DNA of 64,000 nucleotides from Oecophyllibacter saccharovorans (lineage in GTDB: Bacteria > Pseudomonadota > Alphaproteobacteria > Acetobacterales > Acetobacteraceae): positions 930,001 to 994,000 of the forward strand of contig NZ_CP038143.1 in the NCBI RefSeq assembly GCF_006542375.1, given 5' to 3'. Below, piece by piece: positions 1 to 64,000 of this stretch (within the stretch, counting starts at the first letter, position 1; the number at the start of each line of letters is the position of its first letter). The notes under the pieces were generated by a model, which saw only the letters and a list, made by a program, of their open reading frames with translations, did not search any database and was not told where the DNA came from. The position numbers were made by a program, and so were the translations under genes.

Positions 1-1244
1 GTCAGGCGTCCCAAGGCCCGCATGGCCTGGCGCAGCTCCTCGCCGCGCAGTTCGGGCCAGTCTGTCCGCAGGGCCCGGGTGAGAGCGTGCTGCGTTTCCT
101 CCAGCCCGGCCCGGTGACGCGCACGGGTAAGGGGTGGGGCCTCCCTTTGCGCCAGGAGAGGCTGCAGCCGTGTTCTGAGGGCCGCCAGCAGAGGCGCCAG
201 CCCATCAGGTGTGACAGTATTTATCCCTATAAGGGAACCGGTGAGGGAAACACTGGGAGCAGGCAGGGGCGCCAGATCGGTTTTTGTGCGCACACGCAGG
301 GCCTCAGGCGTGATGGAGGGGGTGGCTTCCTCTCCCGGTGCCAGCAGATGCAGGACCAGATCGGCCTGGCTGACATGAGTGCGCGCGCGCCTGATGCCCT
401 CCGCCTCGATCTCGTTTTCAGTCTCACGCAGGCCGGCCGTATCGGTAAGGCGCAGACGAATGCCTTCAAAAGTCCAGTCGAGGCTGATGGCATCACGCGT
501 GGTGCCGGCATGTGCCGTGACAATGGCTGCTTCCGTGCCGCTCAGGGCATTGAGCAGGCTGGACTTGCCTGCATTCGGCGCGCCTGCGATGACCACGCGC
601 AGTCCTTCACGTGTCGCCTCGCCCCGCCGGTCCTGCAGATGTTCAGCGATTTCCACTTGCAGGCCCAGCATGTTCTGCATGAGCTGGTTTTCCACTTCGG
701 GGGGCAGTTCCTCATCGGGAAAGTCGATCAGCGCTTCCTGCTGGGCCAGAATCTGTTTCAGCCGCCCCGCCCAGCTGTCGTAAAGGGCGCTCAGGGCGCC
801 GTCAGCCTGCCGGAGCGCCTGTCGGCGCTGGGCCTGCGTCTCGGCTTCGACGAGGTCTGCAATCGCCTCAGCCTGCAGGAGGTCCATGCGTCCTGCCTGG
901 ACCGCACGCCGCGTGAAAGCCCCTGCTTCAGCAAGGCTGGCGCCAAGAGCCCGCAGCGCTTCCGCCACGGCTTCAATGATGGCCGGGCTGCCATGCAGGT
1001 GAAGCTCGAAACTGTCTTCGCCCGTATAGGAATTCGGACCCGGGAACCACAGAACAAGCGCTTCGTCGAGGACTTCCCCGCCATGTTTCAGGGGCCGCAG
1101 GCTGGCGCGCCGCGGCGCAGGCAAAGTGCCCGCCAGCGCCTGCAGTATCTCGGCACTTCCCGGCCCGCTGGCGCGCATGACTGAAATCGCGCCGCCCGGG
1201 GCAGTGGCGAGGGCAAAAATAACAGAAGGATCCGTCGGGCTCAT
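1..1244 (-). CDS. mnmE: tRNA modification GTPase MnmE (3' end off the left edge)
   Basis: MnmE works with MnmG to build the 5-carboxymethylaminomethyl group on wobble uridine 34 of certain tRNAs. About 414 residues are visible. An N-terminal tetrahydrofolate-binding domain starts [18 protein letters not shown], a helical domain follows, and the inserted G domain has a P-loop GAPNAGKSS near residues 220-228 and a DTAGL switch near 267. Only the C-terminal tail, which in the family ends with a conserved cysteine, lies outside the window. The start is the ATG at 1242-1244, the only one fitting the family N terminus. It is divergent from ogt across 96 bp. In many alphaproteobacteria mnmE leads an mnmE-mnmG-rsmG-parA-parB cluster; transcription here points toward the left edge, so that cluster is expected just outside, but this is inference. 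Confidence 0.95.
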
Positions 1245-1340
1245 GGAAGCGTTATAATCTATTGTCCTCAATGTTTGGACCTTTCTCTGCAGACCCCCCT
1301 GCCGGTCGGGGCGTTGACCTCCTGGAGAGGAAGCTGCAGC

Positions 1341-1799
1341 ATGAGCTTTATGGCTCAGCTATCCCTGCATACGCCTCTTGGTGACCTTACCCTCAGTGAG
1401 GAAGACGGCGCGCTTGTCTCTGTGGATGACGGCTGGGGCCGTGACCAGACCCCAACCCCTCTGCTGCTGCGCGCCCGTGACCTGCTCAATGCCTATTTCG
1501 ACGGGGAGAAAGTCGATTTTTCGACCCTGCCCGTCAGCCCGCCTTTCGGAACGGCTTACCAGAGAAAAGTCTGGGAGGCTTTGCGCCGCATTCCCCATGG
1601 CCGGACCCGGCGTTACGGCGAGATTGCGCAGGAAGTCGGCGGCACGGCGCGTTCCGTGGGGCAGGCAGTAGCTGCCAATCCCGTCCTGCTGCTCATTCCC
1701 TGTCACCGTGTGGTGGCAGCGCAGGGGATGGGCGGGTATTCCGGCTTCAACGGCGTGGAAGACAAACAGCGTCTGCTGGAGCTGGAAAAAGGCCTCTAG
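1341..1799 (+). CDS. ogt: Methylated-DNA--protein-cysteine methyltransferase
   Basis: Suicide DNA repair protein that moves alkyl groups from O6-alkylguanine to its own cysteine. The 152-residue product carries the active-site motif PCHRV with the acceptor Cys at about residue 121, preceded by the recognition helix region RRYGEIAQ and followed by GGYSGF, all typical of the Ogt/AGT C-terminal domain. It is the short form without an Ada regulatory domain. The frame stays open upstream to 1275, but the ATG at 1341 follows a GAGAGGAA ribosome site at good spacing and begins where family members begin. The stop codon overlaps the stop of the opposite-strand DUF4186 gene in the four bases CTAG at 1796-1799. 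It sits as the only plus-strand gene among minus-strand neighbours and should have its own promoter in the 96 bp shared with mnmE. Confidence 0.93.
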
Positions 1800-2332
1800 A
1801 ACAGGCTGAGCTGAGCGGGCTTCCGCGTAGCTGCGCCCTTTCTCCTGCGTGGCGTCACGGGCGCTTCCTCCAGATTTGGTTCCTGTTGCAGGGAACCTTG
1901 GGTTTTCTGGCTGATCCAGGCCAGTAGCAGCGCGATGATGAAAGCTTTTTCCGGCTCGCTGAGCGGGCGACCCTTGGGGATGTGATGCCATTTTTCGAGG
2001 CAGCTGCGGCAACAGCAGGCACAGGCATGCTGCGCCAGAAAGACCGGATGGCCTTTCATGGGCGTCTGCTTGCCGTCCTTGAAAGGCTGGGCAGGCGCCA
2101 GACGCTCGGAGATGAAGCGTTCGGCATGTTCCTGCAGCGCCAGCAGACCTTTGCGGCGCGCGTAAGCCTGCAGGTCTCGTGAAAGGCTGAAACGCGCCCT
2201 GAATTCCGACGTTTTCAGCTGCGCCAGGATCTCCCCGAAAGCTGCCTGCGGGTCAGGACTTGCGGAGCTTCTTTCAGAATCAGCCTTGGCAGAGATCGGC
2301 GGGGAGCCGGCAGGGGGCATGTCATCACTCAT
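1796..2332 (-). CDS. DUF4186 family protein
   Basis: A 178-residue protein of unknown function. Residues about 40-140 match my recollection of DUF4186: FRARFSLSRDLQAYARRKG, then ERLAPAQPFKDGKQTPMKGH, then HPVFLAQHACACCCRSCLEKW and HHIPKGRPLSEPE. The cysteine cluster (C-A-C-C-C-R-S-C) beside histidines suggests a metal site, probably zinc, which is inference. The N terminus (about 35 residues, P/S/A-rich) and the C terminus ([17 protein letters not shown]) look disordered and basic. It starts 75 bp after the rho stop on the same strand, so it may be co-transcribed with rho. No enzymatic role is known to me. Confidence 0.8.
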   Translation of the reverse strand: MSDDMPPAGSPPISAKADSERSSASPDPQAAFGEILAQLKTSEFRARFSLSRDLQAYARRKGLLALQEHAERFISERLAPAQPFKDGKQTPMKGHPVFLAQHACACCCRSCLEKWHHIPKGRPLSEPEKAFIIALLLAWISQKTQGSLQQEPNLEEAPVTPRRRKGAATRKPAQLSLF

Positions 2333-2407
2333 GCTTCATAAAAGGCCCTCCCTCTTTGCAAAGGCAAGGGTCTTCCCGCTGCCGGGGCCAGAACTGCGGC
2401 TATCCGG

Positions 2408-3718
2408 TCAGTTGTTCATGGCGTCGAAGAAATCCTGGTTTGTTTTGCTGTAACGCAGCTTGTCGAGCAGGAAATCCATGGCATCCATCGTGCCCATCGG
2501 CGCCAGGATGCGACGCAGCACCCACATTTTTGAAAGCTCGGTGCGATCGACCAGAAGCTCTTCCTTGCGGGTGCCGGACTTGGTGATGTCGATGGCAGGG
2601 AAAGTCCGCTTGTCGGCAAGTTTGCGGTCGAGGATCAGCTCGGAATTGCCGGTGCCCTTGAACTCCTCGAAAATCACCTCGTCCATGCGCGAGCCTGTAT
2701 CGATCAGCGCGGTGGCGATGATGGTCAGCGAGCCGCCTTCCTCCACATTGCGCGCGGCGCCGAAAAAGCGTTTGGGCCGCTGCAGGGCATTGGCATCCAC
2801 GCCACCGGTCAGCACCTTGCCCGACGAAGGAACGACAGTGTTGTAGGCGCGTGCCAGCCGGGTGATGGAATCGAGCAGGATCACCACGTCCCGTCCGTGC
2901 TCGACCAGGCGCTTGGCTTTCTCAAGCACCATTTCCGTGACCTGCACGTGGCGGGTTGCCGGCTCATCAAAGGTGGAGGAAACGACTTCCCCGCGCACGG
3001 AGCGCGCCATATCGGTCACTTCTTCAGGGCGTTCGTCAATGAGCAGCACGATGAGGTAGACATCGGGATGATTGGCGCTGATGGAGGAGGCGATGCTCTG
3101 CAGCATGACCGTCTTGCCGGTGCGGGGCGGGGCGACGATCAGAGCGCGCTGCCCCATGCCGATGGGGGCCACCAGGTCGATCACGCGCGGCGTATAGTCG
3201 CGCTGGTCCTTCTTGCCGTTCTTGCCACGCGCTTTGGTCAGCGCAGTTGCAGGCGGCTCTTCCTGCATGTCGACTTCCATCTTCAGCCGCCGCTCGGGAT
3301 AGAGAGGGGTGAGATTGTCGAAATTGATGCGGCTGCGTACAGCATCCGGCGCTTCAAAATTGATCGTGTTGACCTTGAGCAGGGCGAAGTAGCGTTCCCC
3401 GTCGCGCGGGGAGCGGATCTCGCCTTCAACCGTATCGCCCGGGCGCAGACCGAAGCGCCGGACCTGGGCCGGGGACACGTAGATATCATCCGGACCCGGC
3501 AGGTAATTGGCTTCCGAACTGCGCAGATAGCCGAAGCCGTCAGGCAGGATCTCCAGCGTGCCCTCGCCGTAGATGGCCTGGCCGTTATCAGCAAGAGTTT
3601 TGAGAATGGCGAACAGGAGATCCTGCTTGCGCAGGGCCGAGGCGTTCTCGATCTCGAGTTCCTCAGCATAGGCCATGAGATCGGCCGGTGATTTCTTTTT
3701 GAGTTCGGCGAGATGCAT
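2408..3718 (-). CDS. rho: Transcription termination factor Rho
   Basis: Hexameric RNA helicase that ends transcription at Rho-dependent sites. The 436 residues contain the N-terminal helical lid ([15 protein letters not shown]), the cold-shock-like primary RNA-binding fold with DGFGYLRS, and the RecA-like ATPase core with Walker A APPRTGKT near 195-202, Walker [17 protein letters not shown]-loop residues around [11 protein letters not shown] and the R-loop KGTGN. A short insert after the RNA-binding domain ([19 protein letters not shown]) is common in alphaproteobacteria. Length and start match the family. A long non-coding leader precedes it (see 3719-4390), and the DUF4186 gene follows 75 bp downstream. 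Confidence 0.98.
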
Positions 3719-4390
3719 GAACGTTTACGCGCCTTGATGCAGCCTGTCTGCCGGCAGGGTCACCGGCAGTCGCAGGATCGAGAAGGGGAAAGATGGCCTT
3801 CGTCCGAACAGTGAGCCCGCTCGGTAGCAGAGCTGACGAAGAGGACCGTCACGGAGACTCTGTCATTGAGACATGTGGACCTGCCGTTGGGGAAGCAGCT
3901 GCAGATCCCCCTCGTTGAATGCGGGAAAGCCCGGATTCGGATGGAGAGACAGACAGTTTCCGGAGGGAAGGAAAACCTGAAGAGAAGTGCCAGCCAGTGA
4001 GGAAGGGAGCCGTTCCCAAGGCAGCCAGGCCTTCAAGAGCGCAGAATTGATGGGACGGGCACATCCGGCCGGAATGCGGGGGCCCGCGAAGGCAGATGTT
4101 CTACGCCGCGCTATTCTGGTCAGAGCCAGCCGATTTGCGGAAACGGGGTGTTTCAGCACTTAGACAAAGCCGGGCGGGCTGTCAAGCGGGGGGCACAATG
4201 ATGAAAGCGGGGGTGAAAGCGGGCCTTGATCCGTATTGCTGAAACCGTCACTCTTGCCCATGTCTCCCTTCAGGGAGCCTTCCTCAGGTGATCAGATATC
4301 CGCTTCACCGATTGTGCCGCGGAAAAGGACGAAGCCGGCGCGAGGACGGACCTTGGGGCAGAAGAACTAAAAGGCTTGGAGAAAGCAGGG
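3719..4390. other. 672-bp non-coding region: long rho leader and sucB upstream region
   Basis: No convincing gene lies here; short frames on both strands have no family resemblance or ribosome site. It separates divergent rho and sucB. A minus-strand promoter candidate at 4157-4185 would give rho a leader of about 430 nt. Long leaders that mediate Rho autoregulation are known in other bacteria, but their presence here is inference. No remnant of sucA, the usual upstream partner of sucB, could be recognised in plus-strand frames. Confidence 0.6.
4157..4185 (-). promoter_or_regulatory. Candidate sigma-70 promoter for rho
   Basis: Read on the minus strand, a perfect -35 hexamer TTGACA (4180-4185) is followed after exactly 17 bp by TAAGTG (4157-4162), a weak -10 match. 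Orientation and position fit a distal rho promoter. There is no experimental support. Confidence 0.4.
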
Positions 4391-5530
4391 ATGAGCGTGG
4401 AGATCCGGGTGCCCGAACTGGGCGAAAGCCTGACGGTCGCGACAGTGGCGCGGTGGCTGAAACAGCCCGGCAGCTATGTGAAGGAAGGGGAACCCCTTCT
4501 GGAGCTTGAGACCGACAAGGTCAGCCTCGAGGTGCCTGCGCCTGTTTCAGGTGAAATCCGTCAAAATGTGCCTGAAGGGCAGGAAGTGGAAGTCGGCCAG
4601 GCCTTGGGCGTGATTGACGAGACGGCTGCGCCGCCTGTTGCTGAAGAGCGTCCGGAAACTGAGAGACCTGCAGCAACAGCCCCAACAGAAGCAGCAGCTG
4701 AAAAACCATCTGCCCCTCAAAATCCCCCGTCTTCCCCTGCCTCCCCTACGGCTGCGCCTCAGAGCCGCCCCGCTGCCGAACAGGGCGTTGCTGAACAGAC
4801 CCTTTCTCAGCGCCAAGCGCCTGAGGAGGAAGGTGTGCGGCGCGTTCCCATGAGCCGGCTGCGCCAGACCATTGCCCGCAATCTCAAATCCGCCCAGAAC
4901 ACGGCGGCGATCCTGACCACCTTCAACGAAGTCGATATGAGTGCGGTGCGGGACATGCGCGCGCGCTACCGGGACCTGTTTGAAAAACGCCATGAGGGGA
5001 CGCGGCTGGGCTTCATGTCCTTTTTTGCCCGGGCCGTAACACAGGCACTGTCGGAATTTCCGTCTGTGAACGCGCAGATCGAGGGTGATGAGATCGTCTA
5101 CCGCGACCACGTCAATCTGGGGATTGCAGTCGGGACCGAGCGGGGACTTGTCGTGCCCGTGCTGAGGCACGCCGATGAAATGAGCTTTGCCGAAATTGAG
5201 CGCAGGATCGCAGATTTCGGCAAGCGGGCCCGCATGAACGCGCTGAAGCTGCAGGAGCTGTCAGGTGGCACTTTCACGATCACCAACGGGGGGATTTTCG
5301 GCTCCCTGCTTTCCACACCCATTCTCAATGCCCCGCAATCAGGTGTGCTGGGCATGCATGCGATTCAGGACCGCCCGGTCGCACGGGACGGGGAGGTTGT
5401 GATCCGGCCCATGATGTATATCGCCCTGTCCTATGACCACCGCCTGGTGGACGGGCGTGAGGCCGTGAGCTTTCTGGTGCGGGTGAAAGAAAACCTGGAA
5501 GACCCGCGCCGCCTCCTTCTGGGCGTCTGA
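4391..5530 (+). CDS. sucB: 2-oxoglutarate dehydrogenase E2 (dihydrolipoyllysine succinyltransferase), apparently without E3-binding domain
   Basis: E2 core of the 2-oxoglutarate dehydrogenase complex, transferring succinyl from lipoate to CoA. The 379 residues comprise an N-terminal lipoyl domain with the modified lysine at about position 43 (ETDKVSLE), a long Pro/Ala/Glu-rich linker (about 80-155), and the catalytic domain, which ends [13 protein letters not shown] with His350 and Asp354. The C terminus DPRRLLLGV is of SucB type rather than acetyltransferase type. The peripheral subunit-binding domain that normally lies between linker and catalytic core, with a GTG.GGR signature, is not visible; the linker runs straight into the catalytic domain. 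The ATG at 4391 has a GGAGAAAG site; a TTG at 4376 is an alternative. Neither sucA nor lpd is adjacent. Confidence 0.93.
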
Positions 5531-5577
5531 ACCGCACGGCTGGGCCGGCACCGTTTTATTTTTATTCTATGGGCGGC

Positions 5578-6789
5578 CTACGGGCGCTTGCTCAAGCCCC
5601 CGTACTGGCCGACCCGGTAGTAATGCTCTTCCAGAGAAGAGTATTCTCCGCGCGCGACTGCCAGTGCGGCCCCGACATTCAAACGGGCATAATAGGCGCG
5701 GTCCAGGGTGAAACCTGCCCTGCCGCAGAGCAGGTCGTCATTCATGAAATCATTGTAGAGCCCGACATCGCCATAACTCCGGTAGAACGCGTCTTTTTCC
5801 GGGTGCATGTGCAGGTAGTCCCAGGGGCTGAAAGCGAGGATCTGATCGTCGATATGCTGGGGCGAGGAAGGCAGACGGGCTTTCACCGTTGAGGGCGTGA
5901 CAGGCGCCCAGTTTGTACGGACGGGATCAAGGTAGTCGCGGTACTGCGCGACCGGCAGGGAATAATAGAGCGGGAATTCATAAAAACGATATCGTGGGTC
6001 ATCGAGCGGCAGCAGCATGCTGAGCGTGTGCTGCTGCGGGTTCAGCACCCCGGCGATGGGAAAATGGATGGTCCGGGCCTCTGAAAGCCAGCATGCCAGC
6101 CAGGAGAACGTGCTGAGGCTGGGCACGATATGGCGGGATTTGCGCAGATAGTCGAAATCCTGCGCGACCCCGCGTGAAGGGATGAAGGTCGCCTGGGGGA
6201 AGCGTTCCTTCAGTTCCTGCAGATAGGGCGACGGGTCAAGCTGGCCGTAGAAGACAGGCTTCTTGCCGGTGAGCTCGATGAGGTATTGATAGAATTCCGG
6301 CGGCAGCAGCACGTAATCGGCATGCAGGCCGGTCAGGATCTCACTGCCGCGGATATTGATGACGAGCTCATCGTCACTGCCGCCTTCAGCACTTTCCAGG
6401 GGCGGAAAGAGCCGTTCATAATCGAAATCCGAGCGTGGCGGAAAGTTGGCGAGATGCTGGCTGTAGCCTTCCAACGAGATGAAGGAGGGCGCGCTCTGCT
6501 CAGCTGCATGCGCAAGGCCCCGCAGCGGGACGTAGCCGTTCTGGAGATTGTTGGTGGTCAGACGGTTGTGGAGCCCGTGACCTTCCGGCTTCAGGTCAGG
6601 ATGGTGGATGTCGAACAGGGGGATACTAACATTGGAGATCCGGCCCATGCCAAGGCGTTGCTGCAGCTGCAGGGCCGTCATGTACATCATGGCCAGATTG
6701 CCGGGATTACCCACCGCCCAGAGTTTGATCACCAGCTCCTTTTCAGAATCCGGTGGAGCGCATGAGCGCGAACTGCTTTTCCGGGCCAA
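5578..6789 (-). CDS. Possible glycosyltransferase, GT11-like (uncertain)
   Basis: A protein of about 384-403 residues that I cannot place with certainty. It opens with VIKLWAVGNPGNLAMMYMTA, reminiscent of the GG.GNQMFQYA opening of alpha-1,2-fucosyltransferase-like enzymes. Around residues 225-240 it has the stretch SLSTFSWLACWLSEA, resembling the S.STFSWW..WLS donor-site motif of the same group. These resemblances support a sugar transferase but are weak. No signal peptide or membrane segment is seen. The frame opens with a TTG at 6789; a GTG at 6732 just after an AAAAGGAG sequence begins closer to the conserved part and may be the true start. It is convergent with sucB and has no other surface-polysaccharide genes beside it. 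Confidence 0.6.
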   Translation of the reverse strand: MARKSSSRSCAPPDSEKELVIKLWAVGNPGNLAMMYMTALQLQQRLGMGRISNVSIPLFDIHHPDLKPEGHGLHNRLTTNNLQNGYVPLRGLAHAAEQSAPSFISLEGYSQHLANFPPRSDFDYERLFPPLESAEGGSDDELVINIRGSEILTGLHADYVLLPPEFYQYLIELTGKKPVFYGQLDPSPYLQELKERFPQATFIPSRGVAQDFDYLRKSRHIVPSLSTFSWLACWLSEARTIHFPIAGVLNPQQHTLSMLLPLDDPRYRFYEFPLYYSLPVAQYRDYLDPVRTNWAPVTPSTVKARLPSSPQHIDDQILAFSPWDYLHMHPEKDAFYRSYGDVGLYNDFMNDDLLCGRAGFTLDRAYYARLNVGAALAVARGEYSSLEEHYYRVGQYGGLSKRP

Positions 6790-7018
6790 GGGGACTTTCC
6801 AGCTTTCTGCAGGTGGGGTCGTTTTTCAAACAGCTTCCCCGGCGGCATTCGCTACAGGGATCTCAGAATAGAGCTGTTCCGGTGCGGGTATTTCGTGATC
6901 AGGAAGACCCGGTACAGGGCGGGTTTACCGCCGGGCCTTTTCCCAGACCACAGCTCCCGGCAAGCGGGCACGCTTCCGGGAGCCAGGCGGTCAGGACAGA
7001 TGAGAAGTTTCAGGCTTC

Positions 7019-7402
7019 TCAGTGCGCCCAGCCAGCGGGAATCTTGCCGCCGTTCTTGGCCAGCTCGGCATAAACCTGCCGGATCAGCCAGGTGTTCATT
7101 GCGGCGGTGTCGTTCATGTCGCCGGGATAGTGCAGCTCTGTTGCCAGCTCGCGGCGTGCTTCCAGAGAGCTGTTGAGCCCCAGCAGCTTGAGGAGATCAA
7201 CGATGGAGGTTTGGTAGTTCAGCTGCTCACCGCTCTTGGCGGCCAGTCCGGCGAGGATGGCTGAAACGTCTACAGGGGCCTGCTGACCGGCAGGCGCGGA
7301 AGAGGCATCCGTGCTGCCACCGGTGGCCTTGGCGGCGTCCTGCGGGGCGTCCGCATGAGCGATGTGAACGATCTTGGACCAGATGTCGCTGAGAAGACCC
7401 AT
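7019..7402 (-). CDS. DUF3597 domain protein
   Basis: A 127-residue protein beginning MGLLSDIWSKIVHIAHADA. An Ala/Thr/Ser/Gly-rich spacer follows, then the family segment VDVSAILAGLAAKSGEQLNY, SIVDLLKLLGLNSSLEARRE, LATELHYPGDMNDTAAMNTW and a C-terminal KNGGKIPAGWAH. This arrangement matches the DUF3597 family, small proteins of unknown function. The start at 7402 is chosen because AGGAGA precedes it at proper spacing; the frame is open upstream to 7492, but that part overlaps a structured spacer. It follows ahcY on the same strand with 159 bp between, including a strong hairpin at 7496-7522. Confidence 0.85.
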   Translation of the reverse strand: MGLLSDIWSKIVHIAHADAPQDAAKATGGSTDASSAPAGQQAPVDVSAILAGLAAKSGEQLNYQTSIVDLLKLLGLNSSLEARRELATELHYPGDMNDTAAMNTWLIRQVYAELAKNGGKIPAGWAH

Positions 7403-7495
7403 GAAATTTCTCCTGTCATACAATTCAACCCCCACGCCACGATGGCGCGGGGAAGGTACCGGCAGTGTGCCCTGACAGCCTCGCTCCGGCAAGGA

Positions 7496-7522
7496 GGTCC
7501 GCCAGGGGCCTCCTGGCGGACC
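7496..7522. other. Strong hairpin between ahcY and the DUF3597 gene
   Basis: An 11-bp perfect inverted repeat (GGTCCGCCAGG at 7496-7506, its complement at 7512-7522) encloses a 5-nt loop. It lies 40 bp after the ahcY stop. No T-run follows on either strand, so it is not a classical intrinsic terminator. It may protect the ahcY mRNA 3' end or pause polymerase. Confidence 0.6.
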
Positions 7523-7561
7523 GGCAGAGAAGGAAGACTGCCGCTGTCAGTAGCGCCGGTA

Positions 7562-8893
7562 TCAGTACCGGTAGAGGTCGTGCTTGAACGGCCCTTCGGG
7601 AGACACGCCGATGTAGTCGGCCTGTTTCTGGGTCATCTTCGACAGTTTCGCCCCTACCTTTTCGAGATGGAGGGCGGCCACCTTCTCGTCAAGGATCTTG
7701 GGCAGGGTGTAGACCTTGTTTTCATATTGGCCCGGCTCAGCATTCCAGAGCTCAATCTGCGCCAGCGTCTGGTTGGTGAACGAGGCCGACATCACGTAGG
7801 AAGGATGGCCTGTGGCGTTGCCCAGATTAACCAGGCGCCCCTCGGAAAGCAGGATGATGCGGCGGCCGGGGGCAAGCTCGATCTCATCCACCTGGGGCTT
7901 GATGTTGGTCCAGGGGAAATCACGCAGCCGGGCGACTTCGATCTCGCTGTCGAAATGGCCGATATTGCAGACGATGGCCCGGTCCTTCATCTGCTGCATG
8001 TTCTCCAGCGTGATGATGTCTTCATTGCCCGTGCAGGTGACGAAGATGTCACCGCGCGGTGCCGCCTCGTCCATCGTCACGACTTCATAGCCCTCCATGG
8101 CAGCCTGCAGCGCGCAGATCGGGTCCACCTCAGTGACCAGAACGCGGCAGCCCGCATTGCGCAGGCTGGCAGCCGAGCCTTTGCCCACGTCGCCGTAGCC
8201 CGCCACCACGGCCACCTTGCCGGCCATCATCACGTCCGTGCCGCGGCGGATGGCATCAACCAGGCTTTCACGGCAGCCGTAAAGATTGTCGAACTTGGAC
8301 TTGGTCACGCTGTCATTGACGTTGAAGGCCGGCACTTTCAGCTCACCCTTGCGCTCCATGTCCCACAGGCGGTGCACGCCGGTCGTGGTCTCTTCGGAAA
8401 GACCGCGCACGTTTTTGAGCAGTTCGGGATATTTCTCGTGCATCAGCACGGTCAGGTCCCCGCCATCATCGAGGATCATGTTGGGCACCCATCCGTCAGG
8501 ACCGTGAACCGTCTGCTCGATGCACCACCAGAAATCGTCGTCGGAAAGGCCTTTCCAGGCAAAAACCGGAATTCCGGCTGCAGCGATCGCAGCGGCAGCC
8601 TGGTCCTGGGTGGAGAACACGTTGCAGGAGGCCCAGCGCACTTCCGCGCCCAGCGCCACCAGGGTCTCGATGAGCACGGCGGTCTGGATGGTCATGTGCA
8701 GGCAGCCTGCGATGCGTGCGCCCTTGAGGGGCTTGCTGTCGCCATATTCGCGGCGCAGCGCCATCAGGCCGGGCATTTCACCTTCGGCAATGGAGATTTC
8801 CTTGCGGCCCCAATCGGCCAGCGCCAGGTCACGGACCTTGAAATCCTTGCCGGTAGAAAATTTTTCCGTTTTCGTCGTCATATCGTGTTTCAT
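7562..8893 (-). CDS. ahcY: Adenosylhomocysteinase (S-adenosylhomocysteine hydrolase)
   Basis: Cytosolic NAD-dependent enzyme that splits S-adenosylhomocysteine to adenosine and homocysteine, relieving product inhibition of methyltransferases. The 443 residues show the family landmarks: [15 protein letters not shown] near the N terminus, [11 protein letters not shown], the substrate-site [18 protein letters not shown], the NAD-binding loop [13 protein letters not shown], and the C-terminal K-D-L-Y-R-Y tail. It is the long form with the insert typical of many proteobacteria. The ATG at 8893 is taken, though an AAGGA lies unusually close; an ATG four codons on (8881) is possible. It is divergent from the CorA-like gene, and the shared spacer contains two small hairpins on the ahcY side. 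Confidence 0.97.
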
Positions 8894-9206
8894 GTCCTTG
8901 CGGAGAAATGCGGGAATTAGGCGGAGACGAGAAGCAGGGAAGTATAGCTGCTCACCCTTCTGCCGGAAAGCGGCAGCGCGAAGGCAGGTAAACCTGCAGA
9001 TGGGAACATTAAGGAAAGAAATCTTAAAAAAGCGCCCCAGCCATGCAGCCGCAGATTGTTCCAGAGCGCGTTTCAGCGTAAGTCCCGCTACAGCGGTTTG
9101 CGGTCTGAAGCGGTTTACCCGAAATCTTCGGGACGTCTGAAACTCCCGCTGCCTTTTCCTCGAGCTTCAGAACCCTGAAATCCCCTGATCCCGGAAGGTG
9201 AGCGCC
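8894..9206. other. Divergent ahcY/corA-like control region with hairpins
   Basis: 313 bp without a gene. On the ahcY side lie two stem-loops 7 bp apart: CTGCCG/CGGCAG (8960-8976, 5-nt loop) and GCAGG/CCTGC (8984-8997, 4-nt loop). On the other side a CCCGAA/TTCGGG hairpin sits at 9118-9132. ahcY leaders in some bacteria carry SAH or SAM riboswitches. I could not match any known consensus here, so a regulatory RNA is only a possibility. Confidence 0.45.
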
Positions 9207-10292
9207 ATGCCTGAAAAACATGACTTCCCCTTTGTTGTTCTCGATCCGGCCCTGCAGAAGGACCAGAAGGACAAGGCCTCCGGCACCGTGCAGGGGTTGG
9301 TCTGGGCGATCTGCGGCGTGCCCGGAGAAGGCATCCGCCCGCTGCATTCCACCGAGGTGGACGCGATTCTGGCCGCGCCCTGCGATGATGCGGCCACGCG
9401 CAGGCTCATGGGCAACGGGGCATGGGTATGGCTGCATTTCGACACCGTCCACAGTGCCACGCGCACCTTGCTGACCCATCTGCCCGGCATGCCCGAGGAG
9501 GTCGGCGCGACCCTGGTGGAAGCCGATTACGGCATCGCGCTTGAGGCCGAAGACGGTACGGTCTGGGGGTCATTGCCGGCTTTTGATGATGCGCTGGCTG
9601 AAGAGGATCGCGAGATCTGCACCTGGCGCTTTGCTATGCGCGAGCCTCTGTTGATCACGACGCGCCGCAATCCCATTCCCCTGCTGGGCGCGGCTTACCG
9701 TTCGCTCAACGCCGATAACATCCCGCGCAATGCCGCTGGCGTGGTGGATATGATCCTGCGGGATTTCACCGCTACCGTCCGGCGCCAGCTGGCGCAGCTG
9801 GATGATGAGCTGGACCGCGCTGAGGACGGACTGCTTTCCACCCATAATCCTGACCTCGGTCATCTGGGTGCCATTGTGGGACGGGTGCGGCGGCGCACGA
9901 CCGAGCTGCGGCGGGTCATCGTTCCCATCGACCGCGTGCTGCATGATGAGGATCTCGAACTGCCTGAATGGGCTGAAGATGAGCTGCGCGACCCGGGCAA
10001 GCGCCAGGTTCATGCCGCGCTGGATGATCTCATCGCCCTGCAGGACCGCGCCCGCTCGCTGCAGGATGAGCTGGTATCCAACCAGGCCGAGGAAACCAAC
10101 CGGCGCCTCTACATTCTTTCCGTCGGTACTATCCTCATGCTGCCCGCAACGATTGTGACGGGATTTTTCGGCATGAACACGGGCGGCATGTTCCTGGCCA
10201 AGGGCGGTTGGGGCACCCTTGAAGCGGGCGGCATCTGCACGCTGTTCATGGTTCTGACCTTCATTTTCATGAAGATCGCCCGTCTGCTGTGA
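9207..10292 (+). CDS. CorA-family divalent cation transporter, ZntB-like
   Basis: Inner-membrane metal ion channel/transporter. The 361 residues have a large acidic N-terminal cytoplasmic domain (to about 290) with a long helical stalk region (VRRQLAQLDDELDRAEDGLL to EETNRRLYILS). Two C-terminal transmembrane segments follow, the first ending in the pore signature GMNTGG and the second in the closing hydrophobic helix. The tail IFMKIARLL is positively charged. GMNTGG rather than YGMNF with an MPEL loop points toward the ZntB/zinc branch, but substrate is not proven. The ATG at 9207 is preferred over the GTG at 9198 because GGAAGG is 8 bp upstream of it. It is divergent from ahcY and followed by katA. 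Confidence 0.88.
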   Translation: MPEKHDFPFVVLDPALQKDQKDKASGTVQGLVWAICGVPGEGIRPLHSTEVDAILAAPCDDAATRRLMGNGAWVWLHFDTVHSATRTLLTHLPGMPEEVGATLVEADYGIALEAEDGTVWGSLPAFDDALAEEDREICTWRFAMREPLLITTRRNPIPLLGAAYRSLNADNIPRNAAGVVDMILRDFTATVRRQLAQLDDELDRAEDGLLSTHNPDLGHLGAIVGRVRRRTTELRRVIVPIDRVLHDEDLELPEWAEDELRDPGKRQVHAALDDLIALQDRARSLQDELVSNQAEETNRRLYILSVGTILMLPATIVTGFFGMNTGGMFLAKGGWGTLEAGGICTLFMVLTFIFMKIARLL

Positions 10293-10498
10293 TCTGCACC
10301 GGTTCTCAGTATAAAATAAAAACCGATAACAGATAGAAAAATAAACGGTTTTACCGAAGTTAAGGCTTCGTACACTCTGATATTACAGATTGTTTGCGTC
10401 TTCTCTGAAAGGAAGACCGCTGCGCCAGGTCATGTTTTCAGATGGCGCAGTACCCCCGGAGCTTAATGAATATCGATATCTCAAGGAGAAACCCGTTT

Positions 10499-11959
10499 AT
10501 GAGCAGAAACATCATCCGCACCAGCGCAGGCGCGCCCTGGAAAGACAATGAAAACAGCATGACAGCCGGCAGGAACGGGCCGGTTCTGCTGCAGGACTAC
10601 CAGCTGCTTGAAAAACTGGCCCACCAGAACCGCGAGCGAATCCCTGAACGCACCGTTCATGCCAAGGGCTCAGGCGCTTACGGAAAGCTCACCGTGACCC
10701 GTGATATCTCACGCTATACCTGTGCGGAGATCTTCTCGGAAGTCGGCAAGAGCACGGAGGTGTTCATGCGTTTTTCCACCGTGGCAGGTGAAATGGGCGC
10801 GGCTGACGCGGAGCGCGACGTGCGTGGTTGGGCCATGAAATTCTATACCGGCGACGGCAACTGGGATCTGGTCGGCAATAACACGCCCGTCTTTTTCATC
10901 CGCGACCCGATCAAGTTCCCTGACTTCATCCACACCCAGAAGCGCCATCCCCGCACGAATCTGCGCTCCAACACCGCCATGTGGGATTTCTGGTCGCATT
11001 CGCCCGAAAGCCTGCACCAGCTGGCTATTCTCTTTTCCGACCGCGGGCTGCCGCGAGGTTTCCGCCACATGAACGGCTATGGCAGCCACACTTATTCCTT
11101 CTGGAACGCGAAAGGGGAGCGCTTCTGGGTCAAGTTCCATTTCAAGACCCAGCAGGGACACGCTTATTACACCAACCAGGAGGCGGCAGAAGTGGTGGGC
11201 CGCACGCGCGAATCCTCCCAGGAGGATCTGTACAACGCGATCGAGCGCGGTGATTTCCCGCGCTGGACGTTCTCAGTCCAGATCATGGAGGAAAGCGAGG
11301 CGGAGAAGGTCGGCTTCAATCCCTTCGATGTCACGAAGGTGTGGCCGCACGGTCAGTTTCCCCTCATCGAGGTCGGTGAACTGGAGCTTAACCGCAACCC
11401 GGACAACTATTTCGCCGAGGTGGAGCAGGCTTCCTTCTCTCCCTCCAATACCGTGCCTGGGATCAGCGTGTCGCCGGACCGCATGCTGCAGGGCAGGCTG
11501 TTTGCTTATGCCGATGCGCATCGCTACCGGGTCGGCACGCATTACGAGATGCTGCCGGTCAACCGCCCGCGCGTTGAGGTCAGGAACTACCACAAAGACG
11601 GACGGATGCGTTTCGATGCGCCCGATATCGGTGATGGCGGCTATTACGAGCCGAATTCCTTTGGCGGCCCTGTCGATGATCCGGCAGCTAAGGAGCCGCC
11701 GCTGCGGGTGCATGGCGATGCCGGCTGGTATGACCACCGGGTCGGCTATGACGACTACAGCCAGGCCGGGGCCCTGTTCCGCATGTTTGACGGCGGTCAG
11801 CGCGAACGCTTCTTCAGCAATATCGCCGATGCCATGACCGGCGTGCCGGAAGAGATCGTCACACGCCAGCTGGGTCATTTCGCCAAGGCTGACCCGGCCT
11901 GGGCTGAGGGCGTGCGCCAGGAACGCGCGCGGCGTGCAGAGGCCGGGAAATCTTCCTGA
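10499..11959 (+). CDS. katA: Monofunctional heme catalase (small-subunit, clade 3 type)
   Basis: Removes hydrogen peroxide by dismutation to water and oxygen. The 486 residues contain the active-site [12 protein letters not shown] with catalytic His54, the [18 protein letters not shown] segment with the distal Asn, and the proximal heme motif [12 protein letters not shown] whose tyrosine ligates iron. Length and the lack of a C-terminal flavodoxin-like domain place it in the small-subunit group. The ATG at 10499 follows AAGGAG by 10 bp; the frame opens further upstream but has no better start. The 206 bp before it are AT-rich and probably hold the promoter; no clear OxyR operator could be read. 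No signal peptide is seen, so it is cytoplasmic. Confidence 0.97.
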
Positions 11960-11969
11960 AGCTTTCAGG

Positions 11970-12010
11970 GGCGCGCCCTGTTCCCCGGCAGCGGGGCCTC
12001 AGGGCGCGCC
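11970..12010. terminator. Large GC-rich hairpin between convergent katA and the 11999-12793 gene
   Basis: GGCGCGCCCTG (11970-11980) pairs perfectly with 12000-12010, and the loop holds a second CCCC/GGGG stem. It sits 10 bp after the katA stop and overlaps the 3' end of the opposite gene. No uridine tract follows on either strand, so it would be an atypical terminator or a 3' stabilising structure. Confidence 0.5.
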
Positions 12011-12793
12011 ATCACCGGCAGGTTCACGGCGCGTGACGGTGAAGAGATGTTCTCCGATATGGTCGCTGTCGGGGTCTGAGAGCCTGAAGGGGAGTGTTTT
12101 CACCTCGCCCGGTGCCATCTGCCCCAGCTCTTCCAGAAGGTCGAGGTTGAGGGCCGGGGTAAAGACCTTCGCGCCGAGACGGCCGCTGCTGCGACCCAAG
12201 CTTTCATCCATGACAAAAGCCGGCACGGCTTCGCCGGAAGGGTTGCGGCATTCTCCCAGCTCCGGGTCGGCCAGAAGATCGAGCCCGTCCAGCATGGTTT
12301 CGGTCAGAAGGGTGAATTTCTCCCAGTCCTTCATGGCCGGTGCAGTCTGGCAGGTCTTGTCGTTCTCGGCATGAATGCTGAACCACAATCCCGTTTCCTT
12401 GACCTGAAGCCCAGTCATGCCCTCATCGCTTTCGACCATCCGGAAATCCGGCACCGGGCGCGGCTGGGAGCTGCGTTTGCGCAGCAGGGCCGTGGCCTGG
12501 GGGTGCAGCGGACGGACGGCCAGCACAAACAGCCCCGGACGGAAGCGGGGCTGATAGGGATGACGCCTCAGGCGATCGGCAAGCGGATCGTGATCGATGA
12601 AGCGTCCGAACCAGTCCAGCAGGTAATGACGGCTCAACGAGGGAATGGCGGTGCTCGATGCCTCCGCCCGCCCCGAAAGCGGGGGTTTGGGGGAAGCCTG
12701 AGAAGCGGTTGAAGACAGCGTCACGGTTGAAGGCTCTTCCTTGGGCGGGTGAGGGATGAAGGGGACGCGGCGGGTGTTGGAACCGCAAGACAT
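11999..12793 (-). CDS. Hypothetical protein downstream of mutY
   Basis: A 264-residue protein I do not recognise. The first 50 residues are Pro/Ser/Thr-rich and low in complexity. The middle (about 55-110, RHYLLDWFGRFIDHDPLADRL) looks globular and basic. The C-terminal half, about 120-255, has alternating hydrophobic and acidic residues (KETGLWFSIHAENDKTCQTAP, DLLEELGQMAPGEVKTLPF) compatible with a beta-rich domain. No signal peptide or transmembrane helix is visible. The start at 12793 overlaps the mutY 3' end by 73 bp, an unusually long overlap that suggests either translational coupling or a later start. The stop lies inside the hairpin shared with katA. Confidence 0.6.
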   Translation of the reverse strand: MSCGSNTRRVPFIPHPPKEEPSTVTLSSTASQASPKPPLSGRAEASSTAIPSLSRHYLLDWFGRFIDHDPLADRLRRHPYQPRFRPGLFVLAVRPLHPQATALLRKRSSQPRPVPDFRMVESDEGMTGLQVKETGLWFSIHAENDKTCQTAPAMKDWEKFTLLTETMLDGLDLLADPELGECRNPSGEAVPAFVMDESLGRSSGRLGAKVFTPALNLDLLEELGQMAPGEVKTLPFRLSDPDSDHIGEHLFTVTRREPAGDGAP

Positions 12794-13983
12794 TTTTTCA
12801 GCACCCCTGAAAGGATGGCGCGGGCAGGCGGGTGAAACTGAAGCCCTTCCGGCCAGCTGGAAGGCAGCGCGTCCTGGGTCTGCCAGTCATAGACGGTCAG
12901 CATCAGGGTGAAATGCGTAAAGACGTGTTTTATCTCCCCGGCCCGTACCCATTGTCCCTGCCTGGACCGGGGCTGTCCAGCGGCAGGCGGGTCCTCTGGG
13001 GGTCCTGGCATCTGTATCAGGGGTGCATGGTGGAAGGCGGCAGCTTCCTCCCAGGGGGTTTCGTGCCATGGCGTGCCGGGAAGTTCGTCCATGCCGCCCA
13101 GCAGCCCTTGCGCCGGTCGGCGGCGCAGAAGCACCTCTCCCTGCGCGTCACGCACGCGAAAGGCGACGCCGTAGCGGACAGGGCGTGGTTTCTTCTTCTG
13201 TCGGGCCGGCAGGCTCTCAGCCAGACCGCCGGCCTGGGCGCGGCAGCTTTCACGCCAGGGGCAGTGCAGGCAGGAAGGCGCACGCGGCGTGCAGATTGTC
13301 GCGCCGAGATCGAAAAGGGCCTGGGCGAAGTCGGAAGCGCGATGACGGGCGCGAGGCGCTGAAGCCAGGCGTTCACCCAGTTGCTCGCCCAGCCGGGCCA
13401 GCAGGGGGCGTGCACCTGGCAGGGGCTGGGCAACAGCGGCCAGCCGGGCAAGAATGCGTTCAACATTGCCGTCCACCGGAATGACAGGCAGGCCGAAGGC
13501 GATCGCACTGATGGCGTGGGCGGTATAGGGGCCGATGCCCGGCAGTTTCCGCAGCGAATCCGGGTCAGCGGGGAAGCCGCCCTGTTCTGTCAGAGCGCGG
13601 GCGCAGGCATGCAGATTACGGGCGCGTGAGTAATAACCCAGCCCCGCCCAGTTGTGCAGCACGGTCTCAAGTGGCGCCTGCGCCAGGGCTTCCAGCGTGG
13701 GAAAGAGAGAAAGAAATCTCTCGTAATAGGGAATGACGGTGCTGACGGTCGTCTGCTGCAGCATGATCTCGCTCAGCCAGACCCTGTAGGCCTCGGGACG
13801 AGGCGGCGTGCTGGAGGGCAATGCCCCGCCAGCTGGCTTCTCTCCTCTTGGCAGTCGCCATGGCAGTGTGCGCCCGTGGCGATCATACCAGGCCAGCAGA
13901 ACATCGGGGTCGAGAGTCGGCTCAAGGGCCGGCACCTCGGGGGCAGAGGCGCGCAAAGGGGGTGGGACGGAAGAGGAGCTCAC
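12721..13983 (-). CDS. mutY: A/G-specific adenine glycosylase
   Basis: Base-excision repair enzyme that removes adenine mispaired with 8-oxoguanine. The 420 residues contain the catalytic glutamate in WLSEIMLQQT, the helix-hairpin-helix LPGIGPYTAHAI with the catalytic aspartate in PVDGNVERIL, and the iron-sulfur ligands C-x6-C-x2-C-x5-C (CTPRAPSCLHCPWRESC). A C-terminal MutT-like domain for 8-oxoG recognition includes LLRRRPAQGLLGGMDELPG. Two oddities are a 20-residue Gly/Pro insert near residues 46-65 and a C-terminal tail that overlaps the next gene. It is divergent from the DUF721 gene across about 135 bp; this pair is often neighbouring in alphaproteobacteria. Confidence 0.96.
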   Translation of the reverse strand: MSSSSVPPPLRASAPEVPALEPTLDPDVLLAWYDRHGRTLPWRLPRGEKPAGGALPSSTPPRPEAYRVWLSEIMLQQTTVSTVIPYYERFLSLFPTLEALAQAPLETVLHNWAGLGYYSRARNLHACARALTEQGGFPADPDSLRKLPGIGPYTAHAISAIAFGLPVIPVDGNVERILARLAAVAQPLPGARPLLARLGEQLGERLASAPRARHRASDFAQALFDLGATICTPRAPSCLHCPWRESCRAQAGGLAESLPARQKKKPRPVRYGVAFRVRDAQGEVLLRRRPAQGLLGGMDELPGTPWHETPWEEAAAFHHAPLIQMPGPPEDPPAAGQPRSRQGQWVRAGEIKHVFTHFTLMLTVYDWQTQDALPSSWPEGLQFHPPARAILSGVLKKCLAVPTPAASPSSLTRPRKSLQP

Positions 13984-14118
13984 GGAGCAGGATATGACGT
14001 TTCAGCTGGTAGTCTGCAAGGGGTGACGGGCAATGGGAGTCAGCTCAGTAACAGGTGGCTTGCAGGGTGTCGGATCGTGTAGGATGAAACGGATAGCGGA
14101 CAACAAAAAGGAATGTTC

Positions 14119-14709
14119 ATGACGGAAAAAGGCGGTTCCAATCGCTTTTCCGGTAGGCCCCCAGGCAGGAAGCGCGACCCTTCGTCGGAAGGGTCCGGAC
14201 CAGGACAGGGGCGTATTGCGACGGGGCGCCGGAGGAGATCAGGCTCTCAGGGGCCTGAAGCACGCGTGCGCGGTGTGCGGATGATCGGCGCCTTCATCCC
14301 GAGCCTGACCGGTCCGGCCTTCAGGCGCCGTCCCCCGCTGCTGGTGCGTCTGGTGATGGATTGGGAGAGCCTGGTGGGTCCAGAGCTGGGGACGCGCAGC
14401 ATTCCCCGCAAACTGAGCGGCGGCGTGCTGACAGTCAGCTGCTGCGGCCCCATGGCTATGGAGCTGCAGTATGCGGCGCCGCAGATTGTCGAGCGGTTGA
14501 ATGGCAGTTGCGGTCTGTGGGGGGAGGAACGCCTGATCAGGCTGCGGATCATGCAGGATTTCACCCAACTCCCTTCGTCCCCCGCACCGCGTGCGCGCCA
14601 GGCAGTGCCCCTGTCCCTGCCCGAACTGGAACAGGGAGATCTCCGCGCTGTTCTGGAGCGGCTCGGTGGTCATGTACTGCAACGTAGGCAGCGGCGGGGG
14701 CAACGTTAG
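14119..14709 (+). CDS. DUF721 (DciA-related) protein
   Basis: A 196-residue protein whose central part (about 50-140) matches DUF721: LLVRLVMDWESLVGPELGTR, SIPRKLSGGVLTVSCCGPMA, MELQYAAPQIVERLNGSCG. DUF721 includes DciA, the ancestral loader of the replicative helicase DnaB, so a replication role is possible; I infer this from family, not from any specific motif. The first 50 residues and the last 15 are strongly basic and disordered (RRQRRGQR), which would suit nucleic-acid binding. ATG 14119 is favoured over ATG 14113 because of AAAGGA spacing. Its stop is followed at once by a parS-like site. Confidence 0.8.
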   Translation: MTEKGGSNRFSGRPPGRKRDPSSEGSGPGQGRIATGRRRRSGSQGPEARVRGVRMIGAFIPSLTGPAFRRRPPLLVRLVMDWESLVGPELGTRSIPRKLSGGVLTVSCCGPMAMELQYAAPQIVERLNGSCGLWGEERLIRLRIMQDFTQLPSSPAPRARQAVPLSLPELEQGDLRAVLERLGGHVLQRRQRRGQR

Positions 14710-14759
14710 TCTGTCTGTCCTGGAACCGGGAGCGGCTGTCCGTTTGGAGGGATGCAGAA

Positions 14760-14775
14760 CGTTTCACGTGAAACA
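14760..14775. other. parS-like centromere site (ParB binding), site 1
   Basis: The 16-mer CGTTTCACGTGAAACA matches the bacterial parS consensus TGTTTCACGTGAAACA at 15 of 16 positions, including the whole 14-bp palindromic core. It sits in the short spacer between convergent DUF721 and serB genes. A second site with 15/16 matches is at 27966-27981. Confidence 0.85.
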
Positions 14776-14840
14776 TGAAAGTGAAACGCCCTGCATGGTA
14801 TTCCTGTTATGACAGCCGGGGGCGCAGCTTATTCAGCCTC

Positions 14841-15734
14841 TTATTCATTGGTGATCTGGTCGGCCTTGTAGCCCTGGGCGAAGAGATGGGCGCGCATGCC
14901 GCAGAAATTGACCTGGCCCTCCACCTGCTCGCGCACGCGCGGCTTGGCGTGATAGGCCAGGCCCAGCCCGGCTGCCAGAAGCATGGGAACGTCATTGGCG
15001 CCGTCACCGGTGGTGATGCTGGCGCTCAGCTTCACGCCGCGTTCTTCGCAGAGGCGGATGAGATGGAGCTTCTTCTGCTCAGGCCCCAGGATCGGCCCCA
15101 GAAGCTTGCCGGTGATCACGCCGTCGCGAATCTCAAGCACATTGGCATAGTTCTGCTGGAAACCGACGATCTTGGCGATCCGGCTGGTGAACCAGGTGAA
15201 TCCGCCCGAAATCAGCGCTGTGACCGCCCCATTGGCATTCATGGTGCGCACCAGCTCGGTGATGTCCTGGCTGAGCTTCAGGTGCTTGAAAACGTCTTCA
15301 AGCTCGGAGACAGGCTGGCCTGCAAGCAGCGCCGTCCGGGCACGGATGGATTCATCGAAATCCATCTCGCCGTTCATGGCAAGCTGGGTGATGCGGGCGC
15401 ATTCAGCCCCCGTGCCTGACAGCTGCGCTAGCTCGTCAAGGGTTTCCCCGTCGACCGTGGTGCTGTCCATGTCGGCGATCAGGACCGCCTTGCGGCGCCC
15501 GCGGGTTTTGGTCAGGATCGGGTCGACGCGATAGGGGGCCAACGTGGCGCGGATGGTGTTGAGGGTGGCGTCGCCCTCAGCGGGGGTGAGACAGGGAATG
15601 TCCACCGCCTCGCCTTCGGAGAGGATCTGGGGCTCTTCACCCTTGACGAGATTGCGTGCAATGTCGATCGCTTCCTTGGAGAGCGTATTGTCACGGCGGT
15701 TGGCGACCAGGGTCAGAACGCTGGGTAGAGACAT
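14841..15734 (-). CDS. serB: Phosphoserine phosphatase
   Basis: Last step of serine synthesis, hydrolysing O-phosphoserine. The 297 residues start MSLPSVLTLVANRRDN with a regulatory-type N-terminal part, then the HAD-family core: motif I DMDSTTVDGETLDEL (nucleophile Asp, second Asp), motif II within VTALISGGFTWF, the conserved lysine region before it, and motif III/IV TTGDGANDVPMLLAAG. The frame is open far upstream to 16439, but that extension is antisense to miaA and has no family match, so the ATG at 15734 is the start. It is divergent from miaA with only 30 bp between the start codons, implying overlapping promoters. serB beside miaA is a known alphaproteobacterial arrangement. Confidence 0.96.
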   Translation of the reverse strand: MSLPSVLTLVANRRDNTLSKEAIDIARNLVKGEEPQILSEGEAVDIPCLTPAEGDATLNTIRATLAPYRVDPILTKTRGRRKAVLIADMDSTTVDGETLDELAQLSGTGAECARITQLAMNGEMDFDESIRARTALLAGQPVSELEDVFKHLKLSQDITELVRTMNANGAVTALISGGFTWFTSRIAKIVGFQQNYANVLEIRDGVITGKLLGPILGPEQKKLHLIRLCEERGVKLSASITTGDGANDVPMLLAAGLGLAYHAKPRVREQVEGQVNFCGMRAHLFAQGYKADQITNE

Positions 15735-15764
15735 TGAAGGGGCCTCGCTTGCAGTCCGGGAAAA

Positions 15765-16820
15765 ATGACAGAAGCGGCTAACATGAAGGCTCCTGACACG
15801 GCGCTCATTGTGGCGGGCCCGACGTGTTCGGGCAAGTCGGCACTGGCCCTGCATCTTGCAGGGCTGATCGGTGGCACGGTCATCAATGCCGATTCCATGC
15901 AGGTATATCGTGATCTCCGCCTGCTGACTGCGCGTCCCACTCCGCTGGAGGAGGCGTGCGTGCCGCACCGCCTTTACGGCGTGCGTGATGCAGCGCGCCC
16001 AGGCAGCGTGGCCTGGTGGCGCGCCGAAGCCCTGAAAGAACTTGCCCGCTGTGCTGCAGAAGGCCGGGTGCCGGTTTTCTGCGGGGGGACGGGCATGTAT
16101 CTGCGTGCCATGACCGAAGGGCTTGTGGAAGTTCCTGATCCTGGCGAGGCTGCGCGCCTGGAAGCGCGGCAGTTGCTGGCGACACTGGGCGCGCCAGGGC
16201 TTCATGCACGCCTGGCCTGGGTGGACGGTGAAACGGCCCGCCGCCTGCAGCCCGGGGATTCCCAGCGCGTGGCGCGTGCCTGGGAGGTGTGGCGCGGCAC
16301 CGGGCGGGGGCTGACTTCGTGGCACGCGGAGAAAGCGCTGCCGCCGGCGCCATGCCGCTTTGTCTCGATTCGCCTTGATCCGCCGCGTCCGCTCCTGCGT
16401 GAAGCTATCAGGGCCCGGTTTGGTGACATGGTGCACCATGGAGCACTGGAGGAGGTTTCAGCCCTGCTGTCGCGGGGTCTGTCACCCGATCTGCCTGCCA
16501 TGCGTGCCCATGGCGTGCCGGAGCTTGCTGCGGTTCTGCAAGGCAGGATGAAACTGGAAGACGCGATCGAAGCCGCTGTTCTGGCTACCGGGCGCTATAC
16601 GCGCAGGCAGGCGACCTGGTTCCGTCATCATGCATTGGGTCGGCCAGAGGATTCTTTCGTGATCCCGCATCGTTTTGATGGGGGTTTTGATGGGGGATTG
16701 CTGGAGCAGGAAGACAAAGGCAGGCAGGATGAAAGAACTGCCGCTTTTGCGGAAGGGGTGAAAAATCTTGTATCCCGCCTGCAGCCTGCCCCGGCTGTTG
16801 TTGGGGCGCTCCATCAATAA
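15765..16820 (+). CDS. miaA: tRNA dimethylallyltransferase
   Basis: Adds a dimethylallyl group to adenosine 37 of tRNAs that read codons starting with U. The 351 residues hold the P-loop [15 protein letters not shown] near 18, the substrate motif [11 protein letters not shown], the [10 protein letters not shown] loop, and the C-terminal [12 protein letters not shown] segment. A tail of about 65 residues after the catalytic fold includes RFDGGFDGG, produced by a perfect 12-bp tandem duplication at 16672-16695. ATG 15765 is taken; ATG 15783 is also possible. It ends 16 bp before ilvC, so the two are probably one transcript. Confidence 0.96.
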
Positions 16821-16836
16821 AGGAACAGTGAATTCC

Positions 16837-17889
16837 ATGCGCGTTTATTATGATCGGGATGCGGACGTGTCTCTCATCTGCACTCGCCGCGTGGCGGTCA
16901 TCGGCTATGGCAGCCAGGGGGCAGCGCAGGCTACAAACCTGCGCGACAGCGGTGTGACTGAAATGGTGATCGGCCTGCGCCCGGGCTCGCCGAGTGCGGA
17001 ACGGGCGCGGGCTGACGGTTTTGAGGTCGTCACGCCTGAGGAAGCGGCGCAATGGGCGGATGTGGTGATGGTGATGACGCCTGATGAAGGCCACGGGACG
17101 CTTTACCGTGACGTGCTGGCCCCCCGGCTCAGGCAGGGTGCGGCACTCGGCTTCGCTCACGGTCTGGCAGTTCATTACGGTCTGATCGAGCCCAGGGCGG
17201 ATCTGGACGTGTTTCTGATCGGACCGAAGGGGCCAGGAACGGCAGTCCGGCAGGAATATCTCAAGGGCGGCGGGGTGATGGCGCTGGTGGCGGTGGCCCA
17301 GAATGCCAGCGGGCAGGCGCTGGAGCTGGCTCTTGCCTACGCTGCCGCCAACGGGATGGGCCGTGCCGGCATTATCGAGACCACCTTTCGCGAAGAGACG
17401 GAAACGGATCTTTTCGGCGAGCAGGCTGTGCTGTGCGGAGGCGCGATGGAGCTAGTGAAAGCGGGGTTTGAAACGCTCGTGGAAGCCGGATATGCGCCTG
17501 AAATGGCTTATCTGGAATGCGTGCATGAGCTGAAACTGGTGGTGGATCTCCTTTATGCCGGCGGCCTGCCTCATGCCAGCGGCACGATTTCCAACACGGC
17601 GGAATACGGCGCTTATGTCTCCGGTCCACGCGTCATCACCGATGCGGCGCGGCAGGGTATGAAAGATGTGCTGGCTGATATCCAGAACGGCACTTTCGTG
17701 CGCAATTTCCTGCTGGAGACCCAGTCAGGCTCAGTCGGCATGAAAGCCGCCCGTCGCCGCGACCGCGCACAGCTGATGGAGCAGGTCGGCAGCAGGTTGC
17801 GGCGCATGATTCCAGGCCTGGATGCTGCGCAGGCGGACCCGCAGACTGAACCATCTGCGGGCTCTGTCAGCCCCGGAGCCGGTGACTGA
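16837..17889 (+). CDS. ilvC: Ketol-acid reductoisomerase (NADP+), class I
   Basis: Second common step of branched-chain amino acid synthesis: isomerises and reduces acetolactate or acetohydroxybutyrate using NADPH and Mg2+. The 350 residues begin [20 protein letters not shown], with the nucleotide-binding [17 protein letters not shown], then MVMTPDEGH, the [11 protein letters not shown] loop, and the all-helical metal-binding domain with QAVLCGG and [13 protein letters not shown]. It has the class I length plus a short acidic/Pro tail. ATG 16837 follows AAAGGAAC. Acetolactate synthase genes (ilvB/ilvN), which often lie between miaA and ilvC in relatives, are absent here. Its product line feeds panB, two genes on. 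Confidence 0.97.
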
Positions 17890-17989
17890 GGTTCCGTTGT
17901 TCCGTGCGGTGCTGGCCTTTTGGGGCAGCAGAGTTTAGGCAGGGCGGAAGACCGGGGTTGTTGCGCCTGTCACACGCAGGTTCTTTTCA

Positions 17990-18676
17990 GTGGGTACGCA
18001 AGTGTTTTCGCCTATTTTCTCCTCCCTGACCGCTTACCTGCTGACTTCCTTTCTTCTTACTCTCACGCCGGGGCCGGATGCGCTGCTGATCATGCGCACT
18101 TCCATCACCGGCGGGCGCAGGAAAGGTCTGGGGGTCGTATGCGGTATCGCTTCCGCCTGGCTGCTGTGGGGGCTGGCCGCCATGGGAGGGTTGAGTGCGC
18201 TGGTCGTGGTATCGAAGACGGGTTTTCAGCTCCTCAAATGGATCGGCGTGCTTTACCTGGTCTGGCTGGCGCTCAGAATGCTTTTCAACAGCGCCCAGAC
18301 CGCCCCGATGCTCAATCTTGAAAGTGAGGCACTGACCGGTGCCGGAAGCCCGGGCCCTGAGCCCGCTTCAGGGTTCTGGGCCAGCTGGCGTCAGGGGTTG
18401 CTGGCGACGCTGACCAATCCTTTTGTCGGGCTGATGGTCTGCGCTTTCTTTCCGCAGTTCATTCCACCCGGCAGCCATGTCGCGGCATTCACCCTTCTGC
18501 TGACATTACTGCAGATGGCTGTCGCTCTGGTGGTTTTCGGCAGTCTGGTTTTGCTGACCGTGCCCCTGGGCCGCTTTCTGACGCGCCCCTCGGTTGCCCG
18601 TGCGTTCGACTGGATGACCGGCCTGCTCCTGCTGGCTTTCAGCGTCAAGCTGGCTCTGGCCACCGTTCCCCGCTAG
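17990..18676 (+). CDS. LysE/RhtB-family amino acid exporter
   Basis: Inner-membrane efflux protein of 228 residues. The N-terminal signature FLLTLTPGPDALLIMRTSITGGRRKGL is typical of the LysE/RhtB family, with six hydrophobic segments: about 14-34, 46-66, 72-90, 128-148, 160-185 and 205-222. A hydrophilic loop of about 30 residues (AQTAPMLNLESEALTGAGSPG) separates segments three and four. The start is the GTG at 17990; a better ribosome site is not apparent. Substrate cannot be told from sequence. Its place between ilvC and panB suggests a link with branched-chain or related amino acids, but this is inference. Confidence 0.88.
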   Translation: MGTQVFSPIFSSLTAYLLTSFLLTLTPGPDALLIMRTSITGGRRKGLGVVCGIASAWLLWGLAAMGGLSALVVVSKTGFQLLKWIGVLYLVWLALRMLFNSAQTAPMLNLESEALTGAGSPGPEPASGFWASWRQGLLATLTNPFVGLMVCAFFPQFIPPGSHVAAFTLLLTLLQMAVALVVFGSLVLLTVPLGRFLTRPSVARAFDWMTGLLLLAFSVKLALATVPR

Positions 18677-18782
18677 GACGCTCCAGAAAACATCATGAAA
18701 TAATCAAAGACAGTTTCAGCCCGGAACACTGCTGCCCCGGCGCGGCAGGTGAGCGGGTCTCTGACAGAAGGATTCCAGTCCC

Positions 18783-19634
18783 ATGCGCCGCAACACCATA
18801 AGCGACATCCGGAAAATGAAGGAGGCCGGCGAGCCCATCGCCATGCTGACCGTCTATGACTACGCCTCGGCCCTGATTGCCGAGCGTGCGGGATTGCCGA
18901 TCCTGCTGGTGGGGGATTCGCTCGGCATGGTCATGCACGGTCATGACACCACGCTTCCCGTGCGCGTGCGCGACATGATCGCCCATGCCCGCATGGTCAT
19001 GCAGGGAAGCCGCAAGGCCCTGGTGGTGGTGGACATGCCCTTCCTGAGTTACGGCACCGTGGAGGAGGCGCTGCGCAATGCCCGCCGTCTCATGCAGGAA
19101 GGCGGCGGACAGGCGCTGAAGCTGGAAGGAGGGGCGGAAATCGCTCCCATCGTCAGACGGCTGACCGAGATGGGCGTGCCCGTCATGGGCCATCTCGGCC
19201 TTACCCCCCAGTCCCAGCACCAGCTGGGCCTGCGCGTGCAGGCGCGTGACGAGGCTGCCGCTCGCAAGCTGCTTGCCGATGCGCGCGCCCTGCAGGAGGC
19301 TGGGGCCTTTGCCGTGGTGCTGGAGGTGATCCCCCAGGAGCTGGCAGAATTGGTAAGCCGGGAGCTCAGCATTCCTACAATCGGTATCGGCGCCGGGGTG
19401 GGGTGTGACGGGCAGGTGCAGGTATGGCACGACCTTCTGGGTCTTTTTGAGCACAAACCCCCCCGTCATGCCCGCCGTTACGCTGAAATCGGCGCAGAGA
19501 TGGAAAAAGCCGTGCGCCATTATGCCGAGGATGTCGCGGCACGGCGTTTCCCCACAGCTGCCCAGAGTGCTTCCATGACGCCGGAAGTGCTGGAAAAGAT
19601 CGAAAAAGATCTCAAAGACGACCTGAAAGGCTGA
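18783..19634 (+). CDS. panB: 3-methyl-2-oxobutanoate hydroxymethyltransferase
   Basis: First committed step of pantothenate and CoA synthesis: adds a hydroxymethyl group from methylene-tetrahydrofolate to 2-oxoisovalerate, the ilvC/ilvD product. The 283 residues show LTVYDYASALIAERAGLP, the metal/substrate region LLVGDSLGMVMHGHDTTLPV, MPFLSYG, KLEGG, GHLGLTPQS, and EVIPQELA followed by IPTIGIGAGVGCDGQVQVWHD. All are standard PanB landmarks. The ATG at 18783 follows an AGAAGG site. panC and panD are not adjacent. A methylene-THF demand links it logically to the glycine cleavage operon that follows. Confidence 0.97.
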   Translation: MRRNTISDIRKMKEAGEPIAMLTVYDYASALIAERAGLPILLVGDSLGMVMHGHDTTLPVRVRDMIAHARMVMQGSRKALVVVDMPFLSYGTVEEALRNARRLMQEGGGQALKLEGGAEIAPIVRRLTEMGVPVMGHLGLTPQSQHQLGLRVQARDEAAARKLLADARALQEAGAFAVVLEVIPQELAELVSRELSIPTIGIGAGVGCDGQVQVWHDLLGLFEHKPPRHARRYAEIGAEMEKAVRHYAEDVAARRFPTAAQSASMTPEVLEKIEKDLKDDLKG

Positions 19635-19682
19635 AAGCGACCGGTTGTCAGGGGCGCCCGATGATGCCAGAAAGAATTTCGT

Positions 19683-19868
19683 TACGGGAGAGATCAGTTC
19701 CGGTGCCGTGGTGGACAATTCGCCGGGCAGAAGGTGACTGACGCCGAAGGAGCAACCGCCCCGGAATCTCTCAGGCAGAAGAACCGTGACAGAAACTGAT
19801 TTCTGGAGAGTGGCGCCCAGCCTGGCGCCCGCCGACGGGATAACGATCTCAGGCGGAAGGACAGAAGG
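19683..19868 (+). promoter_or_regulatory. Tandem glycine riboswitch upstream of gcvT
   Basis: Two glycine aptamers in series. The first (about 19683-19793) has ACGGGAGAG, GCCGAAGGAGCAA, AATCTCTCAGGC and GAACCGTGACAGA. The second (about 19800-19868) has CTGGAGAG, a GC-rich hairpin, CCGACGGGATAACGATCTC and AGGCGGAAGGACAGA. These are the conserved blocks of the gcvT RNA element, with a linker of only a few bases. It lies 68 bp before the gcvT start, so it should switch the gcvTHP operon on when glycine is abundant. The expression platform was not resolved by eye. Confidence 0.93.
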
Positions 19869-19936
19869 GGCGGCCGGTCGGAAAATCATCCGGCGTGGCC
19901 TGCCTTCCTGTCTCGTCTAGTGGGAGAACACGCCTG

Positions 19937-21103
19937 ATGTCCGGTACGCTGCAGTCAGGTTCAGAAACATCCGGTCCGCCCCTCCTGAAAACGCCTCTTC
20001 ATGACCTGCATGTCTCGCTGGGTGCACGCATGGTGCCGTTCGCGGGTTATGCCATGCCTGTCCAGTATACCGGCGTGCTGGAAGAACACCGCCACACCCG
20101 CGCCAAGGCCGGCCTGTTTGACGTTTCGCATATGGGCCAGATCCGACTGCGCCCGCGCGCAGGCCATACGCCGCAGGAAGTCGCCCTGGCCTTCGAATCC
20201 CTAGTGCCGATCAATGTGGCGGACCTGGCCGAGCAGCGCCAACGCTACGCCTTTCTGACTGACGAGGCAGGCGGCATTCTGGATGATCTCATGGTCGCGC
20301 GCACGGGTGACGGTCTGCTCATCGTTGCCAATGCAGGCTGCAAGGAGGCGGATGCCGAGCGCATCGAGCAAGCGGCGGGCGATGTTTTTGAGGTGGAGCG
20401 GCAATTCGACCGCGCCCTTCTGGCCCTGCAGGGATCGGCGGCCGAAACGGTGCTGGCTGAACTCTTTCCGTCTGTGACGGACATGAAATTCATGGATTTC
20501 CGGGAGGTGACCTGGAAGGGAGCGCCCGTCACGATCTCGCGCTCCGGCTACACCGGTGAAGACGGCTTTGAGATCGGGCTGCCGGCTGAACGGGCCGAAG
20601 AGCTGGCCCGGCAGCTGCTCGCGCATCCTGAAGTGGCGCCGATCGGCCTGGGTGCGCGCGATTCCCTGCGCCTTGAAGCCGGGCTCTGTCTTTACGGCCA
20701 TGACATCGAGCCGACCACCAGCCCTGTCGAAGCGGGGCTGCAATGGGCCATTCAGAAGACCCGCCGCCCCGGCGGTGCGCGGGCTGGTGGCTATCCCGGC
20801 GCTGAGGTGATCGGTCGCCAGCTCGTGGAGGGTGTGGCCCGCCAGCGTGTCGGACTGCGCCCGCAGGGGCGTGCGCCGGTGCGTGAAGGCGTGGAGCTTT
20901 TTGCCGACGAGCAGGGAAAGAGAAAAATCGGCTGCGTCACTTCAGGCACGTTTGCCCCCAGCCTCAACGCGCCTGTTGCCATGGGCTATGTCGAAACGGG
21001 CTGTGAGGCGCCGGGCACGCGGATCTATGCCGGCTTGCGGGGGCGCTACGTACCTGTGGAGATCTGCGCCCTGCCTTTCGTTCCGACCCGGTTCAAGCGC
21101 TGA
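19937..21103 (+). CDS. gcvT: Glycine cleavage system T protein (aminomethyltransferase)
   Basis: Transfers the methylene group from H-protein-bound aminomethyl lipoate to tetrahydrofolate, releasing ammonia. The 388 residues include TPLHDLHVSLGARMVPFAGY, AMPVQYTGVLEEHRHTR, LFDVSHMGQIRL, the folate-binding YTGEDGFEI, and the C-terminal barrel segment ending FVPTRFKR. ATG 19937 is preceded by GGGAGA and begins where family members begin; the frame is open upstream to 19895 inside the riboswitch region. First gene of gcvT-gcvH-gcvP. Confidence 0.96.
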   Translation: MSGTLQSGSETSGPPLLKTPLHDLHVSLGARMVPFAGYAMPVQYTGVLEEHRHTRAKAGLFDVSHMGQIRLRPRAGHTPQEVALAFESLVPINVADLAEQRQRYAFLTDEAGGILDDLMVARTGDGLLIVANAGCKEADAERIEQAAGDVFEVERQFDRALLALQGSAAETVLAELFPSVTDMKFMDFREVTWKGAPVTISRSGYTGEDGFEIGLPAERAEELARQLLAHPEVAPIGLGARDSLRLEAGLCLYGHDIEPTTSPVEAGLQWAIQKTRRPGGARAGGYPGAEVIGRQLVEGVARQRVGLRPQGRAPVREGVELFADEQGKRKIGCVTSGTFAPSLNAPVAMGYVETGCEAPGTRIYAGLRGRYVPVEICALPFVPTRFKR

Positions 21104-21169
21104 AGCCGGCGCTCGGTTTTACCGGTTTTTATTCGTTATTCGTATTGAAGCATGCTGAGGGAGGTTGCG

Positions 21170-21535
21170 ATGAGCATACGTTATACTGAAACCCATGAAT
21201 GGGTCCGCCTTGAAGGGGATGTCGCAACGGTCGGCATCACGCCCCATGCCGCTGAGGAGCTGGGCGAGGTGGTGTTCGCTGAAGGCAAGGATGAAGGGCT
21301 GGAAGTCGTGACCGGCGATGTGGTGGCCGTCGTGGAATCGGTCAAGGCCGCTTCAGACATCTACGCGCCGCTGAACGGCATTCTCACGGCTTTCAACGAG
21401 AAGCTGACCCAGGACCCCGCGCTGGTGAACAGCGATCCGGAAGGTGAAGGCTGGATCGTGCAGATGAAAGTCACCGAGCCCCAGCAATGGGAGGCACTTC
21501 TGACGCCTGAACAATACAAGGCCCGTCACGGCTGA
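21170..21535 (+). CDS. gcvH: Glycine cleavage system H protein
   Basis: Lipoyl carrier that shuttles the aminomethyl group between P, T and L proteins. The 121 residues start MSIRYTETHEWVRLEGD, show VGITPHAAEELGEVVF, and hold the lipoylated lysine at about residue 59 in VESVKAASDIYAP. The C-terminal end LLTPEQYKARHG is typical. The ATG at 21170 follows a strong GAGGGAGG; the frame extends only six codons further up. It sits between gcvT (66 bp before) and gcvP (71 bp after). Confidence 0.97.
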   Translation: MSIRYTETHEWVRLEGDVATVGITPHAAEELGEVVFAEGKDEGLEVVTGDVVAVVESVKAASDIYAPLNGILTAFNEKLTQDPALVNSDPEGEGWIVQMKVTEPQQWEALLTPEQYKARHG

Positions 21536-21606
21536 ACGGCCCTGCCTTCCTGCCCCTGCTTTCCTGACAGAAGACCTGACAGAAGAGATTTGAGAGAAGC
21601 TGCGCG

Positions 21607-24600
21607 ATGACCTCTCCCTGGCCCGCTCATGATCGCCCCTTTTCCAGCCGTCACATCGGCCCCGACAGCGTGGACCGGCAGGCCATGCTGCAGACGCTCG
21701 GTCTGAGCTCGCTGGACGAGCTGGCAGACAGGATTGTCCCCGCTGACATCCGGATCGCGCCGGAAGCCGCTTCTCACGCCGCTTCTGTCAGCGAGGGTGT
21801 GCCTCCTGTCGGGCTGAGCGAGCAGGAGGTGCTTGCGCGCCTGCAGGCCATGGCGGCAGACAACAAGGTCATGCGTTCCATGATCGGCCTCGGCTACCAT
21901 GATACCTTCATGCCGCCGGTCATCGGGCGCAATGTGTTGGAAAACCCTGCCTGGTACACGGCCTACACGCCCTATCAGCCCGAAATCAGCCAGGGGCGGC
22001 TGGAAGCGCTGCTGAATTTCCAGACTCTGGTGAGCGAGCTGACAGGGCTGGAGGTTGCCAATGCCTCCCTGCTTGATGAGGCCACGGCCTGTGCCGAAGC
22101 CATGGCGATGGCGCGCCGGGTGAGCAAGGCGAAAGGAGAGGTCTTTTTCGTTGATGAAGACATTCATCCGCAGGTTTTGTCAGTGCTGCAGACCCGTGCG
22201 CAACCGCAGGGCTGGCGCATCGTGACCGGTGTGCCGGAGCGCGACCTGCCGGCCCACGGCGTGTTCGGCGCCCTGCTGGCCTATCCGGGTTCGTCAGGTG
22301 CCGTGCGTGACCTGCGGTCGGTTATTGAAAAACTGCATGCAGCCAACGCCATTGCCGCGGTCACGAGTGACCCGCTGGCGCTGGTGATGCTGCAGTCGCC
22401 TGGCGGTATGGGGGCTGACATTGTTGTCGGCTCCATGCAGCGTTTCGGGCTGCCGATGGGTAATGGAGGGCCGCATGCGGGTTTCATGGCCACGCGTGAA
22501 GCGTTCAAGCGGCACATGCCCGGCCGCATTGTCGGTGTGTCACGCGACACGGCCGGTCGGCCGGCGCTGCGTCTGGCCCTGCAGACGCGCGAGCAGCATA
22601 TCCGGCGTGAAAAGGCCACTTCCAATATCTGCACGGCCCAGGCGCTTCCGGCCATGCTGGCCGCTTTCTATGCGATGTATCACGGCCCTGAAGGCCTGCG
22701 CCGCCTGGCAGGGCGGGTGCATGCCTATGCGCGCCTGCTGCGGGAAGGGCTGAACAGGCTTGCCGCTCAGACAGGGAGTGGAATCCGTTGCCCGGAAGAA
22801 AGTTTTTTTGACACGCTGACGGTTGAGGCCGGGACACAGGGGCCCGGGATTCTGCAGCGCGCCCGCCAAGCCGGCATCAATCTGCGTGATGCCGGCGCGG
22901 GGCGCATCGGCATCAGCTGTGATGAAGCAACCACGCCTGAGGTGATCCGCACCCTGTGGCGCTGTTTCGGTGCCAGCGAAGAGCAGGTTGCCGAAATCGA
23001 GCAGGCGCTGGCCGCAGAGGGCGCCTCGGCTTCTGGCGCTTCCGATGCACAGGGGAACCGCGCCGGCCTTCCGAGAGATCTTCTGCGCCCCGAAGATGAA
23101 AGCGTGCCGGCCCATCCGGTCTTCAGCGCGTATCAGTCCGAGACCGAAATGCTGCGCTACCTGCGCCGCCTGGCGGACAGGGACCTGGCTCTGGACCGTA
23201 CCATGATCCCCCTGGGATCCTGCACCATGAAGCTCAACCCTTCTGCGGCCATGCAGCCGATCACCTGGGAAGGCTGGGCGCGGATTCATCCCTATGCGCC
23301 CGAACAGCAGAAACAGGGCTACCGGGCGCTTTATGCCTGGCTGGAGAAGGCCCTGTGCCAGCTGTCAGGCTATGACGCGGTGTCCCTGCAGCCTAATTCC
23401 GGTGCGCAGGGGGAATTCGCCGGTCTCATGGCCATCCGCGCCTGGCAGCAGGCGCGCGGGGAAGGTCAGCGGGATGTCTGCCTCATCCCGGCTTCGGCGC
23501 ACGGAACCAACCCTGCCTCTGCCCAGCTGGCCGGCCTGAAAGTGGCGGTCATTGCCTGTGACGCTGAAGGCAATGTCGATGTCGGGGACCTCAAGGCGAA
23601 ACTGGCCCGACATGCCGGCCAGGTCGCAGCCATCATGGTGACCTATCCCTCCACTCATGGCGTGTTCGAAGCGCGGATCAGGGAGATCTGCGACCTCGTT
23701 CATGAGGCCGGCGGGCAGGTCTATCTGGACGGCGCCAATCTCAACGCGCAGGTGGGGCTGGCACGGTCGGGCCATTACGGGGCCGATGTGTCGCATTTCA
23801 ACCTGCACAAGACCTTCTGCATTCCCCATGGCGGCGGGGGCCCCGGCATGGGGCCGATCGGGGTGAAAGCGCATCTCGCCCCCTACCTGCCCCAGAGTGA
23901 TGCTGAAGCTATTCTCGGCGGGGGAAAGGCCCCTGGGGGCCACGCTGACCCTGCAGGGACCGGGGGCCTGGTTTCAGGCGCGCCTTACGGCTCTGCCTCC
24001 CTCCTGCCGATCTCGGCCGCCTACATGATGATGATGGGCATTGAGGGGCTGAAGCAGGCTTCGGAAGTGGCCATGCTCAATGCCAATTACATCGCCGGAC
24101 GCCTGCAGGAAGCTTATCCGGTGCTCTTCCGGGGGGCTGACGGGTTTACAGCCCATGAATGCATTCTCGACCTGCGGCCTTTCAAGGAAAGTGCAGGGGT
24201 GACGGTGGATGACATTGCCAAACGCCTGGTCGATTACGGCTTCCATGCGCCGACCGTCAGCTTTCCCGTGCCCGGCACATTGATGGTGGAGCCGACGGAA
24301 TCCGAGAGCAAGGCCGAGCTGGACCGTTTCTGCGACGCCATGCTGGCCATTCGTGCCGAGATTGCTGCCGTGGAACGCGGCACATGTCCGGTCACAGAAA
24401 GCCCGCTGCGCCATGCGCCACATACCGCCCTGGATATGGCCGGCGCGTGGGCGCATCCCTACAGCCGCCTGGAAGCCGGCTGGCCATTCCGCAAACAGGG
24501 GAGAAGGGGACGGGCAGGAGAGACGCAGGAGAAATACTGGCCGCCGGTCGGCCGCGTCGACAATGCCTGGGGCGACCGCAACCTGGTCTGCGCGTGTCCT

Positions 24601-24645
24601 GACATCTCTGCCTACGTGGCAGTGGATGAAGAGACGGGAACATGA
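21607..24645 (+). CDS. gcvP: Glycine dehydrogenase (decarboxylating), fused P protein
   Basis: PLP enzyme that decarboxylates glycine and passes the residual aminomethyl group to GcvH. At 1012 residues it is the fused form: the N-terminal half (to about 470) corresponds to GcvPA, with [14 protein letters not shown] and [19 protein letters not shown]-like segments. The C-terminal half corresponds to GcvPB, with [15 protein letters not shown], the PLP-lysine at about residue 735 in [15 protein letters not shown], and [12 protein letters not shown]. An Ala/Ser/Gly spacer near residue 475 marks the junction. Near the C terminus a short basic insert ([16 protein letters not shown]) precedes [16 protein letters not shown]. 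Last gene of the operon; gcvL/lpd is not adjacent. Confidence 0.98.
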
Positions 24646-24851
24646 AGCAGGGAATGTCGTGCCTGATCGGCACTGGAACACCTGCCATGCAGGAGGCGCG
24701 CAGGTCTGCATAATTCCCGCAATACCGGTCTTGCGGTCCTTTGACGGGCTGTTAAGAAATTCCTTCACGTAAATGTGCAGCCTGCAAGTGCTTGTGAGAA
24801 GTCCGGGCTTCAGGTCATGCAGGAAACTGAAAGAAAGAGGAGACCGCTCCG

Positions 24852-25154
24852 ATGAGCGAAGCCGTCCATATCATTGCCAGCATCATCGTGCCCGCAGCCG
24901 CTGCATCTGAGGCGGCGGAGGCCTGCCGGCGCTGCATCGGTCCGTCACGTCGCGAAGAAGCGTGTCGCCGGTATGAGATCGCTCGTGATCTGGAACAGCC
25001 TGGTCATTTCGTGGCTGATGAGATCTGGGCCACGCCCGCGGCGTTTGAGGCGCATCTCGCTTCACCGCATTTTCAGGCCCTGGCGGCGGCTCTGCAGAAG
25101 CTTGGCGCTGAACTGAACATCCAGAAAGTCCAACCGCTCGAGCCGTTGGTCTGA
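24852..25154 (+). CDS. Antibiotic biosynthesis monooxygenase (ABM) fold protein
   Basis: A 100-residue protein with the ABM ferredoxin-like pattern: an opening strand VHIIASIIVP, a helix-forming stretch CRRCIGPSRREEACRRYE, the strand-turn ARDLEQPGHFVADEIWAT, then PAAFEAHLASPHFQALAAAL and a closing strand LNIQKVQPLE. This pattern is that of small quinol monooxygenase-like proteins, but substrate cannot be inferred. Start ATG 24852 follows AAAGAGGAGA. It lies alone between gcvP (206 bp before) and the fructokinase gene (97 bp after) on the same strand. Confidence 0.85.
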   Translation: MSEAVHIIASIIVPAAAASEAAEACRRCIGPSRREEACRRYEIARDLEQPGHFVADEIWATPAAFEAHLASPHFQALAAALQKLGAELNIQKVQPLEPLV

Positions 25155-25251
25155 GGGATGGGTTCGATGTCTGCAGCCTGAGCCTCCAACTTCGGATAAC
25201 TGCACCGGCCTGCAGGTCAGGTCGGGTGCCCAGCAGAGAAAGTGACTGATC

Positions 25252-26223
25252 ATGGCCGATTATCGACTTGGGATTGATTTCGGGGGAACGAAGATCGAGG
25301 TTCTCGCACTCGATCGCAGTGGCACGGAAGTGCTGCGTGAGCGGGTGCCCAACCCCGGCGTTTATGACCAGGCCGTTCTGGCAGTGCGCGATCTCGTGCA
25401 GGGCGCTGAACAGAAGATCGGCTGCGTCTCTGGGCACCGCATCACCGGCACCCAGCCTACCTCGACGCTCGGGGTCGGCATTCCGGGATCGCTGGCTCAG
25501 GAGACGGGGCTGGTGCACAACTCCAATGCCACCTGGCTGAACAACCATCCCTTCGGCCGTGATCTGGAAGCGGCGCTGGAACGGCCGGTGCGAGTGGAAA
25601 ATGACGCCAATTGCTTTGCCCTCTCAGAAGCAGCCGATGGTGCGGGGGCCGGCTACAACACGGTGTTCGGGGTCATCATCGGTACCGGCATGGGCGGCGG
25701 CATCGTTGCCAACGGGCGCGTTCTGGGAGGCCGCCACGGTATTGCCGGTGAGTGGGGCCATATCCCCCTGCCCTGGGCGGAGAGTGAAGATGAGCCTATG
25801 CGGCCCTGTTTCTGCGGCAATGTCGGCTGTCAGGAGCGTTACCTCTGTGGCCCGGTGCTGGCAGAGGAATGGCACGGGCCCGGCCACCGTTCTCCCCACG
25901 GTATTGAGGAAGCTGCGCGCAATGGCGACCCGGCCGCCATCAAGGCGCTCGACCAGTATATCGAGCGGTTTGCGCGTGCCTGCGGCCAGGCGATCAATTT
26001 TCTCGACCCGGATGTCATCGTTCTGGGAGGCGGGGTGTCCAACCTGAAGACGATCTATGAGCGCCTGCCCAAGATCCTGCCCAAGCATGTTATCACATCG
26101 CCCTGCACCACCCCGGTGGTGAAGAACCGCCATGGTGACAGCTCTGGCGTGCGCGGTGCTGCCTGGCTGTGGGACCTTTCAGAAACTGGGGCTGCTGACA
26201 ACAGACCTGTCGGCACTGCCTGA
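25252..26223 (+). CDS. ROK-family fructokinase (Mak-like)
   Basis: ATP-dependent sugar kinase, most like E. coli Mak, which phosphorylates fructose. The 323 residues begin MADYRLGIDFGGTKIEVLAL with the phosphate-1 loop, then GVGIPGSLAQETGLVHNSNA, VENDANCFALSEA, the conserved IIGTGMGGG and GEWGHIPLPW. The zinc site is CFCGNVGCQER, with adenosine contact VLGGGVSNL. HGDSSGVRGAAWLW near the C terminus is the Mak-type ending. ATG 25252 is supported by AGAAAGTGA upstream. A strong hairpin at 26271-26307 terminates it and also faces glnA from the other side. Fructose use fits a flower- or insect-associated acetic acid bacterium, which is inference. Confidence 0.9.
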   Translation: MADYRLGIDFGGTKIEVLALDRSGTEVLRERVPNPGVYDQAVLAVRDLVQGAEQKIGCVSGHRITGTQPTSTLGVGIPGSLAQETGLVHNSNATWLNNHPFGRDLEAALERPVRVENDANCFALSEAADGAGAGYNTVFGVIIGTGMGGGIVANGRVLGGRHGIAGEWGHIPLPWAESEDEPMRPCFCGNVGCQERYLCGPVLAEEWHGPGHRSPHGIEEAARNGDPAAIKALDQYIERFARACGQAINFLDPDVIVLGGGVSNLKTIYERLPKILPKHVITSPCTTPVVKNRHGDSSGVRGAAWLWDLSETGAADNRPVGTA

Positions 26224-26270
26224 CGGTTGAGAACTTTTTCGGGTCTGGATGCGATAACGATCTTTTACAT

Positions 26271-26307
26271 GAAAAACCCGCCTTTCTGTCAGGAAGGCGG
26301 GTTTTTC
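26271..26307. terminator. Bidirectional intrinsic terminator between fructokinase and glnA
   Basis: AAAAACCCGCCTT pairs with AAGGCGGGTTTTT around a short loop. The T-run follows the stem on the plus strand, and the A-run before it becomes a T-run on the minus strand, so it can end both convergent genes. Confidence 0.92.
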
Positions 26308-26374
26308 AATGTATCTGGGCGTCTTTCCGGCCAGGGAACGATGCCAGAAACTGATACCAGGGGCCTGGCAGGGC

Positions 26375-27874
<1,500 letters not shown>

Positions 27875-28199
27875 CTTCGTACGCCTCGCGTGATTGGTCG
27901 CGTGATAGGACTGCTTGCCAAACGATTAAGCGACATTTGGCAGGGTGTCGAGTGTTTCTGAAAATTGTTTCATGTGAAACATTGGCCTTCATGCCTGGTT
28001 GCAGGGCCGTTGCACCGACGCTCCAGGTCCCGGGCAGCCGCGCAACACGGAGCGGGGTGCGCGCAGTTGTGACGTCGTCTCAGAGATATGATAGGGGAGA
28101 TATGATAGGGCTGAAGGTGGACTTGGCTCTTGAGAGGCGCATCAGGGCTGCAACAGCTTGCAGAAGGCAGTAGGGCGGGACGTGAAGCAGAAAGCAGAA
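27875..28199. other. glnA/tldD divergent spacer with short tandem repeats
   Basis: 325 bp without a gene. It contains a tandem 12-mer TCGCGTGAT(T/A)GG at 27886-27909 near the glnA start, a parS-like site at 27966-27981, and a perfect tandem 14-mer GAGATATGATAGGG at 28083-28110 in the presumed tldD leader. No sigma-54 promoter for glnA was recognised. Confidence 0.6.
27966..27981. other. parS-like centromere site (ParB binding), site 2
   Basis: TGTTTCATGTGAAACA differs from the parS consensus TGTTTCACGTGAAACA at one position (T for C in the centre, a substitution tolerated in many species). It lies in the divergent glnA/tldD spacer, 13.2 kb from site 1. Confidence 0.8.
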
Positions 28200-29678
28200 A
28201 TGTTGGAGGTTGCAGGGCAGTACTTCTTCGGCCCCCAGGCACAATGGGCGCCTGAGGAGGCCTGGCGCCTGACGGACCGTGCTCTGACCGGCATGGAGGA
28301 TGGCGAGCTCTTTCTGGAATACAGGGAAGATGAATCCCTGGGTATGGAAGACGGGGTGTTGCGCCAGGCAGGCTTTACGCGTTCCTCAGGCTTCGGCCTG
28401 CGGGGCGTGTCAGGCGCGGAAACGTTCTTTGCCCAGTCCGATGCCCTGAGCCGCGACGCGCTGGAACGCGCCGCACAGGCGCTCGGCCAGCCGGAGGCCC
28501 GTCTCTCAAGCGCGGGGAAGACCGAGCCATTGCGCCAGACCGGTCCTGCCGCCCGCGAAGCCAGGCTTTACACCCCGCTGCATCCTCTGGCTGAAAGCCG
28601 GTTCAGTGACCGGGCAGCCCTGTTGGGGGAAATTGATGCCTTCACCCGCGCGCTTGACCCGCGTGTCGTGCAGGTCAATACCTCGCTGAACGTGCAATGG
28701 CAGGTCATCGAGATTCTGCGCCCTGATTTCCTGGCTTCAGCAGGGGCTGACAACGTAAGGCGCCCGTTGGTGGATATCCGCCCGCTGGTACGTCTGGACA
28801 TCACGGTCATGGTGGAAAAGGATGGCAGACGTGAAAGCGGCCATGCGGGGGCTGGAGGGCGTTACGCCCTTGCGCGCCTCAGCCAGCCGGAGGCTTGGCA
28901 GTCCATGGCGCGTGAGGCGCTGCGCCAGGCGCAGGTCAAGCTGGCGGCCGTGCCGGCGCCTGCGGGAGAGATGCCGGTCGTCCTGGGGGCAGGCTGGCCC
29001 GGCATCCTGTTGCATGAAGCTGTCGGGCACGGGTTGGAAGGGGATTTCAACCGCAAGGGCACGTCTGTCTTTTCAGGCATGATCGGCCAGCGCGTGGCAG
29101 CCCCTGGCGTGACAGTCGTCGATGACGGCACCTTGCCTGAGCGGCGTGGCTCCCTGCACATGGATGATGAGGGAACGCCGAGCGGGCGCACCGTGCTGAT
29201 TGAAGACGGAATTCTGAAATCCTATCTGCAGGACCGCCTGAACGCGCGCCTGACCGGAGCCGCTCTGACCGGTAACGGGCGCCGCCAGTCTTATGCCCAC
29301 GCGCCGCTGCCGCGCATGACCAATACGGTGATGATGGGGGGACAGGCCTCGGAAGAGGAGATGATCCGTTCCACCGAGCGGGGGATCTACGCCGTCAATT
29401 TCGGCGGCGGTCAGGTGGACATCACTTCGGGAAAATTCGTTTTTGCCACGTCAGAGGCCTATCTGATCGAAGGCGGGAAAATCACGCGCCCCGTGCGGGG
29501 CGCCACGCTGATCGGCAGCGGACGTGATGTCATGAACGGTATCGAGATGATCGGTCCCGAGATGGCGCTTGATCCCGGCATCGGCACCTGTGGCAAGGCC
29601 GGTCAGGGAGTGCCTGTCGGCGTGGGCCAGCCGATGCTCAAGGTAGCCGGCCTGACGGTCGGTGGCAGTGCCACCTGA
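28200..29678 (+). CDS. tldD: Metalloprotease TldD
   Basis: TldD pairs with TldE (PmbA) as a zinc-dependent protease; in E. coli it matures the microcin B17 precursor. The roughly 492 residues contain the metal-binding HEAVGHGLEGD at about 272-282, DDGTLPERRGSLHMDDEG, GRTVLIEDGIL, RMTNTVMMGGQ, the cysteine motif PGIGTCGKAGQ and the closing KVAGLTVGG. The start is uncertain: the ATG at 28200 begins at the conserved region, while the frame opens at a TTG at 28158. tldE/pmbA is not in the window. It is convergent with yggT. Confidence 0.93.
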   Translation: MLEVAGQYFFGPQAQWAPEEAWRLTDRALTGMEDGELFLEYREDESLGMEDGVLRQAGFTRSSGFGLRGVSGAETFFAQSDALSRDALERAAQALGQPEARLSSAGKTEPLRQTGPAAREARLYTPLHPLAESRFSDRAALLGEIDAFTRALDPRVVQVNTSLNVQWQVIEILRPDFLASAGADNVRRPLVDIRPLVRLDITVMVEKDGRRESGHAGAGGRYALARLSQPEAWQSMAREALRQAQVKLAAVPAPAGEMPVVLGAGWPGILLHEAVGHGLEGDFNRKGTSVFSGMIGQRVAAPGVTVVDDGTLPERRGSLHMDDEGTPSGRTVLIEDGILKSYLQDRLNARLTGAALTGNGRRQSYAHAPLPRMTNTVMMGGQASEEEMIRSTERGIYAVNFGGGQVDITSGKFVFATSEAYLIEGGKITRPVRGATLIGSGRDVMNGIEMIGPEMALDPGIGTCGKAGQGVPVGVGQPMLKVAGLTVGGSAT

Positions 29679-29711
29679 CCGGTTCTGTTCAGTATTTGGC
29701 TCAGCTTATAT

Positions 29712-30029
29712 TCAGCTCATATAGAGCCAGCGGACGCTGGTGCGCAGAAGATAGGGGATGAATACCTGTACCAGCAGCAACAGGATGATTGGTGACAGAT
29801 CAAGCATGCCTGTATCAGGCAGAAGATTGCGGATGGGCGCCAGAAGGGGCTCAATGAAGCGCCCCAGGATTTCATAAAGGGTAACCAGAAAACGGTTGTT
29901 GCGCAGGCCGCCGAGATCAAACCCGATAACCATCGAGATGAGACAGTAGACGATAACGACCCAGCCGTAAGCTTCCAGGAGAGTGATGAGAATGCCCACT
30001 AAAGACACATAAAGACTGAAGAAGCTCAA
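29712..30029 (-). CDS. YggT family integral membrane protein
   Basis: A 105-residue inner-membrane protein with hydrophobic stretches at about 8-32, 70-95 and a helix between. It carries the family signature LGRFIEPLLAPIRNLLPDTG, then LDLSPIILLLLVQ. YggT proteins are of unsettled function, linked to osmotic or K+ tolerance and to division in some species. The start ATG at 30029 begins MSFFSLYVSLVGILI. Its stop is 33 bp from the convergent tldD stop, with no obvious terminator between. Confidence 0.9.
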   Translation of the reverse strand: MSFFSLYVSLVGILITLLEAYGWVVIVYCLISMVIGFDLGGLRNNRFLVTLYEILGRFIEPLLAPIRNLLPDTGMLDLSPIILLLLVQVFIPYLLRTSVRWLYMS

Positions 30030-30200
30030 GGCGGGACCTCATAGGCAAGCGAGCAGACAAATCAAACACGACGAACAACAGACCGCCGGCACCGGAAAAA
30101 GCGCTGATATTTCAGAGCAGGTCGGTTTCTACAGTTTTTCGGGAGCCGAAACAACAAAAGAGAGGCAGGGGCACCTGCTCCGGGTCAGGGTGCAAAGAGC

Positions 30201-30229
30201 TTGACATCCCTGTTACCGCGTGATGTATC
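30201..30229 (+). promoter_or_regulatory. Promoter of tRNA-Ala
   Basis: A perfect -35 TTGACA (30201-30206), a 17-bp spacer, and TGTATC as -10 (30224-30229). Predicted initiation is about 6 bp before the tRNA 5' end, the spacing expected for a tRNA transcript. Confidence 0.6.
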
Positions 30230-30241
30230 AGGATCGAAGTC

Positions 30242-30317
30242 GGGGCTGTAGCTCAGTTGGTAGAGCGCATCGTTCGCAATGATGAGGTCAGGGGTTCGAT
30301 TCCCCTCAGCTCCACCA
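30242..30317 (+). tRNA. tRNA-Ala (anticodon CGC)
   Basis: 76-nt cloverleaf with CCA encoded. The acceptor stem GGGGCTG pairs with CAGCTCC, the D-arm is GCTCAGTTGGTAGAGC, the anticodon stem CATCG/TGATG frames the loop TTCGCAA with anticodon CGC, and the T-arm is CAGGGGTTCGATTCCCCT(C). It reads GCG alanine codons, frequent in this GC-rich genome. Confidence 0.97.
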
Positions 30318-30527
30318 TGTTTTCCGGGCCCGAGAACGGAAAACACATATTATTTTCATAACATCATGATATTGAAGTGAGAACGGTTTCTCTCAAGGCC
30401 GTTCTTCACCCTGCCTCCTGAGGTCGTTCATCAGGGGCCAGAAGAAGCCTTGCGGGAAGGGGCTGCAGGCGGCTGCAAGGCGAAATGCGCAATTGCCGCG
30501 CTCAGAGATAAAAACGGAGAAACAATC

Positions 30528-31055
30528 ATGAAAAACACGGTTTACGGACGTTTTCTGGGCGTCGCCCTGATGAGTGGTGTGATGGGCGCAACCGGGCTGG
30601 CCTGGGCAGATGAGAAGCCCTGCACCACTGACCTGTGCCAGGCTACCCGCAACAGCTGGCAGCAGACTAAGGGCGCTGCCAAGGACGGTTGGCATGCGAC
30701 CAAAGATGCGGCCCATGACGCCGGCCATTGGACCAAGGAAACCGCCAAGAACGGTTGGCACGACACCAAAGACGCCGCGCATGATGCGGGCCATTGGACC
30801 AAAGAGACGGCCAAAGATGGCTGGCATGGCACCAAGGACGCCGCCCACGATGCCGGTCACTGGACCAAGGAGACGGCCAAGAATGGTTGGCATGGCACCA
30901 AGGACGCCGCCCACGATGCCGGTCATTGGACCAAGGAGACCGCTAAGAACGGTTGGCATGCGACCAAGAACGCAGCTCACGATGCCGGTCACTGGACCAA
31001 GGAAACTGCCAAGGAAGGCTGGCACGCGACCAAGGACCTGTTTACCGGTAAGTAA
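30528..31055 (+). CDS. Secreted 11-residue-repeat protein (LEA-like, Trp/His-rich)
   Basis: A 175-residue protein with a signal peptide (MKNTVYGRFLG, hydrophobic VALMSGVMGATG, cleavage likely after AWA at residue 27) and a mature start DEKPCTTDLC with two cysteines. From residue 41 to 172 it is 12 units of an 11-residue repeat alternating K(N/D)GWH(A/G/D)TKDAA and HDAGHWTKETA; five 22-residue double units (52-161) are almost identical, as are their 66-bp DNA copies at 30681-31010. Positions 2, 5, 7, 8, 9 and 11 (D/N, H, T, K, acidic, A) are kept, as in group 3 LEA proteins, which form amphipathic helices and protect against drying or acid. The start has GGAGAAAC upstream. Function is unknown; the exact family is not recognised. 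Confidence 0.8.
   Translation: MKNTVYGRFLGVALMSGVMGATGLAWADEKPCTTDLCQATRNSWQQTKGAAKDGWHATKDAAHDAGHWTKETAKNGWHDTKDAAHDAGHWTKETAKDGWHGTKDAAHDAGHWTKETAKNGWHGTKDAAHDAGHWTKETAKNGWHATKNAAHDAGHWTKETAKEGWHATKDLFTGK
30681..31010 (+). repeat. Five 66-bp tandem DNA repeats inside the repeat protein gene
   Basis: Five near-identical 66-bp units encode the 22-residue double repeats. Differences between units are mostly silent or fall at one variable residue (A, D or G after GWH), which suggests recent unit duplication or homogenisation with selection on the protein. Confidence 0.9.
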
Positions 31056-31167
31056 AATCGGCTAATACCGGCAGAGAAAGCCAGGTCTGTTCTGTGCCAG
31101 ATCTGTTCTGTGAAGGAACGGCCTTGGCAAAGCCGGCTGGTGTTGCTTGAAGGTTTGATTGAAGAAA

Positions 31168-31207
31168 ATGGGAGCGATTGGCATCAGCCGGTCGCTCCCA
31201 TCTTTTT
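31168..31207 (+). terminator. Intrinsic terminator after the repeat protein gene
   Basis: ATGGGAGCGA pairs with TCGCTCCCAT around a 14-nt loop, followed by CTTTTTT. Located 112 bp after the stop at 31055. Confidence 0.9.
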
Positions 31208-31345
31208 TGCTCTCTGAACTGAAAGAAACCAGCTGGTAATGGTGAGGCTACAGGAAAGAGAAAAGGCAGGATGACAGCACGTTGTGTAAAAGCAACGGTG
31301 CGTCTTTGAGGCTTCAGGAAAATGTTCTTTTGATGGCGTAACGCT

Positions 31346-31373
31346 TTGACAGGTAGAAACGCTTCGATAAAGT
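31346..31373 (+). promoter_or_regulatory. Candidate sigma-70 promoter for the outer-membrane-type gene
   Basis: TTGACA (31346-31351), 16-bp spacer, TAAAGT (31368-31373, 4/6 to the -10 consensus). It lies in the otherwise empty 31208-31524 spacer. A start here would give a short leader to ATG 31420 or about 145 nt to ATG 31525. Confidence 0.5.
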
Positions 31374-31524
31374 GAAATTCCGCCTTTTTCCTATTCTGAC
31401 TCGTTGTTGAGATCCGTTCATGCCTCTTGAGACGTTTCGCTTTCGAAAAGCTTCCTTCATCCGTTCCGCTCAGGCGGTTCTGGCGTATTCCCCCTGCTCT
31501 GTGAAAACAAAGTGGGTGAAGAAC

Positions 31525-32724
31525 ATGGGTGTGAAGCAGATGATGGCCGGAATGATCAGCATGGCAGGCGTGGGGGTTGTGCCAGGCGGGCATGTTCTGC
31601 ACGCCGCTCCGGCAGTGCCCATTGCGGATTGGCGTGATCCGGCCACCTGGGAGAAGGAGCATGCCGTTCAGCAGCGCGCGCAGGCGGCGGCTTCCCACAG
31701 GCAGGGGGTGTATGTTTCAGCACCCCTTCCAGGCCATCCGGTCAAACCGACAGCTCCCTCCAAGGTGAGCAAATCTCCGGCAGTTGTACCGGAGCAATGG
31801 TATACCGGTTCTCTGGCGTCGCCGTCTCCGGCCTTGCCCGAGGCAGGGCTGTGGGGGGTTGAACCTTATGTGGGAGGAATGGCGCCTCATGGCGAGTTCG
31901 ACCCGCGCGGGCATTATACCAACAAGAAAGGTGACGGGCCCAACGGTTTCCAGCAGTTCACGCTGACTGAGTACTCCGTGACAAATCACGTCACCCTCTA
32001 CGTTCTGCCTTCCTACACCTATACCTGGGGGAACGGTACCCATCATTCATCCGGGCTGCAGATCAACGATTTTCCTATGGAGGTGAAATACAGGATCGGG
32101 CCCAATTATTCTCCGTCCCTGACGATCTCGATCGGTGCCAATGCCCCGGTGGGACGTTATTCCAACCTGCACAATGCTCAGGAAGGGGTGGGAACAGGCG
32201 CCTGGATCGCGCGTTTCGGGGTGGAAACGCAGCTGGTTTTTCCGTTTTTCAACCATCAGCAGCGCATCCGTGGCTGGGCGATGGAGCGTGAGCCTTTCAC
32301 TTCCACCAGCATCCGCAATGCCTCGGTCTATAACGGGATGAGCAATCCCTTCAATGGTGGCAGCTGGAAAGGATTTCGTGGCACAGGCCATCCCGGCGCC
32401 TTCGGCAATGAAGGGGTCTCGTGGGAAGGTGGCTTGACGCGTGGCTGGCTTCTGGCGCTTGACCTGTATCATACGTGGTCGGCCGGCACGCAGTATGGCG
32501 GACGGTTTACAGGTGACATGGCGCGGCTGCGCAGCCTGGGGTTGCCGACCGGGCATGTTCATTCCCACAAGACCCCTTGGTCCGGCGCCTTCCGCGTGGC
32601 CCCTGCGATTGAATATAACTGGAGCGGCTCCTGGGGCGCGATTGCCGGGTGTGACATCCCGGTTGTCGGCCATAACACTTCAGCGGCGCTTACCCCTGAA
32701 GCTGCGGTTTTCTACGTTTTCTGA
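31525..32724 (+). CDS. Putative outer-membrane beta-barrel protein
   Basis: A protein of about 399 residues that I place only by architecture. From ATG 31525 it has a signal-like N terminus (MGVKQMMAGMISMAGVGVVP, cleavage near HAAPA). A Pro/Ala/Ser-rich linker to about residue 105 is followed by alternating short hydrophobic strands (HVTLYVLPSYTYTW, PSLTISIGANAPVG, AWIARFGVETQLVFPF, GWLLALDLYHTW) and an aromatic C terminus FYVF, the pattern of barrel proteins. The strand region from VEPYVGG resembles the phenol-degradation MetA-like transporter group, but weakly. ATG 31420 and GTG 31501 are alternative starts. It has its own promoter candidate and is followed by an SDR gene. Confidence 0.6.
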   Translation: MGVKQMMAGMISMAGVGVVPGGHVLHAAPAVPIADWRDPATWEKEHAVQQRAQAAASHRQGVYVSAPLPGHPVKPTAPSKVSKSPAVVPEQWYTGSLASPSPALPEAGLWGVEPYVGGMAPHGEFDPRGHYTNKKGDGPNGFQQFTLTEYSVTNHVTLYVLPSYTYTWGNGTHHSSGLQINDFPMEVKYRIGPNYSPSLTISIGANAPVGRYSNLHNAQEGVGTGAWIARFGVETQLVFPFFNHQQRIRGWAMEREPFTSTSIRNASVYNGMSNPFNGGSWKGFRGTGHPGAFGNEGVSWEGGLTRGWLLALDLYHTWSAGTQYGGRFTGDMARLRSLGLPTGHVHSHKTPWSGAFRVAPAIEYNWSGSWGAIAGCDIPVVGHNTSAALTPEAAVFYVF

Positions 32725-32857
32725 ACCGGATTTCCAACGGGTTTCCGTCGCAGCCCTTGCGTAATTGCCTTTGCATGCCACACTGCCTGTCAGTCATCCT
32801 TTCAGGCAGTGGCGGGGTCTTTCCAACAGGCTGCCAGGGCAATGCAGGAGAAAACAG

Positions 32858-33625
32858 ATGAAAATGACGGGCAACACGATTCTGATTACCGGGGGTGGCT
32901 CAGGAATCGGTGCAGCGCTGGCACAGCGTTTTGCCGCTCTGGGCAATAAGGTGATCATTGCCGGGCGACGTGAAGCAGCGCTGCAGAAAACCTGTGCCGG
33001 CCATCCCAACATGCATTTCATGGTGCTGGATGCGTCCAACCCGCAAGCCATTGACAAATTCGCCCATGAGCTGGTGCAGGCTTATCCCAAGCTCAACGTG
33101 CTCATCAACAATGCCGGGATCATGCGTTTTGAGGATCTCAGCAAAAAACGTGATCTTCATGATGCGGAGGAAACGGTCGAGACCAATCTTCTGGGCCCGA
33201 TCCGCCTGACAAATGCGCTGGTCGAACATCTGGAACACCAACCGGACGCCGTGATCATCAATGTCACGAGCGGACTGGCTTTTGTCCCGCTGGTGAGCAC
33301 GCCGACCTACAACGCCACCAAAGCCGCCATTCATTCCTATACTGATTCCCTGCGGGAAGCGCTGAAGGGCAAGGTCGAGGTCCTCGAACTCGCACCCCCC
33401 GCCGTCCAGACCGGGTTGACGCCGGGCCAGGAGAAGCTGGAGGGATATATGCCCCTGAAAGACTTCATTGATGAAGTCATGACCCTGCTGGCCAAGACTC
33501 CGACCTCGCGGGAAATTCTGGTCAAGAATGTCGAGCCGCTCCGTTTTGCGGAACGCAATGGCCAGTATGATGAAACCTTGGCTCATCTGAATGATTTTGT
33601 CGCCCGGCAGCGGGGCAACAAATAA
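32858..33625 (+). CDS. Short-chain dehydrogenase/reductase (DltE-like)
   Basis: A 255-residue NAD(P)-dependent oxidoreductase. It has the Rossmann motif TGGGSGIGAAL, an Arg-rich NADPH-type AGRREAAL, NNAGIM, and the catalytic Ser (NVTSGLAF) with YNATK. PAVQT at about 182 is the post-catalytic loop. The overall shape resembles classical SDRs annotated DltE or YdfG-like; substrate is unknown. ATG 32858 follows AGGAG; the open frame to 32765 lacks a ribosome site. It lies 133 bp after the outer-membrane-type gene on the same strand and converges on the tannase-family gene. Confidence 0.9.
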   Translation: MKMTGNTILITGGGSGIGAALAQRFAALGNKVIIAGRREAALQKTCAGHPNMHFMVLDASNPQAIDKFAHELVQAYPKLNVLINNAGIMRFEDLSKKRDLHDAEETVETNLLGPIRLTNALVEHLEHQPDAVIINVTSGLAFVPLVSTPTYNATKAAIHSYTDSLREALKGKVEVLELAPPAVQTGLTPGQEKLEGYMPLKDFIDEVMTLLAKTPTSREILVKNVEPLRFAERNGQYDETLAHLNDFVARQRGNK

Positions 33626-33682
33626 CCTCTTCCGCTTTCCTGCAACCTGCCGCGCCGGAAGCCGCGGCAGGCCTTTCTGAAA

Positions 33683-35455
33683 TCAGTTGGGCATGGGCAC
33701 CAGTTGATCACCGGAGACCGTATAGTTTTTCTGGTTGTCCGGCCCGATATAATCTATTGCCGGCCTGTCGAAGCGCACTGATTGCAGGCTGTCGGAATAG
33801 ACCGGGTAGAAGGATCGGCCGTCACGCGGATCGCTCTGCCCCTTATAAACGGTCAGATAGGGGTATGGGTAAACCGGCCGCGCTGCCAGAACAGGAAGGA
33901 ATTTCAGCACTTCCGGGCCTTGGGGTGCGGAATTTTCATGCTGAAATCCCCAGAAAGCCGGTTGCAGGACGCCGGTATTGCCCGCCGAAATCATTTCCGG
34001 CGCAATGCCTTTTTCAGTCCATTCCATGATGGGGGTCAGCAGGTTGGCCTGATTGTAGCTGCCGCCTGTGCCGCAATGACCGACACCTGGAAAGAGAAAG
34101 AGACGCAGGAAGGAAGGCACGCGACGGGCGCCGAATTCCTTCTCGACACCGTGATAATAAGCGATCGAAATGCCGGGACTGATGGAAGCATCGGCCAGGC
34201 CGTGCCACATCAGCAATTTGCCGCCATTAGCCACGAACTGGTGCAGGTTCGTATTGGTTGCATTGTACAGAGGCGCTGATCGGGCGACGAGGTCGAAATC
34301 AGCGCGGTTGAAGGGGAATTCCTCCAGGGTTGAAATGCTGCGTCCCGTTCCCGGGAGCAACAGGTCCTGCAGGCTGTTGAGGGCGATGGCGTAGGACCAG
34401 GACCGACCATGCGGTGAGAGCGGCAGAGGCCAGTGAAGTTCAGAGCCTGCAATCATGCCGCCGAGAACGAATTGCTGACTGTCTTCATGGGCCCCGTCAT
34501 AAAGGGCATCTGCCGCTTTGATCTCCTCGCGTGTGAGGCAGTTTGCGGTGTCAGTCGCACGGGCAGGGCAGGGCGTGGCCCAGTATTTGGAGAACTGGCA
34601 GCTATAGGGGTTTTCCAGAACGTCATTTGCCAGGTTGGAGCCGCTCAGGCAGTGGCTCATCACGATGCGGTGCAGCAGGGGAAGCTTGGCGCGCAACAGG
34701 ATGGCTGTGCCGTCGGGACGACGGTTCATCATCGCGTTCCAACCGTGAAAGAAAGAGTTCTGGAATGTCAGGAAAGAAGCAGGTGCGCCGACGACGATGC
34801 CATTGAAGTCCTTGGGATAGCGCTGGGCTTCCATCAGGGCCTCGCGTCCACCTTCCGAACAGCCGATGAAATAGGCGTAATGCGGGGCCACACCGTAAAA
34901 CGCGTTTACCAGCGCCCGGCTGAACAGGGCGGTCAGGTGCTGGGCCCGGTAAGCGAAATCCAGCCGTTTCTGCGGATCACGTGCCCAGCTCGTATCCAGA
35001 AGACCGGCGCGGTGGCCCATGTCAGTCGCTGCCAGGGCCAGCTCCCCATTGGTGGCGGGCATGCAGCCTGTGGCATTGGGCACGCTGAGATTGATGCTGC
35101 CGCAGAACCCGTCACAACCGAGCTGCAGCAGGCGCTGAGTCCAGTGCTTGAGAGGGAGGACCACCTGCACGCCGCTGGAAGGCGCCAGGGTTGCGGTGAC
35201 CTTACAGAACGGATTGCCTCTGGCATCCACGATTTTCTGAGCGGACTGCACCGTGAAAGGCCAATTGAAGCCTTCAAGTTTCCGTCCTTTCAGCGCTTCG
35301 CAGGCGATGACGGGTTTCAGGGCTGGAAGGGCAGCGATCTGGGGGGCTGGCTGGAGCGGTGGGGTCTGGGCCTGGGCATTTGTGCCGTACAGAGCCGAAA
35401 CCAGCAGGAGACAGAAAAAAGCCCGGCTCAGGGCCAGAAGGGAAAAAAGACGCAT
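33683..35455 (-). CDS. Secreted tannase/feruloyl-esterase family protein
   Basis: A 590-residue serine esterase with a signal peptide (MRLFSLLALSRAFFCLLLVSAL, cleavage near NAQA, residue 29). The tannase-family catalytic set is visible: nucleophile in IGCSEGGREAL, aspartate in MWHGLADASISP, and histidine in FPGVGHCGTGG. The Cys next to the Ser and the Cys after the His would form the family's CS-D-HC disulfide clamp, and further cysteines lie in the lid domain (PYSCQFSKYWATPCPA, NCLTREEI). Members cleave ester-linked plant phenolics such as gallate or ferulate esters; which substrate applies here is unknown. It is convergent with the SDR gene and has no obvious partner operon. Confidence 0.9.
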   Translation of the reverse strand: MRLFSLLALSRAFFCLLLVSALYGTNAQAQTPPLQPAPQIAALPALKPVIACEALKGRKLEGFNWPFTVQSAQKIVDARGNPFCKVTATLAPSSGVQVVLPLKHWTQRLLQLGCDGFCGSINLSVPNATGCMPATNGELALAATDMGHRAGLLDTSWARDPQKRLDFAYRAQHLTALFSRALVNAFYGVAPHYAYFIGCSEGGREALMEAQRYPKDFNGIVVGAPASFLTFQNSFFHGWNAMMNRRPDGTAILLRAKLPLLHRIVMSHCLSGSNLANDVLENPYSCQFSKYWATPCPARATDTANCLTREEIKAADALYDGAHEDSQQFVLGGMIAGSELHWPLPLSPHGRSWSYAIALNSLQDLLLPGTGRSISTLEEFPFNRADFDLVARSAPLYNATNTNLHQFVANGGKLLMWHGLADASISPGISIAYYHGVEKEFGARRVPSFLRLFLFPGVGHCGTGGSYNQANLLTPIMEWTEKGIAPEMISAGNTGVLQPAFWGFQHENSAPQGPEVLKFLPVLAARPVYPYPYLTVYKGQSDPRDGRSFYPVYSDSLQSVRFDRPAIDYIGPDNQKNYTVSGDQLVPMPN

Positions 35456-35649
35456 GGCTCGTGTTCTTCTGGAAGGAGCACGGGCAGGCTGAACTGCCGC
35501 ACTTGTTGAGAAGTGGCAGTGAGTTTAACCATGTGAAGCCAGGGGTGTTAAGTGAGTTGCAGCCCCGAAAGGTTCTGAAAGAGGCAGAAACGTGGCAGGC
35601 GTGTCACACAACTGCGTGACTTGGCCCAAGCTTGCCTGGATGCGGTTGT

Positions 35650-37392
35650 TCAGTCCGCTTTCCCTGGTTTGAAACCGGGTGCAAAGCCTGCCGGAAAACG
35701 GGCGGAGAACAGGCCGAGATCAAGCCAGTGGCCGTTGGAATAGTTCAGCCCTGAAACCCGTCCTCTTTCCAGCATTTCTCCGCCCAGCGCATTCAGGGAC
35801 TGGCGGAAGCGCGCCTCATCCTTCCGGTCGACCAGGGCGAGATCGCAGCGGAAGCCTGTCTTCAGGGCCTGGGCTGCCGCCTTGGGAGTGAGCAACCGGG
35901 TCGCAGGGCCGGTGAGGAAAACGAGGCTTGGTTCATGATCGGTCGCGCTGAGGAGCACACTGTCAGCGCAGGGCCGGTTGGCTGCAAAAAGATCCGCTGC
36001 GCGCTGGGAAAGATGGAGGGGGGCGAGACGGGGAATGACTGCCAGGAAAATTCCCGTCTGGGCAATGAAGGCGCAGCCGATGGCGCAGCAGGCGGCCTGG
36101 CGCAGGTGACCCTTGAGAATAAGCAGCCCGCTCGCCAGCAGGGGCAGCAGCGCTCCTATAAAGGCCAGCACAACAGCAGCAGGAAAATCCGGTGGGGTGG
36201 GAAGCCGTGGGCCCGGGGGATGAAGATGGGCCAGCAACAGCAGGCCTGCACTGCAGAGAAGCAGGCCGGTCAGCATCCATAACAGGCCGTAGACCGACAA
36301 CAGCGCTTTTCCCCAGCGAGGCAGGCGCACAGGCGGCCAGACGGTCAGGGAAGCGGCTGTCAGAATGGCGAGGGCTGGAAAGGCCGGCAGGACATAATGG
36401 GGCAGTTTGGTTGCCAGGCATTCAAAGGTGATCCAGACCGGCAGGATCCAGCAGAGCAGAAAACGGACGGCAGGCGTGTGCCGGTGCGCCCAGATCTGCG
36501 GCAGCGCACGGGCCGTGAACCAGGCCCCGGGCCAGAAGCTCAATACGAACAGGAGCAGGTAATAGCCAGGTGGAAATCCATGGGTTTCCTGGGCGTGGGC
36601 AATTTTTCCCAGAAGATTGTGGCCGAGAGCGATACGGAAAAAGGCACCATGGCTGGTCAGGGCCATGCACAGGCACCAGGGTGCCACGACCGCCAGGCTC
36701 ACGAGCCAGCCCCATCCGGGCCGCAAAGCGCGCCAGAGGGTGAAACGCCGATCAGTCAGCCCGAGCAGCAACGGTGTTCCCAGGGCGGGCAGAAGCACGA
36801 TGGGGCCTTTGAGCATCAGCCCGCAACCCAGTGCCCCCCAATAGAGAAGGGCTGTTCTGAGGGGAACGGGGGACTGGCGGTTGAGGGCCTGCCAGGCGGA
36901 AAGCAGCAGGGCTTCGAGACAGAGAATGACAAACAGCAGCGTCGTGTCGATGGTGGCCATGCGGCACTCGGCTGCAAACAGCGTGGAGGCCAACAGGAAA
37001 AAGGCTGCGAGAAGGCCGCATTCAGCGCTGAAGGCTGCACAGCCGATCCAGGCGGTGAGGGGGATGGCAAGACTGGCGGCAAGAAGGCTCGGAAGCCGGT
37101 AGACCCAGCTCCATTTCAGGGCCTGTGGACCGAAAGCCGCCTTTGCTGCCAGGACTGGCAGGGCTTCCAGCCAGTAGATGCCAGCCGGTTGGAGATAGCG
37201 GGGCTGCTCCTGAAAGCGGATGTCCAGGTAATTGCCGCTCAGAACCATCTGTTCAGTCGCTTCCATATAACGCGGCTCGTCCCGGTCGAGAGGGGGAAGC
37301 GTCATCCGTCCTGCAAGAGCGAGCAGGAAAGTCAGGAGGCCGAGCAGAAGATAGGCTCTGCCCGGAAGGCGACGGGGAAAAGAAAGGGGCAT
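35650..37392 (-). CDS. ArnT-like lipid-linked sugar transferase (GT83/PMT type)
   Basis: A polytopic inner-membrane protein of 580 residues with about 11-12 hydrophobic segments. The first periplasmic loop holds the family's acidic motif LDRDEPRYMEATEQM (the D-E pair), followed by RYLQPAGIYWLEALP. Later are LMLKGP at about 195 and a PHYVLPAFPALAI segment, both typical of ArnT and related glycosyltransferases that take sugars from polyprenyl phosphate. Donor sugar and acceptor (lipid A, protein or other glycan) are unknown. It is followed on the same strand by nothing close, and lies 83 bp after the GT2 gene, which can supply its donor. Confidence 0.87.
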   Translation of the reverse strand: MPLSFPRRLPGRAYLLLGLLTFLLALAGRMTLPPLDRDEPRYMEATEQMVLSGNYLDIRFQEQPRYLQPAGIYWLEALPVLAAKAAFGPQALKWSWVYRLPSLLAASLAIPLTAWIGCAAFSAECGLLAAFFLLASTLFAAECRMATIDTTLLFVILCLEALLLSAWQALNRQSPVPLRTALLYWGALGCGLMLKGPIVLLPALGTPLLLGLTDRRFTLWRALRPGWGWLVSLAVVAPWCLCMALTSHGAFFRIALGHNLLGKIAHAQETHGFPPGYYLLLFVLSFWPGAWFTARALPQIWAHRHTPAVRFLLCWILPVWITFECLATKLPHYVLPAFPALAILTAASLTVWPPVRLPRWGKALLSVYGLLWMLTGLLLCSAGLLLLAHLHPPGPRLPTPPDFPAAVVLAFIGALLPLLASGLLILKGHLRQAACCAIGCAFIAQTGIFLAVIPRLAPLHLSQRAADLFAANRPCADSVLLSATDHEPSLVFLTGPATRLLTPKAAAQALKTGFRCDLALVDRKDEARFRQSLNALGGEMLERGRVSGLNYSNGHWLDLGLFSARFPAGFAPGFKPGKAD

Positions 37393-37475
37393 GGAGATAT
37401 CTGGTCAGTCGTGGGCGGCTGCTGCGGGAACGGCCGACCCTGACACAGGGGCACCGCTCAGATTGTTTTTTCCGG

Positions 37476-38273
37476 TCAGATTTCCCTGACGTCTTCAGGC
37501 AGTCCGTTCGGCAGGCGGGTCCGGCGCTGCAGCCACAGTACGCCCAGAAGATCGGCGATGCCCACCAGCGCGCGGTTGAGATTGGTGTATTTGGACTGCC
37601 CATGCAGACGCGGCCGGTGCCGTGTTTCCAGGCAGTGCAGGCGTGCGCCGTAAGACGTCATCAGGGCCGGCAGGAAGCGGTGCAGGCCTTCGAACTGCGG
37701 CAAGGCCAGAAAAAGCTGGCGCGGAAACAGCTTGAGCGGTGCCCCTGTGTCAGGGCAACCATCCTTCAGCAGGCGGCGGCGCAACCCGTTGGCCAGCCGC
37801 GTTGCAAGCCGCCGGGAAAAACTGTCACGCCGTTTGCGCCGCACCCCCACGATGAGCGGGCGCTCGCCCTTTCGGGCGCGGTCGCGGGCGTGATGCAGCA
37901 TGGCGGTGAAGGTGGCGGGATCGTCCTGGCCGTCCCCGTCCATGGTGGCGATCCAGGGCGCACGTGCATGGGTGATGGCTGTTCGCAAGGCAGCGGATTT
38001 GCCGAGCCTGCGGGGATGGGCGAAGAGCCGCAGCCGGGGGAGAAAGGCCTGGCGCGCTTCAAGAAGCCGCGCCATCGTTGCATCCGTGCTGCCGTCATCA
38101 ACAATAATGACTTCCACAGGCGGCAGTGATGGCAATATCTGTGCCAGTTCCCGGCAGACAGGCAGAATGTTCCGCTCTTCATTGAGAACCGTGATCACGA
38201 CAGCCAGCTCGGGCAGCGGCGCAGAAGACACGGTCGTCCACCTGTCCGGGGCGACCGTTTCAGGCCGCATCAA
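37476..38273 (-). CDS. GT2 polyprenyl-phosphate sugar transferase (DPM/ArnC-like)
   Basis: A 265-residue glycosyltransferase family 2 protein. It has VVITVLNEERNI, IIVDDGSTDATM with the DDG metal motif, GKSAALRTAI, ATMDGDGQDDP as the DXD-type site, and HRFLPALMTSYG followed by HRPRLHGQSKYTN, close to dolichol-phosphate mannose synthase. No C-terminal transmembrane pair is visible, as in the soluble DPM type. It should load a sugar onto polyprenyl phosphate for the ArnT-like gene. Its start lies 26 bp after the atpF stop on the same strand, so it may be read through from the F0 operon. Confidence 0.88.
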   Translation of the reverse strand: MMRPETVAPDRWTTVSSAPLPELAVVITVLNEERNILPVCRELAQILPSLPPVEVIIVDDGSTDATMARLLEARQAFLPRLRLFAHPRRLGKSAALRTAITHARAPWIATMDGDGQDDPATFTAMLHHARDRARKGERPLIVGVRRKRRDSFSRRLATRLANGLRRRLLKDGCPDTGAPLKLFPRQLFLALPQFEGLHRFLPALMTSYGARLHCLETRHRPRLHGQSKYTNLNRALVGIADLLGVLWLQRRTRLPNGLPEDVREI

Positions 38274-38299
38274 TGACGGAGCTTTCAGGGAAAGAACCT

Positions 38300-38806
38300 T
38301 CAGGCTGCTTCTTCGCGCAGGGCGCGCGGCAAGGCCTTCAGGCTCTGCTCGATCAGCAGATCGGCCAGCTGCTCGTCATCAGCGAGTTTGCGGGTCACGA
38401 CTTCACGCGAGGCCTGAAGGGCCACATCCATGGCCTGTTCACGGATTTCACGCAGGGCTGCCTGTTCCGCCGCCTCAATGCGCTCCTGGGCAAGCTTTTC
38501 ATGCAGCCTGGTCATCTCTTCGGCTTCGCGTGCGGCGTTTTCCTTCAGGGCCTCGGCTTCAGCTTCGGAAGCGGCAATGGTCTTCTGGGCGTCGATCTTG
38601 GCCTGTTCACGCTCCCGGGTGGCATCCTCGAGCATCTGTTCAGCTTCACGGCGCAGGCGGGTGGCTTCATCGAGATTAGCTCGGATGCCGTCAGCGCGCG
38701 CATCGAGCGCCTTGACGAGCACGCGCCAGATCTTCGGTCCGAAGATCACAAAAAAGAGCACGAAAGATAGCGTGACCCAGAAGCGCGGTTCTTGAAAGAG
38801 TGTCAT
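38300..38806 (-). CDS. atpF: ATP synthase F0 subunit b
   Basis: Peripheral stalk subunit. The 168 residues begin with a single membrane helix (MTLFQEPRFWVTLSFVLFFVI) and continue as a long charged, coiled-coil helix (RADGIRANLDEATRLRREAE and beyond) with few prolines, ending ALPRALREEAA. It is the second b-type gene of the locus, the other being the adjacent b'. It lies 26 bp after atpF' and forms the last clear F0 gene of the operon. Confidence 0.93.
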   Translation of the reverse strand: MTLFQEPRFWVTLSFVLFFVIFGPKIWRVLVKALDARADGIRANLDEATRLRREAEQMLEDATREREQAKIDAQKTIAASEAEAEALKENAAREAEEMTRLHEKLAQERIEAAEQAALREIREQAMDVALQASREVVTRKLADDEQLADLLIEQSLKALPRALREEAA

Positions 38807-38832
38807 GGTTCAGTCCCTTCAGGGCGGCCTGC

Positions 38833-39396
38833 TCAGCGGCTGGCGCGCTCTACCGCCTCCCGAAGCGCATGGTGGTCATGATGGCCGATCAGACGATCGG
38901 TCATGGCAGACGCGGCATTGGTGGCGATCTCCGTCAGGTGTGTGAGAGCTTCGCGGTGGCTCCGGCCGATCCGCTCTTCCGCCTGGCGCAGGTTTTCAGC
39001 CAGGCGCGCCTGCGTTGCCTCTGCTTTCTGGCGTGCGTCCTCTCGGGCGGTGTCCCGAATGGCCTGCACATGGGCACGCGCGTGAGCCGCAGCCTCTTCG
39101 CGTGCCTTGACCAGATCCTCATGGGCCGCGGCGGCGGCATCTTTCGCATTATGGGCCAGGTTGAGGTCATTCTGGATACGCTCACGCCGGTTGCGCAGGA
39201 GGTCTTCCATGCGCGGCAGGGCCGAACGGCTCAGAATGAGATAGAAGATGATGAAAATGACCGCACCCCAGACAACCTGTCCCAGAACAAGGGGATTGCT
39301 GAACTGGAGCTGGGGCATGCCTTCCGCCATCGCCTGCCCCGGCAAGGCCACGGCAGCAGCGACGGACAGGACAGTGCGGGGCGTAAGGCGGCGCAT
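38833..39396 (-). CDS. atpF': ATP synthase F0 subunit b'
   Basis: Second peripheral-stalk subunit, typical of alphaproteobacteria. The 187 residues begin MRRLTPRTVLSVAAAVALP, a signal-like stretch, and carry the membrane helix QVVWGAVIFIIFYLILSRS. The charged coiled-coil part follows (LRNRRERIQNDLNLAHNAKD). The start ATG at 39396 has a GAGGAG site upstream; the frame is open much further up (to 39648), but that part is antisense-like to atpE and shows no family match. The first 24 residues may or may not be removed; I cannot tell. It lies 11 bp after the atpE stop. Confidence 0.93.
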   Translation of the reverse strand: MRRLTPRTVLSVAAAVALPGQAMAEGMPQLQFSNPLVLGQVVWGAVIFIIFYLILSRSALPRMEDLLRNRRERIQNDLNLAHNAKDAAAAAHEDLVKAREEAAAHARAHVQAIRDTAREDARQKAEATQARLAENLRQAEERIGRSHREALTHLTEIATNAASAMTDRLIGHHDHHALREAVERASR

Positions 39397-39407
39397 CGTT
39401 CCGCTCC

Positions 39408-39632
39408 TCAGCCGAACAGGATCATGAAGGCCATCAGCAGGGCGAACAGGCCCGTGGCTTCCGCCAGGGCGAAGCCAAGCATGCCCAGCCCGAAAACATG
39501 GGAGCGTGAAGCGGGGTTGCGGCCGATGGTGCTGACAAGGGCGGCGAAGACGCTGCCGATACCCACGCCTGCGCCTGCCACACCGATGGCAGCAAGACCG
39601 GCACCAATTTCGCGAGCAGATTGAAGATCCAT
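39408..39632 (-). CDS. atpE: ATP synthase F0 subunit c
   Basis: Proteolipid of the rotor ring. The 74 residues form two membrane helices, the first Gly-rich (GAGLAAIGVAGAGVGIGSV), with the polar loop RNPASRS. The second has the proton-binding carboxylate in GFALAEATGLFALL. The glutamate is the expected H+-type carboxylate, and no Na+-type ligand set is obvious. It starts 64 bp after the atpB stop. Confidence 0.97.
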   Translation of the reverse strand: MDLQSAREIGAGLAAIGVAGAGVGIGSVFAALVSTIGRNPASRSHVFGLGMLGFALAEATGLFALLMAFMILFG

Positions 39633-39696
39633 GGTAAAATTCCTTCAAGTCAGGCCAGTCAGGAGACCGGCGGATACCAAGACGTCAGTCAAGAGA

Positions 39697-40443
39697 TCAG
39701 TGAGTCGTCTCACAAGCCTCTTGCAGATACATGCAAGTGAGGATTGCAAAGACATAGGCCTGCAGGCCCCCCACCACGAGTTCGAGACCCATCAGGGCGA
39801 TGTTGATCACCACCGGAGCCGCGCCTAGAACATACCCGATGGTCCCCAGGCCAGCCAGCATGATCGTGAAGCTCGCGAATACCTCGAGCAGCACGTGGCC
39901 TGCCACCATGTTTGCAAACAAACGGATGGAAAGGCTGATGGGCCGCGAGAGATAGGAGAGGATCTCGACCGGTACGAGCAGGGGGGCGAGCGCGACAGGC
40001 GCACCTGCGGGCATGAAATGCTTAAAGAAGCCAAATCCCTGGTTATAGATCGCCACGAAAATGGCCATGATGAAAACGACCATCGCCAGCGCCAACGTCA
40101 CGACGATGTGGCTGGTGAAGGTGAAGGAGTAAGGCAGAAGGCCAAGATAGTTACCGGCCAGAATGAAGAAGAAGAGGGCGAAGATGAACGGAAAGAAAGC
40201 CGTTCCCTTTTCGCCGATCGTACTGATCGCAAGTTCCCTCACGAATTCGTAGGCTATCTCCGCTGCGGATTGCAGCCTCCCCGGCACGACGGCTTTGGTC
40301 CGCATGCCCAGATACAGAAAGGCCAGAACCAGCCCGCACGCGATCACCATGTAGACCGGCGATTGCGAGAGATGCAGTTTCTCCCCCACCGCTCCCAGGA
40401 CCGGATGCAGCTCAAACTGTCCGAGCGCGTCAATCTTTGCCAC
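39697..40443 (-). CDS. atpB: ATP synthase F0 subunit a
   Basis: Stator subunit forming the proton half-channels. About 248 residues with five or six membrane helices. The conserved arginine lies in SLSIRLFANMVAGHVLLEV, and the family C-terminal segment ALMGLELVVGGLQAYVFAIL is present. The start is taken as the GTG at 40443 (VAKIDALGQFELHP); the frame is open to 40521 but that part lies within the atpI frame. It overlaps the atpI 3' end by 14 bp, a common coupling in F0 operons. Confidence 0.95.
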   Translation of the reverse strand: MAKIDALGQFELHPVLGAVGEKLHLSQSPVYMVIACGLVLAFLYLGMRTKAVVPGRLQSAAEIAYEFVRELAISTIGEKGTAFFPFIFALFFFILAGNYLGLLPYSFTFTSHIVVTLALAMVVFIMAIFVAIYNQGFGFFKHFMPAGAPVALAPLLVPVEILSYLSRPISLSIRLFANMVAGHVLLEVFASFTIMLAGLGTIGYVLGAAPVVINIALMGLELVVGGLQAYVFAILTCMYLQEACETTH

Positions 40444-40795
40444 GCTTTCCACTCCCGTTCTTCTCAGCGTCGGCAGCAGAGTCAGTCTCTGATACCGGCG
40501 TGTTGACAACCCGCCAGACATTTCTCATGCCGGCACCAAAGCCCAGCAGGGCGAACAGGAGCGTGAAAAGGGGCTTGTGCCCTGTCTCACGGTCCAGCCA
40601 TACCCCGATTGCAGCCCCCAGAATGACGCCTGCAATCATGTCGCTTGCCACCCGCATTGCCATGCCGAAAGCGGTGGGAGTCTTGTTCGCCGCCGCTTTC
40701 TCCAGCGCCTTTGCATCACCGGGAAGCAGCCGTTTCTGTGCCTCGGTCAGACGTGCGTCAAAGGCACGGGTTTCGCTGCTTTCAGGCTGAGTCAT
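40430..40795 (-). CDS. atpI: ATP synthase F0 assembly/accessory protein AtpI (AtpZ-type)
   Basis: A 121-residue protein with a charged N-terminal half (MTQPESSETRAFDARLTEAQ) and two hydrophobic segments: ASDMIAGVILGAAIGVWLD and PLFTLLFALLGFGAGMRNVW. The motif GVWLDRETGHKPLF is that of the alphaproteobacterial AtpI family, which assists c-ring assembly in some species. ATG 40795 follows GGGAGCC; the frame is open to 40951 without homology. It is the first F0 gene, so the operon promoter should lie in 40796-41040. Confidence 0.9.
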   Translation of the reverse strand: MTQPESSETRAFDARLTEAQKRLLPGDAKALEKAAANKTPTAFGMAMRVASDMIAGVILGAAIGVWLDRETGHKPLFTLLFALLGFGAGMRNVWRVVNTPVSETDSAADAEKNGSGKRGKD

Positions 40796-41040
40796 GGCAG
40801 GTGGCTCCCGACTCCTCTGCGTTGCGGTGCGACGGGCTGACAGGCCTGCGCCTGTTTCCCTGCGGGTCCGGGAAACCTCTGCATGCATATTTGTGCCTGA
40901 TGCCGGTAGGTCTGCCATCCCGTCGCCCCAATTTCTGAGGTAGCTAGCCATTGCCGTCCTGCAGTGTCAACAAACACCCCCCGCAATGCAGCCATCGCAT
41001 CAGGACACGACAGCGCTTTCAGCCCGCAACAGCCGCGCCT

Positions 41041-42675
41041 TCAGCTTACAAGTCTTAAAGACCCGCCCTTAGAGCCCTTGCGCCGGTTTTTACGGGCAGG
41101 GCCGGCAGGACTGCCACGGTCCGGCTGTGTCTGCTGCGGGGCGTTTGTATTCTCCTCGAAAGGGAGCTGGGGATCACGGGTCGCATTGCGTTCTTCAGGC
41201 GCCGCATCGGGAAGAGCCTGATCGAGATAGGCAGCCGAGAGGGTACGGAAGGCGTAATCGAGCATAGAGGAGGCGTAGGCCACGGCAGGATCGCCTTCCA
41301 CCGTTCCGCAGGGACCGAAACGGGTATGGGCAAACTGCGCCACAAAGGTTTCCAGCGGGGCGCCGAACTGCAGCCCGATGCTGACCGCCTGGCTGAGACA
41401 TTCCATAAGACCGCGGATCATCGGGCTTTCACGCGTGGGTGTCAGTGAAAGCGCTGCCAAGGTGCCGTCGCTGAACTGGCTGGTCTGCATGACCAGCGGA
41501 TGACCGCCGACCGAGACGCGCTGGCTGAACCCCTTCTGGCGCGCGGGAAGCGGGCGGCGCACGCCGCGCTCAAGGCGTGTCCGCACCTCTTCCAGCTCGG
41601 GTTCGGGCATGGGGGGCAGGCAGTCACAGAAAGGTGCGAGCGCTGACTGCATCCTGGCTTGTGCACCTGAGGGAGATCGGGTGAAAGGCAGAGTGCCTTC
41701 CAGGGCTCTTGCAAGGGCGGTCTCAGGTGTAAGACCGAGATGCGCCAGGCGTGCCAGGGTTGAGGGGCGGAGATGGCCTTCATCATCAACGGGAGAGAAA
41801 ATGGGCGCCAGCCCGCATGATTCCACGCCCAGCAGCGCTTCGGTCGGTGTCGGAACAGTGAATCCCGTTTCAACCGGTGCCAATGGGAATGGGGCCGGGG
41901 TGGTGGGGTCCTGTTGGCCTGCCAGCGCTTCGGTCCCATGGGCTTCAAGCGTGCGTGCCACCTGTTCAAGATCGGGAAAGGAAGGGCTGGGGAAAGCCGG
42001 CTGGATCTTCTGCGTGCCCAGTCCTGCCACCTGGCGGGCCAGGGCGGCGACCGCGCTGGCGAATTCACGCCCTGCCGGGCTGTCGTAATCAAGCCCCAGC
42101 GCTGCCAGGCAGGCATCAAGGTCAGTCAGGCTCACAATCCCTGCGACAGGCTTTTCTTCGTCTGCGGGCGATAAACTTTCAAAAAGCGGCAGCGCTCCGC
42201 TGCGGGCGTCATGCCCGCTGGCCTGAAGTCGGCGCAGGCTTTCACAGGCCAGGCGCAGACTGGCAATAAATTGCTCAGTGGCAAAACTGCCTTCCTGGAC
42301 GAAGCCTGCCAGGCGAAGAACGAAACCTGGCTGTTCGTCAGGACGGCGCTGCCACAGCGCGGCGTTCGGCGCCATCTGGCGCATCAGCAACAGGCAGGAG
42401 AGGCTGCGTCCGACAGGCGGGGCTTCTTTGGGCGTACCGGGAAGGCGCGGGGTCATCTCGATCGCATCAACCCAGCGTGCCGCTTCACTCGACAGGCGGA
42501 CCGGTCCGCCGTCTGTCGGCGTCAGGCAGGCGAGTGCCTGTGCCGCCGCATCCTCCCAGGAAGCAGGCAGAATGACGGTGCGGACGATTTCATCGCGCGG
42601 ATCGGGACTGTCCGGATCCGGGCTGATGTGAAGCGTTCGCATCCGAACGCCGCTCCAGTGTAGATGCGCTTTCAT
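41041..42675 (-). CDS. TSCPD-domain protein related to the C-terminal part of B12-dependent ribonucleotide reductase
   Basis: A protein of about 544 residues. Its C-terminal third matches the TSCPD domain of class II ribonucleotide reductases: RVSVGGHPLVMQTSQFSDG, then ECLSQAVSIGLQFGAPLETF and AQFAHTRFGPCGTVEGDPAVAY, ASSMLDYAFRTLSAAYLDQ. The catalytic barrel with its cysteines and B12 site is absent; the N-terminal two-thirds (HWSGVRMRTL, REIVRTVILPASWEDAAAQA-like text, then Leu/Ala-rich helices) is not recognisable. The tail is basic (RKNRRKGSKGGS). It therefore looks like a stand-alone derivative rather than a working reductase. The start is uncertain: ATG 42675 precedes the first family-like residues; ATG 42696 and GTG 42747 are alternatives. 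It is divergent from mlaD. Confidence 0.75.
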   Translation of the reverse strand: MKAHLHWSGVRMRTLHISPDPDSPDPRDEIVRTVILPASWEDAAAQALACLTPTDGGPVRLSSEAARWVDAIEMTPRLPGTPKEAPPVGRSLSCLLLMRQMAPNAALWQRRPDEQPGFVLRLAGFVQEGSFATEQFIASLRLACESLRRLQASGHDARSGALPLFESLSPADEEKPVAGIVSLTDLDACLAALGLDYDSPAGREFASAVAALARQVAGLGTQKIQPAFPSPSFPDLEQVARTLEAHGTEALAGQQDPTTPAPFPLAPVETGFTVPTPTEALLGVESCGLAPIFSPVDDEGHLRPSTLARLAHLGLTPETALARALEGTLPFTRSPSGAQARMQSALAPFCDCLPPMPEPELEEVRTRLERGVRRPLPARQKGFSQRVSVGGHPLVMQTSQFSDGTLAALSLTPTRESPMIRGLMECLSQAVSIGLQFGAPLETFVAQFAHTRFGPCGTVEGDPAVAYASSMLDYAFRTLSAAYLDQALPDAAPEERNATRDPQLPFEENTNAPQQTQPDRGSPAGPARKNRRKGSKGGSLRLVS

Positions 42676-42955
42676 ATTGCCGATTCTAGGCTTCATGAGC
42701 GCAGGCGAAAAGAAGCATGGGGGTGTCTGGGCGGGTGATTCATGCACTTAAAAACGCGGAACATGGGGATAAGGGGGATAAGTCTGCTCAATAGTCTCAG
42801 CCTCTGAGCAATCCGGGCCTCTGGGCAATCCGGCCGGGCGATTGGACGGCGGGGGCCGTGTGGGGTAGAGACGCTTTAAGTGCTTTAAGTAAAGTACTTA
42901 TCAAGTGCGCCAGGGCTGCTCAGGCTTCAGGGTTGCGTGACAGGAAAGGAGTTTC
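42676..42955. other. Spacer between the TSCPD gene and mlaD, with tandem repeats
   Basis: 280 bp. A 17-bp unit GCCTCTG(A/G)GCAATCCGG is present twice head to tail at 42800-42833, and GCTTTAAGT twice at 42873-42890 followed by the palindrome AAGTACTT (42892-42899). Both lie in the presumed divergent promoter zone; no classical promoter stands out. Confidence 0.6.
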
Positions 42956-43537
42956 ATGACGGGCGGGAACGGAATTGCAGAACGCATGGTTGCCGACAGC
43001 CCCTTTCAGGCACGGCAGCTCCTGCAGACACGGGTGGAACTTGGCGTGGGGCTGGTCGTCACACTGGCGCTGGTCATTCTGATGGGCCTGGCGTTGGCGG
43101 GGCACCAGCAGAAGGGGAGTGCCGGCTACGTGCTGCATGCGACCTTCAGCCATATTGACGGGCTGGATGTCGGCTCCGAAGTGCAGCTGGCAGGCGTGCC
43201 GGTAGGCCATGTGCTCACGACAAGCATTGACCCCCATAATTATCAGGCCGAAGTCGCCTTTACCGTCGCTCCTGATGTGCAGTTGCCTGTCGATAGCGGT
43301 GCCATTATCACGTCAGCCTCCCTGCTGGGGGGCAAGTATATCGCCCTGTCACCAGGGGGTGACACAGTCATGCTCAAGCCAGGGGGGGTGATCAGCGAGA
43401 CACAGGGCTCCATCAGCCTGGAGCAGCTGCTCAGCAAGTTCATCTTTTCCGTTACTGATTCACTGCAGCAGAAAACCTCCTCCTCCCATGCTTCTCCTGC
43501 AGCCTCAGCCGCTCCGGACTCCGGCTCGGGACGATGA
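42956..43537 (+). CDS. mlaD: MlaD-type MCE-domain lipid transport protein
   Basis: A 193-residue protein with one N-terminal membrane helix (ELGVGLVVTLALVILMGLAL) and a periplasmic MCE domain. Family points are LHATFSHIDGLDVGSEVQLA, GVPVGHVLTT, and a C-terminal SLEQLLSKFIFS helix with a Ser/Ala tail. MlaD binds phospholipids between outer and inner membrane as part of the Mla pathway. No mlaE, mlaF or mlaC is adjacent. It overlaps the next gene by 4 bp (ATGA). The start has a strong GGAAAGGAG. Confidence 0.9.
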   Translation: MTGGNGIAERMVADSPFQARQLLQTRVELGVGLVVTLALVILMGLALAGHQQKGSAGYVLHATFSHIDGLDVGSEVQLAGVPVGHVLTTSIDPHNYQAEVAFTVAPDVQLPVDSGAIITSASLLGGKYIALSPGGDTVMLKPGGVISETQGSISLEQLLSKFIFSVTDSLQQKTSSSHASPAASAAPDSGSGR

Positions 43538-43842
43538 GCCGCGAAGCAGGTCTTCCGGAAGGCGTGGCTTCCTCGCTTCCTCCCTGGCTTGACCGGGAGG
43601 GGCAGGCGCTGGAGTGTGCAGAGAAACTGCGCGTCCTGACTGAAAATGAAGCGGAGTTTCTCCAGGTTCTGTCAGATGTCTGGGAAGACGCCCTGGTCAT
43701 GGAAGTGGCACCGGAAATGATGCGGAAGCGGTTGGAAACCTTGCTCCGGCGCTTTGTCGACGACCAGGTGCCCACCGATTGGAAGGCTGACCGGGAAGCC
43801 GGCACTGAAACAGCTGTGAAAGAAGATTCGAAAAAGGGATGA
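43534..43842 (+). CDS. Small hypothetical protein in the mlaD operon
   Basis: A 102-residue, largely helical, mixed-charge protein that I do not recognise. After a Pro-containing N terminus it has a helix-rich stretch (EKLRVLTENEAEFLQVLSD to MRKRLETLLRRFVDD) and a disordered Lys/Glu tail. There is no signal peptide and no membrane segment. It overlaps the mlaD stop by ATGA and ends one base before the DUF2155 start, so it is tightly bound into this operon and probably translated with it. In other alphaproteobacteria a small NDUFA12-like gene often lies near; this one shows no NDUFA12 motif. Confidence 0.7.
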   Translation: MSREAGLPEGVASSLPPWLDREGQALECAEKLRVLTENEAEFLQVLSDVWEDALVMEVAPEMMRKRLETLLRRFVDDQVPTDWKADREAGTETAVKEDSKKG

Positions 43843-43843
43843 A

Positions 43844-45142
43844 ATGACCAGGAAATCTTCTTTCACAGCCTTCACACTGGTTGGCACCCTGGCCGGGCTG
43901 AGCGGTGCAGGCCTTGTTCAGGCAGCGACCAACCTGCCCCTTCCGCAGGTTTACCCGCCTGATACCTGGTCAGGCCGGGCCACAGCGGTCGTGCGGGTGC
44001 TGGACCGCTTGGATTCCCATACGGAAGAGCTCGTCATCCCTGTCGGCACGACCGGCCATTACCGCACGCTTGACCTGTCCGTTTCGGCCTGTCTTGAACG
44101 CCCTCCCACCCTGCCGCCGGGCGTTGCGGTGCATGTGCGTCTGCAGGATGGAACGGGTGAGCCGGTTGAGGCGCGTAACGATGCGTCGCAGCCAACCGGG
44201 CAGCCTGCCGGCTCCCAGGCGGCTGATGCAGAAACGCTCGGGACGGGGGGAAACGACGTCGTGCCCAGCAATGGCGCTGTGCAGCCTGCCGCCTCCCCAG
44301 CCACCAGGCCTGCGGTCGCGCCTGTGACCTCGCCCTTTGATGGCTGGCTTCTGTCTGGTCTTCCTTCAGCATCCGTTTACGCCAACCCACTTTATTCAGT
44401 GGAGGCGGTCCGCTGTGAGGGCGCGGAAACAGCGCCGTCCCCAGGCTCAATAAGCGCTGCGATGGCTGCTCAGGCGGCTGAAAGTGCAAAGAACCAGGGT
44501 CAGACTGGCCCGGCCGCCCCAACGAACACGTCAGGACCATCAGGCACAACTGATTCTAATGCCACTAAGACCCCTGATGGGCCAGCGGGTGAAAGCACAC
44601 CTTCTCAGAGTGGAGAAGGCGGTGCAGCTAACACCGGTGCGGCTGAAGCTTCTGCTTCCAACCCTTCGGGAGGGGAGAGCTCCGGCCAGTCGGAAACCCA
44701 GAAAAGCGGGGAAAATCCTTCGCCGCAGGAGAGTGGCGCTGCAGCCACTCCCCCGGCGGCTGTTCATCACAGGGAAGCGACGACCGCCGCAGGCGCAGGA
44801 AATACGGGTGGAGAGAACGGTAGTCGGATGCGTGATCCGGATGCGGCCTATGTGCCGCCCAAGCCTCATTCCGATTCCAACAACCCTGCTGCCGGCAGCG
44901 CCGCTATGACGGCTCCTCCGCAACCGCAGGGGCCCCATCGTCGCGCCCTGTCGCTGCTGCCGACCGACCAGGGAGCACCTGCTGTGCCCTCTGAGAGCCA
45001 GGCCGCCCCTCTGCCCCCACCCCAGCCCTTTGCCTCTTCCACCACTAGGGGGGACAGCAGCGACATGCCTGCGCCTGCCTCTGGTCCGGCCCATTCGCAT
45101 GCGCCGTTGCGCTTGGCCCCGCCCCTTTCAGGACCGAACTGA
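43844..45142 (+). CDS. DUF2155 periplasmic protein with long disordered extension
   Basis: A 432-residue secreted protein with a signal peptide (residues 1-28, ending GLVQA). The DUF2155 core is split: the first part ATAVVRVLDRLDSHTEELVI, PVGTTGHYRTLDLSVSACLE and RPPTLPPGVAVHVRLQ, and the second FDGWLLSGLPSASVYANPLY with SVEAVRC. A disordered insert (about 95-155) separates them, and a further 230 residues of Pro/Ser/Gly/Gln-rich sequence (PHSDSNNPAAGSAAM and similar) follow. Usual members are near 150-200 residues, so this one is unusually long. Function of the family is unknown; its mlaD neighbour suggests an envelope role. The ATG at 43844 lies two bases after the preceding stop. Confidence 0.8.
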   Translation: MTRKSSFTAFTLVGTLAGLSGAGLVQAATNLPLPQVYPPDTWSGRATAVVRVLDRLDSHTEELVIPVGTTGHYRTLDLSVSACLERPPTLPPGVAVHVRLQDGTGEPVEARNDASQPTGQPAGSQAADAETLGTGGNDVVPSNGAVQPAASPATRPAVAPVTSPFDGWLLSGLPSASVYANPLYSVEAVRCEGAETAPSPGSISAAMAAQAAESAKNQGQTGPAAPTNTSGPSGTTDSNATKTPDGPAGESTPSQSGEGGAANTGAAEASASNPSGGESSGQSETQKSGENPSPQESGAAATPPAAVHHREATTAAGAGNTGGENGSRMRDPDAAYVPPKPHSDSNNPAAGSAAMTAPPQPQGPHRRALSLLPTDQGAPAVPSESQAAPLPPPQPFASSTTRGDSSDMPAPASGPAHSHAPLRLAPPLSGPN

Positions 45143-45231
45143 GAGGCCTGAAATCTTTAAGACTGAAACTGGCAAAGGACAGGACTTTGCCCAATACAGA
45201 TACAGGACAGATACTGGGCCGGAGAAGTGAA

Positions 45232-45834
45232 ATGCTGAAACGGACGTGGGAAGGCTGTGGCGGAATGTTCAGACTTTTCAGGACGATCAGGGGCATCGGA
45301 GCGGTCTTTCTGCTTGCTGCCATCGTCGCCCTGCTGGCGGCCTGGGGCCTGCAGAATTTCATGCATCTCGTGCCGTGCGAGCTCTGCCTGTGGGAGCGGC
45401 GACCCTGGCGCGTGCTGGTCGTTCTGGGGGCGTTGATTCTCGTCATTCCCAGGCGGTGGGGCTATTGGCTCATTCTTCTCGGCCTGGCCTGTCTGGTGAT
45501 CAGTCTGGGCCTGTCGCTGCTGCATATCGGCGTTGAGCTCGGTTATTGGGCCAGCCCGGCACCGGAATGCCACATGCTCGTGGAACCGAAAGGTGACTTC
45601 CAGGACTGGATGAAAGCCCTGCCGCCCCGTCCGACGAAGCCTTGTGACCTGCCGGATTATCCCTTCGGCCTGCCGCTGTCGCTCACCACAATCTCCGGTA
45701 TTTACACAGCCCTGGTGAGCCTGTTCAGCTGTTGGTGTGTGCTGGGACTGTTGAAAAACAGGCAGAAGAAAAAAGACGTGCGTTCTGCGCCGAAGAGGCC
45801 CGGTAAGGGATCAGGTAACGGAAAATACCCATGA
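45232..45834 (+). CDS. dsbB: Disulfide bond formation protein B
   Basis: Inner-membrane protein that reoxidises periplasmic DsbA and passes electrons to quinone. About 200 residues, with four hydrophobic segments (about 18-34, 47-67, 70-92, 146-166). The first redox pair CELC is in MHLVPCELCLWERRPW, and a second pair lies in the second periplasmic loop (ECHMLVEP and KPCDLPDY, with PFGLPLS after it). ATG 45232 follows GGAGAAG. The stop overlaps nadE by ATGA (45831-45834). dsbA is not in the window. Confidence 0.93.
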   Translation: MLKRTWEGCGGMFRLFRTIRGIGAVFLLAAIVALLAAWGLQNFMHLVPCELCLWERRPWRVLVVLGALILVIPRRWGYWLILLGLACLVISLGLSLLHIGVELGYWASPAPECHMLVEPKGDFQDWMKALPPRPTKPCDLPDYPFGLPLSLTTISGIYTALVSLFSCWCVLGLLKNRQKKKDVRSAPKRPGKGSGNGKYP

Positions 45835-48104
45835 CTCAGCCAGCACCGTCGTCACCTCTTCCCTCTGTGCCATCAGTGACCCCAGTGATCATGGAGGCCG
45901 GTGCGCGAGAAGCCCGCAGCCTGGATGACTTCCGCAATCTGTACCGGCAGGGCTTCATGCGCGTGGCCGCGTGCACGCTGCCCGTCACCCTGGCGGATCC
46001 GCAGGCAAACGCTCGCGCCATTGCCGAACAGCTTCGTCAGTGCGACCGGGAAGCTGTCGGTCTGGCGGTCTTTCCGGAACTCGGATTGAGCGGCTATACG
46101 CTTGAGGACCTGCATTTCCAGGAACTGCTTCTCGACAATGTGGAGGAAGCGCTGCAATGGCTGGCGGAAGCCACGCGTGATCTCATGACCGTGGCTGTCA
46201 TCGGGCTGCCTCTGCGTAAGGGGGATCAGCTTTATAACTGTGCTGCCGTTCTGCAACGGGGCCGGATTCTGGGAATCGTGCCCAAGACCGTCCTGCCGCG
46301 CTACCGGGAATTCTATGAACCGCGTTATTTCACCAGCGGCGCCCAAAGCGGTGGTGAAGGTGCAGCAGGATTCCTCACCCTGAAAAAGGGCCAGCCAGCC
46401 AGCCAGCCCCTCCCGTTTGGAACAGATCTGCTCTTTCAGGCTGAGGACGTGCCAGATTTCACGTTTGGCGTGGAGATCTGTGAAGATCTGTGGGCGCCTG
46501 CCTCCCCCGGCAGCGACCTGGCCATGGCAGGTGCAACAGTACTGGCCAATCTTTCAGCCTCGCCGGTCACGGTCGGACGATCCGAAGAACGCGATCTCCT
46601 GTGTCGCGCGCAGTCAATGCGGGCCTTGTGCGCCTATGTCTATGCAGCTTCGGGTGCGGGCGAATCAACCACCGATCTGAGCTGGGACGGCCAGACGACC
46701 ATCCACGAGGCCGGACGCCTGCTCGCAGCAGGCAAACGGTTTCCGCAAGAGGCAGAAAAAGTGGTGGCCGATATAGACCTGACTCTTCTGCGCCAGGAGC
46801 GGTTGCGCAACGGTCATTTCAGCCCTCGGCGTCCTTTCAGAACCGTGTCTTTCACCCTGCAGCCTCCTGCAGGCGATCTGGGGCTGAAACGGCTGGTGCC
46901 ACGCTTCCCCTTCCTTCCACCCGCAGCAGGCGGGCTGGAGGCGCCGGCACTGGCGTCGGCAGAGGGGAGCGCGGCTCTTGCCCGGGAATGCGAAGAGATC
47001 CTGGATATCCAGGTGCAGGGCCTCTGCCGCCGCCTGCAGGCTTCCGGCGCCAGGTGCATGGTGCTCGGGGTCTCGGGCGGGCTGGACAGTGCGCTGGCTC
47101 TGCTGGTGGCTGTGAAGGCAGCACAGCGGCTGGGCTGGCCGGCCTCACGGATTCTGGCCCGATCGATGCCAGGTTTTGCAACCGGGACTGAAAGCCGGTC
47201 CCTTGCAGAAAAGCTGATGGAAAGTCTTGGCGTTTCAGGCGGAACGCTGGATATCCGTCCGACCGCGCGCTCAATGCTGCAGGCGATCGACCATCCCTCT
47301 GCCGCCTGGCTGGGTGAGGGGGAAGAGGCTGGCAGAACTGCTGAATATCACGCCCCGGCCGTTCAGAAGGCCCCTGACGGGGTGTGGGATGTGACGTTCG
47401 AGAACGTGCAGGCAGGATTGCGGACTGATTTCCTGTTCCGCCTGGCCAACCAGCATGGCGGTCTGGTGATCGGGACAGGCGATCTGTCCGAACTGGCGCT
47501 GGGCTGGTGCACTTACGGGGTGGGAGACCAGATGGCGCATTACAACGTTAATGCCGGTCTACCGAAAACCATGGTCCAGCAGCTGGTGCGCTGGTGTGCG
47601 CAGGCGGGGGGAGATCAGGATGGGATCTGGCCTGCGGACTGCCGTGAGATCCTGGACCGAATCGTCCAGGCGGAGATCACGCCGGAACTCGTTCCCGATA
47701 CAGGGCAGGGCCAGCAGAGCACTCAGGCGCATATCGGTCCCTATCTCCTTCAGGACTTCACGCTTTACCAGGTGCTCAGACACGGGTTTTCACCCTGGCG
47801 AATCGCTTTCATGCAGGAGAAAGCCTGGGGGGCCGGCTCACAGTCACCCTATCCGCCTGGCTATCCGGAAGCCGACAGGGCCAGCTATACACTTGAAGAA
47901 ATCATCCGTTGGATGCGTGTTTTCATGAGGCGCTATTTCGCCACCAGTCAGTTCAAGCGTTCCGCCATGCCGAACGGTCCGAAAATCCTTGCAGGCGGCG
48001 CCCTTTCTCCACGGGGTGACTGGCGGGCCCCTTCTGATGGCAATGCAGAGATGTGGCTGCGTGACCTGGAACAGGTGTCGGCTTTGCTGGGGCAGGGTAA
48101 ATGA
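45831..48104 (+). CDS. nadE: Glutamine-hydrolysing NAD+ synthase
   Basis: Final step of NAD synthesis, with glutamine as nitrogen source. The 757 residues are longer than the usual 640-690 because of an N-terminal extension of about 30 residues. An N-terminal nitrilase-type glutaminase carries Glu in [14 protein letters not shown], Lys in [16 protein letters not shown] and Cys in [10 protein letters not shown]. The C-terminal synthetase domain has the ATP loop [24 protein letters not shown] and the closing [13 protein letters not shown]. The start overlaps dsbB by 4 bp, and nadD lies 11 kb downstream. It is the last gene before a 458-bp gap. Confidence 0.95.
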
Positions 48105-48562
48105 TCTGTGACTTCAGGAATTCAGTAAATATTGTTTTAGATCTTGAGGAAGCAGTACTGAATTATTTCCTGTAGCGATTCCGCGTCTCACTTATCTGCT
48201 TCTTGGGATCGGTGAGAGAGTGGAAAAGGCGGAAAACCCTGAAAAAGAAGACACGCTCTTCAAGCTGAAACAGCACGGAAAGAATCGGGAATCGATCCCA
48301 CATAAAGGATTAGGTTTCGCTTTTTCTGCCAGCGCTCTGGTGAATCTCGGGTGATTCGCGCTTGGCTGTGCTCCAGTTTTATTTGGAATGGGCGAGATAT
48401 GCCTGAATTCCCTGGCGTATTTCCTGCTTTTTGGTCCCGGCAGCGGATTGACTAAATATTAATGTTCTCTTATAGATCCATAAAACCCTGCAATCTGCGA
48501 GCGCGTTTCATGCTGTGGTGAGGGGAAGAAAGTTTTTTTCAGTCTGTTACGTGTGAGGGCCC
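48105..48562. other. 458-bp AT-richer spacer upstream of the 48563 gene
   Basis: No gene seen on either strand. Composition is noticeably more AT-rich than flanking genes, and a clear promoter lies at 48448-48476. The remainder is unassigned. Confidence 0.55.
48448..48476 (+). promoter_or_regulatory. Sigma-70 promoter for the 48563 gene
   Basis: TTGACT (48448-48453), 17-bp spacer AT-rich, TATAGA (48471-48476): 5/6 and 5/6 to consensus with ideal spacing. It predicts a leader of about 80 nt. Confidence 0.8.
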
Positions 48563-49489
48563 ATGCCGTTTATCACAGTTGTAGGGGCATCGAGTCAGCC
48601 ATTTGCCCTGAATGTTGCAAGCCAGCGTACCAATACGCTGGGAAGCCAGTTTCACGAGGCTATCGTCAGCATGCGCGCCGATGCGCCTGTGGCGAACGCT
48701 TCCGTTGGTGGTGCTGATCAGCAGCCTGCCTGGGGCGGTCTGACGCCGAGCAGCCTGCCTGAGAACACGGCCGTCTCCGGCCAGCATCCTTATGCTTCCC
48801 TGTTCCGCGACACCCACCTGCAGGCCAGCGGTCTGCATCCTGCCAGCGTCAGCGGCGCCCTGAGCGACACCATTTCCGCCGGTGGAGATCTGCATCTGAC
48901 GCAGGGCGTGGCTTCCCATACGGATCTGAGCTTCATCAGCGGTCCCGGTTCCGTCACGGGCGCCGGCCAGGCCAGCCTCTTTGGGGCACACGGGCAGATC
49001 GCCAACTATCTGGCCCAGCAGGCTGCTGCCCGTCAGAGCCAGCAGCTGGCCCGATTTGATACCCTGCATGGCGCCCATCATAACGGTCAGTCCATTCTGC
49101 CGCAGGCCGCTTCCTCGCATGCGGTGCTCAATGCCTGGAATGAACACCAGCATGGCCAGCAGGCTAGCGTTGCCGGGGCGATGCAGGCGGACACCGTGCA
49201 TGGCGCCAAGGGCGTGACGGTTCCGGGCGCGCAGAAGAACGCGGCCCAGGATCTGCTGAAGTTCCTCGATAGCTCCAAGGCTCAGCACAACGTGCTGAAG
49301 GATTTCGGCAGCTCTGCCGGCAACATGGTCGGCCTGAACCCGCAGCACGGTCAGGGCGGTGCCCAGAGCGCCATGAGCGTGCTGGGTGGCGGCCTGTTCG
49401 ACAAGAGCGGTGCGCACAAATCGTCCCAGATCACCTTCCTGGACGATCAGTACGCCCAGAAGCACTCTCATCCGTTCAAGTCGCACTGA
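48563..49489 (+). CDS. Unknown His/Ala/Ser/Gln-rich protein with its own promoter and terminator
   Basis: A 308-residue protein that I cannot place in any family. It has no cysteine, no signal peptide by eye and no membrane segment. It is rich in Ala, Ser, Gly, Gln and His (LHPASVSGALSDTISAGG, RFDTLHGAHHNGQSILP, QDLLKFLDSSKAQHNVLKD) with few charged residues. The C terminus ends SSQITFLDDQYAQKHSHPFK SH. The composition suggests a flexible or secreted non-classical protein. ATG 48563 follows GTGAGGG. A strong promoter stands before it and a double hairpin terminator behind, so it is a single-gene transcript, probably well expressed. Confidence 0.7.
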   Translation: MPFITVVGASSQPFALNVASQRTNTLGSQFHEAIVSMRADAPVANASVGGADQQPAWGGLTPSSLPENTAVSGQHPYASLFRDTHLQASGLHPASVSGALSDTISAGGDLHLTQGVASHTDLSFISGPGSVTGAGQASLFGAHGQIANYLAQQAAARQSQQLARFDTLHGAHHNGQSILPQAASSHAVLNAWNEHQHGQQASVAGAMQADTVHGAKGVTVPGAQKNAAQDLLKFLDSSKAQHNVLKDFGSSAGNMVGLNPQHGQGGAQSAMSVLGGGLFDKSGAHKSSQITFLDDQYAQKHSHPFKSH

Positions 49490-49501
49490 TTGGTCGGTTC
49501 C

Positions 49502-49573
49502 GGAGCCGCATAAAGCGGCTCCAAGGAAACCGAAAAAAAGGCCATGTTCCCGAAGGGACATGGCCTTTTTCTT
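49502..49573 (+). terminator. Tandem hairpin terminator after the 48563 gene
   Basis: A first hairpin (GGAGCCGC 49502-49509 with GCGGCTCC 49515-49522) is followed by an intrinsic terminator with stem GGCCATGTTCCC/GGGACATGGCC and T-run TTTTTCTT (49533-49573). The A-run before the second stem also makes it usable for the convergent helicase gene. Confidence 0.88.
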
Positions 49574-49629
49574 GTGGTGCTTGAAAGCGTTTTCCGGGCT
49601 TTTCGGAGCCTCCCGATTTCAGCTGGGGC

Positions 49630-51165
49630 TTACCACAGCTCACGCTCCGCCTTGAGGTCATGATTCCTGCGTGCCGTGCGACGTGCGCTCCGGCGTTCCT
49701 TCATTTCCCAGCGTAGTCTTTCGGTGATCCTGATCACGTGGAGATCATGCTGGGTGCGCGAGCAGGCGACATACATGAGCCGGCGCTTGTCGCGCCCCTG
49801 TTCGGCAATGTTGTAAGTATCCACGTAGACATGGGGGATGGAACGTCCCTGCGCGCTGTGGATAGTCTGAGAGTAGGGAGACTTCAGGTTGGCCAGGAGC
49901 TTCAGGCTGTCGACCTCAGCGCGGGTCTCGTCATACTCGTCCATTCGCCGCTCGGCAAAGAGCCGGCTGCATTCCTGATAGAGCGTATCCAGCAGATCAA
50001 GAAAGCGGGTCTGGTCCTCGGGCGAGACACAGCGGATCTCCCCTTCCACGTTCATGTCCAGATTGCGCACGCGCAGGTGGTAGACCGGACAGGTGAAGTC
50101 GCGGGCCAGGGTCTGTTCAGCCACACCGAGAATTTCCAGAATCTGAATGATGTTGCCACGGTGGCCGAGATGACGGCGCTTCCAGGGAATGTGGCGGCCA
50201 AGCCGGAGATATTCCCCGACGCAATAAACCTCATCTCCATAAAGCGCGTGGTGGGCAAGGCGTTTGACCTGCTCTACCGCAGTATTGGTATAGGCCAGGT
50301 AAGTGATCTTCCAGGGATCGGGTGACTTCTTGAGGTGCTCGAGAAAAGCTTCGATCATTTCATGGCGGGTGTCGTAAACGATGATCTGGGAGACATCGCC
50401 GAACTGGTTGACTTCCCGCACGGTTTTCTGGGGCCAGACCAGCCTGTGGCGCAGTTCCTGGCAAAGTTGCAGCACAGGCCCTGAATTGCGCATCTGCTCT
50501 GTCAGGGTCATGTGCGGCATTTTGTCAAAGACATGGCTGGCATCGCGGCGCATGACAGGTTGAAGCTGGTTTGAATCCCCCAGATAGATGACAGGAATAT
50601 CGCGGGAAGCTTTTTCGATCTCTCCCAGCTCATATTCTCCGATCATCGAGACTTCATCGGCAAAGATGATGCCGAAGCCGTCAATGTTCCGGAAAGCGCC
50701 TTTAGGGAAGTAATCCTGTCCTGTCACACGGTCAGCCTGCGGCCCCTGGCCCAGAAAGGCGGCGACCGTCATGAGAACCACCGGAGGATCTTCCCCTTCG
50801 ATCCAGGCCGGGTTGAGACGGTGGGTGAACTGCAGTTTGGCCACATGGGTAGGGCACAGGATAAGAATCCGTCCCTTGCGGTGGCGGCGTTTCATCAGCT
50901 CGGCAATGGCTGCACAGGCGGTGAAGCTCTTACCTGTTCCGGCGGGGCCGTTGAGATAGAACTGACCGTTCTCCATTTCCAGAATATGGTGCACGGCCTT
51001 GCGCTGCTGCTCATTGAGCGAGGCCAGAACGTCACCCGAAAAAAGCGCCTTGCGTTCTTTTCTGGAAGAAGATTGGTGGTGGTCGGAAGAAGAGTCTGCC
51101 TCATTGCCTGCAGCGGCCGGGATGCCGTCAGTCGGCAAGGGAGCGGCGTCATTTCTCTCGTTCAT
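49630..51165 (-). CDS. SF1B (Dda/Pif1-like) DNA helicase
   Basis: A 511-residue ATP-dependent helicase. The motifs in order are Q-region LNEQQRKAVHHIL, motif I GPAGTGKSFTA, Ib CPTHVAKLQF, motif II FADEVSMIGEYE, motif III LGDSNQLQPVMRRD, motif IV YLAYTNTAVEQV, motif V TIHSAQGRSIPHVY and motif VI YVACSRTQHDLHVI. This is the arrangement of the 5'-3' Dda/RecD2/Pif1 branch, and the length is closest to phage T4 Dda. The first 40 residues are polar and disordered. ATG 51165 is preferred over the in-frame TTG at 51171. It stands alone on its strand. Confidence 0.88.
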   Translation of the reverse strand: MNERNDAAPLPTDGIPAAAGNEADSSSDHHQSSSRKERKALFSGDVLASLNEQQRKAVHHILEMENGQFYLNGPAGTGKSFTACAAIAELMKRRHRKGRILILCPTHVAKLQFTHRLNPAWIEGEDPPVVLMTVAAFLGQGPQADRVTGQDYFPKGAFRNIDGFGIIFADEVSMIGEYELGEIEKASRDIPVIYLGDSNQLQPVMRRDASHVFDKMPHMTLTEQMRNSGPVLQLCQELRHRLVWPQKTVREVNQFGDVSQIIVYDTRHEMIEAFLEHLKKSPDPWKITYLAYTNTAVEQVKRLAHHALYGDEVYCVGEYLRLGRHIPWKRRHLGHRGNIIQILEILGVAEQTLARDFTCPVYHLRVRNLDMNVEGEIRCVSPEDQTRFLDLLDTLYQECSRLFAERRMDEYDETRAEVDSLKLLANLKSPYSQTIHSAQGRSIPHVYVDTYNIAEQGRDKRRLMYVACSRTQHDLHVIRITERLRWEMKERRSARRTARRNHDLKAERELW

Positions 51166-51387
51166 CAGCAATCAGTCCCGAGTTTGCAACAGCCCAGGTC
51201 CTGCCAGCGCCTTACAGAAGAGTAAAGGCTGGCGGAAGGGCCATTTCAGTCACATGCCTTTGGCGGCAGTCTTCTTCAAGAGATCACGTTAGGAGAAAAG
51301 CGCAGGCAGGAAAAGGCACCGCCTGACGGTAATGCTCTGCTGAAACCGACTGTTTCACAGTGAATGATAAGATGAGTTTTTGCAGAA

Positions 51388-51462
51388 TGGCTGGGACGGG
51401 AGGATTCGAACCTCCGCATGGCGGAATCAAAATCCGCTGCCTTACCACTTGGCTACGTCCCA
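51388..51462 (-). tRNA. tRNA-Gln (anticodon UUG)
   Basis: 75-nt cloverleaf on the minus strand with CCA encoded. The acceptor stem TGGGACG pairs with CGTCCCA, the anticodon stem GCGGA/TCCGC frames the loop TTTTGAT with anticodon TTG, and the T-arm is GGAGG-TTCGAAT-CCTCC. Confidence 0.96.
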
Positions 51463-51532
51463 AGGCTGAAGAGGTTTTACAGTCCTCCCTCCCGAAGGTA
51501 AAGGCCCTAGCTGGGCTGAAGCCGGGGAGAAT

Positions 51533-52333
51533 TCAGAGGGGCGGAGGCACATAATCCGGCAGATCGTCATCATCCTCTTCCGTCTCCATGACGAAGGTCT
51601 CTGTGACGCAACCGGAGTTGAAATCCTCTCTTTCAGTTCTGTCCCCAGACCCGCTGGGAGCAGCTTCATGGTCGGTCGGGGGGGAAACCGATTCAGGTTC
51701 AGGGAGGGGCTTGAGCAGCCCTAGACGCTCGGCGCGGTCCAAAGCACCGTCAAGGGCCTGCATGGTTTCAGAGAGGTCCGGGCTGGTATCACACTCCCAG
51801 GCACGCAGGGTGTGGCTCCAGATGCCCAGCAGGGCCTGCAGGCGTACCGCACCGCCCAGGCCGCGGCAATCCAGACCGGCGCTGTCGGCCATCCATTTCA
51901 TGCTGTCGAACGTGGCCGCCCCCAGCCCCGCTGCCAGTGGGGGATCAAAGGGCAGGCCGTGCATGACGGCCCGCACCCCTTCACGGAAGGACTGGAATAC
52001 GTCGATACGGTGCATGAGACGCTCGAAAAGACGTTCACGTACAGTCCGCCCGCCGTTGCTCTCCCCCAGGGCCGCGTCATCGGCCAGGCGGTTGAGAGTC
52101 AGGAGAAGCTGGATCTTGAAGGGATAGCGGTTGCGTACTTCAACCACCGCGAGCCCGGCTGCCTGGGCGGCCATAACGAGCGAAAACCGGTGCCATCCTT
52201 CCCGGCCCGCCAGGTCCATGGCGGCTTTCAGCAGGGCCAGATCGAAGTTGTCTGCGCCAACCATGGCCGTTTCTGAAGCGCGCTCCGCAGAGAAAGAAAG
52301 GGGAAAGCCACCGGCCTGCATGTCAGATTCCAT
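51533..52333 (-). CDS. TetR-like helical protein downstream of proC
   Basis: A protein of about 266 residues. Residues about 30-80 (LALLKAAMDLAGREGWHRFS, LVMAAQAAGLAVVEVRNRYP) look like a helix-turn-helix with TetR-type spacing, and the following 130 residues are Ala/Leu-rich helices as in TetR ligand-binding domains (or the COQ9-like fold). The C terminus is acidic and disordered (EEDDDDLPDYVPPPL). The DNA-binding role is inferred; the motif is not strong. ATG 52333 lies 16 bp after the proC stop, so both are probably co-transcribed, and proC-ubiK precede it. Confidence 0.65.
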   Translation of the reverse strand: MESDMQAGGFPLSFSAERASETAMVGADNFDLALLKAAMDLAGREGWHRFSLVMAAQAAGLAVVEVRNRYPFKIQLLLTLNRLADDAALGESNGGRTVRERLFERLMHRIDVFQSFREGVRAVMHGLPFDPPLAAGLGAATFDSMKWMADSAGLDCRGLGGAVRLQALLGIWSHTLRAWECDTSPDLSETMQALDGALDRAERLGLLKPLPEPESVSPPTDHEAAPSGSGDRTEREDFNSGCVTETFVMETEEDDDDLPDYVPPPL

Positions 52334-52349
52334 TGAGCTGCTCGGGATC

Positions 52350-53198
52350 TCAGTCGTCCAGTTCCGCAGCCCGTTTGGCGGCTGCGCGGGTGGCTTGGGG
52401 AACAGTGCGCGGCCAGGCATCAGGTGCGCTCAGAACGTCGAGCGCTGCGGCCGTTGTGCCGTTGGGGCTGGTGACGTTCTGGCGCAGCGTTGCCGCTGAT
52501 TGCGGCAGGTCGTGCAGCATCTTTCCCGCGCCATAGATCATGTTGCGCGCCAGCTGCGTGGCTGTCTCGCGGCTCAATCCCAGCTCCACCCCCGATTTTT
52601 CCAGCAGCTCCGCCAGCAGGAACACATAGGCCGGCCCCGAGCCGGAAAGCGCTGTGACGGCGCGCAAATCCTCTTCCTTCGGTACTTCAACCACGGCACT
52701 CACGTCACTCATGAGCTGATGGGCGAGGGCTTTCATGGGGGCTGAAACAGTCGGCCCGGCATAGAGCCCGGTCGTGCCGGCATTAACACTGGAGGGGGTA
52801 TTGGGTATGGCGCGGATGACGGCCATGTCCGGATTGCCGCAGGCGCGCGCCAGATCCGCGCAGCTCTTGCCAGCCATGATGGAAAGCAGCGTACTGTGTG
52901 TCAGGCCTTTGCCCAAGTGCTCCCGAAGGGCTGCAAGCAGTTCTGCCGCGCCGGCCGGTTTGACCGCCAGCACGATGAGGGCTGGCGCCAGATCGGCGGG
53001 CAGGTCCTTTACCTGGCGGTAGATCGGCGCATTGCCGGGGGCTTTTTCAAGTTTATGGTCAAGGATGACCAGGCGTGGCGGATGGGCGCTGGCTGCCCAT
53101 CCCTGCGCCAGGGCCGAGCCCATCCGCCCGCAGCCGGCAAGAAGGATCACGGGCGCATCTGAGGAAGAAGGGGCGGAAGCGGGATGTGGCGCAGTCAT
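52350..53198 (-). CDS. proC: Pyrroline-5-carboxylate reductase
   Basis: Last step of proline synthesis, NAD(P)H-dependent. The 282 residues include the Rossmann motif LLAGCGRMGSALAQGW, LAVKPAGAAELLAAL, the family signature IRAIPNTPSSVNAGTTGLYA, and the C-terminal helical dimerisation domain with ALSGSGPAYVFLLAELLE, TSPNGTTAAALDVL. It lies 82 bp after ubiK on the same strand and 16 bp before the TetR-like gene. Confidence 0.96.
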   Translation of the reverse strand: MTAPHPASAPSSSDAPVILLAGCGRMGSALAQGWAASAHPPRLVILDHKLEKAPGNAPIYRQVKDLPADLAPALIVLAVKPAGAAELLAALREHLGKGLTHSTLLSIMAGKSCADLARACGNPDMAVIRAIPNTPSSVNAGTTGLYAGPTVSAPMKALAHQLMSDVSAVVEVPKEEDLRAVTALSGSGPAYVFLLAELLEKSGVELGLSRETATQLARNMIYGAGKMLHDLPQSAATLRQNVTSPNGTTAAALDVLSAPDAWPRTVPQATRAAAKRAAELDD

Positions 53199-53280
53199 AT
53201 CAAGAGCCTTTTGAAAAACAGATCGGGAACCGGGCCGGACCGGGATGGCAACGGGTCAGGCGCGAAAGAAACACTGGCGT

Positions 53281-53577
53281 TCAGGCTGCGTGGTGTTTCT
53301 TCTGTTTGGAATCATTGAGGCGACGTTCCAGCTGATCGACGCGTTCTGTCAGAGCGGCCACCTGACCTGACAGTTTTTCTTCGGCCAGGCGTGCCCGGCT
53401 GGCCATTTCGCAGACAGCTTCGAACTCATCGCGCCGCACGAGATCAAGGGCATTGACGAGCTCGTCGATTCGGGCCTGCACGAGCGCATGGACCTCTTCA
53501 CGCGCGCCGCTGAAAGCGGAGAAGGCCGTACCGGCAAGACCGGTGAGATCGTCGAAGATGCGGGGGCGGTCAGCCAT
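53281..53577 (-). CDS. ubiK: UbiK ubiquinone-biosynthesis accessory factor
   Basis: A 98-residue, helical, coiled-coil protein of the BMFP/DUF526 family: FDDLTGLAGTAFSAFSGARE, VHALVQARIDELVNALDLVR, FEAVCEMASRARLAEEKLSG, AALTERVDQLERRL and a Lys/His tail. In E. coli UbiK helps assemble the Ubi complex on membranes. It is divergent from hldD and precedes proC. Confidence 0.88.
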   Translation of the reverse strand: MADRPRIFDDLTGLAGTAFSAFSGAREEVHALVQARIDELVNALDLVRRDEFEAVCEMASRARLAEEKLSGQVAALTERVDQLERRLNDSKQKKHHAA

Positions 53578-53685
53578 GAGGGAACTCCCGGACAGTGTAG
53601 GTTGTGACGCAGGGCGGAACGAAGGGGCCCCTTCGGATTTCTGATGAGTCTTTGACCCTTTTTCGCGCCCGACTATACAGGAAGA

Positions 53686-54780
53686 ATGATGATCGTCACC
53701 GGCGGGGCCGGATTTATAGGCTCATGTCTGCAGGCAGCCCTGTTCCGGCGTGGCGAGGACACGGTCGTGGTGGACCATCTGGGCCAGCAGGGCAAGTGGC
53801 GCAATCTGGCAGCCCATCCCCCCTCTGAAATCGTCAGTCCGCAGGCGCTGGAAGGTTTTCTTGAAACACTGCGCGCGCACGGCCGGAAACCGCGTGCGCT
53901 CCTGCATCTGGGCGCGATCAGCGCCACTACGGCTTGTGACGGGGACCTGGTCTGGCAGACCAACGTGGCTCTCTCGCAGCGGCTCTGGCAGTGGTGTGCG
54001 CAGATGGAGGTGCCCTTTATCTATGCGTCTTCTGCCGCGACTTACGGCAATGGCGCTTGCGGTGCAGCCAACCCTGCTGGCCATGAAACTGCCGAGGAAG
54101 CAGGTGAAGGCGGCCCAACCGCGTTTCAGGACGGTCTTGCCGGCGTGCCCGGCCTGCGCCCGCTCAATCTGTATGGCTGGTCCAAACAGGCCTTTGATCT
54201 GTGGGTCAGAACAACCCTGGAACGTGGGGACCCGTCACCGCCGCAATGGGCGGGGCTGAAGTTTTTCAATGTCTACGGTCCCAATGAATACCACAAGCAA
54301 GAGATGGTCTCGGTGGTGAAGGTCAAATATGATGAAGTCCGGGCGGGCCGGCCGGTGACGCTTTTCCGCTCTGACGGGGCCGGTCTGGCCGATGGCCACC
54401 AGAGACGTGATTTCATCTGGGTGGGAGATGCGGTGCGCGTCATGCTGTGGCTGCTGGACCATCCGCAGGTCAGCGGTCTGTTCAACTGCGGCACCGGCGC
54501 GGCGCGGACTTATCTTGACCTGGCCCGTTTGACCTGTCGGGCGGCAGGGCGTCCTGAAGACATCGCTTTCGTGCCGATGCCTGAAAAACTGCAGGGGCAG
54601 TATCAGTCCTACACCTGTGCAGACCTTACACGCCTGCGTGCCGCCGGCTATACCGCCCCTTTCACGAGCCTTGAAGACGGGATCAGCATGTATGTGGAAC
54701 AGTTTCTCATGAGGGGATCGCAGGCCTGTCTGGATGACCCGTCACAGGGGGCCGCGCGCTGGGCAGGAGGTTACCTGTGA
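53686..54780 (+). CDS. hldD: ADP-L-glycero-D-manno-heptose 6-epimerase
   Basis: Makes ADP-L-glycero-D-manno-heptose for the inner core of lipopolysaccharide. The 364 residues of an extended SDR fold show VTGGAGFIGSCL, HLGAISATTACDGDLVWQTN, the YASSAATYG and LYGWSKQAFD catalytic region, and LKFFNVYGPNEYHKQEM with RDFIWVGDAVRVMLWLLDHP, the specific HldD signatures. Relatives run to about 310-330 residues, so an insert of about 30 (residues 125-155, Gly/Ala/Glu-rich) is notable. ATG 53689 fits the ribosome site AGGAAGA slightly better than 53686. It overlaps lgt by 4 bp. Confidence 0.93.
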   Translation: MMIVTGGAGFIGSCLQAALFRRGEDTVVVDHLGQQGKWRNLAAHPPSEIVSPQALEGFLETLRAHGRKPRALLHLGAISATTACDGDLVWQTNVALSQRLWQWCAQMEVPFIYASSAATYGNGACGAANPAGHETAEEAGEGGPTAFQDGLAGVPGLRPLNLYGWSKQAFDLWVRTTLERGDPSPPQWAGLKFFNVYGPNEYHKQEMVSVVKVKYDEVRAGRPVTLFRSDGAGLADGHQRRDFIWVGDAVRVMLWLLDHPQVSGLFNCGTGAARTYLDLARLTCRAAGRPEDIAFVPMPEKLQGQYQSYTCADLTRLRAAGYTAPFTSLEDGISMYVEQFLMRGSQACLDDPSQGAARWAGGYL

Positions 54781-55667
54781 GTGCGCCGCTGATGTTTCCG
54801 GCCATTGATCCGGTCGCCTTTCATCTGGGGCCCTTCAGCGTGCGCTGGTATGCCCTGGCCTATATCACGGCCTTCATCATCGCCCTGCCCATCGCGCGCC
54901 GTCTCTGCGCGCTTCGCCCGATTGTCGCGGGCCCGCGGACAGTCGATGACTTCCTGTTCTACGCCGTTCTGGGCGTGTTGCTCGGCGGTCGGCTGGGCTA
55001 CGTGCTGTTCTACAGGCCGCTTTTCTATCTCTCCCATCCGCTGGCCATTCTCGAAACCTGGAAGGGCGGCATGTCCTTTCATGGCGGTGCGCTCGGGGTC
55101 ATTCTGGCACTGGCTTTCTACTGCTACCGGCGTAAGCTGTCGTTTCTGGGCTTCTCCGACCGTATCACAGTCGTGATTCCCATCGGGCTGGCGCTGGGCC
55201 GGTGCGCTAATTTCATCAATGGCGAATTGTGGGGCCGCCCTGCGCCAGCAGGCTGGCCGGGCGCGATGATCTTCCCGGCTGCCGGTCCCATGCCCCGTTT
55301 CCCGTCCGAACTCTATGAAGCCGCGACGGAAGGCGTGCTGCTGCTTGGGGGCCTGCTGGTGGCAGCCAGTTTCCAGGCGGTCCGTGCGCGGCCCGGTCTG
55401 CTGTCAGGCCTGTTTCTGACCGGCTATGCCTGTGCCCGGGCCTTCTGCGAGCTATTTCGCGAGCCGGATGCCAATATCGGCTATCTCGCCGGCGGCGTGA
55501 CCATGGGGCAGGTGTTGTGCCTGCCGATGGCCCTGGCGGGGGCTGCACTGGTCGTTCACGCTCTCATGCGCCCCCCTGTCATGACCCTGTTCATGAGCCC
55601 TGGCGCGGAAGTGGGCTTCGTGCCGGAAAGCGCTGCTGGGCCAGAGTCGGAAACTGGTTCAGAATGA
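54777..55667 (+). CDS. lgt: Prolipoprotein diacylglyceryl transferase
   Basis: First step of lipoprotein maturation, moving diacylglycerol from phosphatidylglycerol to the lipobox cysteine, in the inner membrane. The 296 residues have about seven hydrophobic segments, an HGGALGV motif, the signature GRCANFINGELWGRP, and FREPDANIGYL. The start is GTG 54777, overlapping the hldD stop with GTGA; AGGAGG lies 6 bp before it. The C-terminal 40 residues are loosely acidic. It is 31 bp from pgeF. Confidence 0.95.
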   Translation: MSAPLMFPAIDPVAFHLGPFSVRWYALAYITAFIIALPIARRLCALRPIVAGPRTVDDFLFYAVLGVLLGGRLGYVLFYRPLFYLSHPLAILETWKGGMSFHGGALGVILALAFYCYRRKLSFLGFSDRITVVIPIGLALGRCANFINGELWGRPAPAGWPGAMIFPAAGPMPRFPSELYEAATEGVLLLGGLLVAASFQAVRARPGLLSGLFLTGYACARAFCELFREPDANIGYLAGGVTMGQVLCLPMALAGAALVVHALMRPPVMTLFMSPGAEVGFVPESAAGPESETGSE

Positions 55668-55698
55668 GCCTTTTGCGCCTGAAGGAGCCGAGCCGGTC

Positions 55699-56517
55699 AT
55701 GAGCCAGGGACAGAATACCTCCTCTCAGCGCCAAAGCGTGACACCGTTGCGGGTCGGGCTGCTGGAGGTGCCACATGGTTTTTTCACGCGTGAGGGTGGG
55801 GTGTCGCCCGCGCCGTGTGCAACGCTGAACGGGGGGATCAACACGGTTGACGCGCCCCGGAACGTGGAGGAAAACCGTCGCCGCATCGCAGACTGCCTGG
55901 ATGTGACACCGCAGAACATGCCGGCACTTCGGCAGGTGCACGGCAACAGGGTGATCGTGATCGGCCAGGACGTAGCGCCCCGGCCTGTTGCTGAAGGCGC
56001 GCCTCCTGAAGCGGATGCCGTCATTTCCGTCAATCCCGACTTTGCCGCCAGTGTTGCGACGGCTGATTGCGCGCCGGTGCTGCTGATGGCAGGTGACGGC
56101 AGCATCGTCGCAGCAGCGCATGCAGGCTGGCGCGGCGCGGTCGGCGGCATTCTTGAAGCGACGGTCAGACGGATGGAAGCGCTGGGCGCACGACATATCC
56201 GCGCTGTAGTGGGGCCTTGTATCGGGGCCAATTCCTACGAGATCGGCGCTGACATGCGCAACACGGTGCTACAGAGCCTGCCGGAAGGGGAAAGGGCGGA
56301 GGCGGAAAATTATTTCCGTCCCTCCTTCAGGGAAAACCATGCGCGTTTCGATCTGGCCGGTTTCTGCCTGTGGCGTCTGCGTCTGCTTGGGGTGGCGCAG
56401 GTGGAGAACATGGACGTTGATACCCTGACCGACCCACGTTTCTTCAGTTACCGCCGCGCCACGCTGGAAGGAAACGGAGAAACGGGCCGCCAGCTTTCGG
56501 TTATCCGGCCTCACTGA
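55699..56517 (+). CDS. pgeF: Peptidoglycan editing factor PgeF (polyphenol oxidase family)
   Basis: Copper/zinc-type hydrolase of the YfiH/DUF152 family that removes misplaced L-Ser from muropeptide precursors in E. coli. The 272 residues show EVPHGFFTREGGVS, LRQVHGNRVIVI, the metal/cysteine TADCAPVLLM, and AAAHAGWRGAVGG with VGPCIGANSYEIG. Lgt-pgeF adjacency is common, usually with a SAM-dependent methyltransferase gene (midA/NDUFAF7 type) between or near; none is here. The start ATG 55699 is 31 bp after lgt. Confidence 0.92.
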   Translation: MSQGQNTSSQRQSVTPLRVGLLEVPHGFFTREGGVSPAPCATLNGGINTVDAPRNVEENRRRIADCLDVTPQNMPALRQVHGNRVIVIGQDVAPRPVAEGAPPEADAVISVNPDFAASVATADCAPVLLMAGDGSIVAAAHAGWRGAVGGILEATVRRMEALGARHIRAVVGPCIGANSYEIGADMRNTVLQSLPEGERAEAENYFRPSFRENHARFDLAGFCLWRLRLLGVAQVENMDVDTLTDPRFFSYRRATLEGNGETGRQLSVIRPH

Positions 56518-56693
56518 TTGTCTTTGCAGGGTAATTCCGCTAAGGCGGGATGTCTTTGTGCCGGGGCACCCCTGGAGGTCCCGGCGCGTGGTTTTCCGTC
56601 TCTTGGCGGCAACTGGCCAGAATGTCGCAGGAAGCCGGAGCCTCTTTAGGCAGAACATGTATTTCTGATTTTTGACGCAGGAGCGTATTCAAC

Positions 56694-57341
56694 GTGGCGA
56701 AACTTACGAATCTCAAGGTTTCCGAGCGCGCGAAGGCTGGTAAGGGGGCAGCGCGCGCAACGAGACGTGCCGGGCAGGTGCCTGGTGTGGTGTATGGCGG
56801 CAAGCAGGAACCCGAGCTGCTTTCCATTGATCCGCGCGTGATCATGAAAGAGCTGCATCGCGGCGGCTGGAAATCCCGCCTGTATTCCTTCGATCTGGGC
56901 GGCAAGGAAGTGCGCGGCCTGATTCGCGACATCCAGTTCCATCCCGTGACTGATGCGCCGATCTCCATTGATTTTCTGCGTCTGGTCCCCGGCCAGAAAG
57001 TGAACGTGGAAGTTGCCGTCGTGTTCACCGGCGAAGAGGAAGCCCCCGGCATCAAGCGTGGCGGCGTGCTGAACGTGGCGCGTCATTCGGTTGATGTGCA
57101 CACGGATGTCGACCATATTCCCGAGCATTTCACGGCTGATCTCAGCAAGCTCGACATCAACGACAACGTGCGTTGGGACGACCTGCAGGGGACCGAACAT
57201 TCCACCCCCACACTGCAGGTGCCCAACTTCGTGATCGCTTCTATCGCCGCGCCGACAGTTGATGCCGTGGAAGAGCAGGAAGCGGCTGAAGATCTGGCTG
57301 ACGCTCAGGCCACTGAAAAGAAGCCAGCCGAGGAAGCCTGA
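56694..57341 (+). CDS. rplY: Ribosomal protein L25 (Ctc form)
   Basis: Binds 5S rRNA in the large subunit. The 215 residues have the L25 domain ([28 protein letters not shown], then [20 protein letters not shown]) and the longer C-terminal TL5/Ctc domain ([20 protein letters not shown] to [10 protein letters not shown]). The acidic tail ([12 protein letters not shown]) is usual. The start is GTG 56694 behind AGGAG. It leads the rplY-pth-ychF set and is 89 bp before pth. Confidence 0.96.
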
Positions 57342-57429
57342 AGTCGCGCCCCGATTGCCAGCCCCAACCTGAACCGGGCAGGTCTGGCCTGACGGGCGCA
57401 AGCAGATAAGGGGCGGAGGACGTGCACGC

Positions 57430-58008
57430 GTGAAACTCTGGATCGGCCTTGGCAATCCGGGGAGCTCGATGAGCGGTAACCGGCATAATATCGGCTTCAT
57501 GACGGTTGACGCGATCGCTGAGCGCCACGGATTTACTCCGTGGCGCAAGCGTTTTCGGGGAGAAGTGGCAGAAGGCCGGATCGGTCGGCAGAAAATCCTG
57601 CTTCTCAAGCCACAGACCTACATGAACCTGTCGGGTGAAAGCGTTCAGCAGGTCGCGCATTTCTATAAAATCCCGCCCGAAGCCATGACTGTTTTTCATG
57701 ATGAGCTGGACCTGGAATTCGGCCGGCTGCGTCTCAAGCGGGGCGGGGGCGCGGCAGGACATAACGGTTTGCGCTCCATGGACAGGTGTCTGGGCACGGT
57801 GGATTACTGGCGGGTGCGGATGGGGATCGGTCATCCAGGCGCGCGGGAACGTGTTACCGGGCACGTCCTGGGGGATTTTGCGCAAGCGGAAAAGCCCCTG
57901 CTGCAGGCATGGCTTGGAAATGTGGCCGAGGCTGCCGTCCTCCTGGCAGATGAGAGCCCGGAAGCCTATATGACGCGGGTTGCCCTGCTGCAGCAGGAAC
58001 AGGGCTGA
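57430..58008 (+). CDS. pth: Peptidyl-tRNA hydrolase
   Basis: Recycles peptidyl-tRNA that drops off ribosomes. The 192 residues show WIGLGNPGSSMSGNRHNIGF with the catalytic His, KPQTYMNLSGESV, VFHDELDLEFG with the Asp, KRGGGAAGHNGLRSM and GHVLGDFAQAE. The start is GTG 57430 behind GGCGGAGG. It lies between rplY and ychF, a conserved trio. Confidence 0.97.
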   Translation: MKLWIGLGNPGSSMSGNRHNIGFMTVDAIAERHGFTPWRKRFRGEVAEGRIGRQKILLLKPQTYMNLSGESVQQVAHFYKIPPEAMTVFHDELDLEFGRLRLKRGGGAAGHNGLRSMDRCLGTVDYWRVRMGIGHPGARERVTGHVLGDFAQAEKPLLQAWLGNVAEAAVLLADESPEAYMTRVALLQQEQG

Positions 58009-58090
58009 AAGCCCGGAATTCCCAGGGAAGTGTTCGCCCCCTGTCCGCCGGATCAGGGCTGCAGGGCCAGTTACGGAAAGGAAAGAGGAG

Positions 58091-59185
58091 ATGGGTTTCA
58101 ATTGCGGCATCGTGGGGCTGCCCAATGTCGGCAAGTCCACTCTGTTCAATGCACTGACGCAGACGGCAACGGCCCAGGCGGCCAATTATCCCTTCTGCAC
58201 CATCGAGCCCAATACCGGCCGGGTAGCCGTGCCTGATGCGCGCCTGGCTGTGCTGGCTGAAGCGGGTAAGTCTCAAAAGGTCGTGCCGACCAGCTTGGAA
58301 TTTGTTGATATTGCCGGGTTGGTGCGCGGTGCTTCACGCGGGGAAGGCCTGGGTAACCAGTTTCTGGCCAATATCCGCGAGGTGGATGCCATCATCCATG
58401 TTCTGCGGTGTTTTGAAGATGACGACATCACCCATGTTGAAGGGGGTGTCGATCCGGTGCGCGATGCGGAGATCATCGAGACCGAGCTGATGCTGGCTGA
58501 CCTGGAAAGCCTTGAGCGCCGTCAGACCAATCTGCAGAAGAAGGCGCGTGGCAATGACCGTGAGGCGCAGGCCCAGCTGGCCCTGATCGAACCCCTCATG
58601 GCTGCGCTGCGTGAAGGGCAGCCGGCCCGCACGGCCGTGCCTGAAGGCCAGGAAAAAGAGGCAGCGCAGCTGCAGCTCATGACCACCAAGCCTGTACTTT
58701 ATGTCTGCAATGTCGAGGAAGGGGCGGCTGCAACCGGCAACCGGCATTCAGAGGCGGTCCGCAAGCGTGCGGAAGCGGAGGGTGCTGGCATGGTGGTGGT
58801 TTCCGCCGCCATTGAGGCGGAAGTCAGCCAGCTGCCTGAAGAAGAGCGGGATGAATTCCTGGAGGGGCTTGGCCTGGCAGACAGCGGTCTGGACCGCGTG
58901 ATCGCGGCCGGATATGGCCTGCTTGGTCTGCGGACCTATTTCACGGTGGGTCCCAAGGAAACGCGCGCCTGGACGATCACTTCCGGCACCCGCGCGCCTC
59001 AGGCGGCTGCCGTTATTCACAACGATTTTGAGCGTGGCTTTATCGCCTGTGAGACGATCGCCTATGATGATTATGTCACCACAGGCGGCGAGGCAGGGGC
59101 CCGTGAAGCGGGCAAGCTGCGGATCGAAGGCAAGGATTACGTTGTGCAGGACGGGGACGTGCTTCTGTTCCGTTTCAATGTCTGA
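58091..59185 (+). CDS. ychF: Redox-regulated ATPase YchF
   Basis: OBG-family P-loop ATPase of unclear cellular role that binds ribosomes. The 364 residues show [35 protein letters not shown], the NxxE-type specificity region that makes the family ATP-preferring, and the C-terminal TGS domain with [14 protein letters not shown] and the family tail. The start at 58091 follows GGAAAGG; the frame is open earlier without homology. It is followed by nadD. Confidence 0.96.
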
Positions 59186-59222
59186 AGCTGAAACGGCAAT
59201 CTGAGCCTTGGAGGCCTGAGAT

Positions 59223-59906
59223 TTGGAAGCGGTTCCTTCCCCAGGCGTGATTGAAACCGTTCCGTCCTCCTCTGCGCCCCTGCCGCGTTTCGGTGATGGC
59301 AGGCGCATGCGGATCGGGCTGCTGGGGGGCTCATTCAATCCGGCACATGCGGGCCATCAGCAGATCGCACGCGAGGCTCTTAAGCGGCTGGGGCTTGATC
59401 AGGTCTGGCTGCTTGTCTCTCCCGGCAATCCGCTCAAACCCGCCAAGGGAATGGCGCCTTTTGCGGAGCGGCTGGCCAGTGCGGAAAAAATCGCTGATGG
59501 GCGCCGAATCGTTGCCAGTGACCTGGAAGGGCGGTTGGGAGAGCGTTACACGGTGCGCACGGTTGCCGCGCTGAAACGCCTTTATCCGCGTGCTTCGTTC
59601 ATCTGGCTGATGGGTGCAGACGGGTTGGCGCAGTTTCCACGCTGGAAAGAATGGCGGCAGCTGGCGCGACTCGTGCCAATTGCGGTTTTCCCCCGTCCGG
59701 GCAGCGTGATCCCGGCTTTGAAGGGACAGGCCGCTCAGGTCCTGCATGCGGGCAGATGCCCTGCGCGCCAGGGGCGTCTGTTGCCGGGCCAGGAAGGGTG
59801 GACCTTTCTGGAGATGCGTGAAAATCCACTTTCGGCCACGGCCCTGCGTCAGGCCGGGGCTTTTCCTGCCGCTCAGACGCTCGCCCCTTCAGATAAACCG
59901 GACTGA
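59223..59906 (+). CDS. nadD: Nicotinate-nucleotide adenylyltransferase
   Basis: Adenylates nicotinate mononucleotide in NAD synthesis; nadE in the window performs the last step. The residues RMRIGLLGGSFNPAHAGHQQIA hold the nucleotidylyltransferase motif GGSFNP..xGH, and further points are VSPGNPLKP, LIWLMGADGLAQFPRWKEW and the C-terminal ISxTxIR-like ENPLSATALRQ. The 227 residues start at TTG 59223 with GGAGG 7 bp before, giving a 28-residue N-terminal extension; ATG 59307 starts closer to the motif. I favour the TTG for its ribosome site, but this is uncertain. Confidence 0.92.
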   Translation: MEAVPSPGVIETVPSSSAPLPRFGDGRRMRIGLLGGSFNPAHAGHQQIAREALKRLGLDQVWLLVSPGNPLKPAKGMAPFAERLASAEKIADGRRIVASDLEGRLGERYTVRTVAALKRLYPRASFIWLMGADGLAQFPRWKEWRQLARLVPIAVFPRPGSVIPALKGQAAQVLHAGRCPARQGRLLPGQEGWTFLEMRENPLSATALRQAGAFPAAQTLAPSDKPD

Positions 59907-60098
59907 GCCGAACTCCCTTCCCCCTCCGGTATTTCCGAGGCGCTGAGACTGGTTTTCGGCAGAGGTGTTCCCATTTAGAGAAGATCTCACTTCCCTTCTG
60001 TCACTGCAGGGCGATGGGGCGTGCCGCCTTTCCTGAGCAGGCGTGACAAGGGTGAGGGAATGCAGACACCAGGACTACCAGGAAAGAGACAGATATTC

Positions 60099-60539
60099 AT
60101 GAAGAACGGGATCGAGATCACCGGGACGCCGGCCGGCATGACGCGCGAGGAGGCATTGACCGGATTGCTGAAGATCATTGTGGAGAGCCTGGAAGAGGAC
60201 AAGGCTGAAGACGTGGTGATCATGGATCTGAGCGGCCGTGCCAGCTTTACAGAGCGGATGGTGATCGCCACAGGCCTGTCAGAACGTCAGATGAGTGCCA
60301 TGGCCCAGCATCTCGAGCGCAAACTCAAGGAAGCCGGCTATGGCTATGGGGAAACCGAAGGGGCGCAGGGTAGCGATTGGGTGCTGATGGATGCGGGCGA
60401 TGTGGTCGTCAACCTCTTCATGCCTGAAAGCCGGGAACTCTATGCCCTTGAGCGCATGTGGGGCCATGAGTTCGACCAGGCTGATGAGGAGGTTGCAATC
60501 GGTTCTGCGCATACCAAGGGGCGGCGCAGGTCGTCCTGA
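60099..60539 (+). CDS. rsfS: Ribosomal silencing factor RsfS
   Basis: Binds L14 of the large subunit and blocks subunit joining in stationary phase. The 146 residues carry LLKIIVESLEEDKAEDVVIM, DLSGRASFTERMVIATG, EGAQGSDWVLMDAGDVVVNL, FMPESRELYALERMW. The ATG at 60099 follows AGGAAAGAG; the ATG at 60060 is possible but gives an unfamiliar N terminus. nadD-rsfS-rlmH is a common bacterial cluster. Confidence 0.95.
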   Translation: MKNGIEITGTPAGMTREEALTGLLKIIVESLEEDKAEDVVIMDLSGRASFTERMVIATGLSERQMSAMAQHLERKLKEAGYGYGETEGAQGSDWVLMDAGDVVVNLFMPESRELYALERMWGHEFDQADEEVAIGSAHTKGRRRSS

Positions 60540-60599
60540 GCTGTCGGTGCGAGTAACGCTACCGCTCTTTGGCACTGAGAAAAAAGGTTATGGGGCAGG

Positions 60600-61058
60600 A
60601 TGAAGCTTATTGCGGTCGGTAAGATGAAGGCAGGGCCGGAACGCGAGCTGCTTGATCGCTACCGCCAACGCCTCCGTCCGTCCCTGGATATCGTGGAGGT
60701 GCCCCAGGCGCGCGGCAGCCCGGCAGAGCAGAAACGGCGTGAAGGAGACGCCTTGCTGAATGCCTGTGCCCCTAATGCCTTTGTGGTGGCGCTTGATGAG
60801 GGCGGGGTGCAGTTGAGCAGCCTGCAACTGGCAGAACGTTACCAGGAATGGCAGGCATCTGGCCGACCGTTGAACTTTCTAGTCGGAGGCGCGGAAGGGC
60901 TGGACAGCCCTGTCATCCAGCGCGCCGATGCGCGCCTGTCTCTGGGAAAGCAGACCTGGCCGCATATGCTGGTACGTGTTCTGCTGGCCGAGCAGCTGTT
61001 TCGTGCCCAGGCGATTGCCAGCGGTCATCCTTATCACCGCGCCGGGCGTCCGGACTGA
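60600..61058 (+). CDS. rlmH: 23S rRNA pseudouridine-1915 N3-methyltransferase RlmH
   Basis: SPOUT-class methyltransferase acting on helix 69 of 23S rRNA. The 152 residues begin [19 protein letters not shown] and contain the SAM site [11 protein letters not shown] and [14 protein letters not shown] with the trefoil-knot motif, ending LRAQAI-type [12 protein letters not shown]. It follows rsfS by 60 bp, and 68 bp separate its stop from a hairpin at 61127. Confidence 0.96.
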
Positions 61059-61126
61059 GCCAGGTCAGCAGGATCTGCGCCCTTGGGCAGCATGGAAGTA
61101 AAGCAGCATGGATAAAATTTAGGCGC

Positions 61127-61156
61127 AAAAAAACAGGCCTGATTTCTCAGGCCTGT
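61127..61156 (-). terminator. Intrinsic terminator for the CHAP gene
   Basis: A 10-bp stem ACAGGCCTGA/TCAGGCCTGT with 4-nt loop (61133-61156). Its plus-strand A-run (61127-61133) becomes the U-run on the minus strand, downstream of the CHAP gene stop at 61182. Confidence 0.9.
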
Positions 61157-61181
61157 GGCAGAGGGTCTGTTTGAAATCGGT

Positions 61182-61892
61182 TTACCGCAGAGAACGGTTG
61201 GGAGCATCGTCGTCGAAGACTTCCATGCTCGGGGGGAGCGAAGCTGTCTGCATACCCTGCAGGCCACGTGCCAGAACAACCATGCGGTGCGCAGGCTGCG
61301 CGCCCGGAGTGCGGCTGTAGATGAAGCCATGAGTCGGGTAGATGCTGCCCAGACGCTCCGTGCGGTCACCCAGGGCCACCCGCACGGCGCTCCAATCGTT
61401 ATTGGGGGAAACGTCCACCACTTTCACGTTGCGGCTGATTCCCGCGCTGGCCCAGTGAGAGTGGTCGACGAGAATGGTGCGGTTGTCCACAACACCGCTG
61501 ACAAGCGAAACATGGCCGAGCGGCATCCGGCGCGTACCCCGGAAGGCCAGGACAGAGCCCACTTCAGGCTGTGCGCCGCGTGCAAAGCGCCCTGCAGCGC
61601 TGGGCCACCAGTCCCGGGCATTACCGCGGATGTTGAACGCGCTGTTCTGCTTCACAAAAGCGACGCATTGCAGAATGCCATAATGGCGGTGGATGCGCGT
61701 CCGGCCGAAGAAGCCATGACTGTGAAAGGAATGAACGCCCCGGAAATGACTGTTACGTGCCCCGTGATGGGCGCGGGCCTGAGCAGGGACCAGGCTCATG
61801 AAAGACAGGCTTACAACAGACAGGCAGAAAGCAGCGGAAAAGGCCATTCTGGACCACAGAGTTGTTTTTCCGCGCTTTGACATCAGGTTCAC
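61182..61892 (-). CDS. Secreted CHAP-domain cysteine hydrolase
   Basis: A 236-residue exported protein with a signal peptide (MNLMSKRGKTTLWSRMAFSA, hydrophobic core, cleavage near AQARA, residue 41) and a CHAP domain. The catalytic Cys76 lies in GILQCVAFVKQNS and the His127 in LGHVSLVSGVV, with GSVLAFRGT between. CHAP enzymes cut peptide or amide bonds of peptidoglycan. The C-terminal 60 residues are not family-specific. Start ATG 61892. The gene is followed by an intrinsic terminator and preceded by a long AT-rich gap. Confidence 0.88.
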   Translation of the reverse strand: MNLMSKRGKTTLWSRMAFSAAFCLSVVSLSFMSLVPAQARAHHGARNSHFRGVHSFHSHGFFGRTRIHRHYGILQCVAFVKQNSAFNIRGNARDWWPSAAGRFARGAQPEVGSVLAFRGTRRMPLGHVSLVSGVVDNRTILVDHSHWASAGISRNVKVVDVSPNNDWSAVRVALGDRTERLGSIYPTHGFIYSRTPGAQPAHRMVVLARGLQGMQTASLPPSMEVFDDDAPNRSLR

Positions 61893-62638
61893 CCCTGTTT
61901 TTCTTGCCGGGCAGGCATGCTTGTTATTTATGTGTCATTTCTGGGTAGAGGGATTTGCCGCAGAGGGCAATAAGAAAAAAATTTAAATAGGTATTTATTC
62001 AGTACTTAAGCAGTGCTGATACCAATAATGAATGTCTTTCCGGTAGTTCTCGTTCCGTTTCGGAGCGGATGGGCAGCGCACAGAAGAACGTTTTTATTGC
62101 ATATTTTACCCATAATTCGCTCCAAAGATTCAGGAGACCTACTTTAATTGTAATTTGTATGCATGTTTTTCTGACTTGCGGAGAAATATTGAAATAAAAA
62201 TGACGAATTACCTGACAATTTCCGGACATATTTTAATAAATGGGAAATGCAGGATGAAATATCCTCTTTCTCTCAAGTTCTCCGCGTGCCTGCTGATAAA
62301 AGCATTTCATTTTCTTCCAATGCTGCAGGCCTGAAAGCGGAAAAAACTGAAGTGGAGAAAGAAAATCAATGGGAATTTCAGGCTGATCGGGCTCAGAATA
62401 TCCCTCGGGGAACAGGGAACCCTGTCATTACTTCAGCCACGACAGATAAAATTCCGGTCGGAGCACGGACAGAACAGGCACTGAAAAAGCGGCAATTCTC
62501 TGCCGGGCTAGGCAGGAAGCGGTCAGCCGGGCTGTCGAACCCCAGGATACAAGGCCCGGAGCAGGAAGCGCTGGCGGGGGTGGAAAGGGGCAGGGTAGGG
62601 TGAGACAGTTGTATTTTTTCTGTCAGGAAAATTCTTTC
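61893..62638. other. 746-bp AT-rich spacer between divergent CHAP and MBL genes
   Basis: The part 61970-62330 is distinctly AT-richer than the rest of the window. A 118-codon frame at 62247-62603 ends in TGA that overlaps a possible GTG start of the MBL gene, but its sequence is unlike any family and its composition is odd, so I do not call it a gene. Promoters of both neighbours should lie here, but no strong match to consensus was found. Confidence 0.5.
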
Positions 62639-63367
62639 ATGGTTCCTCATTCTTCTTCCCCTGCCACTCCGGCAGGAATGGCCGCTGATACCGGTGCGGC
62701 TTCCTCCAAGTCCGATTCTCTGCCCCCGCTGCAGGCGCAGAGTGTGCCGGTGACGCCGTTGCGCCAGAACTGCACCATTCTCAGTGACGGGACAGGGCAT
62801 GCGGTTGTGGTCGACCCGGGCGGGGACGTGGCTCACCTCCTGTCCCTCCTGCACGGCAGGGAAGTGGAAGCCATCCTGCTTACGCACGGTCATTTTGATC
62901 ATGTGGGCGGGGCGACGGCACTGCAGCGCGCGCTTTCAGAACGCCAGGGCAGGCACGTGCCGATTCTCGGCCCCGATGAAGGAGATGATTTTCTGCTGGA
63001 AAGCGCCGCCCGGCAGGGCGCGTCTCTGGGGCTGGAAGGGATGGAGAATGTCAGGCCGGACCGCTACCTGCGCCACGGTGAAACACTGAACCTGATGGGC
63101 CATGAGATCGATGTCCTGCATGTGCCCGGTCATACTCCCGGTCATGTCGTGTTTCACGACCGCAGGGCCAAACGCGTCCTGACCGGCGATACCCTGTTCC
63201 GCGGAACGGTCGGGCGCACGGATCTGCCTTACGGCAACGGGGAGGAACTCCTGTCCCATATCCATCAACGGCTGTTCACCCTGCCTGAGGAGACGGTCGT
63301 TCTACCGGGCCATGGCCTGCCAAGCACGATCGGAGAAGAAAAACGCTACAATCCCTTCTTTCAGTAA
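62639..63367 (+). CDS. MBL-fold metallo-hydrolase (glyoxalase II-like, YcbL type)
   Basis: A 242-residue zinc hydrolase. It has VTPLRQNCTILSDG at the start of the fold, the metal motif THGHFDHVGG (HxHxDH), a second histidine in HVPGHTPGHV, an aspartate in LTGDTLFRGTVGRTDL, and the closing PGHGLPSTIG. The first 35 residues are Ser/Ala/Pro-rich. The true role, perhaps hydrolysis of S-glutathionyl thioesters, is unproven. ATG 62639 has AGGA upstream; GTG 62600 with GGGG before it is a longer alternative. Confidence 0.87.
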   Translation: MVPHSSSPATPAGMAADTGAASSKSDSLPPLQAQSVPVTPLRQNCTILSDGTGHAVVVDPGGDVAHLLSLLHGREVEAILLTHGHFDHVGGATALQRALSERQGRHVPILGPDEGDDFLLESAARQGASLGLEGMENVRPDRYLRHGETLNLMGHEIDVLHVPGHTPGHVVFHDRRAKRVLTGDTLFRGTVGRTDLPYGNGEELLSHIHQRLFTLPEETVVLPGHGLPSTIGEEKRYNPFFQ

Positions 63368-63376
63368 TCTCCTGCC

Positions 63377-63422
63377 TGTGACCGCTTTCACTGACTGCGC
63401 CCGTCGCGCTAAAGCGGTCACA
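63377..63422. repeat. 12-bp perfect inverted repeat after the MBL gene
   Basis: TGTGACCGCTTT (63377-63388) and its complement (63411-63422) flank a 22-nt spacer, beginning 9 bp after the MBL stop. No T-run follows, so it is not a standard intrinsic terminator. It may be a weaker terminator, a protein-binding site or an mRNA 3' structure. Confidence 0.65.
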
Positions 63423-63489
63423 CCCTCCGAGATCCTGATCCTGCAGGGCCGCCTCACGCCTGTTTCCCACCTCCCGGAAAAGACAGCTC

Positions 63490-64000
63490 ATGACCAGTAC
63501 CCGTGCCCGTACCCGTACTATGGCACTTCATGCATCCGCTGCCAGATCAGCCTGCTTCCGTTCTGTTTGCAGGTGGGCAGCCCTGGGAGTTGGGCTGTGC
63601 GCTCTGGCCGTGGCGGTGGTAGTGCGCTCTGCACAGGCCCAGGAAACCCCGATCACGCAGGCGCAGCCCCCATTGCCGACAGCGTCGCTGAGCATCACGG
63701 GCCGGGACGGGACAGTGCATCACTTCACCGTCGAACTGGCGCGCACGGAGCGTGAGCAGGAAGTCGGTGAGATGTTCCGCACGCATCTCGCCCCTGATGC
63801 AGGCATGCTCTTCCTGTGGCCCACACCGCGTGAAAGCGACATGTGGATGCGCAACACGCTGATCCCGCTCGATATTGTCTTTATCAGCCAGGACCACCGC
63901 ATCCATGCCATCTCCGAAGACGCCATTCCGCGCAGTGAAGCCATCCTGAGCAGTGAAGGGCCTGTCGGCAGCGTGCTGGAACTTCCTGGCGGGACGACAG
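63490..64000 (+). CDS. DUF192 family protein (3' end off the right edge)
   Basis: About 170 residues are visible. The N terminus is basic, with a hydrophobic stretch (ALGVGLCALAVAVVVRSA) and AQAQ, a likely signal peptide or anchor. The DUF192 core follows: TVELARTEREQEVGEMFRTH, LFLWPTPRESDMWMRNTLIP, LDIVFISQDHRIHAISEDAI. The family is common, small and of unknown function. The start at ATG 63490 has no strong ribosome site. Confidence 0.85.
   Translation, partial: MTSTRARTRTMALHASAARSACFRSVCRWAALGVGLCALAVAVVVRSAQAQETPITQAQPPLPTASLSITGRDGTVHHFTVELARTEREQEVGEMFRTHLAPDAGMLFLWPTPRESDMWMRNTLIPLDIVFISQDHRIHAISEDAIPRSEAILSSEGPVGSVLELPGGTT

Follow-up and report, generated by a model that had tools for sequence, protein, structure and literature searches.

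Amphipathic helices built from 11-residue repeats coat membranes in animals and protect plants from desiccation; we know of hardly any description of such helices being exported by bacteria. Hydrophilins are defined by a Gly content above 6% and a hydrophilicity index above 1, and acetic acid bacteria tolerate acid and ethanol. The LEA_4 group carries the motif TAQAAKEKAXE, which many Arabidopsis members also lack, and in LEA composition Cys, Phe, Ile, Leu and Trp are under-represented and Gly is low (PMC7215670). Zmo0994, a secreted LEA-like protein of the alphaproteobacterium Zymomonas mobilis, makes E. coli more tolerant of ethanol and of multiple stresses (PMC7448490, which also discusses the hydrophilin class). 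As it still protects E. coli from ethanol without its signal peptide (PMC7448490), this precedent is not clearly one of an envelope mechanism. A published table gives hydrophobic moments of 0.257 for perilipin-4 and 0.30 for alpha-synuclein, with aromatic contents of 0.2% and 2%, respectively (PMC5889406).

The window analyzed here is a stretch of 64,000 nucleotides (G+C 61%) from the 1.94-Mb genome of Oecophyllibacter saccharovorans (Acetobacteraceae), and the closest named relative of its tldD is that of Parasaccharibacter apium (69% protein identity). At 30528-31055 (+) it contains an ORF of 175 aa that is present as a single copy in the genome, with the following features:

30242-30317, + strand: tRNA-Ala (CGC), the upstream neighbor, outside the gene (ARAGORN; Rfam RF00005)
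30318-30345, + strand: 9-bp inverted repeat directly 3' of the tRNA, then a T-rich stretch; 100% complementary, RNA fold -12.5 kcal/mol; possible tRNA terminator
30516-30519, + strand: GGAG, probable ribosome-binding site 8 nt upstream of the ATG, read from the sequence
30528-30608, + strand: probable Sec signal peptide, residues 1-27 (MKNTVYGRFLGVALMSGVMGATGLAWA), read from the sequence and from the signal-type N terminus in relatives
30609-30641, + strand: mature N-terminal segment DEKPCTTDLCQ with C-x4-C (Cys32, Cys37); KPCETDLCR in the closest relatives
30642-31037, + strand: array of twelve 11-residue units (residues 39-170); the five 22-residue pairs within it (residues 50-159) show 13/9 Trp spacing
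31038-31055, + strand: C-terminal tail LFTGK and stop, similar to FFTGH / FLTGH tails in distant relatives
31168-31201, + strand: intrinsic terminator, 15-bp stem then TTTTTT, -31.8 kcal/mol

This layout agrees with the earlier note, in which a lone gene with its own terminator had been placed behind tRNA-Ala: as the inverted repeat at 30318-30345 suggests that the tRNA transcript stops there, the repeat gene probably stands alone. A tRNA-linked integrative element was rejected, since the tRNA 3' end does not recur anywhere in the window or genome and thus no att site was identified. In P. apium, tldD is followed by an outer-membrane-type gene, then by yggT and tRNA-Ala. The window homolog of this outer-membrane-type gene (45% identity) lies downstream of the repeat gene at 31420-32724 (+), and its different placement indicates that the spot has been rearranged. 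Its product is outer-membrane-like with no Pfam match, and the P. apium homolog (L002:7669-8796) is located across yggT and tRNA-Ala.

Residues 39-170 form exactly twelve gapless 11-mers, and residues 50-159 form five pairs of the pattern TAKxGWHxTKD + AAHDAGHWTKE. The earlier note had described these twelve units and five near-identical pairs, together with two Cys at the mature N terminus, and both are borne out, with Cys32 and Cys37 next to the signal-type sequence MKNTVYGRFLGVALMSGVMGATGLAWA followed by DEKPC. All twelve units carry one Trp and T9-K10, and 11 of the 12 carry His; the mature protein of 148 residues has 12 Trp, 16 His and an aromatic content of 9%. Tandem Repeats Finder reported a 66-bp period with 5.5 copies, 84% matches and a score of 440. 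The 22-residue pairs are near-identical as protein, yet share just 51-62 of 66 bases, and a pooled comparison of all pairs gave a pS of 0.72 against a pN of 0.044, with 14, 8 and 96 differences at codon positions 1, 2 and 3. From these values and the third-position excess it follows that the array is old, is read in the 30528-31055 frame and has had its amino acids kept. The third and fourth pairs (62 of 66 bases identical) were homogenized or duplicated at a later time. The synonymous/nonsynonymous pattern is reversed in a 210-aa antisense ORF and in the other long + frame, which rules out both as genes over the array; the antisense ORF (30393-31025, -), hydrophobic and repetitive, is a shadow of the sense codons with no selection of its own. 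Thus, 30528-31055 is a real, old gene under strong protein-level selection.

A homolog search, proposed in the earlier note, identified relatives in seven or more genera of acetic acid bacteria. The first protein search of genomes found Acetobacteraceae relatives at E about 1e-12, and a search with alignment A2 matched 26 of 397 Acetobacteraceae genomes from 7 of 102 genera at E<=1e-5, E-values being optimistic for repetitive proteins. This uncharacterized family is common in acid- and ethanol-tolerant bacteria, with matches in 38 of the 49 species of one genus group, which is Acetobacter because the A. lambici match (C21:3954-4220) is identical to that of G788 in the group. A second group, probably Gluconobacter, has matches in 15 of 26 species. 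No family member was found in P. apium or Commensalibacter communis, and scanning genome contigs with peptide patterns returned no relative, as the sequence is too repetitive and divergent for patterns. The open-licence literature searched contained no paper on the family, defined here as the acetic-acid-bacterium Trp 22-mer repeat by its signal-type N terminus, KPCxxDLCxxxRxSW, Trp spacing of 13/9 and the consensus GWxATKxGxxxAAxWTxKE.

The closest relatives have in common the signal-type N terminus, the sequence (E/D)KPCETDLCRSVRQSW and a Trp spacing of 13-9-13-9. The window protein has the family N terminus (DEKPCTTDLCQATRNSW), in which both Cys, Ser43 and Trp44 are invariant in alignment A2, and five consecutive 13/9 Trp pairs that fit the consensus; the 13/9 spacing is kept in nine acetic-acid-bacterium relatives. 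Three sub-types were distinguished: a KPCxxDLC start with 13/9 Trp spacing; an SCxSGxCQ start with FFTGH tails and Trp spaced 17/9/11; and, in Acetobacter, WDKTKEGTxxA 11-mers without the C-x4-C start. Unit number varies among relatives, with mature lengths of 80-219 aa. The earlier note had called the regularly placed Trp and His unusual, which holds relative to LEA proteins but not within the family, where Trp is general; its suggestion that Trp provides membrane contact is plausible, the Trp pattern being family-wide. The gene is placed differently in each genus with no neighbors conserved across genera, and these unrelated neighborhoods mean that context gives no function. One member is carried on Gluconobacter sphaericus plasmid pSJF2-d (L158:4986-5381), between 3'-5' exonuclease and metallophosphoesterase genes and with a VapC toxin-antitoxin pair nearby; its DNA is 92% identical to that of a contig from genome G207.

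Among the family members scanned, none scored above Pfam or NCBIfam cut-offs except for Synuclein in Acetobacter. These Acetobacter cousins score 25.0-45.4 bits on Pfam Synuclein (cut-off 23.3), whereas the profile (PF01387) gave no match to the window protein; the scores probably reflect convergence on a KTKEG helix repeat, and such matches will produce 'synuclein' annotations in bacteria. Three Acetobacter-group loci (L110, L102, L109) encode exported AWDKTKEGT-type tandem 11-mers above this cut-off. Several candidates were rejected as composition-driven: L091, L097, L101 and L108 (other repeats), weak matches to PHROG tape-measure proteins and to Enterococcus and Caedibacter plasmids, and sub-threshold NCBIfam matches such as Ag473 and HVO_2922. 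L098 and L105-L107, proteins of another kind with a hydrophobic C-terminal segment, were rejected on the same ground.

Exact 13/9 Trp spacing was also found in nine proteins (L167-L175) of one genus outside the Alphaproteobacteria (g433; genomes of 1.9-3.1 Mb), which have signal-type starts and no C-x4-C. The 22-mer consensus is similar in three groups (acetic acid bacteria, xGWxATKxGxxxAAxWTxKE; the other class, xAWxATKxGAxxAAxWTxEK), and this likeness across classes may be due to common ancestry, to gene transfer or to convergence on the same geometry. Trp 11-mers were observed in other settings as well. An alphaproteobacterial exported protein (L126, approx. 913-1896, -) combines Trp 11-mers (VWETTKEKTEKAWQKTKK) with a larger C-terminal domain, suggesting that the Trp repeat also occurs fused to folded domains. 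A short ORF on Zymomonas mobilis plasmid pZM41 (L159:1477-1659) consists of near-perfect 11-mers of a different Trp type (EKVRQALNWVK). An exported protein from a 2.1 Mb genome (L095, G139) has a Pro-rich linker and C-terminal Trp 11-mers, and its end, WHSVKDLFS, resembles the window GWHATKDLFTGK tail.

All 19 proteins analyzed (the window protein, at 98.5, and 18 relatives) had a hydrophobic periodicity peak at 98.5-99 degrees, i.e., at 11 residues per 3 turns rather than at 100 degrees, although the shuffle test gave no better than 0.05-0.09 for some short relatives. On the helical wheel of the window protein, acid (positions 11 and 4) is followed by W8, A/T1, A/G5, T9, A2 and W6, and then by K10, K/H3 and H7; its hydrophobic moment is 0.24-0.26. 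AlphaFold, run on the single sequence, predicted one continuous helix over residues 35-173 (pLDDT mostly 56-79, mean 65; pTM 0.25), which is weak evidence as lone repeat sequences are often drawn as helices. The periplasmic 11-mer amphipathic-helix protein of the earlier note is supported by this predicted helix, by the 98.5-degree periodicity and by the signal-type N terminus in relatives.

With a probability of about 0.5, we propose that the protein is an exported 11/3 amphipathic helix which, by adsorbing to the membranes of the envelope or to hydrophobic protein that is exposed, protects them from acid, ethanol or drying. Support comes from the strong selection, the 98.5-99-degree moment in 19 of 19 proteins, the continuous helix predicted with modest confidence, the sector-segregated wheel and the 13/9 Trp spacing in two classes; the Synuclein scores of the Acetobacter cousins, the DsbB encoded in the genome, a moment near that of perilipin-4 and the Zmo0994 precedent were also counted in its favor. 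Export to the periplasm is suggested by inspection of the signal-type sequence in the window protein and relatives. Once the signal peptide is removed, the C-x4-C start would probably close as a disulfide, and the 11-mer array would probably be loosely ordered in solution and form one long 11/3 (3-11) amphipathic helix upon surface contact. The small residues A, T, G and A would form its apolar face, bordered on each edge by a Trp, and the opposite face would be divided into an acidic side and a Lys/His side. Many weak, velcro-like contacts could attach such a helix to either the inner or the outer membrane at its periplasmic leaflet, or to envelope proteins that are unfolding, and this adsorption may shield the envelope from acid, ethanol or drying. 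From the low hydrophobic moment and a net charge near zero at pH 7, binding to anionic lipid is expected to be weak at neutral pH. As a tentative extension, the Trp 13/9 22-mer may represent a distinct selected design in at least two proteobacterial classes, a periplasmic counterpart of the synuclein/apolipoprotein-type 11/3 membrane-coating helices, to which the His stripe of the window protein would add pH-sensitive binding. The repetitive design also provides a handy model for relating Trp placement to surface binding of an 11/3 helix.

A soluble hydrophilin or LEA-like protectant is a rather unlikely reading; such a protein would be largely disordered, would fill the periplasm and shield proteins as water is lost, and would make no specific contact with membranes. 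The mature window protein falls within the hydrophilin composition limits (Gly 10.1%, GRAVY -1.42), is low in complexity and highly hydrophilic, and is encoded by a single gene whose unit number varies in relatives. However, a space filler would need neither 12 Trp at fixed spacing in 148 residues nor strong selection on the units, and Trp and Cys are rare in LEA proteins (PMC7215670). Here Phe, Ile and Leu are scarce as in LEA composition, but Trp reaches 8.1%, and the two Cys and the Gly content also depart from it. The LEA_4 profile (PF02987) gave no match to the window protein at E<=1 and one weak match (E 0.0011) among nine family members. The motif TAQAAKEKAXE is absent, and the 11-residue repeat is present.

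Repeats with small residues at positions 2, 5 and 9 (spacing 3-4-4) suit a hendecad core, and the unbroken predicted helix and a Cys-bearing N terminus that could join chains would be consistent with a rigid rod, i.e., a right-handed coiled coil with an A/G/T core acting as an oligomeric periplasmic strut or filament. This is less probable again: the range of mature lengths among relatives suits no fixed span, core Gly is unfavorable, and a search of solved structures by sequence and fold found no relative of the window protein.

The 16 His include five HDAGH (i, i+4) pairs along one helix side, and the computed net charge rises from about 0 at pH 7 to +22 at pH 4.5. It is conceivable, at low odds, that the protein is chiefly a metal or proton buffer, in which the HxxxH of five units would bind Zn, Cu or Ni, or act as a charge switch by becoming protonated below pH 6. 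Relatives, by contrast, carry 1-6 His without the HxxxH stripe, the five HDAGH being confined to the window protein, which argues against a conserved function; metal binding by His, raised in the earlier note, is thus not supported as a family function. Asp and Glu also account for part of the charge change, and no obvious metal gene was seen near the repeat gene. The stripe could nevertheless be a local addition for metal or pH sensing in the window protein. Finally, tandem expansion at the DNA level with no selected function, as might be read from a 66-bp array with two units identical at 62 of 66 bases, is highly improbable, being already contradicted by near-saturated synonymous sites alongside kept amino acids and by 13/9 spacing in relatives from several genera.

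The proposed exported, surface-adsorbing helix has several known counterparts. Group 3 LEA proteins share with it the 11-residue repeats, Ala richness, fixed positions for Lys and acidic residues and a predicted amphipathic helix, but unlike them the window protein has no LEA_4 match or motif, has 8% Trp, 10% Gly and two Cys, and is probably exported. The group 3 LEA resemblance drawn in the earlier note hence stands for the 11-mer repeat, as an analogy, and falls for profile, motif, Trp and Cys; the protein may work like a group 3 LEA protein, and is not a LEA_4 member. Zmo0994 is likewise small, hydrophilic and alphaproteobacterial, with a signal sequence and a sugar/ethanol habitat, although the main text of the paper, from whose description it was compared, contains no 11-mer/Trp pattern (PMC7448490). 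BilRI of Aggregatibacter actinomycetemcomitans is located in the envelope and has eleven LEA-like 11-mer repeats; it differs in being an outer-membrane lipoprotein without aromatic residues or a C-x4-C start (PMC8096337). Finally, the window protein is Trp-rich, bacterial and probably exported, whereas perilipin-4 is nearly devoid of aromatics; with no homology implied, it shares with synuclein and perilipin-4 the 11/3 periodicity and a weak, long amphipathic face, with a moment of 0.24-0.26 compared to 0.257-0.30.
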